From contig NW_004457343.1 of the NCBI RefSeq assembly GCF_000313135.1, positions 469,321 to 533,320 of the forward strand: 64,000 bases of DNA. The letters are read 5' to 3'. The first letter of the stretch is position 1. Each line of letters starts with the position of its first letter. The translations under genes and the position numbers were made by a program. This DNA comes from Acanthamoeba castellanii str. Neff (Eukaryota > Discosea > Longamoebia > Acanthamoebidae). The notes beneath the pieces are model-generated. The model ran no database searches and was not told where the DNA came from. It was given only the letters and a program-made list of their open reading frames with translations. This document shows positions 1 to 64,000 of this stretch, piece after piece.

Positions 1-1669
1 GCCAAGGGTCCGGGCAAGGACGTGCACATCCTGCAGCACGAGGGCGGCGACGGCGGCGGCGGGGGCAAGGGCCGGCGGGACCGGAGCACGAGCAACCATG
101 TGAAGGCCGGGCGGATGAGCGGGCCGGCCGGCGCCAGGAACCCGCTCTGCGGGTGGCTGCACAAGTCCGGGAACACCTTCATGTCGCCGTGGAAGCGGCG
201 GTACTTCGTGCTCGATGCGTCGGAGCGGCCTCTCGCTGTCCAGCAGTACAGCGGTTTCATGACATGGGGCGGTGGTGGCGGCGAGCGGCGACACAACAAG
301 ACCGCGTCGCCGCCCATGAAGCAGACCCTCCGACTGTACTACTACATCTCCAGGGAGGACCCCGTGCCCAAGGGCTTCATCGACCTCGCCCTCCTCGAGG
401 CCATTCGACCCGGCGTTCGCTACAAGAACACCTTCGACATCACCATCGCCAACAGGTGGGTTTCTTCTCGGCTCCTTGCCTCGTCGACGCTGACACACGT
501 CTGCCTGCTCTCGTGCTCTATGGAATGTAACTTATTTGTTGTGTCGTGTGTGTCACATACGTGATATGTGCGCGCAGGGTATTTCATTTAAAGGCGGAGA
601 CGAAGGAGGAGGCGGACGACTGGATCTGGGAGCTGCGGAGGTGGGCCGAGTGGGCGCGCGGGCGGGAGCTCGCGCCGAACGCGAGGGAGCAACAGGAAAA
701 GGAAGAGCGCGAGCGAAAAGAAAAAGAGGAACAAGATAAAGCCGCCGCCAGTTACAGGAGCCGATCAGGTGCGCCGATCTGCATTTCTTCGATCAACAGC
801 ACCACACGCACGCGCACACGCCCGCTCACCTTTACTCTTTTGCTTCAGCGTCTTTCCCGGCGGAGTGGTTCCCTAAGCTGGCAGACGCGCTGCTGGGCAA
901 AAGCGAGGTGAGCCCCCATCGAGTGTTGGCCTTGTGTTGGCTTGCGTGCACTGCTCACAGTGCTATCTGATGACTTTTTTCCGTTTGTTTTGTTTCATGA
1001 TACGTGCGTGCGCAGCAAGCGGCCGTCGCGCCAGCTCCAACGGCGGTGCAGGAGGAGAAGAAAGAGGAGCCGAGACGAAGAGGCGAAGCCGAAGATAAGT
1101 ACAAGCACGGCGTCGCTGCAGCCGCTGATGCGAGAGCGAAGGAGGTGGACACCGCAGCGCAGTACGAAGCGAAGCTGCAGTTGATGGAGGAGGTGGTGGA
1201 GTACAAGGAGCGCGAGCTGTGGAACATGCGCCGGGAAGCGGAGAAGCGCACTGGACTCAACATCGACGATTGCAGCGTGGAGGAGCTCGAAGAGCTCGAG
1301 TCCGAGCTCCTGAAGGCGCTCGTGCGCATCAAGACCGTCAAGAAGAAGAAAGCGAAGGAAGTCAGGGACTCCATCAAAATGGATCTCCTACAGGTATGCA
1401 CACTACCCTGTGTGTCGTGTCGTTGGTCGTGTCGTGGTCGTTGGTCGTGTCGTGTCGTTGGTCGTGTCGTGTGTCGTTGCTGTACTCACCCACACTCCCT
1501 TGGCGCGCGGCAGCTGGACGTGTGCCGGGCGTGCTTCGTCAACACGCGGAGGGTCGTGTTCCTCCCCTGCGGTCACTTCGAGGTGTGCGAGGACTGTGCC
1601 GAGAAGGCGAGCGAGTGCCACCGCTGCAACCGACCCATCGAGCGCCGCGTTGAAGTCCGCGAGACTTAG
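1..1669 (+). CDS. PH domain - RING finger protein (5' partial, 5 exons)
   Basis: Five exons fit in one frame: 1-455, 578-768, 849-907, 1016-1393 and 1514-1669 (stop TAG 1667-1669), giving 412 visible residues. A PH domain is split over exons 1-2: it opens with GWLHKSGNTFMSPWKRRYFV and closes with the amphipathic helix around ADDWIWELRRWAEW. A Lys/Glu-rich, probably coiled-coil stretch follows. The extreme C-terminus is a RING of the type with a compact C-terminal zinc site: CRAC, PCGHFEVCEDC and CHRC supply eight Cys/His ligands. Known biology: PH domains bind phosphoinositides or proteins, and RINGs recruit E2 enzymes. The inference is a membrane-targeted E3 ubiquitin ligase. The reading frame is open to base 1, so the true start may lie outside the window; the first in-frame ATG inside it is at 115. 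The Gly-rich N-terminus is low complexity. Confidence 0.85.
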
Positions 1670-1895
1670 GCGCGTCCACCACCGCATTCGTTGTACATAA
1701 AAGCGCGTTGTGCGTGTGTGTCGTGTCACCCGAGTGCGTGTCGTCCCGGTGTGCTGCGTCTCGCCACGCACGTGCCCAGCCAATGGGAGAAGACACCGAA
1801 ACAAATCGCCTTTTGCGCCTGGGCACCGAACTTCGACCATTCCAAGCAAATGAGATTGAGCAGATGAAAGAAACATATTGAAAGCAGAGAGCGAG

Positions 1896-2976
1896 ATGAA
1901 GGGCGGGACTGGACGGCAGATGAGCGAGAGCGCGTGGGAGAAGACGGCGAAGGACTTGTTTGCAGGGAGCGTGGCGGGGATGGTGTCCCTAGCGGTCTGC
2001 TATCCGCTGGACATCGTGCGCACGCGCCTGCAGACCACAGACGCCTCGCGATTCAACGGTGTGATCGACTGCTTCGCCAAGACGGTCAAGGGCGAGGGAT
2101 TTCTCGCCCTCTACAAGGGCATGTCCTCACCTCTGGCCGCGCAGGCCCTCCAAAAGGCCATCATGTTCGGGGCCTACGGTGCCGCCCAGCGATTCATCGT
2201 TGGCGGACGAGATCGTGGCACCACGAGCTCTCCTCAGCCACTGAGCACATTCGAGCTCCTTCTATGCGGCATGTTTGCGGGCAGCGTCAACACTGTCGTG
2301 GCAGCACCCATCGAGCTCGTACGCAATCGATTGATGACCCAGTACCACGCCAAGGCCGCGTCAGGGGCCGCAGATGCGACCTTCTACACCGGACCGATCG
2401 ATTGCTGCAAGAAGATCGTGCAGCAGCACGGCCTGCGCGGCCTGTGGAGGGGTGTCGGTCCCACGCTGCTGCGAGACGGCCCGGGCGTGGGCGCCTGGTA
2501 CGCCTCGTTCGAGTTTGTCAAGGTAAGTCGGCCTCTTGTAGATGGGTGTCGATCTAGCCAAGTCTGATCTATGCTCGTTGTCTCGTGTCGTTGGTCGAGT
2601 TGTGTGCAGCGCCTGCTGATCCCTGAGGGCAAGACGGCGAAGGACCTGGGCTTCTCGCGGCTGCTTCTCGCGGGCGCGGCGGGTGGTGTAGGGTACTGGG
2701 TGACGGCCTTCCCTCAGGACACCATCAAGTCGGTCATGCAAACCGACAAGGCGGGCAAGTACCGCAACATGGCGCACTGTGCACAGGAGCTGTTCAGGTG
2801 CGCCTGGCCCGTCTTCTTTCCATTGTGTGCTATGCTGACCATCGGTGGGTGGTGCGTGCAGGGAGGGAGGAGTGCCGCGATTTTACCGAGGGTTCCTGAT
2901 GGGCATCACGAGAGGCGTGCCCGGCGCTGCCGCCACCTTCGCCACCTATTCCATCATCATGGACGCCATCGCGTAA
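1896..2976 (+). CDS. SLC25-family mitochondrial carrier
   Basis: Three exons (1896-2522, 2610-2797, 2862-2976, stop TAA) give 309 residues, the usual length for the family. The three-fold carrier repeat is visible through its signature motifs: YPLDIVRTRLQ in repeat 1, APIELVRNRLM in repeat 2 and FPQDTIKSVMQ in repeat 3. Each is followed by the glycine-containing second helix. Family knowledge: such proteins exchange metabolites across the inner mitochondrial membrane with six transmembrane helices. The motifs resemble the amino-acid/carnitine branch (ornithine, carnitine/acylcarnitine), but substrate cannot be settled by eye. The start at 1896 is the first in-frame ATG; an in-frame ATG at 1920 (MSESAWEK) is an alternative. 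It converges on the flavodoxin gene with 114 bp between stops. Confidence 0.9.
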
Positions 2977-3090
2977 TCGTTTTGAACCTACACACCCACG
3001 TTATTCTCATAAGCTCCACTCGACTCCTGTTAGCTCGCACACACGCACACGTTTTTAATCGTTGAATTTATTAACAGCTATGGACATGGT

Positions 3091-4003
3091 CTAGTTGGCG
3101 ATGGCGGCGGGCTGCTTGCCGAGCCGGACGGCCTGGGTGGCGATGTGCTTGCCCTGGAAGCGGCCGCCGTTGAGTTCGTTCTCGCTGGGCTGCCTCGCGC
3201 CCCACACGCCGGCCACCACCGACGATCCATACGGCGAACCACCCGACACCTCGTCCACGGGGAATTGGCCTGTGCACGCGCAGGTAAGACCATCAGCGCG
3301 CGTGTTGTGCGTGTGCGGCGTGTGTCGTGCCGTGTGCGGTGTCGTGCGGTGGTGAGAGTGTGTACCGGCGAAGGTGTAGGGGAGGCCGACGACGAGCATG
3401 CCCAGGTGGAGGAAGAGCGGGAGGAAGCCGCACACGATGGTGGTCTCCTGCCCGCCGTGCTGGGAGTTGCTGCTGGTGAAGGCCGACGCGAGCTTGCCCA
3501 CGAGCGCGTTCGAGGCCCAGAGGCCGCCCAGCGTGTCGATATAGGTCTTGACCTGGGCAGCGATGTTGCCGAACCTGGTGGGCGAGCCGAAGGCGATGGC
3601 ATCGGCCCACTGGAGGTCCTCGTGGGTCACCTCAGGCACGTCGGCCCACTGCTTCTGTCAGACGCCGGCCCCCACCACGGTAAGCTTACGACCACTCATC
3701 GACGAAACACGCACGCTCTGCCATGTGGGTGTGTGTGTGGTGGGTGTGTGTGTGTGTACCTTGGCCTCGAGGGCGCCCATCTTGGTGAGCACCTCGTCGG
3801 AGAGAGTCTCGGGGAAGCGGGCGAGACGGACGGTGACGCCCTCGACAGAGCCGGCGCCCTCGGCGATGGCCTGTGCGAGCTTGTAGATGTGACCGTAGGT
3901 CGAGTAGAACACTGCGTGATTCGTGTTGGTGAGATCTCAAGACCACTACTCCTTGCGACACTCAGGTGCGGATCGTACCAACAAGGACGTTAGTGGTGGA
4001 CAT
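3091..4003 (-). CDS. WrbA-like NAD(P)H:quinone oxidoreductase (flavodoxin-like)
   Basis: Four exons on the minus strand (4003-3979, 3911-3760, 3654-3366, 3269-3091) join in phase to 214 residues, close to the roughly 200-residue WrbA family. The product opens with the FMN phosphate-binding strand-loop (VLVVFYSTYGHIYKLAQ). It carries the family signature SPTRFGNIAAQVK and the C-terminal PYGSSVVAG and RQPSENEL motifs. WrbA proteins are tetrameric FMN enzymes that reduce quinones by two electrons and so limit redox cycling. Exon 1 is only 25 nt. A second acceptor 6 nt downstream of the exon 3 acceptor would remove two residues without changing frame. Confidence 0.93.
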
Positions 4004-4223
4004 GGTGGTGAGTGTGTTCTGGAGTCGAAGAAGAAAGTTCGCTGTTTGAAGTTGTGGTCGAGTGGGAGTTGTTGAAGTGATGTTTGGCGGGGGAGGGTGA
4101 CATGTTTATCTCTCGCCCAAAAAGCTTCCCGTCGTTGCTGTGATTGGCGGGTAGCTCGGACTTTTTTCGGCCCGAAGCCGGCGCAACAAAGAGAGTACCT
4201 GCCGTTGGGGACAAAAGGAAGTT

Positions 4224-4307
4224 GGACGAAGTGGGATTCGAACCCACGCCTGGAGACCCAGACTACGACCTGAACGTAGCGCCTTAGACCAACTCGGCCA
4301 TCCGTCC
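4224..4307 (-). tRNA. tRNA-Leu (anticodon CAG)
   Basis: The minus strand folds as a class II tRNA of 84 nt without an intron. The acceptor stem GGACGGA pairs with TTCGTCC (one G-T). The anticodon stem is CTACG/CGTAG around loop TTCAGGT, so the anticodon is CAG, reading CUG leucine codons. The long variable arm contains CTGG/CCAG. The T arm is GTGGG-TTCGAAT-CCCAC. The internal A box (TGGCCGAGTTGG) and B box (GGTTCGAATCC) of an RNA polymerase III gene are intact. CUG suits a GC-rich genome. A T-rich stretch expected for Pol III termination is not obvious directly downstream. Confidence 0.97.
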
Positions 4308-4435
4308 TTGGACAAAAGATCATATCTGTGACCTGCTTCTGCAAAAAAAAAAGAAAAAAAAAGACCAAGTGGACAGGCCCGCTTCAAAAAATGTGATTGG
4401 TGACGAACCAGTTGATCATGTACAGGGTGGGTTGA

Positions 4436-6067
4436 CTATTGGTTGGGCGCAATCTCGAAGACCGCCATGAGGGGTAGATGGTCACTGCCAAAGTCAGTGT
4501 TGGGGAGGCCATTGTACTTCCTGGCTCCCTCGGCGTCGGTCCGGAGTAGCTCCACCTCCGCCTCACTCTTTCCCCTCACGCGCGCCTCACTCAGCCGCCG
4601 CTCGTTTTCCCGCTCCACCCACCCCTCCGGCCCCGCCTCCGCTCGCAGCGCCTCCTCCTACCCCCAACCCAGTCAACATCAACATCAATCCATCACCATC
4701 ACCTTCACCACCACCATCATCAAGAAGAGAGAGTACCTCGGGCACTTCAAGAAGGTGCGTGGGCCGAAGCGAGGCGGGGTTGTACCAGATGTAGTCGATG
4801 GTCCAGCATCGACGTGACGTCACTGTGGTGTGGGTGGGCTCCTGTTGTGGGCCTGCTGCGTTGCCCTCGGCGGGCAGGATGCGGCCCTGGTCGGGCTGCA
4901 GCGAGCCGTAGACGTCGTAGGCGCTGCGCATGCGGGTGCTGCTGCGCGGGTCGGCCCGCACCCCGATCTCGTCGCGCATGTAGCGGTAGATGGGCGACTG
5001 CGGCGAGTTGTTGAAGTCGCCGCAGAAGAAGATGGGCAGCTCGCTCTGCTTGTACTCGCGCTCCACCAGCGACCGCATCTCTTCGATTCCCTCACCCACT
5101 GGTCATCGCATCTTGTCAGCACACACCGCACACGCACGCACCGCACGCGCACACGTACCCTCTCGGAGTTCCTTCATCTGGTCGTCTATCTTGGCGGAGT
5201 CCCAGTATAGATGGGTGGTGGTCACGAGCACCAGGTCGCGCTTCCTCTTCTCGCCCTCGTCGCGCTTGCCACCGGTGCCGGTGCTGCTGGCGCCGTTGCG
5301 GTCCTCGAGGAGCACCATGAGGGCCACCCGGTCGTGCTGGTCCTTGAAGTTGATCGACCTCTCCATCACCAGCTTGAACCGGTCGTCCTTGAAGAAGATC
5401 CCGCAACCGTCCTTCTTCTCCACCCCTACGCACACACGCGTGTCGTGTCGTGTCGTGCGATCAACATGACGAAGAAGAAGAAGCGGAAGAAGAAGAAAAA
5501 GAAGAGTTGTAACGGAGGGCAACAAGGGGTGCGTACCCGACCACGAGGTGCCGTGAAGCGAGGGCCGCTTGACGTAGACGCTGGCGTAGCCCAACTGGGC
5601 CAGCTCGCGCTGGAAGAACGCCCAGTAGTCGGTCAGCTCCTGGAAGCACAGCACGTCCGCCAGCGACATCGATGAAGCTGAAGCTGAAGGTGCAGATGAA
5701 GATGAAGAGTCTGCCCGGGTTGCGGTGCCCAGCTGCTTGATCTCGTTCAAGAGGGTGTGCTTGCGTCGCTTCCAGGCCAAGTGCTCTGGCTTCACGTAGG
5801 GGAAGTGGGCCGGAGAAGCTAGATTGCTGCAAAATCAAATGTCAACAGCCACAACGTGGAGAAGGAAGGAGAGACAAGCTGAGAGCAAACAAACCTGCCC
5901 AATATGTTGAATTGGGCAATGGAGATGGTGGGCACGGCTGCAGGCAACTCAGAGGCGCCTTCGCGAGATCTGACGATGGGGAACAGTCGACGCGTTGCCG
6001 GCGAAGCCTTCGCCACCCCACCAACCCCAACCACCGCCGCCGCTGTCGTCGCCATCTGCTTCCTCAT
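4436..6067 (-). CDS. CCR4-type endonuclease/exonuclease/phosphatase (EEP) family protein
   Basis: Five exons (6067-5895, 5826-5537, 5425-5159, 5098-4737, 4657-4436) sum to exactly 438 codons including stop. The hallmark catalytic motifs of the EEP fold appear in order: SIAQFNILG (Asn), DVLCFQEL (Glu metal ligand), VTTTHLYWD (His), FFCGDFNNSP (Asp/Asn), TIDYIWYNP and the terminal GSDHLPLMAVFEI (SDH). The spacing resembles the CCR4/nocturnin/Angel/PDE12 branch, whose members remove poly(A) tails, 2'-5' oligoadenylates or phosphates. No leucine-rich repeat precedes the catalytic domain, unlike Ccr4 itself. A second in-frame ATG (6055) is possible. Which subfamily it belongs to needs a tree. Confidence 0.88.
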
Positions 6068-6147
6068 CAATCTTTCCAATAAATAAACTAAATAAATAAT
6101 TATTCGAAGTCCTAATAAATAAAACAATAACAATAACAAGAGAAAAA

Positions 6148-9100
6148 TTAATCGCTCTTGTCGGAGGCGGTGAAGGAGCTCTCGCGGCCTGTGTGGTCGA
6201 TGGCCTCGGTGAGGGCCTCGGTCCACTCGCTCAGCTCCTTGGCGTCGGCGGCCTGGAGGTAGAACGTGCGGCGCGAGTCGTGGTAGATCGCGAACGAGTG
6301 CTTCTTCTTGGTCTCGCCCTCGGCCGGCGTCACCACGCACCCCTCGAGCAGCACGCAGCCCTTGCCCGTCACCTTGTTGGCGTTCTCGTAGTAGTACAGG
6401 TTGCCGTCTTGCAACACGAACCACCTCTGATCCACCACACGCATGAGACTGTGCGTGCGCGTGTGCGGTGGTGCGTGCGCGCGCGCGCGCGGTGTGTGTG
6501 CGTGCGTGTGCGTGTGCGTGTGCGTGTGCGAACCTTTTTCCAGTTACGAACGAGACCTCCTTCTTTGGTGAGCCAACCCTCCTTCAGCACCACGCCGGCC
6601 AGTTCGCGCCGCTTCAACGACTGATCGCTGACGTCAGCACCAGCGGCACAGCCCAGGGGGGAAACCAAGAGGGCATTGGGGGACGGTACCTTGCGCTGGA
6701 AGAGCTGCTCCTTGATGGAGGCGCGGATGGGCTTGACCACCTTCATGGTGGTGGCGGCCCCGCGCCTGCGGGCGATGTCCTCGGCCTCGCTCATGAGCTC
6801 AACCTGACGCTTGAGCTCGCGCTCGCGCTGGGCCGCGCGCCGCTTCTCCTCGTCGAGGGCCTGCTCGGTCTGTCGGGCCTTCTGGCGGAGCTCCTCCATC
6901 TCGCGCTCCATCTCTTCGATTCGCAGCGCCGCCGCCGCCGACTTCTTGACGTAGAGCTCCTCCTTCTTGCGCCACTCCTCCGCCTCTCGCTTCTCCGCCT
7001 GCGCTTTCGCCTCGGCCCGCTTGGCCTCGCGCCCCGCCGGGTTCTTGCGCAGCTCATCCACTGCGTGTCGTGTCGTGTCGTGTGCGCGCGCGGCTTGGTT
7101 AGCACCGGTGCGCTCGCGCTCGCAACGAGAACAGAGAGCGTACGATTGATCAGCTGGGCCTGCTCGGGCTGGAGAATCTTGGCGAGCTCCTCAACGAGGC
7201 TCTCCCTGTCGCTGTGGTGCGATGCGACGCGAAATGGCAGAAGGCAAGCATTAGGGGGCTGCGTGCAAGCGCGGCCCACCCGGTGGGCCACAAGTACCTG
7301 ATCAGCCGCTCGACCTCCTCCTTGGACAGGGTGAGCTCCTCCTGCAGCTCCTCGTTCGCGCTGCCGGCATCCTTCAGCTGCGCCGTGGCGTTTTCGACCT
7401 GCATTGCAGAGCCAAGCATGAGCCCCTGCGCACTGAGAAGCAGCGGCGGCGGTGGTGGGAGGCCATACGTCGAGCAGGGCCTGCTTGAGCTCGTAGTGGA
7501 GTCGCCTGACCTGCGAGCCCAGCTCCATGTCCTTGTTCTCCACCTCGCGGACCAGCCGCTCCTTCTCCGACTCCCTCTCGTTCAACTCCTGCTTGAGCCT
7601 GGAGATCTTTTCCTTGTTCTGATACTCCTCCTCTTGCACCTGGCCATCCGCACACGTCTCAGCCCTCACGTCCATGACACTCGCACGACACCACCGCACA
7701 CGACACCACCGCACACGACACACACACACACACACGCACAAGCGCACGACACGACACGACACGACACGACGTGCGTACCCCTTTGAGGTCGTCCTGGAGC
7801 TGCTCGATCTGGACGGAGGAGGCCATGAGGAGCTTCTTCATCTCCACCCGCATCTCGGCCACGCGCACGGGGTCGAGCATGTCGCTCATGCCCCCGACCT
7901 CGTCGCCCAGGTCCTCGCTGTCCCGCCGGGTCGAGCCCATCATCAGCGACGCGCGCGACGGCGTGCCGGCGCCGCCCAGGGACCGGGCCGACGACGATGG
8001 CGTGGAGGGCTTGTAGGGCGACGCGGCGGGGCCGCTGCCGGACGCGGAGCGGGCGGAGGAGGCGGGCGAGGCGGGCACCGCGCGCGGGATGACGCTGGGC
8101 GGCGCCCAGTCGCTGCCCTTGAGCTTGCGCATCTCGGACTCGAGGAAGATGGCGTAGCGCTTGAGCGCCTTCACCTCCTTGCGCAGCATGGCGATGATCT
8201 CGTTGAGCTCCTCCACGCTCCGCTGTTTGTTCACCTGCACCGAGTTCTTGATCGTCTTGGCCCTTTGGCCGAAGCGGAGCGTGGAGATGGTCTCCTCGGC
8301 GTTGAACTCGTGGGGCGAGCAGGTGCACACCAGGGTCGTCTTACTGTTGCCGCCCAGCGATTCCTGCACGAATCACCGCACACGCGCACAGCCACCGCAC
8401 ACGCACACGCACACACGTTAAGCATGTTGCGTTGCTAGGCAAGTAGATGAGGTGCTCGCGCGAGTACCTTGAGGATGTGAGTGAGTTTGGAGTCGCGGTA
8501 GGGGACATGCGACTTGCCCTTGGTGGTGAGCGCGTTGATGCAGTTGCCCAGCGCCGCGAGCGACTTGTTGATGTTCTTGGCCTCCTCCAGTGTGTTGCCC
8601 TTGGCGCCCGTCTTGGCCACCTTCTCCGACCCGGCCAAGTCGGCGAGGTTGAGGCGACCGGTCTTGGTCGAGCCATCGGGCATCCGCTGGTGCAGCGTCA
8701 GCACGAATAGACTACCGAAGAACAGCCAAACAACAAAGTGAGTGCGTGTCGAGCGTGCGTGTGTCGTGTCGTGCGGTGTGTGCGGTGTGTGTCGTGTCGT
8801 GTCGTGTGTACACACCTGTGGGAGCGACTGCTGGCGTCGTTCATGCGGGTGGGCGTGACAGCCCGGAACTTGTCGCCCAAGCGGAGGAGCTCGAGCACGT
8901 CGTCTTCGGTGGCGACGAACTCCTCGGTGAGGTCCTCCACCCAGACGCCGCGCGTGGGCGTCTCGTGGACCTTGAGGTTGACGCTCTTGGGGTTGAGCAG
9001 ATCCCGCACCCGCTCCTTGTAGATCTCCATGAACGAACATTTGATCGTGAACTCGGTGCCCTCCTTGTCCTCCGTGATGTGTTTGAACAGTTGGCTGTCG

Positions 9101-9786
9101 TTGAGATTGTTGTGTGGCGTGAGCTGCAGGCCACCATCATCAAAGAGAAGAAGATGATGAAGATGATGAAGATGACGGTGGGGGAATACCTGCAGGCACG
9201 AGGGATGATGCCACGTTCCTCGGTGTCGATGTCGCGGCCGAACATGGTGAACGACTTGCCCGAACCCGTTTGGCCGTAGGCGAAGATTGTTCCGTTGTAG
9301 CCGTTGAGCACATCCCTGCACGCCGCCACCACAACGACAACAAACATGCACTCAGCCTGGGACGAACTATGACGTCTTGTACGCACGATCGGACAACGTA
9401 CACGATCGTCTCCTGGGCCACCGCACCGTACACGTCCGCCTGCAGCACAGATATAACATAAACGATAAATCAAAATTATTTAATTAAACAAAAAAATAAA
9501 TACGGACACAAACGGACGATAAGTTGAGAAATAAAAATAATTAAAAGAAAGGGGAAGCTGGTGGCACCTGGTGGGCTTCGCCGCCAAAGACGCGGTCGAA
9601 GGAGAAGACGTCGGGAGAGCCGCGCTGGACGAGGAATTGGCCGTCGGGTCGCGCCACCTCGACAGAGCGTTGGTCCTCGCGCACCACGAACGCCGTGCCG
9701 GCGCCCCTCGCGCCTCTGGTGTCCTCCGTCTTTTCCCGCTCGTTGACGGGTCGGAACCGCACCACCACCCGCACGCTGCAGTCCAT
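6148..9786 (-). CDS. Kinesin with N-terminal motor and C-terminal PH domain
   Basis: Many exons on the minus strand encode a kinesin. The motor starts at the N-terminus ([16 protein letters not shown]), with P-loop GQTGSGKS, switch I NDASSRSH, switch II DLAGSE and the [14 protein letters not shown] motif. The neck-like segment after the motor ([20 protein letters not shown]) resembles conventional kinesin. A Ser/Pro-rich linker and long coiled coils follow (Glu/Lys/Arg-rich, around 7500-6700). The last ~110 residues form a PH domain ([20 protein letters not shown] ... WTEALTEAI). Family knowledge: N-terminal motors walk to microtubule plus ends. The PH domain suggests phospholipid cargo binding, as in kinesin-3, but no FHA domain is visible. 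Exon 1 is 9786-9568; ATG 9786 begins right at the motor domain. Confidence 0.9.
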
Positions 9787-10371
9787 CTTCTTGTTTGCGA
9801 GGTTGTGCACAGCCGCCAAACAACACAACTTAGTTACACCAAAGTTGAGAAAAAAGATGAACGACAAGGGGTGTACCCCAAGTTTTGCGTGAAGCGCCCA
9901 CCAGGAAAGAAAAGACCTAACCACCCGACCGGGGTTGGGTGGCCCAAATCCTCCGACGCAACGACAAAATGGCGCCAAAAATATGCGCCCCAGGAATGCG
10001 AATAATGCGCAGAAAAGTTAAAAAATTGACAAGTTGACAACATTTTTGCAGAAGATCGACGAAGAAGAGCACGACAAGATGGTACGTTGATGTGGCTCCC
10101 TCCTCGCTGTGAGCTCTGTGAGCCACTGTCCATGCACCGAGGTGAGCGGCGTGCACGAGTGCCAACGCGTTTGCGTCTACAGAATTCTGGCAGGACGGCG
10201 TTTGGCGCAGCGCAGCGCAGATCTGCAGATCTGAGGCTGAGGCAAGCAAAATTCGTTAGCCTTTGTTTGGGGCCATCTTCAACTGGTGGCACCAGCCGAT
10301 CGATCTTATTGGACCATCCTTCAATTATCACAAATTTGCTGGGTCGTCCCAGCACTTCGCTCTTTCTTCGA
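9787..10371. promoter_or_regulatory. Divergent intergenic region, kinesin (-) / aspartyl aminopeptidase (+)
   Basis: This stretch lies between two divergently transcribed genes, so it should contain both promoters. It is less GC-rich than the coding DNA. No long conserved open frame is supported. A strong donor-like ATG|GTACGTTG at 10079-10087 may be the aminopeptidase's true start codon followed at once by an intron; part of this region (10082-10458) would then be a 5' intron. Confidence 0.5.
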
Positions 10372-11846
10372 ATGAGCTTCTCATCCTCCAGACCCAGCCT
10401 ACATTCATCTTCGCGTGATCCGACTCATCTCAGAGGTGGGCGTTCACATCATCATCAGGAGAAGGATTTGAAGAACATCGACGAGCAGGTCCAGGGCTTC
10501 CTCGACTTTGTCAACGCCAGCCCGTCTGCCTTCCACGCCGTCCAGTCGGCCAAGGAGCGCCTCCTCGCTCAGGGCTTCGTGCAGATCAAGGAAACCGAAG
10601 AGTGGAAGCTCAAGGCCGGCGAGAAGTACTTCTTCACCCGGAACCACTCCTCCATCTTTGCCTTCGTCGTCGGTGGCAAATACGTACGTACACGCACCCC
10701 ACCCAACCGCTCCACGCGCTATGAGACGTACCGCGACTCAACTCGGCTCTGATCACTCACGCTACACATCCTACAGGAGGCCGGCAATGGCATCAACATC
10801 TCCGCCGCGCACACGGACAGCCCCAACTTGAAGGTAACAGCATCTTCATCTACATCTACACCCGCTCTACGCAGTCGTGCTGTGCCACGATGCGCACGTG
10901 CCCAAAGGCCTTCGGCTGACTATGAAGCAAAATGCAGATCAAGCCGGTGTCGATCCGCGAGAGCAAGGGCTTCCTCCAGGTGGGCGTCGAGACCTACGGT
11001 GGCGGCCTGTGGCACACCTGGTTCGACCGGTAACGTCATAGTCACACGCCACACGCCGCACGCACCTAAGACGAATGTTGAATGCCTATAGCTGACCGAG
11101 CGCCTGGCGTGTCGTGCGCGCAGAGATCTGACCGTGGCCGGCCGAGTCGTGGTCGCTACGGGCGAGAACAAGTTTGAGCACCGCCTGGTCCGACTTACCA
11201 GGTTCGTTTCCCGTCTGTGTGTCGACACCGACACCGACCCGCTGCTGGGGGGCTAAGGTGTGGCATGTGCGTGTAATAGGCCCATTCTGCGCGTGCCCAA
11301 CCTCGCCATTCACTTGACGTCCGGCGACGAGCGCACGGCGTTCAAGGTCAACACCCAGACCCACCTCGGTTTCCCCGTCCTCGCCACCAGCATCAAGAAG
11401 TGCGCACCTCCGTCGTCACTCCGCCAAACAACCCCCCCTTCTGCAGAAGATAAGCCTAATTTCTTCCTCTGCTTGCTTGCTTGCCATAGCACGCTGAACA
11501 AGCCGACCGATGCGAAGCCTTCGCACCAGCCGTTGCTGCTCAAGCTGTTGGCCGACGAGCTTGGCGTTGAAGGTAGGCCAGCCACCTCTTGGTTCTCACA
11601 ACCAGTCCATCGCTCACGGGCGCGCGTGTGCGCATCGTGCAGCTTCGCAGATCCGCGATTTGGAGCTGAGCGTGTGCGACACCCAGCCCGCGTGCGTGGG
11701 CGGCGCCCTCAACGAGTTCATTTTCTCGCCCCGACTGGACAACCTCATGATGTCCTACTGCTGCCTCACCGTACCCTCATCGTCCATTGCGCCTCTTGAT
11801 GTTGCCGACGTTCTCATATTCGCGCTGATGCGTTTCTGTGTGTGTG

Positions 11847-11880
<34 letters not shown>

Positions 11881-12683
11881 CTTAGGGCTTCCTGGCTGCC
11901 TCCACCCCCGAGTCGGTGGCCAACGACACCAGGATCAGGCTGGTGGCTCTGTTCGACAACGAGGAGATCGGAAGGTAGACAACTCAGCTTGTGCTCCGAA
12001 CGCGCTCAGCAGGAGAGCCCATGACAGTCTGGCCCGCACATCTCACACCCGCCGTGCTTGTTTGTGCGCAGTGAGTCGGCCCACGGTGCTGCGTCGAACC
12101 TGATGCCGCAGACCATCGAGCGCATCCTGGCCTGTGCCGGTCTCGGCAACTCGGTGGACGCCGTCCAGCGAGCCTACCGGCAGAGCTACCTCATCTCGGC
12201 CGACATGGCCCACGCCGTCCACCCCAACTACCCGTACCACTTTCACCTCCGCCGCACCGCACCACACCGCCACGCACTCACCCACTCACCCGATGGGCCA
12301 TCGTACGCCATGACACCACCAGGGAGAAGCACGAGGAGAACCACCAGCCGATGATGCAGAAGGGAGTGGCGATCAAGTACAACGCCAACCAGCGCTACGC
12401 GACGACGTCGATCACGGCCTTCCTGCTCAAGGAGCTGGCGCGTCGCCACGGCGTGCCCATGCAGGAGTTCGTGGTGCGCAACGACAGCCCGTGCGGTTCG
12501 ACCATCGGCCCCATCCTGTCCGCCGGCTGCGGCATCCGCACCATCGACATCGGCCTGCCCCAGCTCTCCATGCACAGCATCCGTGAGATGTGCGGCGCCG
12601 ACGACGTCTCCCACGCCGTCAACCTCCTCAAGGCCTTCTACTCCGACTTCTCCAAGCTCGACGAGTCCCTCGTCGTTGACTGA
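10372..12683 (+). CDS. DNPEP: Aspartyl aminopeptidase (M18 metallopeptidase)
   Basis: About ten exons assemble into an M18 peptidase of the expected ~480 residues. Family motifs are clear: [13 protein letters not shown] near the N-terminus, the metal ligand site [27 protein letters not shown], the catalytic/metal pair in [27 protein letters not shown], and the C-terminal [13 protein letters not shown] and [14 protein letters not shown]18 enzymes are cytosolic dodecamers that release N-terminal Asp or Glu from peptides. Stop is TGA 12681-12683. The start is uncertain. ATG 10372 gives a Ser-rich leader without homology. An ATG at 10079-10081 spliced to 10459 (acceptor ATCATCAG) would give [13 protein letters not shown], a more family-like N-terminus. 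An intron near 11845-11880 carries a (GT)n run. Confidence 0.93.
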
Positions 12684-12808
12684 GCCTCCGGCCAACATCG
12701 TTTGCGTTCCTAGAAACACACCGACCATACATTGTTGATAATAAACAACGCACCACGCGCATTGCTCTTTACATTTACGTCAAAGAGACCACCACCGCAG
12801 TAGTGCTA

Positions 12809-14500
12809 CTACTGGAAAAAGAGGGAGCCGGAGGCGATGTGGAGCCTGAGCAGAGCGTCGATGATGTGCCAGACCACTTCCACCGGGAGGGCCGCCACCA
12901 TGTTGTCGCCGCGCTGCCGTGCCAGCAGCAGCAGGCGCACTTCGGCCCGGAACGCACGCGGGCACACGGCGTGCATCTCCGGGCGCCACCGGGGTCCGCC
13001 TTCGCCCACCGCGGCCAGCCACCGCGCGCGCCGCGTCATCTCGTCGCCGTCCGTGATCCACTGCATCACCGCCGGCGTGGCGTCCGGGGGGTGGGTCTCA
13101 GTAAAGTGCTGGGCACAGGCCACGGGCTCGAAGAGCCACTCGTCCCGGAACCACGCCAGCAGTTGGTCGAGCGTGTGTTTCGTTGATTTCGCGTTGAGAT
13201 GAGCGCTCCCCTTCGGAGCTAAAAAGGCCATACGGCCGGCTTCGTGGATCGACGGCTGGCGCCCGCCGGCGGGGCCGTTCTCGGCCGGAGAAGCCTCGGT
13301 CGATCGCTCGTTGTTGTCGGCGTCCCCGGTCAGGTCGAGCAGTGGTGTGACGAGCGGATGGAGAATGGGCGTGAGCATGCGGCACCGCTCACGCGCGAGC
13401 GGATACAGCGGGGACAGCTGCACGTGAACGACGAACTCTGGCGATTCACGCGGCTCGGTGGTCGACGACGACGAGTCGCCGCTGCCGTGGTAGGTGGTGG
13501 CTTTGGCGGGAGCGCGCAAGGCGACGAAGAAGTCGAGCGGGTGGTTGTTGATGTCGTCGGTTATGCCCTTCATCAGCTCGTCCACCATCTCCTCCTGCGT
13601 CTCATCGCGCTGGCCTACCAAGCGGAGTCCCTCCCGTTCCACGATCTGTGCGCCAACAGGTTAACAACCGCACACGCATCACCGCACACACCGCACGCAC
13701 CACACACCGCACACCGCACACACCACATGCGCACCTCAAGAAGGCAGGATCGGATGTAGTCTGCGCGACCTGTGATTTGGAGTGATCCGTGGTTGGCGAC
13801 GACGTCGCTCAGGCCGTCGTCCCACCCGGCAGGCAACGCCCAGCTCGACGTCGACTGGGCGGACCCTTGCCACCACTGGCGCCACCGCCCGAGCAGCCAG
13901 TCACCGCCGCCACTCGAGTCCCGGCCGCCAGCTTCACAGTGGCCTCGAGGCAGAGCGCGCCAGGTGGTCTGTTCGGGAATGACCACGTGTAGCGTGGAAT
14001 CGCGCTGGAGGCCGCTGTGCTGGCAGATCTGCCGCGCGTCGGCCATCGACGAGCCGGCGAAGATGGCCCTGGGTAGCTTGCGGTCTTGGCCTGACGCGGG
14101 CAGACCTTCGACCAGCTGCAGCCGCCGGTGCCGGGCGGGTAGCAGGTGGCGCTGGCAGCCCAGCGGCGAGTCGTGCGGATGGTCGAGCTCAGCATCGTCG
14201 TCGTGCAGAACCATCACCACGCGGCACACGTCGCCAAAGCACAGCGCGATGTTGACTTCGAGGCGGAGCGTGCAGCCGCTCAGCAGCCGCCAGAACAGAG
14301 TGTGCGAGGAGGCCTGGTCCCTCGGCAGCTTGCCCGTGCCTGAACGCCAGACGGGGTAGCGCGGTTCCTGTTTTATTATGTTATTGTTATGATTTAATCT
14401 ATTTTTGGTATAATGTTGTTTTGTTTTGTTTTCTGGTCTTGTTGTTGTTGTTGTGAGGTACCTCCATGCGGTGTGGGGGGATACTCTGGTCGTTGCCCAT
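12809..14500 (-). CDS. Unrecognised protein with N-myristoylation-like start
   Basis: Three exons (14500-14462, 14367-13735, 13645-12809) join in phase to about 502 residues. I do not recognise a domain. The N-terminus is MGNDQSIPPHRME, which fits the MGxxxS pattern for N-myristoyltransferase. The protein has Trp/Arg-rich stretches (WLLGRWRQWW) in the middle and an acidic, then Pro/Ser-rich C-terminal half ending ASGSLFFQ. The intron after exon 1 is T/A-rich on the gene strand and interrupts the reading frame immediately after the first 13 codons. The gene converges on the aminopeptidase with 125 bp between stop codons. Coding status rests on long open exons with consistent phases. Confidence 0.65.
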
Positions 14501-14699
14501 GCTGTGCGGCCTCCTTTCTCCGAGTCTTGCCTCGGTTCTTACAACCCCGGGGACGAGCTGTTTTAGTGAAGCAGCCGATGTCGGGGCTCGGGAGCAGAAA
14601 ACCGCACCGCATCCAATGCGGGCGGACCTTTAGTTGTGGAAAAGTGTACACAAGCGCGGCGGCTGAGAGAGGAGAGAGAGAGAGAGCAAACGTCTGCGC

Positions 14700-17600
14700 T
14701 CAGTCCGAGTAGTTGTCGTCTTCGTCCATGTAGGACTCCTCTTCGTCTTCATCGTCGTCGTCGTCAGAGTCGTCCTTCAACTTCTTGGTGAGGGCCTTGG
14801 CCTTTGTCCTGCGGACGGGCGCGGCCGCTCTCCTCGGGGGTGGCTTGCTCGCAGGCTTTTCGTCCTCGCTCTCCTCCTCGCTCAGGTCTTCCTCCTCCTC
14901 GCTTTCGTCCTTCGCCTTCTTCGCGGCAGGCTTCCTCGCAGCAGTGGTTGTCGGCTTCTTCGGCGCCGGCGCCGCGGTCTTCTTCGTTGCCACCACCTTC
15001 TTGGCAGCGGCGGCCTTCTTCGGCGCCTCCTCTTCGCTTTCCTCGTCGTCGCTGTCGGACTGGATCTTCTTCTTGGGCGCCGCCGCTCTGCCCTTGGGCG
15101 CCGCCGTAGGCTTGGCGGCAACCGCCTTTCCTCTCGCCGCCGGCTTCTTGACCACCTTCTCCTCTTCCTCCTCATCTTCATCGCTGCTGCTAAGTTCGAC
15201 GAGGGCCTTGGTCTTCTTGGCGGTGGCGGTGGCGGTGGTCGTGGCCTTGGTCGTCCTCTTCCGCACGACGACCGGGGAGTCCTCCACTTCGCTCTCCTCC
15301 TTCGGTGGCTTGGGCGCCTCCTTGCCCTTGTCCGTGTCGACGTCGGAGTCGTCCTCGTCAACGATGCTGATCACGCTGGCCTTCTTCCCCATCTTGGCGG
15401 TCTGCGCCACCACCTCGTCGCCCGAGTCGTAGTCCTCCTTCTCCTTCTCCTTCGATGCCGCAGCCGTCTTGCCGGCGGGCTTCTTGAACAGGTCGTCCAG
15501 CTTCTTCTGCGCGGCGTCCTCCTTCTTCTTGGCAGCGGCCGAGGTCGCTGCCTTTCTGGGGGCTGGTGCACGCTTGGCGGGAGGCGGAGCGTCATCTTCG
15601 TCCTCATTCTCAACCTTCTGCTTCTTGGCTGCCGCTGCCGCAGGCCGAACTCGTACTGCCGGGGCTCTCTTTACAGGCGCTGCGCCGAAATCGTCGTCGT
15701 CGGAGTCGTCCTTGCTCTTCTTGGGCGGGGGCTTCCTCTTTGGCGGGGCCCTCCTGCGACCGCGTCCGGCCTTCTTGGTCTGGAGGACCTGCGACTCGAT
15801 GTCGCGGATCTCCTGCTCGTGGGCCTACAGCACAAACAAATGTAGAGGCGTGAGTATTCCACCGTGACACCTCATTGCAATGGCCGAAAGCAGGAAAGCA
15901 ATGGCTAAAGCGTACCTCGAAGGCCTCGAGGAAGGCGTCCAGATCCCTTTCCCACAAGTCCTTGATCGGCGTGGCCTTGAGGGTGTCGAGCTCCTCCTGC
16001 TTTTCGTCTCTCTGCTGCTGCAGCTTTTGCACCTGTGGTCGCGGAGAGAAAGAACAAACAGACACATGCTCTTAGCGTGGGCAATCACAAGGGTACCAAA
16101 GCGAGCGCATACCCTCTCCATCGTCAAGTTCCAGATGGGCATGCCCAGCAAGTAGTTGTAGCCCGTCTCAGCCTTCTTGACAGATTTCGAATCGCCTTCC
16201 TCGTCATCGTCGTCTTCGGCATCGCCCTTCTTGGCCTTGCCGCTGGTCGCCTTTTTCTTCTTCTCCTTGGCGTCATTCTCGAACTTATCGAAGCCCATGT
16301 CCTCCAGCTGCTTGAGGAGCTCGACCTTCTTGCGATTGTTGACCACGATCTCCTTCTTGATAACGCCGAGAATGAAACGGACTTGGTTGTCGAGCTTTGA
16401 CAGCTGCTTGTTCAGCGTGCCGATGAGGTGGGCCTAGAGTAAAGGTGAAACGTCAGGCACTTTCCCAGAGTAAAAACGAGCAACGTCTAGCTTTACCTTT
16501 CTCTTATCATAGAACTCGAGGCGGACGTCGTAGAACTCCTGAAGGACCGACATGCACGAGCCGTACCGGGCGATGTGTCCGTTCCGATCGAACAGGTGCA
16601 TGTTGTTCATGCTGATGTACTTGGAGAGCTTGAACTGCTTCTCAATCTCGGACTCGTCGAACACGGATGCCTCGTCGGTGAGGGTGATCACGAAATGGAC
16701 CTTCGAGTCCGTGTGGTGCTCCGTGTAGTCCTACGAAACAAAGATCATCAGTCGGGGGCTTACGAATCCGTTTGAGCAATCAGACTGCCATGAAGCGCAA
16801 CTAGGGAGAGCTCCTACCTTGACGAGCGCATACTGCCTCTTCTTCTCGGGCTGGAGCAGGGTCTCCAGGAACTTCTTGAAGCCCTGGGTCCAAACGCCGA
16901 TGGGCAGCTCGGTAATCTCGAGCGTGTGCGGGTCAGGCTTGTTCCAGATACCGAGAATTCGATACCGAGGAGTCTTGCCGTCCTTGTCTTCCACAAGCTG
17001 GCCCTGTGATGCGTATCGCATGAGCACCTCTCACATTTCGTCCTTTTCTCCTCGGCAGAGACGTGGGTGTCACATACCTCGAATGCGCGATACCAGGGGA
17101 TCATCTCCTTGGGCGTTTCGTTTCTGAGCATGCGCTTGATGTTGTCGACGATGTCTCTCGGGTTGTAGTTGGGCACGAACGTGCTCCAGCCGGTACCGAT
17201 GCCTTCGCCACCATTCACCAGGGAGAGCGGGATGATGGGCACGTAGAACTCGGGTTCCACCGGCAGACCGTCGTCCTCGAGGTAGTTGAGGAGCTTGTCG
17301 TCGTCGGGATGGAAGATTGTTCGAGTGATCTCACAGAGCCGCGTGTGGAGATACCTGCACAAAGAAAGAATGCGCTTGGCCTCAGAGGCTGACGGCTAAA
17401 GGTCGATGAGTAGACGAGTAGCACGTACCTAGCACTGGCCGCGTCCTTACCGCCGTGGAGCCGAGAACCGAAACTTCCAGCGGGGAAGAGGAGGTTGATG
17501 TTGTTCGACCCCACGAAGTTGTGGGCCATCGCTACGATCGCCTTGTTCAAAGACTCCTCACCGTGGTGGTAGGCCGAGTGCAGGGAGACGGAACCGCTCA

Positions 17601-20464
17601 GCTGCGCGACCCTGATCTCTTCCTTGATGTTCTTGCTCAGGCAGGTGTAGAGGATCTTGCGCTGACCGGGCTTGAGTCCGTCGACCAGAGAAGGGATGGA
17701 ACGGGCACAATCGGCGATCGAGAAGTGGATCAGCTCCTTGTGAATGAAGTCGCTGTACGGCAGCTCGTCCACGTCTTGGTCCAGGAACGTGCCGGGCTAG
17801 TAGGATAAGCGGGGCACCAGGTCAGATCGAACTGGCTATGAACGGCTGTGACTGAAGCCTAGAAGGGTACCTCGAACTTGGAGATCCAGGTCTTTCTGTC
17901 TTCAACCCGCTTCTTGCTGAAGGCCATGTCTATCGCGTCGCCGTCTTCGTCGCCTCCCCACGCGAAGTCGATCTTGTGGCGCTGGAGCTCGGAGAAGTAC
18001 TCCTTGGCCTCCTGCGCGGAGGAGGTACCGAGACCCTTGTAGTACTTGATCTTCCAGCCCTGTCCGTTATTGTTTTCCTCCTTCCAGGTCTCGTACTCTG
18101 TCATCGTGTAGAACGAAATGGTCTCCTTCTTCTTCGTGGCCTACAGTGGAGAGAACATGAAGTGAGCTACAGGCATACAGTAGAGACGAGAAGCTTCAAT
18201 AATGATGGCTCGCATAGAAGACGCTTACCTTGACGATCGGGGTAATGAACTCAGTGAGGAATCCAGGAGTCTTCAGCAGATCGGGCCAGAAGTGGTGGAC
18301 GAAGTTGATCACGAGACCCTTGATGTGAGAACCATCGTGGTCCTGATTGCGACAACCGAGTTACGGTGAGCAGGCCTTGGCAGAGCGGTGTAAACAAAAC
18401 GTCGAGCCAAGGAAAAGAGAAAGAGCAGTCTCACCTGATCCGTCATAATCATCAAGCGCCCGTAGCGCAAGCCCTTGGTCGATTCGTACTTGATGTTGGG
18501 CTTGAGACCGAGAATCTCCATGATGTGACCGAACTCGACGTTGTCCATGATCTGCTTGTGCGTAGCCTCTCGAACGTTGAGGGGCTTTCCCTTGAGCGGG
18601 AAGACGCCGTAGCGATCCCTTCCGACGACCGAAAGACCGCTCACCGCCAGCGTCTTGGCAGAATCTCCCTCCGTGAGGATGAGCGTGCACTTGTCGGCGT
18701 TCTTGCCGCCGGCTTCGTTGGCGTCGTCCAGCTTGACGATGCCGCTCACTCGGGTCTTCTTCGAGCCACCCTTGCGGCCGAGCTGCTGCTTCTGCTTGAA
18801 CTGCGCGAACTGGACAACGTTCTCGACGATAGCGCATTTCTTGACAACTGGGGGGGGGGGAAGAGAGATGTCCGGTGTCAGCGAAGTGATCATGCGCCTA
18901 GGCGGCAGGCTTAAGTACCCTTGTTTACGAAGTCGGTTGGGATTTCGCACTTGGAGCCGAACTTGGAGGCCTGGCTTGTGAGCGTCTCCTTGGTCTGCGA
19001 ATCGAAAGCCGGGTTGACGATGAGCGAGTTGACGAAGACCCAGATGTAGTTCTTGATCTGGTGGCCCTTGATCTCGGCACCGCCCTTGTTCTTCTTGTTG
19101 ATGATCGGCGTGAGCTCCTTAGTCAGCTTATCCGTCACGTACTTGACGTGCGTCCCGCCCTTGGTCGTGCAGATGCTGTTGACGAAGCTCACTTGCTGGA
19201 ACTGGCCGGAGCTGCTCAGCGCGACGCAGACGGACCACCGATCGTTGATCTGCTGGAAGACGTGGGGCACGTCCTTCTTCTCGAAGTAGAGCTCGACGTA
19301 CTTCTCGAAGCTGCTGATCTTGATGAGCTGCTCGTTGAGGTAGACCTTCAGCTTCGGATTGCAGCCGGCGATGTCGTACACGCGCTTGGTGAAGAGGGCG
19401 ATGATGTCCTTGTCGAACGACTTCATGTTGAACCGCTTGAGGTCGGGTGTGAAGCTCACTTGCGTGTAGTCGTTCTTCGTCGCGGTCGACTTGATCACCG
19501 GCTCGTGGCGCTTCGTCATGTTGTGCTCCCACTCCATGAAGAACTTCCTCTTGCGCTTGCTATCGAGACATTCGACGCTGAAGTGCTTCGAGAAGATGTT
19601 GGCCAGCTTGGCGCCGTAGCCGTTGCGACCTCCCGTGACCTTGTTCATGTCGTCGTCGTAGTTCGAGGAAGTGAGGAGGTGGCCGAAGATGAGCTCGGGG
19701 ACGTGCATCTTCTCTTCTGCATGCAACTCGACCGGAATGCCTGCCCATAGGTTCACAAGGTGAGTATGATTGCGAGATATCCATGGCCCGAGCAAACACG
19801 CCAAGAGATAAGTGGCACACCTTGTCCGTTGTTCCAAACGCTAATGGTGTTGGTGTCGGCGTTGATGGTGACCTGGATCTTGTCCATGGTCTTGTCCCGC
19901 TGGAAGTTGTCGGCAGCGTTGACCAAGATTTCGTCGAAGATCTTGTAGAGGCCAGGGACATACGAGATCTCGCGGTAGTTCATCCCTACCACCTCGTCAT
20001 AGACCCACATCTTCTCTTCTCGCGACTCGATCGAACCGACGTACGTGTCTGGCCTGAGAAGAACGTGCTCCAAGGGCGTCTTCTTCTGGTAGATTTGTTC
20101 GATCGTCTTGCCGTCGTAGGACTTGGGCTGCACCTCTTCGAAAGATTCGTCGGTACCATCGGTGTCAGCAGCGATTACTTTGCGAGACTGCTTGGCGGGT
20201 GCCTGCTTCCTCGCGGGGGGCTTCGTTGCCACTCGCTTTGTGCCTGCCGCCTAAGTGGCCATTCAAAGAAATTAGCTAATGGCGATGCTGGATCCAGAGG
20301 CGTGAGCATGTACCTTCTTGGCAGGTGCCTGGCGATGATTCGAGCGAATAGATGGATAGATGCAAAAAGCGTGAGAAATGCAAACAATTCTTACAGAATT
20401 ATTGTGAACGTACCTTCTTGGGCGAATAGCCATCGGAGAAGTCGAAGTCATCGTCGTCAGACAT
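14700..20464 (-). CDS. TOP2: DNA topoisomerase II
   Basis: A multi-exon type IIA topoisomerase of very roughly 1,400-1,500 residues. The N-terminal GHKL ATPase has YKIFDEILVNAADN and GRNGYGAKLANIFS. The TOPRIM domain has EGDSAKTLAVSGL and a DQDHDGSHIKG-type metal site across an exon junction. The breakage-reunion domain has LKPGQRKILYTC and the catalytic region KDAASARY-LHTRLCE, where Tyr forms the DNA phosphotyrosine bond; GEGIGTGWSTFVPNYNPRDI follows. The C-terminus is a long Lys/Glu/Ser/Ala tail with acidic serine clusters (SDSDDEESEEE type), typical of phosphorylated nuclear tails in eukaryotic TOP2. It passes duplexes through double-strand breaks to decatenate chromosomes. Exon 1 (20464-20414, MSDDDDFDFSDGYSPKK) is followed by a 15-nt microexon (20328-20314, APAKK). 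Confidence 0.96.
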
Positions 20465-20639
20465 CTCGTCGGTGGAAGGAGCTGTGTGCGCCGGCTGCTC
20501 GTGGTCGTGGGGAATCAAATCTGTCAGGCGCGTTTCTTGAGCGTTGGCGCCTTTTTTTCCCGCCACACCCAGCTATACTCGCAAATGATATAGGCCTATT
20601 TCATATTCTTGATTTGATATTTAAATTCACAAAACCAGC

Positions 20640-21218
20640 TCACTTGGCCATCATCATCTTGACGAACTCCTCGTAGTGAATCTGACCGTCGCCGTCGACG
20701 TCGGCCTCACGGATCATCTCGTCGACCTCCTCATCGGTGAGCTTCTCGCCGAGGTTGGTCATGACGTGCCTCAACTCAGCAGCCGAGATGGTTCCGTTAC
20801 CGTCCTTGTCGAACACTGGGAAGAGAGATGAGAAGGGCGTGAGTGTGGGAGGAAAGAAGGGGAAGGGCGACTGTGTACCCTTGAAGGCCTCACGGATCTC
20901 TTCCTCGCCCTCAGAGTCCTGCATCTTCCTTGCCATCATGGTCAAGAACTCTGTGGGTAACAATGATAACATTAGTTGAAGATTCAAGCAGGGTAGGCGT
21001 TTGGGGAAAGAGTTACCAGGGAAGTCAATGGTTCCGTTTCCGTCCAGGTCGACGTCCTTGATCATGTCCTTGAGCTCGGCCTCCGTGGGGTTGGCGCCGA
21101 GGGACCTCATCACGGTACCCAGCTCTTTGGAGGTGATCTTACCATCACCGTCCTTGTCGAACAGGGAGAAGGCCTCCTTGAACTCGGCCATCTGCTCTTC
21201 AGTAAGTTGCTCAACCAT
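20640..21218 (-). CDS. Calmodulin
   Basis: Three exons (21218-21017, 20950-20879, 20815-20640) give exactly 149 residues, the standard calmodulin length. All four EF-hand loops are complete: [22 protein letters not shown](P/E), [12 protein letters not shown] and [12 protein letters not shown]. The N-terminus is [20 protein letters not shown] and the C-terminus [10 protein letters not shown], one to two changes from vertebrate calmodulin (His in the fourth loop region, Ala before the last Lys). It is the universal Ca2+ sensor that activates kinases, phosphatases and myosins. The second EF hand is split by an intron, as commonly seen in calmodulin genes. Confidence 0.98.
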
Positions 21219-21527
21219 GGTGTAGTTGTGGAGGTGTCGATTTCGTGGGTCTTCGGTTTCGATGTGAAGGCAGCGCTGTGTGCGGGCCTAGAAGGCTATG
21301 GAGTTACATACCAAACAAGGCCTGGGCACGCGACGCACACTGCACCAATGGCCAATTTCCAAAACCGCGTAACTACCCCACATACCAGCCATGGAGTGCG
21401 CAAATGTAAAGAATGTGATGTCACACACGCTGTGCATTCTTCACATGCCGGGGCGCTACATTGCAACTTGAGTGAGCACCCTGATGATAGATAACAGTAT
21501 TTTACAACATATTTACATATCCCCAGA
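21219..21527. other. Intergenic, calmodulin upstream region
   Basis: This 309-bp stretch lies between the calmodulin start and the stop of the Ser-rich hypothetical gene, both on the minus strand. It should contain the calmodulin promoter and the downstream gene's 3' UTR-free spacer. I see no supported coding sequence or RNA. Confidence 0.5.
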
Positions 21528-23081
21528 TTACTGCGCGTCGGCAACTACGCGCGAGAGAAGGCCGGAGAGGCACAGCTCGTAGGTCATCTGCTTGACCAGC
21601 AGGTCCGCCAGCAGCAGCACCACCACCTCGCCCTCGGCAGCGCTCAGCTGGTGATGGGCCTCTCTTCGCTTCATCGTAATCTTCTCCGCCTCGAGCTGGA
21701 GTCCCTCTTCGTCTTGGCGAGGGCGTGGGCGAAGCCTGGCCGTTCCGGGCGTTGAGGGGAAGGAGGGACACCCGAAGATCGTCTCCTCCAGCGGTGGCGG
21801 CGAAGAGGCGGCTGTCGGCGACGTGGAGGGTAGGGGCTTCGCGGGCAGGGAATCGGCTGGCATTGACGGCGAGGGAGGCGGCGAGGTAGAAGAAGAGGGC
21901 AGTATGCTGTTGGTGAAGTAGCCGATCGATGACATGAGAGTGAATCGGAACGACGCGACCTTATCTCCGGCTTCACACGTCGGGCTTGACGTTGAGAGAG
22001 GCTGGCTCGGCGGGAGGTCGACCAGTGTCCACGTCGCGCTGTCCTTGGCGCGTCGAAGCCGTTCCACTTCGAGCTTGCCCAGCATCAGCTGACGGGCGAT
22101 GTCCCAGATATGGTTCATCTCCACCACTAGCCGCGCCGCTGCCTGCAGCTCATCGCCTCGATCCCAGCCGAGGGCGTCGTTCCTCTTCTCCCCTTTCTTG
22201 TTGCTCGTACGCTTGTGGTGCCTGCTCCGTTTTGCGGTGTTCGTCGACGGGACCTTGTGGGCGTCGCGATAGGCCAGCATGAGGGCAGCCTGCCATCGAG
22301 CTCGCGAGGACGACGCCGCGGCTGAGCCGACGAAGTACTTGCTCACCTCGAACTGCTCCAGCAGCTCGCGCCACTCGTCTTCGTCTTCATCGCCCATCGT
22401 CGCGCCCTTCTCTTTCTTGCCGCTCGACTTCTTGCTCTTCTTCTTCGTAGCTTGGGGGCTGAAGAGGTGCTTGAAGTAGTCCTTCTCATCTTTGGAGGGT
22501 CGTACGTGCTTCTTCATGGAGCGGGCGAGCTTCGAGGGTGCGAAAGTAGAAGGCGACGATACGGGCGAAGAAGAGGGAGACGAAAAGGGAGAGAGGAAGG
22601 AGAAGGAGGATGAAGCTGCAGCAGGCTGAGAAGAGAGCAGCCGCGAGATGGTGGGGGACGAGGGCGGAGAGACGAAGAGGGAGGAGAAAGAGGCCAGAGA
22701 GGAGAGGGAGGACATGGCGGGTAGAGGCAGCACCGAGTGGAGGTGGGCCTCGAGCATCTCTACAGCCGTCTGCGCGACAGACTGCTCGCAATCTGCAGCT
22801 TCCTCGTTGGCCGCCTTCTTCGCCGGGGTAGAAGGTGCGGCGAGGAACATGGGCGGCTTGTGACGGTCGGTCGTGGGCGAGTGGACAGGCGATGACGAGG
22901 CGAGGAGGGCCAGGCGACGGGGCATGAGTCGAGAGGGCGATGGCGGACAAGAGGTGAAGTCATGGCGACGAGAGAACAGGAGCAGCTGCTCTTCCATCGT
23001 GGGCGTGTAGGTTGAGGAATGGTGGCAACCGTAGCCCTTCCCAGCCAGGCTCGCTGCGGGAATGGGTCCTGTCAACGCCAT
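21528..23081 (-). CDS. Unrecognised Ser/Pro-rich protein, apparently intronless
   Basis: A single open frame of 517 residues from ATG 23081 to TAA 21530-21528. No domain is recognised. The N-terminal half is Ser/Pro/Ala-rich with phrases such as TSCPPSPSRLMPRRLA. The middle is basic (Lys-rich, KKKSKKSSGKKEKG) and then acidic (GDEDEDEWRELLEQFE). A helical, ordered-looking segment follows (RWQAALMLAYRDAHK, LQAAARLVVEMNHIWDIARQ). A near-copy of the TSCPPSPS phrase lies in the same frame upstream of the ATG (TSCPPSPSHYAP, about 23140-23150). The coding region may therefore begin in an earlier exon beyond a CAG acceptor near 23170-23188. Intronlessness over 1.5 kb is unusual in this window. Function unknown. 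Confidence 0.65.
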   Translation of the reverse strand: MALTGPIPAASLAGKGYGCHHSSTYTPTMEEQLLLFSRRHDFTSCPPSPSRLMPRRLALLASSSPVHSPTTDRHKPPMFLAAPSTPAKKAANEEAADCEQSVAQTAVEMLEAHLHSVLPLPAMSSLSSLASFSSLFVSPPSSPTISRLLSSQPAAASSSFSFLSPFSSPSSSPVSSPSTFAPSKLARSMKKHVRPSKDEKDYFKHLFSPQATKKKSKKSSGKKEKGATMGDEDEDEWRELLEQFEVSKYFVGSAAASSSRARWQAALMLAYRDAHKVPSTNTAKRSRHHKRTSNKKGEKRNDALGWDRGDELQAAARLVVEMNHIWDIARQLMLGKLEVERLRRAKDSATWTLVDLPPSQPLSTSSPTCEAGDKVASFRFTLMSSIGYFTNSILPSSSTSPPPSPSMPADSLPAKPLPSTSPTAASSPPPLEETIFGCPSFPSTPGTARLRPRPRQDEEGLQLEAEKITMKRREAHHQLSAAEGEVVVLLLADLLVKQMTYELCLSGLLSRVVADAQ

Positions 23082-24140
23082 CGTCTTGTCGAGTGGCTTA
23101 CGTAGGGTGCTCGAGGGTGCGTAGTGCGAGGGGGACGGGGGGCAGCTCGTGGTCTGGTTCTGTAGGCAGGAGTGACGAAAACGCACTGGGCGTTCCAGTG
23201 GAGGAAGTGTGGATGGACTGTAGAAGACGGCAAGCAGCTCCGAGTTGTTTGAATTGCTAGTGTACAGTGCTGCTCTCTCACTCGCGGTCGTAGGCCGAAC
23301 TCTGGTCTCTTGTCTTGTTTGGACGTCCTTCGTTCCGCTGCTATCCTACAGGAGTCTTGTCCCAGGTACGACGCGCTCGCGAATTCAAATTCCGCCTCTC
23401 CGCCGGACTCAAGCTTCGCCGCAAGCGTAGCACCATCCAACCGCTTGAGCCAGATGCCCAGCGCCCATGAAGAACTACATGATTCGTCTTCCCTAGGCCC
23501 TCAAAGTCTGAGATGGAGGCGGTGTCGTGACACAACGTGTCGGCTGTGGACGGCTAGTGCGGCTTGCGGACCAAAATACCAAACATACCACCTCAAATTT
23601 CCAGCAAGAGTTGGAACGATGTCCTGGAAATTTCAAAGTACAACTGAAATTTATGCAAACGCACGCGCACCACGGTGTTGGGCTGCTGGGCTCGGCGGCG
23701 GATCGAGCCCAGATGTCGCCGTTTTGGTTCGTGTTGGGTTGTAGCGGCGTTGTGCAAACGCTGAAGAATCATCTTCAATCGATTCCTGAGGCTCTGGGCA
23801 AACAGAGGCTGCACCGTCAACCACCACGAGAGCCGCTACAACACTAAGGTACTGCCCGTCTGCAGCCCTCAAGGGCACAAGAGGGCTTGCAGGGAGGAAC
23901 CACTGGTGGTCTGGTGCCAGACGAAACCCAATCAGATCGTACTCGCTCCACGCGCAGGCCACCGCAACTAGGCTGCACCCAGGTGCCACACTGGCCACAG
24001 CCCCAGCACGAATCTACAATGCAAGTGCCCGACATTGGCTGGAAGATTAAATGAACAGAGATTGAGAATGAGGAATCGACTCATTCTCTCGCTTGGCACT
24101 CACATCCACCCTTCTTCTTCTCTTCTTTCGCCACGCAGAC
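23082..24140. other. 1.06-kb stretch without a convincing gene
   Basis: Between the Ser-rich hypothetical gene (-) and glyoxalase II (+). It should hold both promoters. Several open frames exist but lack good starts, recognisable domains or consistent splice phases. The most protein-like one is listed separately at 23651-23998. The middle part (23560-23660) is relatively A/T-rich. Confidence 0.4.
23651..23998 (-). pseudogene. Possible gene remnant or unspliced exon
   Basis: An open minus-strand frame translates to a hydrophobic, protein-like stretch (VAPGCSLVAVACAWSEYDL, then LVPLRAADGQYLSVVAALVV) that ends in a low-complexity tail. It has no ATG in frame; the nearest ATG (24035, MSGTCIVDSC) is in another frame. 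No flanking exons could be joined in phase. It may be a decayed gene, part of an undetected multi-exon gene, or chance. Confidence 0.2.
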
Positions 24141-24698
24141 ATGTCCACGTACAGAGTCGTGCCTGTGCCAGTGCTGTCCGACAACTATGGTGCTTCTTGC
24201 CTGGCTCGGTGAAGATGGAATAGGGAGTGGAGTGGAACATGGAGGCTGACAATTCACCTACGACTGGACGGACTATGACCGCGCATAGCCTACTTGCTCA
24301 TCGATGAGCGAGACAAGGTGGCGGCCGCCGTCGACCCGGTGGAGCCGAAGAAGGTGCTCGAGGCCGCGGAGAAGGAGGGCGTGCCCATCAAGGCCATCTA
24401 CACCACACACCACCACTGGGACCACGCCGGCGGCAACGAAGAGCTGCTCAAGGCCCTCCCTGCCGGCACGCCTGTCTACGGCGCCGATGACCGCAGTACG
24501 TTTGCCTGCACCCTCCAGTACGCGCCTGTGTGGGTGCGCCTGAGCTCACTCGTGGTCTTGTTTTACGCCTCGTCTCGCCAGTCCCGGGGCTGACTCACAA
24601 GGTGGCCAACGCCGAGGTGCTGCAACTGGGCAGCACCGGTGTGAAGGTCCTCTTCACGCCCTGCCACACAGCGGGCCACGTACTGGTACAGACAATCT

Positions 24699-24740
<42 letters not shown>

Positions 24741-25383
24741 CTAACACGTGCTTTTCTCTGTAGTTCCTGGCTGGCAGTGACCACGCTCCTCGAGCACTGT
24801 TCAGCGGCGACACACTGTTCATTGGTACGCCCCCGCCTCGTTTGCCAATGTAAAATAATATATAAGTATCATAACACGAGATGTTGATGATACCACAACA
24901 CACACACACACACACACATGGTTAGGCGGATGCGGTCGGTTCTTCGAGGGCACGGCCCAGCAGATGTACCACGCCCTGCACGACGTCTGCGCGCAGCTGC
25001 CCCAGGACACCCAGGTGTGGTGCGGCCACGAGTACACCGTAAAGAACCTCCAGTTCGCCCAGTCGGTCGAGAAGGACAACCAGGAACTTCAGGTCCGTTG
25101 GGTTTCGTTTTGTCATGCACGCGCGTACGTGTGCGGTGTGCGTGTGCGACTTGCTGACGTGGTGGTGCGACGATGTGTGTAGGCGAAGCTGAAGTGGGCC
25201 GAGGAGAGGAGGAGTCAGGAGCCGCCATTGCCGACGATTCCGTCGACCATCCACGACGAGCTGCAGTGCAACCCGTTCATGCGGGTCAACCGCGAGTCGG
25301 TCAAGCGAGCGCTGGGCCTGGCCACCGAGGCCGACCCCATCGAGGTCATGGCCAAACTGCGCCACATGAAGGACAAGTGGTAA
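24141..25383 (+). CDS. HAGH: Glyoxalase II (hydroxyacylglutathione hydrolase)
   Basis: About six exons. Exon 1 (24141-24189) encodes [17 protein letters not shown] and splices to 24289 (AYLLIDE). The metallo-beta-lactamase fold is marked by [14 protein letters not shown] (the HxHxDH dinuclear metal site), [26 protein letters not shown] and the C-terminal histidine in [14 protein letters not shown]. The end CNPFMRVN and the helix up to LRHMKDKW are typical of the family's substrate-binding domain. It hydrolyses S-D-lactoylglutathione to D-lactate and glutathione in methylglyoxal detoxification. No obvious mitochondrial presequence is present, so a cytosolic form is inferred. The intron around 24702-24737 holds a (CA)n run. 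The gene converges on the KH-domain gene (92 bp apart). Confidence 0.95.
24702..24737. repeat. (CA)n microsatellite, glyoxalase II intron
   Basis: About 18 CA units between exons encoding CHTAGHVL and FLAGSDHAP. Confidence 0.95.
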
Positions 25384-25475
25384 ATTAAAACTGTGAGCTT
25401 CTTAATGTTACTGATGACGGAGAAGAACCAGGGTCCGATTCTATGTACAATGGCGCTGGCGTGGTTGGTGCACTT

Positions 25476-26023
25476 TTAGCTGCGGTGCAGCTTGCGCCTG
25501 ACCTGGAGCACCGCGTCGAAGAACGCCTCGAGCCGCGCTTCGAGGGCCTGGTCCCGCTCGGCGGTGGCCGTGGCCGTGATGAACTCGATCTCGGTCTCCC
25601 ACTTGCGGTTGCGTTCGCCGTTGCCGAAGCCGGTCTCCGACACGCGCGTCGTGCGCACGAAGCAGTCCTCGCTCAGCCGATAGATCACATCTTCCTTCTT
25701 GCGCAAGAAGAACGCATGGAAGCGCTGCTTCGTCGTCGCTGCCTCCTCGCCCGCCGCATTCACGGTCTGCGCGTCCGGGGCAGTCGCCGGCGCGGGGAAT
25801 GTAAGGACCTCGTCTTCGCTTTCGCTTTCGCTTTTGGCCGCCTCTGTGCTGCATCGGATTTGGTGGATGAAGTCGAGGAGGGGCGCGGTGGCCTCCACCG
25901 CGCGTAGGGTGTCGAGGCAGATGCGCACGTCGGGCTCGTCGGTCGGGAAGAGGTAGTCGCAGATCAGCTTCTTGCTGCTCACCATGAACGCCTGCCAACG
26001 CGCGCGTGCCGTGTGCGTGTGCC

Positions 26024-26061
<38 letters not shown>

Positions 26062-27234
26062 AGCGTCGGCGTCAGCGTGTGGCACGCGTATGGGCTCAGG
26101 TGGAGACAGGATAGCTTGTGCTTACCTCCTTGAGGGCGAAGCTGCCGTCCGCGTTCTTGCTCAAGGTGACGGACAAGGGGATGTGGCTGGCTTCGTCCCA
26201 GACCTTGAACTCATAGAGCACCTTGACCTATGTCATGTCCACCCCATCGCGTCAGCAACGAAAGAAGGAGAACGAGAGGTACACCACCACACACACACCA
26301 CATACGACACACACCACACACAGGCGGTACCTCCGGAGTGTAGCTTTCGGCCAGAAGCTGGGTCAACGCTTCATGCGCCAGCTTCGTCTCAGTTTCATCC
26401 GTTCTGGACAGACCCGCGAGAAGCAGCTGAGTTCAGTAACGGACTACTCACGGCGAGGACGAAAGCCGGAGCGTACATGGTCACGAAGCGCGGGGTGCAG
26501 CGGTCGCGCAGAATCGGCTCCATGGTGGCATAGGGGTGGGGTTTGTTGGCCGGCACCACCATCTGGCCCATCGCCCGGAACGTGATCTGCCCGAGCCGCG
26601 CCACCAGCCGCACCTTGCCGGGAAAGCCGCGGGTCTCACGAAGCAGTCGCGCCACGCGCTCCACCGCCGTTCTGCTGTCGGTCGCGCCGCGGCCTTCGCG
26701 CTCTACTTTCAGCAGCCCCAGGTTGAGACTCGCCATCCGCTTTGCAACATCGTCCACGTCCTCTCCCTTGTGTGTCGTGTCGTGTGCGATGAGAGGCAAC
26801 AAAGAAGGAGAAGATGAGAAGTTGAACACCGTACCGTAGTGGTGGCGGCGGCGGCGGCGGCGGCAGTGATCCTGCGCAGGGAGTATGTGTCGGCAGGCCC
26901 GTAGACCTGCCTGGCGCTGGCCGGCACGAACTGGACGAGCTCCTGCGGGCCGATGCCGGTGTTGAGGATCAGGAAGTTTTCTTCGCACTTGTCCCTCGTG
27001 AAGCCGCCCGACTAGACAAGCCGTGTGCCACGCACGACACGATACGACACGCAACACGGTGAGCGTGTGCGATGGCCAGGAACATGATGACACCGGCACG
27101 TACCACGGCGTAGAAGATCTGCAGCTTGGCGTTCTCGATGGCCGTCGGCGTGCCGCTGATGGTGAAGGCCAGCAGGCCCGGGTTGAGCGGGTGGTCGTAC
27201 CCACTGGAGATCTCCACCTCGGCCGAATCCCTGC

Positions 27235-27265
<31 letters not shown>

Positions 27266-27964
27266 AGTGAGTGCAGCGCAGGCGAGACGCTGTGCGACAA
27301 TGATCGCGTACCCGATGCGCTGGAGGTTCCTGCCATGCTTGCCCACCACGATGCCGCCGTACTCTTTGGGCACGGACACCGACTGGGAGACCTCGTCGCC
27401 TCGCCGCCTCACGCGACCCCGCGCTACCCGCGGTTCACCACCTCCTCTGCCTCCATCTGTGTGGACCCACGTTGAGCGAAATGCACTCGCAAGATGCGCG
27501 CATCTTTGAAAGATGTTGTGGAGGTGATTGATTGTACCGTGGTAGCTGCTGCGTACATCTCGCTGGAAGCTGCTCGAGGGAGGGGAGCGCCCGCCTCTAC
27601 CCCCTCCGTAGTGCTGCGATGGGCGTGGGTCGCGTCGGTTGCCGCCTGCACCACCGCCACCACCGTAGTGGGATCCTTGTGCCTGGCGTGAGCCACCATA
27701 AGATGAAGCACCACGATCGTTGTCGCGCGAGTAACGATCACGCTCTACATAGGCGCCCTCGTCCCGGCCCGCAGTGTAGCGGCCTCCATCGCGCCCACCT
27801 CCCCGGCCACCGTAGCTTCCCTCCCTGCTACTGTCATACCGACCGCCACCACGCGATCCATACGACTGCGCAGGACCCCTCGCATCTTCCTCCTGCCCAC
27901 CGCCTCCCTCCTCTCTCCTTCGCCGTGGGATCTGATACGCCGCCTTACTCGGTGCTCCCTCCAT
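25476..27964 (-). CDS. KH-domain RNA-binding protein with Arg/Gly-rich N-terminus
   Basis: Exon 1 starts at ATG 27964 (MEGAPSKAAYQIPRRRREE) and encodes a long Gly/Arg/Ser/Tyr-rich, disordered RG region. A KH domain follows over two exons: VPKEYGGIVVGKHGRNLQRI contains the GxxG loop (GKHG), and LLAFTISGTPTAIENAKLQI forms the last strand and helix. The C-terminal ~350 residues are ordered (e.g. GKVRLVARLGQITFRAMGQ and ATMEPILRDRCTPRFVTMY) but I cannot name the domain. A polyalanine run from GCC repeats lies near 26850. KH domains bind single-stranded RNA or DNA, and RG-rich regions add RNA affinity and are arginine-methylated. A role in mRNA regulation is inferred. Stop is TAA 25478-25476. Confidence 0.75.
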
Positions 27965-28048
27965 CTTGCTCGCAATGTTGTTTGAGGTTATGGCACGTTT
28001 ATTACTTGTTGCTTTCGTGTAGCACCGTCGCGAAGAAGACAGACACGC

Positions 28049-29134
28049 TTAGTCGTCGGCCGGGGCATCGGAGCCATCACGGCCAGAGTCGGCGTGAGCA
28101 GGCGACCTAGCGGGCGACCTAGCGGGCGATCTGGCGGGCGATGCAGACCTCTCACGGGCGGGCGCCGGCGAGGGCGACCTCGACGCCCTCTGCTTCTTGG
28201 CCGCGGGCGAAGCGGAGCGCGAGCGCCTGCTCTCCCTGACGGGCGACCTGGAGCGAGACCTCTCCCTCTTGTTGTTGCCTCCTCGCCTCGAGTCCCTGTC
28301 GCGATCGCGATCGCCTCGGTCTCCCCTGGGGGCGGGCGACCTCGACCTGTCGCGGGCGGGCGGGGGCGACCTCGAGCGCGAGCGGCCGTACCTCCTCGGG
28401 GGCGAGCGGGAGCGACCGCGGTAGCTGTCACGGCCACGGTCGCGGTCATAGCCGCGTTCACCGCCGCCACGACCACGCTCGGAAGCGGGGTTCTTGCAGT
28501 CGCGCGCCCAGTGTCCCTCCTCGCCGCATCGGAAGCAAGTGTCGGTATCTAGATACCGTGTGGGGTTCGCTCCATTAGGATTTGGGGGGCAAAAAGGGGA
28601 TGGAAAAGGCCTCGTACCGGTTCTCCTGGCACCCTTGGCCCACTCGATGGCGATTCTGGTTCCGAGAACGGAGACGCCATCGAGATCACGCAGGGCATCC
28701 TGGGCATCTCGCCTGTCCTCGTACTCTACAAAGCCATAACCTGCGCCAAATGTGAAAGTTTGGGAAGGATGAAACTGGAGAAACCTGAGGGAGGAGCAGC
28801 TGTACCTCGCTTCACATCGCAGCGAGTGAGCTTGCCATACTTGTAGAACAAATCTTCCAAATCTCTGGGCCTGCAGTCGAGGGCGAGTCTTCCTGTAACG
28901 GGCGGACGGGAAACGGAAAGCGGATGGGAGCGGTAAGCAGGCTAAATTGGCAGGCCGGCACTTCGCGGGCGAATTAGATCAGGAGAGGACAGTTCTGCGA
29001 AGTACAAGAATTTGCACAACGTTAACTCTCCATCCATCTTCTAGTTTTTGTCCATCTCCTCCACCCAACCCACGTCCATAATCTATCCATGAAAAGAGCT
29101 TCATCGCGAGATACAAACCTACGAAAAGAGCCAT
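28049..29134 (-). CDS. SR splicing factor with RRM, zinc knuckle and RS domain (RSZ type)
   Basis: Four exons (29134-29119, 28892-28806, 28740-28618, 28548-28049) give 241 residues. The RRM begins MALFVGRLALDCRPRDLEDL and has RNP1 GYGFVEYED. It is followed by one CCHC zinc knuckle (CFRCGEEGHWARDC) and a long Arg/Ser/Pro tail with repeated SPAR units (around 28095-28145) and a short acidic end. This order (RRM, knuckle, RS) matches SRSF7 and the plant RSZ proteins. These proteins bind exonic enhancers and recruit the spliceosome, and the RS tail is phosphorylated by SR kinases. Exon 1 is only 16 nt long. A role in the very intron-dense transcriptome of this organism is natural. Confidence 0.92.
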
Positions 29135-29310
29135 CTGGTTCTGGTGTGTGCGCCGCGGTGATCTACGAAGGCGAAAGAGAAGAGAAACAACTGGAACAGC
29201 AAACAAGAAAAAAACGGTAACCACCAGCGGAGTTTTGATTTATTTTATTTTCCCTCTTTTTCTTGTTGTTTTCTTAAAGAAGAGACAACAAGAAGACGCT
29301 AGCAATTGCT

Positions 29311-32300
29311 TCATGCAAACTCAAGAGAAGCCACATCAGCCTTGCAGAAGAAGCACGTCTTGCTCTGCAGCATGTGCCGCTGGATGCACCTCTTGCACGA
29401 CTGATGCTTGCACGGCAAAAACGTGGTATTGATCACCTGTGCGGACCGGGCCGAGGGTCAGAAGGCTGCACCATGAGCCGGGGGAAGAGGGAATGTACGT
29501 CGGCGTAGCAGATGGGACAGAGCTCGCCCTCCTCATCGGCGGACTGGCTGGTGTTGATCTCCTTGTCCTTCTTCTCGGCGTCCCTGTTCTTGAGGTCCTG
29601 CATGAACCCGTCCAGACGTCGCAGTTCGTCGTCGACACGCGCTGGAGACAGTTCTGGTGGGAGAAGTCGATGGCGATATTGTTGAGTCTTGGGTGCTTAC
29701 GCTCCATCGAGAGAGAAAGGTTCTGTGTACCAGCACTCCAGGCCAGACCGGCAATGTAGTCGAGGGTCTCCATCGTGAACTGCGCGGTGGCCAGCAGGGT
29801 GTCGATGACGTCGTACTTCGGAGGCTCCGTTCCTGCGAGTGGGCGAGAGGTAAGCGTTTCGTGTTGACTCAAGCAACTGTGCAGGATATAAGAAGCGGTG
29901 GCACCTGTTGTTCGAGGTCGATGGAGGTTGAGCAGAATGCCCACGACGGGTGCCAAGATCGCAAACCGAGTGATCTGCGAAACTCTGCCGACGCGCATAA
30001 TGTCGAGCGAGGTGACACTCTCAAAGATCGACGCGTTTGGCCCTTTGTGTGCATACCCATACAGTAGGACGTGAGAGACGCATAATAAACTGAGATAAAG
30101 TTGAGGCAGACAGCGCACCGGTGGTCGTTCTGCTGACGACGTACAGCAGCAGCTCACATATGCGAGCGATATTGAGCTCTTCATCCAGAATGGCCCTGGG
30201 AGTCTCGAGCGAGATGGCCTCCACCATTCTTGATGTGGAAGAGAAATGAAAATAGTCAGCTCCTGGAGCCTCAGTCGTCAATATGGGTACCGACGTGTGT
30301 GCCTGAGGAGTATACCTGAGAAGGGAAACCGATAGTTCGAACATGATGCTGCATCGTCGCTGAAGCGTCTGCGTCTCTTCCTCATAGGCGAACACGTTTT
30401 GTGTCGATTGGATTAACTGTTGCCACACTCGGATTAGATCGTTGCACACCATAGGGAAAACAAAGGTGGGTGTCGTACGTTTCGCATGGCGACCTCCAGC
30501 TCCGACACTGTCCAGTTCAAATTGTTGAAGAGCTTGTTGATGAACTCGGACATCACATTGCCGCCATCGGCCTTGTCGCTCTCATAGAACTGCCTGAGCA
30601 GCGCGGCGAAGACCTCAGAGGGCTCGTTGTCGCCCTCTTTGGCCTTGGCGTCTTGCGCGAAGCCCTTGCCCTGTTGAACGGGCGGTGCGTGTGTGAGTAA
30701 ATTGAGAGTGTTGCATCATGATTGAGGTCAGGTAGTCATACCTTCAGAAGTCGGGGAAACATGGTGGCAACGGTGGCCCAATTGCGGTTGTCAAATGCCG
30801 CGATCATCATCGGCAGCAGCTGCTCCCGCGCAATGGGGTTTGCCTCCAAGTGCTGTACAAAGTTGGGTTGCTGCAGGAGCACGGAAATGGACTGCAGCAG
30901 CGAATCCCTTGTGTCTATACGGCGAGGGAATGACATGACATGGCACATGAGTCTTGCTGATCGAGCAACTGCCACACGAAGCAAGGCGTACCGGGGTTGA
31001 TGATCCGTGCATCGGGGAAATGCGTGATGAGGAATGTGAGCACCTCTTGCATCCCCTCCCTGTTCGACTCTGTGGATAGAAATAGCACGCAACACAAAGT
31101 ATTAGAGACAACAGCGGCAAACAAGAGAGCGATTGTTTTGTGCGGGACCCTCTCCCGAAGGTACCTTGCAGGAGGTCGTAGGGCGGATCGGCTCTGCGCA
31201 ACGAGTGGAAGGCCTCAATGGAGGTCTCGAGATACATTTGCGGGATGTAGGGGAACGCCTCTGGAGTCTCGTCGGAGATGTTCCGGAAGAGGCGCACCAA
31301 GAAGATGACCAGGTCGTACATCCGCTTCTCCTTAGTCTGTGTGTCGCGACAGTGTTGCGTGTCAATGAAATGATATACAAAGGGGCAACCGAGGGCCGAG
31401 CGTGTACACTTACCGCACTAAACAATGTGGACTGTGCCCAGGCCGTGAGGCGCACGGACTCAATGGCATCCTCGAGATACACGCCACGCGCGTTTTGAAG
31501 GTGGTCAGCCTCCTGGACAACAAAAAGGTGAGGACGATGGGACCGCGGAGGTGAGCAGGAAGGAGTCATGGCGCGAACCTCTGTAGAGCCTTCGCTCTTG
31601 GCCTTGGCGATCCTGGCATCCATATCCTCCAACAGCGCAATCGCCTGTAGCCGGTTCTGCATCTGAATGGCCGCAGCCTTGAACATCACGCCCATAATGT
31701 ATCTGATAGGCGTAACGTGAGAGAATACGCGCTGGACGTGAGTTTCTCCGGGAACAATAGCAAACGAACGGAAAGCTGGGAGGGCACCTGAAGAAAGTGA
31801 TGGCGGAATTCAAGGCTATCACCTCGAGCGGCGGCTCCGCGGACTCGATGCTCTCCTCGGAAATCTCCTCCTCCACTTCCGCGTGGACGAGCCCGTTCTC
31901 CTCGGGGTGGCCGTGTCGGCTCACCGTACGGTCCTTGCTGTCCTTCCTTCGCTCTCCCCCGGCCTTTCGGTTCGTCCTCTTGGCGATCCTCTTCTTCTTG
32001 AGGTCGACCAGCTTCACTGGATAGTTCTTCCGAAGATGTCCCATCAACCCGCCAAGCCTAACGCAATGCAACGCAACACAACCAGGTTACGTCGCGTCTC
32101 CATCAAGAACATACATTTGTGTAAACATTTTACCTGGTGAGGTCGAACGCGTCCAGGTGCTTTCCACAGAAGAACCCGACAGGGAACCGCGCGGCCGTTC
32201 TCGTCGACGCAGCCAAGTAGTCTTCGAGCGTGCCCAGCAGCGCAAAGTAAAGGCTAGCTAGGGTCGAGTTGTCCGACAGGCCGGGAGGTGGCGGCTGCGA

Positions 32301-35300
32301 CGGAAGAGGCACCGTCAGTACAACGCCGACAGCAAGCTAGGTGGAAGTGCATACGTCTCTGTTGAAGGCAGAGTTCTTGTCAACGATGAGCTTTAGGAAC
32401 TCCAGGAAGATGCCCTGCGGCGATTTTCGCTCACGCTCCTCGTGCGGCGTGAGGCTGATCCTTCGTCGTCGCGAGTGCCTGACCTTACGGCCTGGTTATA
32501 GGGGGAGAACGAGAAACAGGTAAGGACGAAGAGAGCACGGGCAGTTCAACAGGCCCAACAATACCTTCGTCTCGCCACTGGCTCACGTTTGGAGTGTCGT
32601 CGCCGAGGAAGAGCGAGCACAGCTTGACCAAGAGCTCGTCGTGCTCCTCCACCAGCGCCTTCATCTGACCGAGTCTCTCCTCGTACTTCTCTTTCGACAC
32701 CGACTTGCCCTGAACAGCTCGACGGGTGAGCCGCCCACGGGAAGCGCCATGAACGAGGAAACGAAGGGTGGCGTACATCCTCTAGAGAGCCCTCCCAATG
32801 CACCGAAGGGAACACGTGTACCAGGTCGCCCATCGTAGGTTGCTTCGATGTGAACATGGCCTCCAGCAAATCGTTGACTGTAGCAAAGAGTTAAGGAATA
32901 CAAGTACGCTGGAGCTGGGTGGGGAGGGGAAAGAGCGGCGTCGGGCGTCAGCCAGGGTGAAGAGGTGGAAAGGATATTGTGGATGGTAGATGAAGACGTT
33001 CATCACGTGAGACGACTTGAGGAGGTTCACCAGGAGCTTCACGCTGTGAATGTATTCACTGGGTGCCCACTTGGCGTAGGGACCTGCAAGGGATGTGAAT
33101 CAGTTACAATAATATTGTGCGTATGTTGGGGCAGAGTGGAAAGGAGGGTAACGGTTCGCACCCTTCGATGACTTGACGTCGCTCGGGTCCTTGGGCAGGT
33201 GCTCGAACCCACCTGGCAGTTCGCAGCGCGCTTTCACCGTCAGATGGTGGATCGTGGCATCGATGCAGGGCACTAACTCGAACGGCTACACCCACGCGCA
33301 CCATCAGGTGTTAATACAACGATCGAGCAACCTTGGCTAAATAAATGACAGAGGAACGTACCTCGAGACAGATCGCCATGAGGTCGAGCAGCTTGGCCAC
33401 TGCCCTTTCGCCGTTGTAGCTGATGCGGGCATGGTGGTTTCCGTTTTCGTGAGTCGTAGTGTCCTCCTCGAGGAGTCGAACGAGGAAGGGGATGAAGGAC
33501 GAAACGATGATGTAGTCGTCGGCCAGGTACTCAGCCAAGTTCTCCAAGATCTTGGCTGCGAGGATGGTGACGTCCTCCTGAGGCAGCACGAACTGGTAGA
33601 GCGAAGGAGAGTGGGGCGAAGAGGTGGAAGTGGAGCTGCTACTGCTCGTGGCAGGAGAAGAGAGGGCGGCACTGACAGAGTGACAGATCAAGCGCTCCAG
33701 GCACTCGAAGAGGTAATCCGCCTTCTTGAGCTTGATCGAGGTGGGTTGCTGTTGAATCGGTTGGAACCTAGCAGAGCGCACAAGTGTCAGATCATTGCTT
33801 GTTCGCTCTGCTCGAGCCAGTCAAAGAGGTCTGAGTGTACCCGGGCACGGGGAAGTAGAACGGCTTTGATCCGAAGTTGAGAAGAGACCTCTCCCTATGA
33901 GACAGGGAAATCGTGGGAAAGTAGGCCAGCCCGGTTCCAGTCCGCACCTTCTGGAAGGCGGGACCCAGTGGCTCTCCATTCCTGTAGAAGCTGATCGTGC
34001 CATAGAGCTCCTCCTCCTCCTCTTCCTCGCTATCGTCCTCTTCAATAGCTTCCTCGGCGTCTCGCTTCTCGCTCGCCTCCTCGCTCTGCTTTTCGGCGGT
34101 ACCGTCTTGCGACTCCTGGCTCGGGGTCTCTCCGCTTTCCGGGAGAGAGTCGACGTCGACAGCCTTGTTCTTCTCCTCTGATTCCAGGCCTTCGCCGTTC
34201 TCGGTAGCGACCGGCGATGGCTGGACTGGAAGGTCGATGCACACGCCGATAACATCGCCAGGCAGCCAGTGCTGGCCGTAGGCCGCCGGCCTGGTCTTGT
34301 TCCACCGCTTCACTCGAGCACCGTCGTACGCGTACGAATCGGCAGAATCGCCAACGCCTGTGGTATGCGCATAGCAGTTTACGTCAGCCGCAAGCTACAA
34401 CCACCAACAACGAGAAGCATGGCAAGACTGGTGAGTACCATTCTCGTTCGAGAAGCGACACTCTAGTGTGGACCAACCGATCTGCTGAACGCCGCCCGTG
34501 CCTAGCACGACTTCGAACATCCATTTGCCGCTGTAAGCGCAGGCGTTGGCACGAGCGCTGCTGAAGTTGCTGTGACTCTCCATCTATTTGCGATACGTCG
34601 GAAAGAGAATGAGGTCTGTGTTCGACGCTCAATCACAGCGCGAGTGCGGCCAGTACCTCCAGATCGCCGCTGGTGAAGTGGCAGAGCCCGCAGGCGCTCT
34701 CGCGATCCATTTTCACGACCTTGGGTCCGAGCCTGCCCATGTTGGCATCTGCGCGAATGGTATCCCTGCTCTCCTTCCCGTCCCTTCTCTCTATGTCGGC
34801 TAGTCGCTTTTGGAGGAGCTCCTGCAAGCTGCGCAGGCTAATGGGATAGCTTCGGCCACTACGCGGAAGAAGACAAGGAGATAAGCCAAACTTGACGAGC
34901 GGAGGCCACAGGGGTTGTTGCGGACGAACCTCAGCTCGCTGCTCAATATGGCATGAGGAGTTGTTGGTGAGAGCTCAAAGAGGTGCCGAAGGAACTTGTT
35001 CATTGCTTCATCTTCGGTATGCACATCTCCTGAATTGTGACAGCGTCAGAAACGTGGTCGCGAGGTGCGGAGGGCGCAGTACCGTCATTCTTATCAATCA
35101 GCAGAGCCAGGCCCTTGGCGCAACGGCTGGTGAAGAACTTCTTTGGGGCTGGACAAGAGCGAGAAGTAAAAAGCGATGAGGAGATGAATTGCCATCAATT
35201 CGAGAAATTCATCTCCTCATGATTCTTGCCGTTACAAGGTGCTATTTTAAGCGCTAGCAGAATGCAACGTACATGCGTTGGGGCTGGTGTATGAGCGCAG

Positions 35301-35327
35301 CGTCTGATCGCCAGCAGCGCCTTCCAT
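29311..35327 (-). CDS. RNF123/KPC1-like E3 ubiquitin ligase (SPRY + C-terminal RING)
   Basis: The largest ligase in the window, with more than fifteen exons over 6 kb. The N-terminal part carries a SPRY domain: SGKWMFEVVLGTGGVQQIGW, SYAYDGARVKRWN, GDVIGVCIDL, and after an acidic insert (Glu/Ser-rich, near 34050-34200) ISFYRNGEPLGPAF and YFPTISLS. A long helical middle follows. The C-terminus is a RING split by an intron: CPICYAD, then FLPCKHQSCKRC and CFFCKADV. Domain order and the RING wording match human RNF123 (KPC1), which with KPC2 ubiquitinates p27 and processes NF-kB p105. Here the substrate is unknown. Start: ATG 35327 (MEGAAGDQTLRSYTSPNA) splices in phase to SPKKFFTSRC. Stop is TGA at 29313-29311. 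It is divergent from RFT1 with 164 bp between starts. Confidence 0.9.
35176..35220. repeat. Perfect 15-bp inverted repeat (hairpin) in intron 1 of the RNF123-like gene
   Basis: Arms 35176-35190 (ATGAGGAGATGAATT) and 35206-35220 (its exact reverse complement) are separated by 15 bp. It would form a stable stem in DNA or in the unspliced transcript. Confidence 0.9.
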
Positions 35328-35491
35328 CCGTACGTCTCAATGATGTGACAAGGAGGTCCTGTTTCGTTTTTGCCGCCTTTTTCGCTGAGCGTCGTCAGAA
35401 ATGTATTTTCTCAGTAATTCTTGCAGTTTCCTCAAGCCATTATTTTTTTGGTGCCACGCGTCCAGCAGCCACCGCAAGTAGAGCTAGGAAG
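35328..35491. promoter_or_regulatory. Short divergent promoter region, RNF123-like (-) / RFT1 (+)
   Basis: Only 164 bp separate the two start codons, so both promoters must share this stretch or overlap the 5' ends. It contains T-rich patches (around 35440-35450). No known core element is recognised. Confidence 0.5.
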
Positions 35492-37322
35492 ATGGACAAC
35501 CTGCTGTCCAAATCCCTCTATGGGGTGGTCTACCTCATGGGTGCGTGCAAGTGGCTTTATATCTGCTTCCTTCAATGCGGTCCTGTCCTCACGCTACAAC
35601 CCGGAGTGGTTGGGTACGGCAGGTTTGAACTTCCTCACGCACGGGCTGACGTTCGTGCTCAACACGCTGATCGTGCGCATGGTGCAGACCAACGTATTCG
35701 GGGTGCGCACCCTTGTTAGCCTTCACTTTTTCTCTTCGTTCTTGCTTTGCGGCATGCCGGTTCTTACATACGCCTCGCTATCCCTCGCTCAGTTTGCATC
35801 GGTGCCGCTGCAGCTGTTGGTGTCCACCATCCTCTTCCTGTCTCGCGAGGCGTTCCGCAATGCCTGCCAGCGTTCAGCCGAGGGCGAGTACTTCCTCCCA
35901 CTCCGCATGCTGGCCCCCAGGGCTACAGTTGGTTTACCACATAGTGCACGTGCAGCGTGGGCGACAAGCGATGGCAGCGTGAGTGGGAGCGCAAGCTGAC
36001 CAACCTGAGCTGGGCGGTGGTGCCGCTGGGCGTGGCCGTGACGCTGGCCACCTTCGCCCTCTCGGTGCTCACCGCATCGCCCGAGGAGCGCGCCCTAGAC
36101 AACTACCACCTCGTCGTNNNNNNNNNNNNNNNNNNNNNNNNNNNNNNNNNNNNNNNNNNNNNNNNNNNNNNNNNNNNNNNNNNNNNNNNNNNNNNNNNNN
36201 NNNNNNNNNNNNNNNNNNNNNNNNNNNNNNNNNNNNNNNNNNNNNNNNNNNNNNNNNNNNNNNNNNNNNNNNNNNNNNNNNNNNNNNNNNNNNNNNNNNN
36301 NNNNNNNNNNNNNNNNNNNNNNNNNNNNNNNNNNNNNNNNNNNNNNNNNNNNNNNNNNNNNNNNNNNNNNNNNNNNNNNNNNNNNNNNNNNNNNNNNNNN
36401 NNNNNNNNNNNNNNNNNNNNNNNNNNNNNNNNNNNNNNNNNNNNNNNNNNNNNNNNNNNNNNNNNNNNNNNNNNNNNNNNNNNNNNNNNNNNNNNNNNNN
36501 NNNNNNNNNNNNNNNNNNNNNNNNNNNNNNNNNNNNNNNNNNNNNNNNNNNNNNNNNNNNNNNNNNNNNNNNNNNNNNNNNNNNNNNNNNNNNNNNNNNN
36601 NNNNNNNNNNNNNNNNNNNNNNNNNNNNNNNNNNNNNNNNNNNNNNNNNNNNNNNNNNNNNNNNNNNNNNNNNNNNNNNNNNNNNNNNNNNNNNNNNNNN
36701 NNNNNNNNNNNNNNNNNNNNNNNNNNNNNNNNNNNNNNNNNNNNNNNNNNNNNNNNNNNNNNNNNNNNNNNNNNNNNNNNNNNNNNNNNNNNNNNNNNNN
36801 NNNNNNNNNNNNNNNNNNNNNNNNNNNNNNNNNNNNNNNNNNNNNNNNNNNNNNNNNNNNNNNNNNNNNNNNNNNNNNNNNNNNNNNNNNNNNNNNNNNN
36901 NNNNNNNNNNNNNNNNNNNNNNNNNNNNNNNNNNNNNNNNNNNNNNNNNNNNNNNNNNNNNNNNNNNNNNNNNNNNNNNNNNNNNNNNNNNNNNNNNNNN
37001 NNNNNNNNNNNNNNNNNNNNNNNNNNNNNNNNNNNNNNNNNNNNNNTACACCCTCCTCCATGCGGCGGCTCACGTGGGCATCGGTGGCGCATGCCTCCTG
37101 GCTGTCCTTCTCACCCTGTACGCTCCAATCACCCTCGTACACTCGCACATACACACCTGCGTCCTATTACATCTGTTGAGCGCCATCTCACACGCCGGCG
37201 AAATGACCTGTGCGTGCTTGTGTCGTGTGTCGTGTGTCGTGTGTGTTAGGTTCCTCACCGAACGACGGTTTCTGCAAGACATGCGATCCGTGTGGCGCAC
37301 CAGAAAGCCCAAGGCTCTGTAG
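35492..37322 (+). CDS. RFT1: RFT1-like dolichol-oligosaccharide membrane protein (interrupted by assembly gap)
   Basis: Exons 35492-35540, 35623-35702, 35793-35887 and 35956 into the gap, then two exons after it, ending TAG 37320-37322. The N-terminus MDNLLSKSLYGVVYLMG joins in phase to NFLTHGLTFVLNTLIVRMV and to VSTILFLSREAFRNACQRS, which is the RFT1 signature. After the gap, YTLLHAAAHVGIGGACLLAV joins FLTERRFLQDMRSVWRTRK, matching the RFT1 C-terminus. RFT1 is a polytopic ER membrane protein needed for Man5GlcNAc2-PP-dolichol to be used on the lumenal side in N-glycosylation; whether it is itself the flippase is disputed. Most of the middle of the protein is lost in the N-run. Confidence 0.88.
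36118..37046. other. Assembly gap (929 N)
   Basis: A run of N inside the RFT1 gene. The size may be an estimate. Open frames computed across it are artefacts. Confidence 0.99.
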
Positions 37323-37419
37323 TCGTGCCGTTGTTGGTACGGCGCCTTTGAACCGAAAGGCTACGAACAATAGAGGTGCTCTTGAATGACTATTGTCGCG
37401 CTGATTGACAATCTTTACT

Positions 37420-38351
37420 TTAGAGATTAAGATGAGATGGAAGACAAGATTGATTGGACATTAAAGATGGAGAAGACGAAGGCAGGCGCGGATCACGGCC
37501 CGGCGGGTGCCTATCGCGAAGGTCGCCCTCCATCAGATGGGGCCAGGCCGCGGCCGGCTTGGCCACTCGCAGGTTGAGCCCGACGTGCTTGAACCCGAAG
37601 CTGCCCAGGTTGACCATCGTCACCGGGTCGGCGTTGTTCTCCGCCACACAAGCGTGCGGGCGCCGAGGCCCATGCGCTCAAAGAAGGCGGCACCGGCCCA
37701 GGTGAAAACGCGCGGCGACCCGAACGTGGGCAGCCGCACCTGGTCGACAGAGCGGACCAGGTGGCGCGCCACCTGAAGCGCCGCGAGGGTGGCCTGCGCC
37801 GCGCCCAGGCTGTGGCCGCACACGGTGACCTGGAGGTCCGACACTTGAAGGCCGTGGTCGTGGGCGTGCGAGTCGAGAATGGCGGCCACCTGTGGCCAGG
37901 TGCTCTCCCAGGCCTTGAGGAAGCCGCCGTGGATGCGGCCCTCAGGCAGGAGCTCGGGGCGGGCGAGGGGCCAGGCGTCGAAGTCGGTCTGGAAGTCCCT
38001 GGCCGTGTCGGTGCCCTTGTAGGTCACCACGACCTCGGCACCGCGGGCGCGCACAAAGCCGGACGAGAGGTCGGTGGCGAAGGGGCTCACGGTGGTGTAG
38101 GAGGCAACGCCGAGGTTGGCGTCGCGGTCGAGGTAGGCCAGGCTGGCGAATTCGCCCAGCTGGAGGGTCTCGTCGTTGGAGAAGGTGGCCAGCTCCTCGA
38201 ATTGATCTGACACGAACGTAAACGACATACCTTCACCATTTACAAATGTCGAGAAAACACGCTTTGGTCAGACGACGTACAAGGAATGGAAACTAAGAAG
38301 AAAAGGTGAGGACATACCAAGGAGGTCCTCGTGTTGGCTTCTGGAGTCCAT
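37420..38351 (-). CDS. Class 3 lipase-like protein with apparent frameshift
   Basis: Exon 1 (38351-38318) encodes MDSRSQHEDLL and joins in phase to 38206 (DQFEELATFSNDETLQLGEF). The alpha/beta-hydrolase core is clear: EVVVTYKGTDTARDFQTDFD (oxyanion region), IHGGFLKAW and VCGHSLGAAQATLAAL, the GxSxG nucleophile elbow. Past QVRLPTFGSPRVFTWAG the frame continues to FFERMGLGARTLV and then hits a stop at 37620. The expected family sequence ENNADPVTMVNLGSFGFKHV, holding the likely catalytic Asp and His, is in another frame starting at 37647. Dropping one TG unit near 37645-37649 restores a 272-residue protein ending at 37420. Either a real dinucleotide expansion or a sequencing error explains this. 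No signal peptide is visible. Confidence 0.8.
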
Positions 38352-38750
38352 TGTCGTCCTGATGGTTGAGGGGGGTTGTCGCTTCGTGTTGGTTGTTGTC
38401 GGGGATGGAGGTCTTGAGGTGGGCGATATCGACTGAAGAGGTGGTAGTCGTCGAGGTTGTGGTGTTCAAGGTTGAGAAGAGGCGAGCGAACTTGCGTGCG
38501 AGGAAAGACATCTCGAGAGTGAGGTTGGTTGTGGTGATGGTGTTACGTGACTTGCTTGCTTGAGAAGGTTGTTGTTGTTCTTGTTGGCGGGTGGAGTGAG
38601 AAATGGAAATGGACTACTTGCGCCAAAGGCACCCCAGCAGGAGTCCAACTCTCGGCCAATGGCCACCAACCCTGGTCGACAATATAGTTTTGTTAAAGAA
38701 AACATGAAAGATAAAGAGAAATGCAAGAGAAAAAAAGATAAACACAAAAG
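38352..38750. promoter_or_regulatory. Divergent intergenic region, lipase (-) / SH2-TKL kinase (+)
   Basis: This 399-bp spacer between divergent starts should contain both promoters. A minus-strand open frame (38511 downward, MSFLARKFARLF) overlaps it but cannot be spliced into the lipase without a stop, so I leave it out. The right part (38690-38750) is A-rich. Confidence 0.45.
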
Positions 38751-40086
38751 ATGGGGCGAGTGGTGCAGCCAGGCAGCGGCAGCACAAATGCGGAGATAGA
38801 GCCAGAGCACATCTTACTGGGTCCAAAGATAGGCGACGGCTCGTTCGGTACCGTCTACAAGGTACCCCCAACCCCAACCCAGTCAAAGAAGGTGAAAGGA
38901 GAGGAGGTGACGCGGAACATGCCCCTGGTGTACCAGGGCAAGTGCTTCAAGATGGACGTGGCGGTCAAGGTGCCCCGGCTGCAGCGGCTCAATGCCCTCC
39001 AGCTGCATGGCCTCCGCACAGAAATCGCCATCATGAGGTACCCCCACACACGAGCACCACACAGGCCACGCACCACCTACTGCGGTAGTGACTCTGACGA
39101 AAACGCCGCCACAGTGCCAATCCGCATCCGTGCATAGTGCTATTCATGGGCGCCTGCACCCAGGAGGGCCAGTTCAGGATCGTCACCGAGGTCCGCAGCC
39201 CAGCCCGCCTATAAATGGCACACGCACGCGCACCACGCACCACCGTACACGCACACGCACACGCACATATGTGACAGAGATGTCTGATCGGATGACATGG
39301 TGTGGTGCGGCAGTTGCTGGAGGGGGACCTGTACGATCTGATCCACAAGCAAAAGGTCAAGCTCAGTCTGTTCCAGAAGATGAAGCTCGCCAAGGACGCC
39401 GCCCTCGGCATGAACTGGCTCCACCACTCCAACCCGCGCATCATCCATCGAGGTACCACCGCACACGCACACGCACACGCTGACGCACACGCACACGCTG
39501 ACGACTTCATTGCAAAACGCCAGATCTCAAGCTGGCGAATCTGCTGATCTACCGGCAAGGCGACGAGTATCGGGTGAAACTGTGCGTTGTAGAACTGCGG
39601 CCGCAGGGCTGAGCTGCAGCTGTTGATGGTTTATTCTTTTGTGCGACGCGCGGGCAGGTGCGACTTTGGGCTGAGCGCGATCAAGGAATCGTCGCAAGAA
39701 GCCATCCGCGATCTGGGGGCCGTGCGCGGTACGCCCTTGTACATGGCCCCCGAGGTGATGCGCAAGCGCGACTTCAACGAAAAGGCCGACGTCTACAGCT
39801 TCGGCATCGTACTCTGGTACCACACACACCGCACACACCGCACACACCTCACACACCGCACACACCGCACACGATGACGTTGGATGCCACCGGCTGCGAC
39901 AGGGAGCTGTTGACGGAGCAGAAGCCGTTCGAGCACCATCGCGACTGGAACAAGTTCCTGGTGGCCGTGGGCGACGAGGGCGAGCGGCCCATCATCCCCG
40001 AGGCCTCCTGTCCACCCGCCCTCTTCTCCCTCATCGAGGACTGCTGGCGCAACGACGTATCGCTCCGGTACCTCCCTGTCGCGACA

Positions 40087-40171
<85 letters not shown>

Positions 40172-40511
40172 CACACGCACGCACGTACAAACGCGTGGTC
40201 GCTGACGCGGTGGACGCACCACCGTCGTCAAGGCCTGACTTTGAGGAGATCAACGAGCGGCTGGACGGCATCATCATCGACAGCGCGATCGAGGACGAGG
40301 TGGCGCGCACGTTCTGGAAGGCCGATGCGAGCCTGCACGAGTACGCCCTCCCGTGGCCCGTGTTCGCGCGCAAGCTGTGGCGATTCCTCGGGCTCGAACT
40401 CCCGCACGACCCCGACGACCCGCTGCCCGCCCAAGAACCCGCAACACAACCAGGGCAGGACAAGAGGTACGTCTGCCCGCAGACGCGCGCACGCGTGACG
40501 GACCACACGCA

Positions 40512-40565
<54 letters not shown>

Positions 40566-41410
40566 ACCCCGCCCCACAAACGAACAGCGACGCCTGCCGG
40601 CGGAGGATCCGAGCAAGGCCGAGTGGGCGCGTCGCCCGTGTACAATCCGCCGCCTTCGGCCGAGGTGGCGCAGCTGAGATGTGTCAAAGCTCTCTTTGGT
40701 ACGCACGACACGCACACGGCACGACACACGCGCACGCGCACCACCGCACACGCACACGCCGCCAGTCATGCTTACACGGTAGCGGCGGGGTCGGTAGTAA
40801 CGGAGGAGAGCAGAGGCAAACGGGGGCGGGAGGTGGTGAGCATCGAGTGGTTCAGCAAGATGGTCGAATGGTTCGCCCCCTTCGAGGCCAGCCCCCGCCT
40901 CCTCGACCGCCTGCTGGCCCTCCTCACCCAGCCCTGGTTCCACGGCCTCCTCACCAACAACGTACCCACCACGCCCAGCCGTTGTACCACGACACAACAC
41001 AACCCATCACGCCCGGCGGCAGCTCACCATTCCTTTGCGCTCGGCAGGACATGGCGCGCCTGTTGGCGGGTGCGGCGGAGGGCACCTTTCTGGTGCGGTT
41101 CTCGAGCAGCAGCCCGGGCGCGTACACCATTTCGCGCGTCACGCCCCAGGGCACCTCCCACATCCGCATCCTGGGCCAACGCCAGCCACCGCCCGACGAC
41201 CTCGACGGCAGCGAGCGACGGCCCGCAGGAGTGGTGCGGTACTCGGCCAGCGACGATCGGAGCTACGACTCGATGGGCGACGTGGTGGCCGACCTCGCCG
41301 CGCCCCTCCGCCTGCTGCACCCCGCCCCCGGCTCGCCCTACCTCCCTCTCTTCGGCGACCCCGCCAGCCTCAACGCCAGCGGCGGCTACGAGTCCCTCGT
41401 CCAGCGGTGA
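38751..41410 (+). CDS. TKL kinase with C-terminal SH2 domain (Shk-type)
   Basis: About ten exons. The kinase domain opens with LLGPKIGDGSFGTVYK (P-loop) and VAVKVPRLQR (Lys). It continues with IIHRDLKLANLLIYRQGDEY (catalytic loop), VKLCDFGLSAI, GTPLYMAPEVM (activation segment end) and KADVYSFGIVLWELLTEQKP. A linker follows, with WFSKMVEWFAPFEASPRLLD. The SH2 domain has WFHGLLTNN and GTFLVRFSSSSPGAYTIS, with the phosphotyrosine-binding FLVRFS arginine. This order matches the Dictyostelium Shk dual-specificity kinases. Two introns hold long (CA)n runs (40088-40169, 40514-40563). The stop used is TGA 41408-41410. An alternative last intron (donor CAGCG|GTGAAC, acceptor ACCCAG near 41451) would extend the C-terminus to about 41504. 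Confidence 0.9.
40088..40169. repeat. (CA)n microsatellite, SH2-TKL kinase intron
   Basis: About 40 CA units with one interruption near 40120. Confidence 0.97.
40514..40563. repeat. (CA)n microsatellite, second SH2-TKL kinase intron
   Basis: About 25 CA units directly upstream of the acceptor CAG; it probably doubles as or displaces the polypyrimidine tract. Confidence 0.95.
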
Positions 41411-41571
41411 ACCACCATCATCAACGAACCATCATCGTCCACCACCACCCAGGCCGCTACATGAAGGCCACGTTGAACGTGTAGGGGAGTACTTTGGTTG
41501 TTGATGTGTATTTATTTCTGAATCAAGAGAGTTGGAAACAAAAAGTTGATAGTTGAGAGTGGGGGGGGGGC

Positions 41572-44289
41572 TTAGGCGCTGTTGTAGTGGTTGAGCCGGT
41601 AGAGGAGGACCTTGCCTCTGTGGGTGCCGAGGGCGAGGAAACCGCTGTGGGGCGAGAAGTCAAAGTCCATCACCTTGCCCAGCGGCGTGCGGTCGGTCGG
41701 CCAGTTGCCGAACACCGACATCGAGGGCAAGTGCACCTGAACGAGGAAGAAAGAACGAAGAACGAAGAAAAGGAACGAAGGTGAGGATGGATGACGGCAA
41801 CGGAAGTGGAAGTTGATGGTTGGTAGTGGTGGTACCAAACGGAAGGCAGAGGTCTTGACCCACGAGCTCATGCCCATGATTTGTGTGTCGTGGTTGAACT
41901 TGACGGCGTTGACGGAGGTCTGCAGGTTCATGAGCGCCTTGTGCGGCGTGGGCTTGGTTTCGCGCGCGGCCATCGTCTCCGCCGAGTACACGTTCACCAC
42001 GCCCGTCTGCGACCTGCAACCCCAATCGTGGTGAGAAGCCGCGAGAGCCGGCAGAGCGGCGGTGGTGTGGCGGCAAGGGGGGAGGAGGAGGAGGTAAGGT
42101 ACCCGACGGCGTGGTAGGCGCCGGAGGGGGAAATGGCGAGGGAGCTGGTCTTGCTCATGCCCTCATCGATGAACTTGTAGATACACCTGCGCGTTCGCAA
42201 GTCCCACTGGTAGATGGACGCATCTAACCATCGCACACACGACACGACACGACACACACGTTAGTGGATGACGGGAGGCAATGGGGCAGAGAAAGGGTGA
42301 GTGTGAGTAATTACCTCCGCCGCCGGTGAACATGGTGAGGCCGTCCGGGGAGAAGCTGACGGTGATGGAGATGTTGTTCATCTTGAAGTCGGCGATCTTC
42401 TGCTTGGTCTGGTTGGAGGTCAGGTGCACGTTGCCGTTCTTGCCGCAGAAGGCCAGGTACTTGTTGTCCTGCGAATAGAACGAGTGCTCCGTACTCGCCT
42501 CTTCCCTGCCTGCAATTCACCGTTCGCGGTGAGTGTTGTGTGCGCGTGCGGTGGTGCGTGTGCGTGTGCGGTGCGTGTGCGTGTGCGGTGCGTACCGGCA
42601 GGGTACCAGGCTTTGGAGACGTTGCCCGTCACGACGTCGTACACGTAGATCCAGGGCTTGCGGCCGGTGACGATGGCCTCGCGACCGTCGGGCGTGAACC
42701 ACGCCTTCACGATGGGCGTGTCCTTGAACACCACACCCTGCACCTTGCGATTCTTCTTGCCATCAATCTGCACACACCGCACACACGACACGACACGACA
42801 CACGCGTTCAGATGCTGATGGTGATGACGACGACAATGTTGGCGACGATGATGGTAATGACCTGGAAGAGGTTGAGCTTCTTGTCTTGGCCGCCAACCAG
42901 CATCAGCTGCGCGTTGGAGTGGAAGTGGAGCGTGTGCAGGCCTCTCGAATGTTCCTGTGTCATGCCACGTCGTGTCGTGTCGTGTCGTGTCGTGTCGTGT
43001 CGTGTCGTGTCGTGTCGTGTCGTGTCGTGTCGTGTCGTGTCGTGTCGTGTCGTGTCGTGTCGTGTCGTGTCGTGTCGTTAGGCTACGGTCTTGGTCGCTG
43101 CTGGGGCTGGCCGGTGTAGGCGCGGGGAGTACCTCGTGGTTGGCGTCTTTGAGGCGGGTGACGTTGAGAATGCTGGGCGCGAGCCTCTCTGGGTTGGACC
43201 CGACCAGCGCCTCGGCGGTCGCCAGAATGTCCTCCTCGTCTTCGTCTGTGCGACACAGGTTAGACGACCGTGTGCCGCGTGTGCGTGTGCGTGTGCGGTG
43301 TTGCGTGTGCGGCTGTACCTTGCACGGTGTCGATGTCCTCGGGCAGCTTGGCCCACGACGGCCCGCCAGACCCCTGGTGGGTGACCATCTCAAACCTGCC
43401 ATTTTAAAATGACGAATAAATATAAGACCGTTTTATCAAATAAATTGAATTAGAAATATAAATAGATGGTTACAATAAAAGTAATAAAAATTAAAAATAA
43501 AAATAAAAATAAATTGTCTAAACAGAAGGAGAACCTTTCGCGCAGTCGTTGGGTGTATTCGGCTCCGGTGATGACGGTCTCGTCGAGCTGCTTGAGCAGC
43601 TTGCGCTTCTTGGGATCGCGCGTGGCGATGCGCACCTCCTCGCCCGCATCATCTTCATCTTCCCACGCCGGCTGCAACTTCTTTTCTTGTTTGACTTCCT
43701 CCTCCTCTACTTCTTCCTCATCTTCATCTTCATCTTCATCATCTTCATCTTCGTCATTTTCAGTTTTGATCTCAGCCGCGGCGTCCGAGTCCTCCTCTTG
43801 CTTGAGCGCGACCATGACTCCGCCCTTGTCCACCCACACCGTGTTCATCGGCACCCTTCGGATGTCGTCATCGTCATCTCCATCTTCTTCATCTCGCCGA
43901 ATCTCATCTTCATCTCCATGTTCCAGCTCATTACCGAAATTGTCGACGGCGACCGAGCCGAAGAGCATGTCCTCGAGCTGTGCCTCCTCCTTCTCATCGG
44001 CCTTCGTGAACGTCGGCGGGTTCTCGTAGTACTCCACCTCCTGCCTCTTCCGCTTCCGCTCCATTTCCCGCGGCGTAAGCCCTTCATCGTACTTCGAGCG
44101 GAACTCGCCGCCGCCTCGGCCACCTCTACCACCACGTCCGCCTCGTCCACCACGTCCACCACGACCTCCTCGTCCACCTCGGCCGCCACCGCCACCTCGG
44201 CCGCCGCCTCGCATGCTCACACCGCCGCGACCGCCGCCTCGGCCCTTTCCGCCACGGCTGCCTCCTCGATTTGCGATCTTGCCCTCCAT
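41572..44289 (-). CDS. UTP18: UTP18-like WD-repeat SSU processome protein
   Basis: Starts at ATG 44289 with a long GRGG-repeat region (about 60 residues, 44230-44105). Acidic segments follow (poly-Asp/Glu, 43900-43690). The C-terminal half is a WD40 propeller: LHFHSNAQLMLVGGQDKKLN, VKAWFTPDGREAIVTGRK, YSQDNKYLAFCGKNGNVHL, SFSPDGLTMFTGGG, ASIYQWDLRTRRCIYKF and the terminal VHLPSMSVFGNWP ... SGFLALGTHRGKVLLYRL. The terminal phrases match UTP18/WDR50, a U3 snoRNP-associated factor for 18S rRNA processing in the nucleolus. RGG tracts are normal for nucleolar proteins, although an N-terminal one of this length is not a general UTP18 feature as far as I know. An intron holds about 22 copies of CGTGT. 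Stop is TAA 41574-41572. Confidence 0.88.
42971..43078. repeat. Pentanucleotide microsatellite (CGTGT)n, about 21.6 copies, in a UTP18 intron
   Basis: Uninterrupted tandem CGTGT over 108 bp. Shorter, imperfect runs of the same unit occur in other introns (about 1405-1470, 7065-7085, 7745-7772, 8785-8806, 26770-26785, 55640-55672). Confidence 0.99.
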
Positions 44290-44602
44290 CTGTCCAGGTC
44301 CTGCGCGTCAGGTGAAGAATGAATGGAGGAGGAGCGAACAATCTCAATCTTCTCCGGAGCCAAAAAAATAAATTCAGAATCAAAAAATCAAATCACAAAA
44401 GAAAATCCCTGATTTCCGAGTTATTTCCACAATTATTGTGGCGTGCCGGGTTTTCTCCCGGTATCTACTGTACGTCGTGCGTTATCGTGTGCGTGTCGTG
44501 CGTGCGGCAGGGGGGCTTGGCTGCTGAAAAAAAAGGATTCCTCGTTGCGTTGTGGGCGCGGTACTGTACATCGCTTCATGCCCACCACCACCATCACTCG
44601 AT
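44290..44602. other. Intergenic, UTP18 upstream region
   Basis: These 313 bp lie between the UTP18 start and the stop of the STE20-like kinase gene, both on the minus strand. An A/T-rich patch at 44340-44440 next to the UTP18 start is the likely promoter. No coding sequence is supported. Confidence 0.5.
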
Positions 44603-46864
44603 TCAGGCGCCGCTGCCCTTCTGCTGCTCTCCGCCGCCAGCGGCGGTCCGCCACTGGCCCACCGTCTCCGCCTCCATGGTGCCCACGCTCTCCTCGCCCC
44701 GCAGCTTCGCCCCCTCCCCCTCATCGCCTTCCCCCTCCCCTTCCTTCTTTTCATCGTCGTCGCCGTCGCCGTCGGGGAGGTAGTCCTTGCGGTTGATCTT
44801 GACGCTCTCGCAGCTCATCTCCTCGGACTTGAACTCCTCGAGCGACGTCACGCTGCCCTCGGTCGACCGCGGGACGCGCTCCATCTCCTTGGCGCGCTTG
44901 ATCGACGTCACGATCTCCTCCTCCTTCGAGCCGTCGCTCGACGCATCGTACGGCGACGACGCGTGCACCTTTGCGAAGATCTTCGCAAACTTGGACTTCT
45001 GAGCGCTCTTCTTTCGCAACTTCTGTTTCGGCGTAGAATGTGTGCGGGTGAGTTGCGTGTTGCGTGTGCGTGGGTTGCGTGTCGTGTGGTCATGCCATGT
45101 GTGCGGCGGCAGCGGGTGGTATACCTTCTCTTCTCGGGGCGAGAGGTGGTTTACTCGTTCCACAAGCTCGGTCAGCAGGCCCGCCAGCCGTTCGCCCTTG
45201 GCCAAAAATGGATGCTGACGTGTGCACGCACACAAAAAGAAAGGCCGCGTCAGCACAAACAATGCCCGCCGCACGCACGCGACGCATACAACGTCAGTGT
45301 CCACAGAGCACTGCAACAGCTCAAGGTGGCACCTTGAGAAGCTCATCGGCGGTGGCCCTCTGGTCGTACTCGCGAATGAGGCATCGCGCGATGAAGTCCT
45401 GGAAGTCGGCCGACCATTTCTCGGGGCTCGTCAGCTTGGGCGGTGGCGTGTTGGGCGATGCGATAATGAACAGTGCCTGCGCAATGAACAGACAAGATCG
45501 GTTGAGTGCGGTCCATGTGTGGTGTGTGCGATCGTGAAGGAAACTGCACCCGCATGGCCAGAAGGCCGGAGTGCGGGGGCACCATCTCAGCAAGCTCAAT
45601 GCAGGTGATGCCGAGCGACCAGATGTCCACCCGCGTCGTGTACTCCTGTTCGCAAACCAGCTCGGGCGCCTGCACGCCAATCAATCATAACCACGGCTCC
45701 GATTGTCAGCACGGCACGGCAGTGTCGTATAGGGTCGAGTGCGTGTGCGGCACGCGGCGGTACCATCCAGTACGGTGTGCCGGTTGCCGTTTTGTGTTTG
45801 TCCATCGTGTTCACCATCTGCGTGGCCACCCCCAAATCGGCTGCAAAGAAAAGCGAGGTCAGTGGTGGTGGCTGGGCAGTGGTTGGGGGGTTTGAGGGCT
45901 GTACCGAGCTTAGCAGAGCCTTTCGAGTTCAGCAAAATATTGTCTATACGTCGACACAAATCAACCCACCAAAGAGAAGAGTGAAGAGAGAAGAGAGAAG
46001 AGAGAGAGAGAGAGTCAATGCACAAACGCTGCGTGTTGGCTGAGGGAGAAGGGCCGAAAGCGTTGGTACCGGCTTTCACGTCGCGATGCAGTAGTCGTTG
46101 GGAGTGCAGATAATGCAGACCCTTCACCACCTTGAGAGCCCAAGAAGAAGACAGCGGTTAGGACGAGAAGAAGAAGAAGATGATGATGATGACAATGAAG
46201 GGAGAAGAAGGGGAAGTGTGAGTGGAGTTGGAACCTGGAAGCACACGGCAGCAATTTCGTCCTCGGAGAATGGTGACTTGAGGCGGTTCATTATCTTCTT
46301 CAGGCTGCCTCCCGAACAGAACTCCATCACTATCTGCACTTACCACCACCAACCCACACAAGGAAGTTTAGCTCCGACCCGCGCTCAACCCACCACCTCT
46401 TAAGTCCGACTGCCACCTCAGCTGTAGCCAAAGAACGAAAACGAAACACACCAGAAAGAGCGAGAAAAGAGAAAAGAGAGAGGGCACGAACCCAGAGGCG
46501 CTTGTTTCTGAAGTAGGACCCGTAGTAGGCGGTGACGTAGGGCGAGTCGCACTTCTTGAGGTGGTCGATCTCCCGCACGATTTTCGTGAGCTCGTCTTCG
46601 TTGTCCTCGTCGCAGATGGGGATGATTTTGATGGCCACCATCTCCCCCGTTCCCTTGTCCATCGCTTTGTACACTCGGCCAAAACTCCTTTTTTGATTAT
46701 TAAAGTACATAAATTGTTAAAATATCAGGTAAACGTTAAATAAATCATCAATAAATAATCCATAACCGATTATAAAATATATTACTTTTGTAAGAGGGGG
46801 AAGCGCACCCGCTGCCGATGAGGCCCATGAGGGTGTAGTGTTCCTCCGGGTCGTCTGTGTTCAT
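44603..46864 (-). CDS. STE20/MST-like serine/threonine protein kinase
   Basis: About ten short exons. The start ATG 46864 gives MNTDDPEEHYTLMGLIGSG, spliced to SFGRVYKAMDKGTGEMVAIK (P-loop and catalytic Lys). Further motifs are IVMEFCSGGSLKKIM, LHYLHSQRLLHRDVKADNIL (catalytic loop), ADLGVATQM (DLG in place of DFG), TGTPYWMAPELVCEQEY and DIWSLGITCIELAEMVPPHS. This combination fits the STE20 group (MST/GCK). The C-terminal ~150 residues are charged and disordered (Lys-rich, then Asp/Glu-rich) and lack a recognisable SARAH or PBD domain. STE20 kinases act in Hippo-like, MAPK or cytoskeletal signalling; which pathway applies here is unknown. It is divergent from TrpRS with about 250 bp between starts. 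Confidence 0.88.
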
Positions 46865-47115
46865 TCTCGCGATGACGTTGGCACTGTACAAGTTGGGCTG
46901 TAAATCGGGAGAGGGGGATGAAAATCGTTGCGAGGGCACGCAGAGGTGAATCAACTGTTCTGCTCGAGCGCAGAAAAAAAGTTCTTTATTAATTTGAGCC
47001 AATGACAACCACCAAGTCGACAATAAGAAAATCCTATTTTCCCGGTTTTCTTTTTGCTTTTTGGATTTCCTGGTACGCTCGAAACGGAGGCAAAAGAGAT
47101 AGGAAGCTTCGCGAG

Positions 47116-47879
47116 ATGTTGAGGCAATCGTGTGGCCGGAGGGGATCTGGGCTGGCGCTGGCTCCGTATCGGGGCCTCCCGGTGCGCCGGACACTCAAGT
47201 GCAGGTCTGCGTCCTGTCTTTACTCCACAGCCGCCACGCCTTCCGCGATCAGCTCCGATTCCGCATGCACCGTACCGCTCTACTCCTCTTTTCATTTTTT
47301 ATTATTCGGATTATCATCAACATTCTACTATCGGCAATTTAATATTACTTTTATTTACATTTACATTTTGTATTTGTATTTTAACAACTCATTGTGGCGG
47401 CAGGCCGAGGCCGGGCGCATTTTCTCGGGCATCCAGCCCAAGGGCCACCTGCACCTGGGCAACTACCTCGGCGCCGTCGTCAACTGGCTGCAGCTCCAGG
47501 AGCAGCGCGTACGCCCCATTGACCCCCCCCCCAACTACACTGTCACTTGCTTGCGCACTCACGGCTCACTCTCGGGCGCGGTTGTGGTGCGGCGATGGCG
47601 TCAAGCGCAGAAGGGGGACAGGGACGGGGTGGTCTTCTGCGTGGTGAACATGCACTCCTACACGACGGACGTGACGCCGGAGGACCTGCGCGACAGCACG
47701 CGCGAGATGGCCATCGCGCTCCTCGCCTGCGGGATCGACCCCGAGAAGTGCATCCTCTACGCCCAGAGCGAGGTGGCCGAGCACGCGGAGCTGGCCTGGA
47801 TCCTGGGCTGTCGCACCACCATGGGCGCCCTCAATCGAATGACCCAGTACAAGGCATCGTCGTCTCGCCCATCACCACC

Positions 47880-47943
<64 letters not shown>

Positions 47944-49252
47944 CCTCATCCACCACCTTCACCGTCTTCCTCGCGCTGCGTGTCGAACCAAGTGTGACTG
48001 ACCCCATCAGCTGATGACATGAGTGCAGGAGAAGAAGGCGTCGCAGGGGGCCATGTTCGGCCTGTTCGCCTACCCCGTACTCATGGCCGCCGACATCTTG
48101 CTCTATCGGTGCGTCCTACCACTACCACCACTACTCCTACTACTACGCCTTGCCTGGCGAGGCGTCGCGTGCAGTCGCTTAACGTTCGCGGTGGGCGGTG
48201 GGCGGGGGCAGAGCAAGCCAAATTCCCGTGGGCGATGATCAGTTGCAGCACCTGGAGCTGGCCAGGGAGATTGCCGGTATCGTGGAGTCCGTTCGTGTGT
48301 GTGTTGTGTGTGTGTTGTGTGTGTTGTGTGTGTTGTGTGTGTTGTGTGTGTTGTGTGTGTGTGTGTTCATGCGCCCCAACTCACGCACGGCACGACCCGT
48401 CCGGTATGTGGCAACAGAGGCGTTCAACCGGCGCTACAACCGAACGCTGTTCCCGCTGCCCCAGCCGATATTGGGCCAGGCGACGCGTGTCATGAGCCTG
48501 CGCGACGGTACCGCCAAGATGAGCAAATCCGATCCCAACGACCGAAGCCGCATCAACCTCACCGACAGCAAGGACGAGGTGCCTCCGACCTCCAAGCTCG
48601 GCGGGCTGGTGGTCATTCTATTCCTACGTCTGACCATTGTCTCTCATGTGTGTCGTGTGCGTGTCGTGTGCGTGTGCGTGTCGTGTGCTGCGTGTGTCGT
48701 GTCTGTTAGATCTTGTTCAAGCTGCAGAAGGCCAAGACTGACCCACTTCCCGGCATCGTTTACGATCCCGAGAACAGGCCGGGTACGCGCGTCGTTTGGC
48801 ACAGCCACGATCGATTATTTGTTTATTCTTGTTTGTTTGTTTGTTAATTCATTTATTTGTTTTGGCTGTGTTCAGAGCTGGCCAATTTGCTGAGCATCTT
48901 CTCGGCGCTGACCAACCGCTCGGTCGAGTCGCTGTGCCACGAGTACGCCGACGCCAAGATGCCCGACTTCAAGAACGCTCTGGCGCCGCACCTCGTGGTA
49001 CCACATGCACACGCAGTGGCCAGGCTCTGCGCCACATTTGCGTTGTCTCATGACACACGACACACGCGTACATGGCGCACGACACGAACGGCTTTGGTGC
49101 AGGACACGGTGGGGCCGATCGGCGAGCGGATTCGGGAGCTGCGGGACAAGCCGCAGTGGGTGGAGGACGTGTTGCAGCAGGGGGCCAGCAGGGCGCGCAC
49201 CATCGCCCGACGCAACCTGCAAGAGGTCAAGCAGGTCATCGGCATGCTTTGA
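47116..49252 (+). CDS. WARS2: Tryptophanyl-tRNA synthetase, probably mitochondrial
   Basis: About nine exons. Exon 1 (47116-47271) encodes an Arg/Ser-rich leader, MLRQSCGRRGSGLALAPYR, with no acidic residue in its first forty or so positions: a good mitochondrial targeting sequence. Exon 2 (47404-47508) starts RIFSGIQPKGHLHLGNYLGA, where HLHLGN is the class I HIGH motif. Later come HAELAWILGCRTTMGALNRM, FGLFAYPVLMAADILLYR, IPVGDDQLQHLELAREIA and KMSKSDPNDRSRI (KMSKS). The end EDVLQQGASRARTIARRNLQ matches bacterial/mitochondrial TrpRS C-termini. It charges tRNA-Trp with tryptophan. Introns hold (ATC)n (47880-47941) and GTGTT-type repeats (48298-48367). The stop TGA is 43 bp from the convergent Kelch-BTB stop. 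Confidence 0.94.
47880..47941. repeat. (ATC)n trinucleotide microsatellite in a TrpRS intron
   Basis: About 20 uninterrupted TCA/ATC units within an intron. Confidence 0.97.
48298..48367. repeat. GTGTGTTGT-type imperfect tandem repeat in a TrpRS intron
   Basis: A T/G-only stretch of repeated GTGTGTTGT-like units. Confidence 0.9.
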
Positions 49253-49295
49253 ATTCGCCTTTCTTTTTTTATTTTATTCGCCCAATGCGAAAGGT

Positions 49296-52200
49296 TCAGT
49301 CCTGGCGTTCGCGTATGGCTGCCTGGAGGTGCGGGGGCAGGGCGGCGAGCTGCTGGTTGAACTCGGCGCTGGTGTTGGTACTCTGGGCGAGCAGGCCCAC
49401 GCAGTGGTAGCGCAGCTCGTGGGCGTCAAAGTGCTCGCTGGTGTCGAGCACGAAGAACACGTTCTCCTCGTCGACGGCCTTGCTCGAGATCACGAACCGC
49501 TCGACGAACAGCTTGAGCTCGCCCAGGAGGTACTCGTTGGCCACACCCACCAGCTCGAGCGCCTCGTCCACCTCCAGGTGGCCCACATCCACCCTGCCCA
49601 ACCCAATGACGTGGTGAGTCCAGAGCTCCGGCCAAACACGCACGGCACACGACACACACGACACACACGACACACGGCACACACGGCACACGGCACACGG
49701 CACAGCGGATAGACACCGATCGGTGTAGAGGAAGGCGAGGATGACGTCGAGGGCCTGGGGGGACACGTTCTCGCTGAGCTCCAGCAGTCGGACCTCCTCG
49801 TTGGACTCATGGCCATCGAAGCGCAGCATCGCCCTGAAATACTCACCTATCGACAAATTGTGCACACGCACACATGTGAGCGAGCACAACCCGACCAATA
49901 CTTTAGGTGTGCGTGTGCGTGTGCGTGTGCGTGTGCGTGTGCGTGTGCGTGTGCGTGTGCGTGTGCGTGTGGAGAGGGAGAGAAGCGTTACTCCTGGCGG
50001 CGAGCATGAAGCGATGCGCCGATCGAGCGGGCGCGTCTCCGCCGTTCTGCTGCAACTTGAGGGTGATGTCCTGCAGCTTCGCCTTTTGTTGCTTCTGCTG
50101 CCGCTCCTGCTTGAGCATGTCGTGGAGGGCGTTGACCAGGGGCGGCAGGGTCTCGCTGTGGATGACCTCCCGCTCGGGCAGCACCCGACGCGGCGCCCCG
50201 CCCTTCGACTCCACCAGCAGGTCGGCCAGCCCGACCACCGGGTGGCGTGCGTTGATGTCCAGCAGCTGCGCGACCACTTCGGTGTCGTCGGTCGTGAGGC
50301 TCTTCTTGACCTGGCTGCGGCCGCACTCCTCCGCAAAGGCCGCGTCGTCGCCGCTTCGATCGGCAAAGAGGCCCGTGTAGAGGAAGTGCACGAAGTGGGT
50401 CCACGCCTCGGGGTCGCCCTCCACATCGACCACGCAGCCGCGCTCATCGTGAGGCCCTGACGAGGCCAGTTCGAACAGCGAAGGGCAACGCGCCGCTACG
50501 AGCGCCCGATGGGCCGCGATTTGGTGGTCCTGTCTGCATTCACCGGTGGTGGGTGAGCAACCGAGCACCGTGTGTCGACACTGAAGCAATGGGCCGGAAA
50601 GGGAGTGTGTACGCCGGCGATGACGAGCGGACGCGGATGGTCATATCGCTGAGCGTGCCCTGCTTCAAGAGGCGGCTGAGATCGGTGACGAGCCCGCTGG
50701 TCACGATGCCTGCATCGCGCACACACAACAGCCCCTCCCCCCAATAAGATCGCCCGCACGCAGTCGCTCGTGCCAATGTTTGTAGGTCGCGCACCGGTCT
50801 CGAGAATGGCCATGTCGTTCTGGCAGCCCCAGTCCAGGTCGTACCCTGCCGACGGTGGTACCCACAGTGGTCAGCCACAGATGGCGATGGATGTGGGGGG
50901 GGGAGGAGGTGTTGGACGCTGTCGCTGGGCCGGTCGTGCGTACCGCCGAACATGAGAATCTTGTTGCCGCCGAACACGCAGCAGGCGTGGTAGTACCGCG
51001 GCAGATAGTTTTCCGGGTTGGCGCTCGTCGCCTGCCGCTTCCACGTGCGGTGGTCTGATTCGTGCGTGTGCGGCGATCACAAGAAATGGCGATGTCGGCT
51101 GCGGCGCGTGCGGCGGTGTGTTTGCGGTGGCGCGCGTGCGAGAAAGAGAGAGAGAGAGAGTGCCGCGTACGCAGATCGAAGACGTAGATCTCGGTCGAAC
51201 TCGAGTTGAAGGCTTTGCCGCCGATGACCACCATTTGCGAACCGACCTGCTGTGCGCTGTGGCCAAACAGACTCGGGACGGGAAAGCTGTCCGCGGCTGG
51301 CTCGAGGAAGTCCATTTCCTTGAAGTCTGACACACGTCAACACCGCACACGCACCATACCACCGCACACGCACACACCATACCACCGCACGCACACACAC
51401 CATCAGCAGACATGACGCACACGGCACACTGACGAATTTTGCAATCGGGCGGCACCAGGGGAAATGAGTCGGACGTCATCGAAGGTGTACTTGTAGTCCT
51501 TGCCGCCGAAGAGCAGCACCGACGTGTCGTTGACCGACACCAGCGTGTGACTGTTGCGCCCACACCACCCACCGCGGTGAGGTTAGCTTCTAATCATCGG
51601 GCCAGACAGGAAGAGAAGGCGAATGGTGAGAGATCGCTCACCCGAATCGCGGCTCTGGGTACTGCGTGCCAACGTCGATGGCCTCCCATCGCCACGGTTT
51701 TTCTAAATATGCCGTGCGCGTGTGCGGTGGTGCGTGTGCGTGTGCGGTGGTGCGTGTGCGGTGAGTGATGCGTGCGTTGTTGTTGTTGTTGTTGTTGTTT
51801 CACATGGTTGGTATGCATCACGTGTACAGGACGGGAAGCGTACTGGGGTCGGTGCTGGTGTGGAGCACCCAAAAGCAGCGGTCCTGGACCATGGTCTTGT
51901 TGGTTCCTCCGGAAATGAGAATACGGTCGCCCTTGAGCACCACCGCCGCATGACCTGATACCGCACATGAGATTCATGTGTGTAGCTTGTGTGCATCGGT
52001 GTATCATGTGTGTGCCGTGTGTGTGTGTGTGTGGTGTGTGTGTGTGTGTTATGTGAGGTTTCAGGGTGGTGGTGACAATGTGGTCGCACCAGAACGGCGT
52101 TGTGGAAAGTCGTCCGCTTGCGGTGTCGCCTCGGCGGCTCGCGAGTCCGGCTGCTTGCGTGGGCTCACGGTCGTCGCCACAGAGGTCCACGTCTTGGTGG

Positions 52201-52962
52201 TCAAGTCGAACACGTCCACAGCGTTCAGCTCCAGGTCTACAGTTCTGTTCGCGTGGTAGTATCGGGCAACAACCTCCATCGACTCGCCGCCGATCATCAC
52301 CACCCTACATTCACCTCAAGATGGTTTGTTTAGGTCCGATCTCCACCATAATTTAAGTTAAAATGGTGATGACAAAACGTAAGACCAGCACCTGTTGCCC
52401 GAGATCACGGACGCCGTGTGGTACGCCCTCGCCGCCGGACACTGCTCCGACGCCGGCTCCACACTCGTCCACTCCCACGTCTCTGTTGTGTAACCACGTT
52501 CGACACGACCATTAAAACAATCATTAAGTGGATAATTAAGTAAAGAATTGATTTTACTATTTTTAGTCAAATTAAATAATAAATAAATAAATGCAAATAA
52601 ATTGGCGTACTTGTGTTGAGGAGGAAGGCATCGCGGAGAGTCCTATGGGTGTCGGAAAGGCCGCCGAACACAAGCACCTCCGAGCCGCTGGTGCCGAGCG
52701 CGGAGGCCGTGTGGGCCATACGCACGGAGGGTGGAGTGCCCTTGACCCCAGCGTCGGCCCGGCGAGTGGAGCGCCAGGCGTCCAGCTCCTGGGCGCGTGT
52801 GGTACCACCCCCGCCACCAGGGGCCGCCTTTTTGCTCACCACCTCGGGCTTGAGCCACTGCCACACCGCGCCACCCGCACCAGCCTCCTCGCTCCCGATT
52901 CGGGCCGTCATCGAAGCATGGGTCACACTGACCCACCGCGACTGCGCTACTTCTGCTTCCAT
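49296..52962 (-). CDS. Kelch-repeat protein with BTB domains (LZTR1-like)
   Basis: A multi-exon gene from ATG 52962 (MEAEVAQSRWVSVTH) to TGA 49298-49296. The N-terminal half is a Kelch propeller; each blade shows GG after a hydrophobic strand and a downstream Trp/Tyr: VRMAHTASAL ... EVLVFGGLSD, ARAYHTASVISGNR with VVMIGGES, HAAVVLKGDRILISGGTN, HTLVSVNDTSVLLFGGKDY, HSAQQVGSQMVVIGGKAF and YYHACCVFGGNKILMFGG. The C-terminal half has a BTB domain (SDMTIRV ... IAAHRALVAARCPSLFEL, split by an insert of about 100 residues) and a second BTB/BACK-like part (FRAMLRFDGHESNEEVRLLE, ALDVILAFLYTDR, LGELKLFVERFV). The order is that of LZTR1, a CUL3 adaptor for RAS proteins. The target in this organism is unknown. 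An intron holds a long GTGTGC repeat. Confidence 0.85.
49907..49969. repeat. (GTGTGC)n hexanucleotide repeat in a Kelch-BTB intron
   Basis: About ten perfect units, alternating purine-pyrimidine throughout. Confidence 0.95.
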
Positions 52963-53109
52963 CGCTTCGGCTGTCGTCGCAGGCTATTGCTGCTGTCTCG
53001 AGAGCAAGCAATGATAAAATATGCAATTTCAGATAAAATAGTTTTTGCTATTTTTCTCATATTCTTTCGTGCAAAACAGTTTATTTTTACATTTTGTGGT
53101 GCCCTGGCG

Positions 53110-54929
53110 TCAGGGGAAGGCCAGGGCCAGGTCCCAGAGGGCGAGGTTGTGGTCGAAGGCGGTGACGAGGAGGTCGTCGGCCACGGCAGTGTAGAGGTGG
53201 CGCAGCGGATCGCAGTCCCCGGGCGGATGGAACACCTTGCGCTCGCAGGTGGCAAAGTCGTGCACCACCACACACTTCTGGCCCATCGAGTAGATGTTGC
53301 CCGTCATGATGGCCTTGCGCCCGTCGGCGTAGGCGAAGCTGGCCTCGCCCGACCGCAGGGAGAGCTCCCTGTGGGGCGGCTGCGGCGACGCGATGTGCAT
53401 GCCGAAGACGGTGGGGCACCACACGGCGTGGTGGTTGTAGGAGACGTCGCTGCTGGCCCAGTTGAGCTGCAGGCTTCGGCACTCCTCCAGATCGCTCCAC
53501 CGAAACACGTGTGTCGAATCCACTGGAAAGCATGGCACGAGCGTGGCGTGAGCGAACTGCGACACCACACACACACACACACACCCACACACACACCCAC
53601 ACATACACACACACACGCACACACACGCACACGCACACAACACACAACACACATACACGACACGGAGTGATGCTGGTAATGCGTACACGGCATGGCGGAG
53701 CAGAGGAAGGTGTCGGAGACGTCGTCCTGGTCCATGTGCCAGCGCTGGACCCGCTCGGAGTTGAAGAGCGCGGTCGGTATAAGTTCCTTGACGACGTCGC
53801 CCGTGCGGAGGTCGACCACCAGCAGGCTCGTGGCGCCGCCGATGACGAGGCAGTCGTGGTGACTCACCATCCCCGAAGCACAGTGCTCAGGTGCTGAACG
53901 TGTGTGAGAGCCCGAAGTGAGCCTTGATGTGTCTGTCGTGTGTCGTGTGTGTTGTGCGTGTCGTGTGTGTCGTGTGTGTCGTGTGTGGTTTGATGCGTAC
54001 GAATGGCAATGGTCGATACGAGCTGCGCTCTCGCCATGTCGTACACGGAGACCTTGTCGGGCAGGGCGCCGCAGCTGACGGCGAGCCACGCCTTGGGCTG
54101 GTTGACGGCGAATTCGATCTCGCCCTCCGCCTCGCGGACGGTGAGCTTCGCCGACGGGTCGCCCTTCCGGAAGGCGCACACGCCGCTGTTGCCCGCCACC
54201 ACCAGCCAGTCGCGCGTCTGCTTGAGCGCCGGCATGCGGTAGAGGTTGCCGTGGCGCGAGTGCGCCGCGCCCAGATCGTAGGTCGTGGCCTGTTCGAGCC
54301 TGCGCTCGCCGCGTCGCAGCACCAGCGAGTGGACCTTGCCCCGGTCGCCCGACGCGTAGATGATGCGCGTCCGCGACTTGACCCCGCCGCTGCTGTCCAC
54401 CATCAGGTTGCACCCGAAGGGCTTCCGCTTCATACTCACCGGAAGCTGGGCGCGATAGGGCTCGATTTCATCGATGCGGGTCCACCGGATATCGCGAATG
54501 TAGTGCTCTCTCCAACGACCCTGCAGCCTGCGCCGAATTAAAATCAAAAATATTAGGATAATATCAATATTTAAATAAAATATTAAAATAAAGAACGAAA
54601 TGATTTAAAAGAATGAAGGCGGCGGGGGGGGGGGCGCACGAAGGGTCGGGAAAGATAGGGGGCTGGTCCTGGAGCTCGCGAAAGGGGGAGCAGGTGAAGC
54701 GCCAGCGGTGGAGGTCACGCCACACGCTCTCGGTGATGCAGTACAGGCGGCGGCAGGTGGCCCCGACGCGCGCCACGGCCGCCACTGCCTCCTCGCTGCA
54801 GTGCGGTTCGCGCCGGGCGCTGCGCCACTTGGGCTTACCCGGCCGCTGCACCGGCGACCCCGCACTGCGGGAGGGGCTCAACAAGAAGGAGACGACATAC
54901 AACAGCAGCTCGTCGGGCAGCTCCTCCAT
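53110..54929 (-). CDS. F-box protein with C-terminal beta-propeller-like region
   Basis: Exons from ATG 54929 (MEELPDELLLYVVSFLLSPS) to TGA 53112-53110. The F-box is the N-terminal LPDELL ... GATCRRLYCITESVWRDLHR. Exon 1 ends PPIFPDPS and joins in phase to LQGRWREHYIRDIRWTRID, a linker common after F-boxes. The rest has repeated hydrophobic strands (DWLVVAGNSGVCAF, AWLAVSCGALPDKVSVYD, DCLVIGGATSLLVVDLRTGD, DDLLVTAFDHNLALWDLALA) consistent with a WD-like propeller. F-box proteins bring substrates to SCF ubiquitin ligases. The frame is open upstream of the ATG (…EILKPEGKFEAY) with a possible acceptor near 54967, so an upstream exon cannot be excluded. Confidence 0.82.
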
Positions 54930-55036
54930 GTACGCCTCAAACTTGCCCTCTGGCTTCAAAATCTCTGCGATGAGATGATCTCCTTTCGATTTGAAACAAC
55001 AAAACGAAAGGTTTATTTCTTTTTTATTTTTATTAT

Positions 55037-57687
55037 TTACACGTTGTCACCGCCACACCGCCGGTGGCTCCCCCCGATCTGTGCCTCGAGACTGGCCGTG
55101 ACCTCCTCCATGGAGGGCCTCTTGTCCTGATGCTATGAGTGCACCAACATAAGGGCGAGCGCCCCGCGTCCAAGTGAGAATGAAACAAACCAATGCGGTG
55201 GTGTGGAGCGTTAAGGTTACCTTGTGCCAGCAGCGCTGCATGAGCTGCTTGAATTCGGGCGGACAGTCGGAGGGCACATCGGGCCGCTTGCCGTCGAGGA
55301 TTTCCAGCGCGACGCTCATGAAGGTCTGGTCGGCGTAGGGCACCTTGCGCGTGAGCACCTCCCACATCACGATGCCGAAGCTGCGCACACGAGAGCCGCC
55401 ACAGGCATCAATCAGCGTCATCGCGCATTGATGGATTATGGAGTCGAAGTCGACGTCAACACACACGTACCTGTAGACGTCGGCCTTTTCGCTGTAATTG
55501 TCGCCTTTGATGATCTCCGGGGCGGTCCAGCAGGGCGTGCCGCACCGGGTCATCGTCGCGTTCTCCTCCTTGATGCGGGCAAACCCAAAGTCGGCCACCT
55601 TCACGTTCCACGCTTCGTCCACCTGTTTTTACATCATTAGCGTCGTTGGTCGTGTCGTGTCGTGTCGTGTGTTATATAAGAGATCGGTAGTGTGTGCGTG
55701 CGGTACCAAAAGGTTAGAAGACTTCAGATCGCGGTGCAGAATAACCGGCTCGAGAGAGTGAAGATAGGAGATGGCGAGGGAGGCCCCATGCAGCATGCGC
55801 AGGCGCTGCTGCCAGGGCAGCTTGAGCGTCGCGTCGGAGAGGAGCGTGCGCAGAGAGCCCCGCTTCACAAACTCCATCACGATACACAAATTGGGGCTCC
55901 GCACACACGCCCCTGTGTCGAGTTGCGTGTGAGAGTCTGCGATGGCCCAGGTGCGCCAGGTTGGGTGTGTGCGGTGTACCGATGAAGAGGACGATGTTGG
56001 GGTGGTGCAGCTCGGAGAGGAAGGCCACTTCGGCGCGGAACTCGAGCATGAGTCGCTCGGTGAGCTTCTGCTTGATGAACCGCTTCACGGCCACCTCTAC
56101 GCCCTTCCACTTGGCCATGTAGACCAAGCCGTATGACCCGGTGCCCACTTGCTCTCCCAGAGCCAGGTCCTCGTAATCAATGATCCACCTGTCATTCCAC
56201 ACATACAGGTCACACACGGCGCACCAGGGCACAAAAAGCGAAAGCGAAAGCGAAAGTTATTGCATTGATTGTATGACGAAAAGAACTGAAGAGAGTGGCT
56301 GCGGTACCGACAGAGGTTGGCGCTGGTAAGGAACACCTCCTTGTTGTCCAGCAGGGCATAGGTGGAGGAGCCTGGGGAGGAGTCGGAGGTGGGCGGCGTG
56401 AAGTGGTCCTCTTTTGCTTTTTTGGCCTCGTCTCCGTATGCCTGCACAACTGCAGTTCCGCCAGCCCCACATGTTTCCTGGGCATTCGTAGCGAGTTAGG
56501 GTTAGGAAGCCTGGTACACGCACACGCACACGCACACGCACACGCACCAACGGCCAAGTAAGACTTACCGCGTAAGACGTGTCCCTGCGCGAAGAACGCA
56601 AGAAATCGATGGGCGCACGCATGGAGTCCGACGAGTGCCCCAGGGAATCACTGGCGCGTATCGAGGCCAAAGAAGACGAAAAAGAAGTGTGCGAGCCTGG
56701 AGACGTCTTGGGGAAGAAGCGCGCCTCCAGACCCTCCACTTTCAACTCGAAGAATAGCTCCTGGTCTACATGGACCCATCAGAAAAGGGTGAGTCCGTGC
56801 CCCCTTTAAAGCTACTGCGGGTATGGTTACCTGTGGATTGGAGAAGGTCGAGCGTCCCAGAGGGTTGGAGCCGCTTGATGAGCGCTCTGTCGGTGGCGGT
56901 GGCATCGAGGTCCCTCCGCAGTGAGTCTGTCACCAGCACTTGGCCACCCTGTGCCACGGAAGCCAGTTTGGCCGCACACTTTACCGCCACGCCTGGTTGT
57001 CGGTAGTGAGAAGTTAGAGGTTGTGTGTCGTGTGTGTGTCGTGTGTGTGTGATGTGTGTGTGTGTGTGTGTTACGACAGGGACGTACCAGCGTATTGCGT
57101 AGAGCGGTAGACAGGTTCTCGCACGACCTTGGGCCGTCCAAGGTGGAAGCCCATCCGTACACGAGGCCCACGAAACAGAAGGCCATCGCTCGCAATGCCC
57201 CACTCCTCCGCCGCAGCTGGGCACTTGAGAAGCTCCTGTCACCACCGGTCGTGAGCTTGAGCTGTGCCACCCAGCGGAACGAATGACGCGCACCTCCGGC
57301 CACTCTGCCTTGAGCAGCGCGTTCTGCACGTCGGTGGCCCACCGGACGGCATCGATCGACTTCTGGAAGGCGACACAGAACGAGCCCTCGCCGTGGTTCC
57401 CGATGGCAGTCAACACTGCCTCGTATCCTGCATGGACGAGACTCAATACGTCAGCGCATCTCGACTCAATTTTGCCACGAGCGTTGCTGCAGAGTGCAGA
57501 CGGAGAAGATGACGTGGAGCCAGGCGCACCTCCGTGCTTTTTCATGAGGTCGCGTAAGATGTCGTTGTGGATGAGGGTCGCATCGCGCATGGCCGCAGCG
57601 TTCCAATCCCACAAGGCGTCGCCGTTGGCTATGTCCGAGAAGCCTATCACCACCTCTCCACGTGGCGGCTTGGTACCGCCGGCGCCC

Positions 57688-57759
<72 letters not shown>

Positions 57760-60700
57760 ATGCTGGTGAGCGGCCGTCAAGTTTTACAGAGAGTGAGAGT
57801 GGAGCAGCGTACGCTGTGGGCGATCGGTCTCAATCTCCGACAGCTCCTGGCCGTCTTCGCCGTAGCCGCCGGAACTATCGCTTCGCGCACCGCCGAGGGA
57901 GGCGTGCGGCGGAGGGCGGAACGAGGTTGTGCTGCTGATCGGGGACGAGCCCGTCGATGGGGACTCGTCCTCGACAAGGGACTCCAGACGGGTCATGACC
58001 TCGAGGAACGTGGGGCGCAGGCTGGCGTCGGTGTCCCAGCAGTTTCGCATCAGCCCGAGGTAGAGCGCGGGCACCTCCTTCAACTGGTCCTCGTCGACTT
58101 GCGTTGTCGGTCGCATGTCGTCCCTCAGCACACCCACGGCGATCGCAGCCGCGCTATTGTGTCGCCCCAAGTCCGCGTTAGTGACACAAGACCGCACACG
58201 GCAGACGGCACACGGCACACGGCACACGGCACACGGCACACGGCACACGGCACACGGCACACGCACCTGAGATGCTCGTAGGGGTTGCGCCGTGTGACAA
58301 TTTCGAAAAGGACCACCCCGAACGAGAAGATGTCTGCGAGCATATAGTCAACGGCCGGCTGCTCGGCGAGCACCTCGGGCGCGGTCCACGGGATGCTGCC
58401 GATGTGTCTGTCCGACGCCTTGATCTGGTCCTTGAATTTGCCCAGCCCTGACCGCCGCGCATTGCGAGTCTGTGAGCCGTCATTCATTCTTGAAGCACAG
58501 AGCACAGAAGAGCAAGAGGTCATATACCAAAGTCGGACACTTTAACGTTCCACTTGGAGTCCAAGAGCAGGTTGAGGGACTTGAGGTCGCGATGCACGAT
58601 GCCGGACCTGTTGCGAAACGCAAACAAGCCAGGCGGGTCAGCTGTATGTTTACAGGCGGGGTTCGCGACGGCAACGTACGAGTGGAGAAAGTGCATGCCC
58701 TTGGCGGCCCGCAGCGCGATCTTGAGCGACAGTGTCATAGGAATGCAGGGGACCAGGTCGTTATGCAACACCTGACGATCGAACAATGCGTTGGTCATGC
58801 ACACACTTGGCAACGCACACGCACACGCACACGCACGCACCACCGCACACCGGAATGGCGGAGTCACGTACATCGTAGAGGGAGCCGAGGGCCATGTACT
58901 CCATGATGATGCACATGCGCGGCGGCTTGGAGGAAGCGCCCATGAAGAGCACCACGTTGGGGTGCCGCAGGGCGCTCATGACCCGCATTTCCGAGTGGAA
59001 GTTGAGCTTCATCTCCTTGGTGACGAGCCCCGGCGTCATGACCTTCACCGCCACCTCGGTCCCCTTCCACTTGCCCTTGTAGACCTCGCCGAACGAGCCC
59101 TCACCCAGCTTGTGGTCCAGGTCCAGCTCATCGAAGTTAATGTCCCTGGTGTCCACCAACACACACACACCGCACACCGCACACCACACACCACACACGA
59201 CCACACACGAGTCAGGCAAGGCCAGTGAGCTGCGCCTAGGTGTGCACGTGTGCGTACCACTCTTCCTTTTTCTTCTTGGTGACGCGGAATATGAGGAGGG
59301 CGCAGAGCGCCAAGGCGACGAGCAGCACGCATACCACGACGCCCACCACCGGCACGACGATGCCCACCACCATGCCCGTCACGTCGGAACCGCCCGTGCT
59401 GTTTGTTTTAGCTCCGAAGATGCAGTACGGCCCTGTGTATCGCACATATGTGATCAAACAACACCGGCAATGCATGAACACACCTCAATGCTGACGTGGC
59501 AGGGCGGAGAGTGAGCGCGGGGTACCGGCGGCTTCGGGCGCGGTGCACTGGCAGACGCCGGCCTTGCAGTATCCGTTGTTGGAGCAGATACGCTGGTCGG
59601 GCGCCACGCAGGTCATGCGCGTGCCGTTGGACAGAGCGATGCGGCCATCCACCTTGGCATAGATCGGCTCGACGAATGACTTGGCCAGGGCTGCTTCGAT
59701 GGCCTGAACAAGCGCGTAAAAACTTGTGAGAAACACTGCAAACGGGAGGAAGAAGCGAGCAAGAGAAGCCATGGGAGTAGCAGTACCGTGGCGGCTGTAA
59801 GCTGCGAGCTGGTGGGGCTGACGGCACTGGCGGCGAGTTCTTCGTAGCTGTCACCTCCCTTGGCGATGAAGTCCAGCGTGGTGATGGAGTAGTACTGCTG
59901 ATGGTCGAGGATACCCCACTTGCCATCACCGCCCTCCACCCATACGTCCACGACCCGCTGTCCGACCGGTAAGGTAGGGTTCCAAGTGAACTTCAGGCCT
60001 GCCACCTGACGAGATGGCAAGAGGGACTGTCAAGAAGGAGCACGCACGCACAACAGCAAATAGCCGACACATGGCACACAGCACGCAGGACACACGCAAA
60101 ATGAAGTGAAAGTGCGCACCGAGAGGAATCGACCCACGCCAGCGCTGAGGGGCAGGTTGGTCTGGTCGGCCAGGGACACCGAGTTGTCGAGGGCCACGAT
60201 GAGGTCCTCGCCTTTGAGGCTGAACGTGAACAGGAAGTCCCAACCAAAGGGAAACACCACCAGGTACTCGCCGAGCGTGATGCTCCCTTCCCGGAACGGA
60301 CCACTGCACAACCGGGCGTTAGTCCAAGTCCTCGCTTGATATCGAAATGATGGGAACGCACTAGACTGCGCCGCCGTTGACCAGCCCGATCCGAGTTCCC
60401 GTCACGTTGCGGAAGACGTCGGCGATCCAGCCGCCAATGGCACATTCGCCGAAGACGCACGAGTTCTGTGCGTGATGGCTGTGAGCACAGAGACGAGGGA
60501 GGCGAGTCCAAACACCGTACCTGCCACTCAATGTCGATGGCTGCTTTGCCCACGACCTTACTTGAGGAGGCCCGGACTTCGTCCATTTGGGCCAATATCT
60601 GCTCCTGGATCCCGGGGTCGGCGTCGATCGTCGCATCGAGTTGAATGGACTCCCCATTCCACGACGTCAACACTCCATAGTCATCGAAGGTCACGTCGAG

Positions 60701-62358
60701 CCTAAGCGCACAAAAAACCCCAAACCACCACGAGAGAAGATGTCAGAGCCAAGTCGGGCAACTGACCAGCAGAGATCAATGCCTTATTTATGAGCGCATA
60801 CCTTCCTAGCCTTCGGCCAAAGTTACCCGAGGCCACGACGAGCAGAGGTTGAGGACCCGCCTCAGAACCGGCCCAGGCCATGTACTTGACCTGAGGATAG
60901 GTTCCCTGTACGACTTCGTGCACTCCTGCACACACGACGCACACACACACACACACACACACGCACACACACACGAGAGTGTGTGAGACGATGTAAGATG
61001 TACAAGATCACAAGGTAGGTGACCTACCTTCGTCGTTGGCATAGAGGGCGTTGGGGAGTATCACAATGTCGATTCCCGGCACAAAATTGATGACTGAGTC
61101 GAGCACGCTCACGTCGCTCACAGAGACGATGATCTTGTTGACTTGAGTAGTCACAGCAGAGCAGATCAGCACCGTGTACCGCAACGTGTTGTTGGGAGAG
61201 GCAACTCGCACGAACCTCCTTGGTTCAACATGCTGCCCACGGCTTGTAGCATGCCACTCAACTCGCTGAAGGAGTTCTGCGAAGCCAAAAGCAAAAAAAG
61301 CGAGTGAGTGGCGAACTCTCTACCATGCGGTTCCAGGGGTGAACGTACGATCGACCGGGAGTCTTCGAAACGCGTTCCAACTTGAGCCACCAAAGTAGCC
61401 GCGTAGCCAACCTAGAGCGATAGATGTGAGGAACATAAACACGCCACTGGTAGTGTGAAGACGGAGAGGAGCTTGCCTTGTCACCGCTGGCAAAGGTGAA
61501 GATGGCATAGGGCACAATCGTTGCGTTGACCAGTCGGGAGTCATTCTTGCCCACCAGGTTGGCCGCGACGACCTGGGTGTTGGGCACCAGCTGGATGAAC
61601 TTGGCCAACTTCACGACAATTTACACTCGTCAGTGCAAACGGTCTACCACTTGAGATCACTGTGTGAAGGCAAGGAGCGACCTGATCCACGCCACCAAAG
61701 AACTCAAACAGATCGATCTTGATCGCGTCGTAGCCTGCGTCGTACCGAGATCAAACGCCGGTTAGTCCAACAACTGCGCTTTGATCCAAGCCATGCGTAC
61801 CCATCTCATGGTAGTACTGCCCCAGCATCTCCGTGCCGAAGAGCGTCCAAAACACAGAGCCTGTGACGAAAAAAGAAGAGAGACATGAGATTAACTCACA
61901 GCTCGCACAGGTCTGAGAGTTGTCGTGCGTGCCTGTGAAGAGATAGCCGCCGTCAATCAGGAGGGAGTTCTCCACGCTGGCGCGAATGGATTTGATGAGC
62001 GCCGTCCTCCGTGCCACGCCCCCGATGCACGGGAGGTTGGCCGGTTCGGCCACGTAGGAGTCGTTGCCGCTGGTCGCATTGGTAGGGGTGCACGGGCCGT
62101 TGAATTGACCCACGGCCAGCACCTGCGAGTCCGTATTGGCCGTGTGCAACAGGGACAACGTAAACGCCCCTGCAACGTGGTCCAGTGGTCAGTGCGGCGT
62201 GTACCGCTAGACCGGCAAGCACAGAACCAGAAAAAATAGATAGAGAAATTAAAAGAGAAAAGAGGGAATGTACCTCGGCAAAGGTGCGGCAGAATGCACA
62301 GGACGAGGAGACCGCAGAGGAGCAGGCAGGAGCTTGAGTGCTGGGCCTGCTTCTGCAT
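55037..62358 (-). CDS. Transmembrane receptor: pseudo-5'-nucleotidase ectodomain, TKL kinase, cyclase homology domain, TKL kinase
   Basis: More than 25 exons encode roughly 1,600 residues. A signal peptide ([20 protein letters not shown]) is followed by a 5'-nucleotidase fold: [63 protein letters not shown] and VVAANLVG, then the C-terminal domain with [22 protein letters not shown] and [12 protein letters not shown]. Next are an EGF-like six-Cys motif (59570-59410), one TM helix ([20 protein letters not shown]) and a basic stop-transfer. Kinase 1 has [26 protein letters not shown] and [12 protein letters not shown] class III cyclase-like domain has [17 protein letters not shown] and [10 protein letters not shown]. 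Kinase 2 has [27 protein letters not shown] and [10 protein letters not shown]. The product ends [10 protein letters not shown]. Both kinases keep the Lys, HRD and DFG residues. The metal sites of the nucleotidase are replaced. Exon joins were checked at the signal peptide, ectodomain, TM-kinase and C-terminal junctions. Confidence 0.9.
57692..57754. repeat. (CA)n microsatellite in an intron of the receptor kinase-cyclase gene
   Basis: About 31 CA units, in the intron between the kinase 1 tail and the cyclase domain. Confidence 0.97.
58196..58264. repeat. Heptanucleotide repeat (GGCACAC)n in an intron of the receptor kinase-cyclase gene
   Basis: About nine copies of GGCACAC, the first one imperfect. 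Confidence 0.93.
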
Positions 62359-62976
62359 CCTCTAGGATTGGTGCTCAAGGTGCCTCGGCTGTTGGCGGTA
62401 TGGGGAGTGCCGGCAACAGTAACGCGCTTGTGTGTAGTGGCTCGTTCCTCCAAGGTTGAAAGGCCAAGATCAGAGTCGTGTAGGATTTTCGATCTCCCAC
62501 TTTTCTGTAGTCTTCAGCAGGCGAAGTCGCAAGCACGCACTGCATGGCCGTGCAGCTCCTTGCCGCTCCTCAAGCTGCTGTGTGCGACCACCATTGGCGG
62601 CCCGGTTTGCAAAATTAAACCCCTGATGTGTGGTTACATGCTGCTCAGCCAACCAGCGTGCGTGGGACTCACCCTAGCCTGTAACGGTGGCTCAACACGG
62701 CACCTTCACATCCGGTGACGTGAGCTGTCTTCTGGTCAGGAGGACTCACCCGGGGTTGCTGCCTCCCTGCCCTCAGCCGCTTTTCTCCTGGTCTGCCTCG
62801 AGTTGGCACTGAACGCGGTGTGCTCCTCCCGCGGCCACAGATGTGCGTACCGCAGAAGCTCGGCGCCTCCATGCACCAAACGCGGATTGGGCTACACTCC
62901 CTAGGAGTTTTATGGACAGTTGGGTTTGTGTTTCAACACAGGCGCACTCTGCGCAGAGGCTTGTAGGACGTTACGG
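62359..62976. other. Intergenic stretch upstream of the receptor gene
   Basis: These 618 bp lie between the receptor start (-) and the stop of the acidic hypothetical gene (-). The receptor promoter should lie here. Short open frames are present on both strands but none has a recognisable domain, a good start and splice-phase support. Confidence 0.45.
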
Positions 62977-63591
62977 TCAATCGTCTGCTTGTCGAAGCGC
63001 CGAAGGTTGCTGGGCTCTCCGCACAAAGCTGATCGTTCGATTCAGCTGGGGCTGCTGCCCCGCAGGGGTATCGCTGCTGTCCCGCCGCTGGTGACCCCGC
63101 TCGCCCCGCACCCACCGCGGCGGAGTGAGTGGCGATGACGGAGCCGACCCTGTGGCCTTGACGCGGTGCGGATGACGTCGCGCCAGTCCTTCGTCTTCGC
63201 TGTGTCGCTTTCTGTCTTCGTCGTTTTCGTTCTTTGTCCCCCCCACCTCGCTTTCGCTCTTTCGCCCCGCGAGACGCAACCTCTCGAGGAGGATGAGGTC
63301 CTCCTTTCTGGACAACAAGACGCTCTCCCGATTGTAGATGTGTTTTACGTACGCCGCTTCGTTTCCCTCGAGAAAAATCAATTCTCCCTCATCTTGGTCT
63401 TCGCTGTCGGATCCACCTCCATTCTCGCTATCGCTATCGTCATCTTCATCTTCCTCGCGTAGTTCCTTGGTTACTGCCTCACCCCGCCTTCTGCCGACCT
63501 CCCTGCGCCGCGAACCGTCCAAACGATGCATGCCCTCGCCCCCTTCTCCATCTTCGCCTTTTCCATCCAGCTCCGTCTCGCTGCCCTCCAT
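62977..63591 (-). CDS. Acidic/basic charged hypothetical protein
   Basis: An open frame from ATG 63591 (MEGSETELDGKGEDGEGG) to TGA 62979-62977, 204 residues. Composition is highly charged: an Asp/Glu/Ser-rich centre (EEDEDDDSDSENGGGSDSED) followed by an ordered-looking helix (ELIFLEGNEAAYVKHIYNRE) and an Arg/Ser/Pro-rich C-terminus. No domain is recognised. An upstream in-frame extension without ATG exists, and further exons downstream cannot be excluded. Coding status is inferred from length and composition only. Confidence 0.5.
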   Translation of the reverse strand: MEGSETELDGKGEDGEGGEGMHRLDGSRRREVGRRRGEAVTKELREEDEDDDSDSENGGGSDSEDQDEGELIFLEGNEAAYVKHIYNRESVLLSRKEDLILLERLRLAGRKSESEVGGTKNENDEDRKRHSEDEGLARRHPHRVKATGSAPSSPLTPPRWVRGERGHQRRDSSDTPAGQQPQLNRTISFVRRAQQPSALRQADD

Positions 63592-63936
63592 CAACTTGTG
63601 GCAGACTTTCGGTTTGCCCAACCACTACGAAATGTATTGTATTTGAAGTAATATTTGAAACACCTTTAAAAATAGGGTCAATATTCACCGAGGTTGGGCA
63701 AGGCTCTGTTGCGGGAGGCTTGATGCAAAGGGACAGACCTGTGGGGTGAGCCCTGAAGGGTGTTGTGGTGGACTTTCAGTCTTGCACCTTGCGCCTTCCC
63801 GGCCTCGCTCGCGCGCCTTTCCCGCCAAATCCGCACGTTTTAAATTTGGTAGCGCGAACTGGCGCAGACAACATCCTCTTTTTGGTGAGGCAATCGACAG
63901 AATCTTAAGAAAGAAGAAGCAGCCGCTATACTCGAC
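63592..63936. promoter_or_regulatory. Divergent intergenic region before the SGTNSQ-motif gene
   Basis: This 345-bp spacer lies between divergent starts. A T/A-rich patch (CGTTTTAAATTTGG, about 63835-63848) lies about 95 bp upstream of the plus-strand ATG and could be part of a core promoter. This is a guess from position only. Confidence 0.35.
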
Positions 63937-64000
63937 ATGTCGTACAGGAAGGGGTACTCGTGCACCGGATCAGGAACGAACTCTCAGGTGAGTCCCTCCT
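63937..64000 (+). CDS. Small protein with SGTNSQ motif, first exon only (3' partial)
   Basis: Exon 1 is 63937-63987, encoding MSYRKGYSCTGSGTNSQ, with a good donor CAG|GTGAGT at 63988. The phrase SGTNSQ, normally continued as GNHY, is the opening of a small Tyr/Ser/Gly-rich protein family found in fungi, plants and protists, whose function I do not know. The rest of the gene lies outside the window. Confidence 0.6.
   Translation, partial: MSYRKGYSCTGSGTNSQVSPS

What the first reader, a model, noticed from the sequence alone, without database searches (positions are those of the whole stretch)
59240..62358. Receptor with a catalytically dead 5'-nucleotidase ectodomain that may sense purine nucleotides
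The exons of the ectodomain align in order with secreted 5'-nucleotidases (UshA/CD73). The metal-site motifs are all altered. HTNDVH is HTANTD; DAGDQ is DGGYL; GNHEFD is DLFEF; the two later His motifs read SVSDVS and ILPNAL. Yet the C-terminal domain that grips the nucleoside keeps NGG, the FPFG aromatic loop and a GGDSY in place of GGDGF, so an aromatic pair for base stacking is retained. This is what one expects of a domain that binds but does not cleave. It is joined through an EGF-like motif and one TM helix to a kinase-cyclase-kinase cytoplasmic part. A pseudoenzyme turned receptor for extracellular AMP, adenosine or a related ligand is a plausible, and as far as I know undescribed, system.
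Basis: partly seen in the sequence, partly recalled or inferred. Interest (0 to 1): 0.88.

Follow-up and report, generated by a model that had tools for sequence, protein, structure and literature searches.

The report
Dead-nucleotidase receptor family in Acanthamoeba
An amoeba has turned an enzyme that cuts nucleotides into the outer, seemingly non-cutting part of a family of cell-surface receptors, and a giant virus carries a copy of such a receptor; what the receptors sense is not yet known, but the best guess is a nucleoside such as adenosine.

Summary
The minus-strand gene 62358-55037 splices cleanly (31 exons, 1574 aa) into signal peptide, 5'-nucleotidase-like ectodomain, cysteine-rich EGF-like piece, one TM helix, kinase, cyclase-like domain, kinase. 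The window is Acanthamoeba castellanii, judged by annotated protein P0001. In CD73 numbering all six metal ligands, His118 and arginines 40, 354 and 395 are lost, while Asn390, Gly392, Phe417, Phe500 and Asp506 (base and ribose site) are kept. Loss of the phosphate ligands argues for a nucleoside or base rather than AMP. It is not a single gene: 12 loci in this genome carry such ectodomains, nine on kinase-cyclase-kinase parts and three on RasGAP-like parts, none with an intact metal site. A 1408-aa protein of Brazilian cedratvirus, a giant virus, shows the window's residue pattern and groups with amoebal and unnamed members. A model of a relative folds like CD73. Kinase-cyclase-kinase receptors were known; my searches found no account of this ectodomain. 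Ligand and signalling are inferred.

The parts
55037..62358 (-). Whole gene: 31 exons, 1574-aa receptor (signal peptide, nucleotidase-like ectodomain, EGF-like, TM, kinase, cyclase-like, kinase)
   Evidence: spliced by hand from genomic frames, 28 GT-AG and two GC-AG introns; one ORF without internal stop; matches annotated P0001 apart from splice choices, by eye
62274..62358 (-). Exon 1: hydrophobic signal peptide, aa 1-29
   Evidence: hydropathy peak aa 5-33; also at the start of P0021
60802..62169 (-). Exons 2-9: N-terminal metallophosphatase-like domain without metal ligands (N40, D42, Y104, L136, F137, S239, N261 in place of D36, H38, D85, N117, H118, H220, H243 of CD73)
   Evidence: alignment to CD73 with checked numbering; residue places
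61861..61932 (-). GC-AG intron 2
   Evidence: splice agrees with P0021; P0001 splices otherwise
61412..61476 (-). GC-AG intron 5
   Evidence: splice agrees with P0021; P0001 splices otherwise
59787..60701 (-). Exons 10-13: linker helix and C-terminal nucleoside-binding domain (PF02872) keeping N400, G402, F424, F512, D518 (CD73 N390, G392, F417, F500, D506) and lacking R354 (V374) and R395 (Y405)
   Evidence: Pfam E 1.4e-26
59526..59703 (-). Exon 14: end of ectodomain and most of the EGF-like cysteine-rich piece (aa 571-602 runs into exon 15)
   Evidence: six cysteines invariant in 12 of 12 aligned ectodomains; Pfam EGF models only below cut-off in this protein
59287..59373 (-). Single TM helix, aa 619-647
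   Evidence: hydropathy maximum of the protein, 3.29
57813..59145 (-). Exons 16-20: kinase 1 ([24 protein letters not shown] present) and linker
56831..57688 (-). Exons 21-24: class III cyclase-like domain, degenerate ([13 protein letters not shown] where most of 20 other loci keep the Asn and Arg of VNxAARI)
   Evidence: PF00211 23.1 bits over cut-off 21.9
55037..56188 (-). Exons 27-31: kinase 2 ([24 protein letters not shown] present)

Best explanation
The gene encodes a cell-surface receptor whose sensor is a catalytically dead 5'-nucleotidase. Shown by sequence and model: the CD73-type fold is kept, metal and phosphate sites are gone, both kinases keep their catalytic motifs, and the cyclase-like domain has lost catalytic residues. 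Inferred: the C-terminal lobe binds a nucleoside or a free purine or pyrimidine base between F424 and F512, with N400 and D518 on the ribose; because the phosphate arginines are lost, AMP is not the main ligand. Binding would shift the angle between the two lobes, as the large domain rotation does in CD73, and the change would pass through the EGF-like piece and the TM helix to kinase 1 and kinase 2. Likely use: sensing nucleosides from food bacteria, dying amoebae or infection. Some paralogues join the same kind of sensor to RasGAP instead.
Against: No binding data exist. Columns invariant among nine reference nucleotidases but without one of these roles are kept on average 65% of the time in the family, and 47 of 72 in the window protein, so five of five is only a modest excess. 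The clamp is not universal: C94 and C226 have Leu at 417, C234 lacks N390, G392 and D506, C190 lacks G392, P0020 and P0053 have Gly at 390, P0020 has Asn at 506. D36 is kept in 10 of 15, R395 in 4 of 17 and H118 in 3 of 17. The good model is of a relative at 42% identity; the P0021 model, 98% identical to the window, is truncated and poor in its C-terminal lobe.
Confidence: 0.45

Rival explanations
1. The dead nucleotidase fold is kept only as a scaffold; the receptor binds something else (a protein, a glycan, another small molecule) at a new site, and the clamp residues persist for structural reasons or by descent.
For: Other conserved columns are also well kept (65% on average). Clamp residues vary among paralogues. 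The paralogues are only 35-47% identical to the window ectodomain, which suits diversified ligands.
Against: Within the same C-terminal lobe of the window protein the two phosphate arginines are lost while the base and ribose residues stay, also in the viral copy. Position 500 changes among F, Y and W but is aromatic in 17 of 17.
Confidence: 0.35
2. No soluble ligand: the ectodomain serves for dimerisation or adhesion, as CD73 itself dimerises (recalled), and signalling is set by clustering or by contact.
For: Single-pass receptor with EGF-like stalk; the columns of His118 and His243 are among the most variable in the family.
Against: Does not account for the different fates of the phosphate and nucleoside residues.
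Confidence: 0.12
3. The ectodomain is still an enzyme, with another metal set or another chemistry.
For: D36 is kept in 10 of 15 and His118 in 3 of 17.
Against: D85, N117 and H220 are 0 of 17 and H38 0 of 15; H243 0 of 14.
Confidence: 0.04
4. Gene-model artefact: a corrected model would restore the metal ligands, or the locus is a pseudogene.
For: P0001 in the public databases is spliced otherwise at some introns.
Against: The metal-site motifs lie in exons whose splicing agrees with the independently derived P0021. The same kind of losses is seen in paralogues whose ectodomain is read without intron or frame break (C190, C207, C64).
Confidence: 0.01

Closest known systems
Kinase-cyclase-kinase receptors (nucleotidyl cyclases) of Acanthamoeba and Physarum (PMC4053784, PMC4758236)
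   Same: Extracellular domain, one TM helix, cyclase domain flanked by two kinases; 66-67 such proteins reported in A. castellanii, 43 in Physarum (passages read). Clarke et al. note the arrangement in amoeba-infecting giant viruses too.
   Different: The word nucleotidase does not occur in the main text of the genome paper; the identity and inactivity of this ectodomain, and its RasGAP-linked sisters, are not described in the passages seen.
Ecto-5'-nucleotidase CD73 / UshA family
   Same: Two-domain fold, nucleoside-site residues, the cysteines at CD73 353 and 358, near whole-length alignment
   Different: All metal ligands, catalytic His and phosphate arginines lost in the window protein; fused to TM and kinases
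Trypanosome receptor adenylate cyclases GRESAG 4.1/4.3 (1fx2, 1fx4)
   Same: Nearest solved relatives of the cyclase-like domain by sequence; named receptor-type adenylate cyclases
   Different: The active-site Asp of GDSF and the Asn/Arg pair are missing here; kinases on both sides; nucleotidase-like ectodomain
Plant extracellular-ATP receptor kinase P2K1 (recalled; start of the abstract of PMC8675005 seen in a search listing)
   Same: Receptor kinase for extracellular purines; alike in function only if the ligand guess is right
   Different: Legume-like lectin ectodomain; senses ATP

Membership tests
5'-nucleotidase (CD73/UshA) fold family | Two-domain fold with PF02872 C-terminal domain | tested here: met
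Catalytically active 5'-nucleotidase | Metal ligands D36, H38, D85, N117, H220, H243 | tested here: not met
   0 of 6 in the window protein
Catalytically active 5'-nucleotidase | Catalytic His118 | tested here: not met
   Phe in the window protein
Catalytically active 5'-nucleotidase | Phosphate-binding R354 and R395 | tested here: not met
   Val and Tyr
Nucleoside-binding C-terminal lobe as in CD73 | N390, F417, F500, D506 | tested here: met
   All four kept; residue presence only, binding not tested
Kinase-cyclase-kinase receptors of Acanthamoeba | Extracellular domain, single TM, kinase, cyclase domain, kinase | tested here: met
   eight paralogues followed through to kinase 2
Active class III nucleotidyl cyclase | Second metal Asp and transition-state Asn/Arg (roles recalled) | tested here: not met
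   GEGSF and VKCAAKLA; but 20 of 20 other loci examined also have GEGSF, so whether Glu serves there is open
Purine nucleoside receptor | Ligand binding that drives signalling | not testable with these tools
   needs purified protein and cells

The most novel reading that the evidence does not exclude
Acanthamoeba has a family of nucleoside receptors built from an inactivated nucleotidase, wired to two alternative outputs (paired kinases, or RasGAP), and a giant virus has taken one copy, perhaps to interfere with or mimic the host's sensing of nucleosides released during infection. This would be a purinergic receptor class unrelated to adenosine GPCRs, P2X or plant P2K receptors.
Probability: 0.3. 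Interest if true: 0.87.

Novelty: new variant of a known kind. Interest (0 to 1): 0.7.

Why it matters
In the passages I saw, the genome papers do not say what Acanthamoeba's 66-67 kinase-cyclase-kinase receptors sense. This work gives a fold, a defined pocket and a short list of ligands to test for nine of them, and shows the same type of sensor on RasGAP-like parts. If nucleosides bind, it is a new class of purine receptor and a clean case of an enzyme becoming a receptor. The giant-virus copy gives a natural probe of what the receptor is good for during infection.

Tried and rejected
Considered and rejected: gene-model artefact (P0021 agrees with the splicing of exons 1-12); chance similarity; a single freak gene (12 loci; the tool calls such counts lower bounds); all PF02872 genes of the genome being dead: of the further hits, C44 shows GGHDH and VTHIS, read by eye, so at least two of its metal motifs look ordinary. 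C124:853k and C221:68k were read only in part (C221:68k is partly masked) and not judged.

Led nowhere: two scans of viral contigs for relatives of the cedratvirus protein (no pattern match; 103 pattern matches, none a relative; records near the window's genome may be left out there). The phage collection gave 49 records; the five listed match only in the kinase region, the other 44 were not seen. Literature searches on cedratvirus and nucleotidase: (3 of 3 listed; 10 of 8,533 listed; 10 of 40 listed): no row listed was about this ectodomain, but most of the last two were not seen. Pseudoenzyme plus nucleotidase: none. My idea that cyclase decay is special to the nucleotidase receptors holds only in part: GEGSF is in 20 of 20 other loci examined, which were the best matches to the window's own cyclase and whose ectodomains I did not read; the Asn is kept in 17 and the Arg in 18 of those 20, and both are lost in the window (counted by eye). 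The cyclase region of C190 and C226 is poorly resolved (frame breaks, and Ns in C226), so it is not counted. The three RasGAP-linked ectodomains are not a firm clade (70/63, 47/33). A control with SoxB, which has the same fold but another substrate, was wanted and not done. Whether P0053 (75-kb contig) is amoebal or viral was not settled.

Full report
Gene and observation. I spliced 31 exons into one open frame of 1574 aa; 28 of 30 introns are GT-AG and two are GC-AG. The public protein P0001 (A. castellanii Neff, 'protein kinase domain containing protein', 1519 aa, 96% identical) is the same gene; by eye it differs only at splice choices. That the window is A. castellanii rests on this. P0021, an unnamed protein of a JGI source that differs at 10 of 466 residues, agrees with my splicing of exons 1-12, both GC-AG introns included, and then reads into intron 12. 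I take it for a transcript-derived sequence; that is inference.

Site residues. Numbering was checked on the CD73 sequence printed: all 14 residues checked fell where expected. Window: D36N, H38D, D85Y, N117L, H118F, H220S, H243N, R40Q, R354V, R395Y; kept N390, G392, F417, F500, D506. The roles of the metal ligands, H118, R40 and G392 are recalled. For the others, CD73 structures show adenine stacked between Phe417 and Phe500, ribose on Asn390 and Asp506, phosphate on Arg354 and Arg395, and a domain rotation of up to 114 degrees between open and closed forms (PMC8677862, passages). So base and ribose contacts are kept, and phosphate and metal contacts are gone.

How strong is this? The nine references are CD73 plus eight proteins that I chose from the 34; one of them, P0027, has itself lost N117, H118 and H243, and P0024 has lost H243. 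The 72 other columns invariant among the nine are kept on average at 65% in the family and 47 of 72 in the window. Five of five is therefore suggestive only. The contrast with 0 of 9 metal and phosphate residues is the firmer point.

A family. Searches of the genome with the window ectodomain and with a distant paralogue gave the same 12 loci: the window, C190, C207, C94, C64, C80, C234, C221, C226, two on C124, and C79. All 12 have the six stalk cysteines and, by eye, a TM segment. Eight paralogues were followed through kinase 1, a cyclase-like region and kinase 2; in C190 and C226 the cyclase-like region is poorly resolved. The two C124 genes and C79 instead continue into a RasGAP-like part: Pfam E 1.9e-10 for C124a, and close matches to it for the other two. 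No locus has an intact metal site. In 14 rows (12 loci plus P0019 and P0020; two rows lack the N-terminus) H38 is 0 of 12, D85, N117, H220 and H243 0 of 14, H118 3 of 14, D36 9 of 12.

Outside this genome. The first two protein searches returned P0001, P0019-P0021 and otherwise mostly bacterial or unnamed nucleotidases and two fish ones. The third added, among others, P0053, P0055 (1481 aa, cyclase above cut-off) and P0054, 1408 aa, named '5'-nucleotidase/apyrase' of Brazilian cedratvirus IHUMI, a Pithoviridae virus (that cedratviruses infect Acanthamoeba is recalled). P0054 has the PF02872 domain and two kinase stretches but no Pfam cyclase match, and by eye a signal peptide and a TM segment. 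Its site pattern is that of the window: 5 of 5 nucleoside residues, none of the metal or phosphate residues compared. On a tree of 26 ectodomains the 17 family members form one group (100/100), and the viral one lies with C190 and three unnamed rows (99/98), beside the window (100/99). This fits transfer from host to virus. In the 17, position 500 is aromatic in 17, position 417 in 15, D506 is kept in 15, G392 in 15, N390 in 14; R354 in 0, R395 in 4. P0021 was left out of these counts as a partial near-copy. H243 fell in a gap in that alignment and is counted only.

Inside the cell. Kinase 1 keeps VA[VI]K, HRD and DFG in the window and in 8 of 8 amoebal paralogues (C80 has SPE for APE; one residue of C94 is unread); the virus has HGD for HRD. 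Kinase 2 keeps them in the window and in 7 of 8; C64 has DFE and HRDLN. The cyclase-like domain is nearest GRESAG4. It has GEGSF where GRESAG has GDSF, as do 20 of 20 other loci examined (the best matches to the window's own domain, not a random set), and the window also lacks the Asn and Arg that 17 and 18 of those 20 keep. C234 and P0055 keep both. I expect output through the kinases, not cAMP; this is inference.

Known or new. Kinase-cyclase-kinase receptors are known: 67 nucleotidyl cyclases in A. castellanii (PMC4053784, passages), 66 of them in this family and 43 in Physarum (PMC4758236, passages); the first paper notes the arrangement in giant viruses. 'Nucleotidase' has 0 occurrences in its main text. 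Nine searches listed no account of nucleotidase ectodomains on these receptors; only titles and abstract starts were seen, and searches listed 10 of 8,533 and 10 of 40. Supplements were not read, and most subscription papers are not in the library.

Verdict. A real, conserved pseudoenzyme receptor family, about 0.93 sure (my estimate); nucleoside as ligand about 0.45. Score 0.7: strong anatomy, a testable pocket, an unexpected RasGAP branch and a viral copy, but no ligand shown.

Noticed in passing
L027, L049, L050, L051, L063, L064 (C124 942400-954000; C79 519300-525600): Three genes join the same dead nucleotidase-like ectodomain, EGF-like piece and TM to a RasGAP-like cytoplasmic part instead of kinases.
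   Followed up: yes
P0054, Brazilian cedratvirus IHUMI: A giant virus encodes a whole receptor of this type (nucleotidase-like ectodomain, TM, two kinases, decayed cyclase), labelled 5'-nucleotidase/apyrase although the metal ligands are absent.
   Followed up: partly
C190, C207, C64 versus window, both C124 genes, C79: The ectodomain is read without introns in C190, C207 and C64 but is cut by 11 or more introns in the window, C124 and C79 genes: large intron loss or gain within one family.
   Followed up: no
L029-L048: All 20 other kinase-cyclase-kinase-type loci examined have GEGSF with an insertion in place of the GDSF of GRESAG, so the cyclase activity of these receptors is itself in doubt.
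   Followed up: partly
P0027: An unnamed protein of the same superfamily, used as a reference, has also lost N117, H118 and H243 and has no PF00149 match.
   Followed up: no
window 54564-55046, - strand: Just downstream lies a frame with MEELPDELLLYVVSFLL, which looks like the start of an F-box protein (recalled motif, not tested).
   Followed up: no
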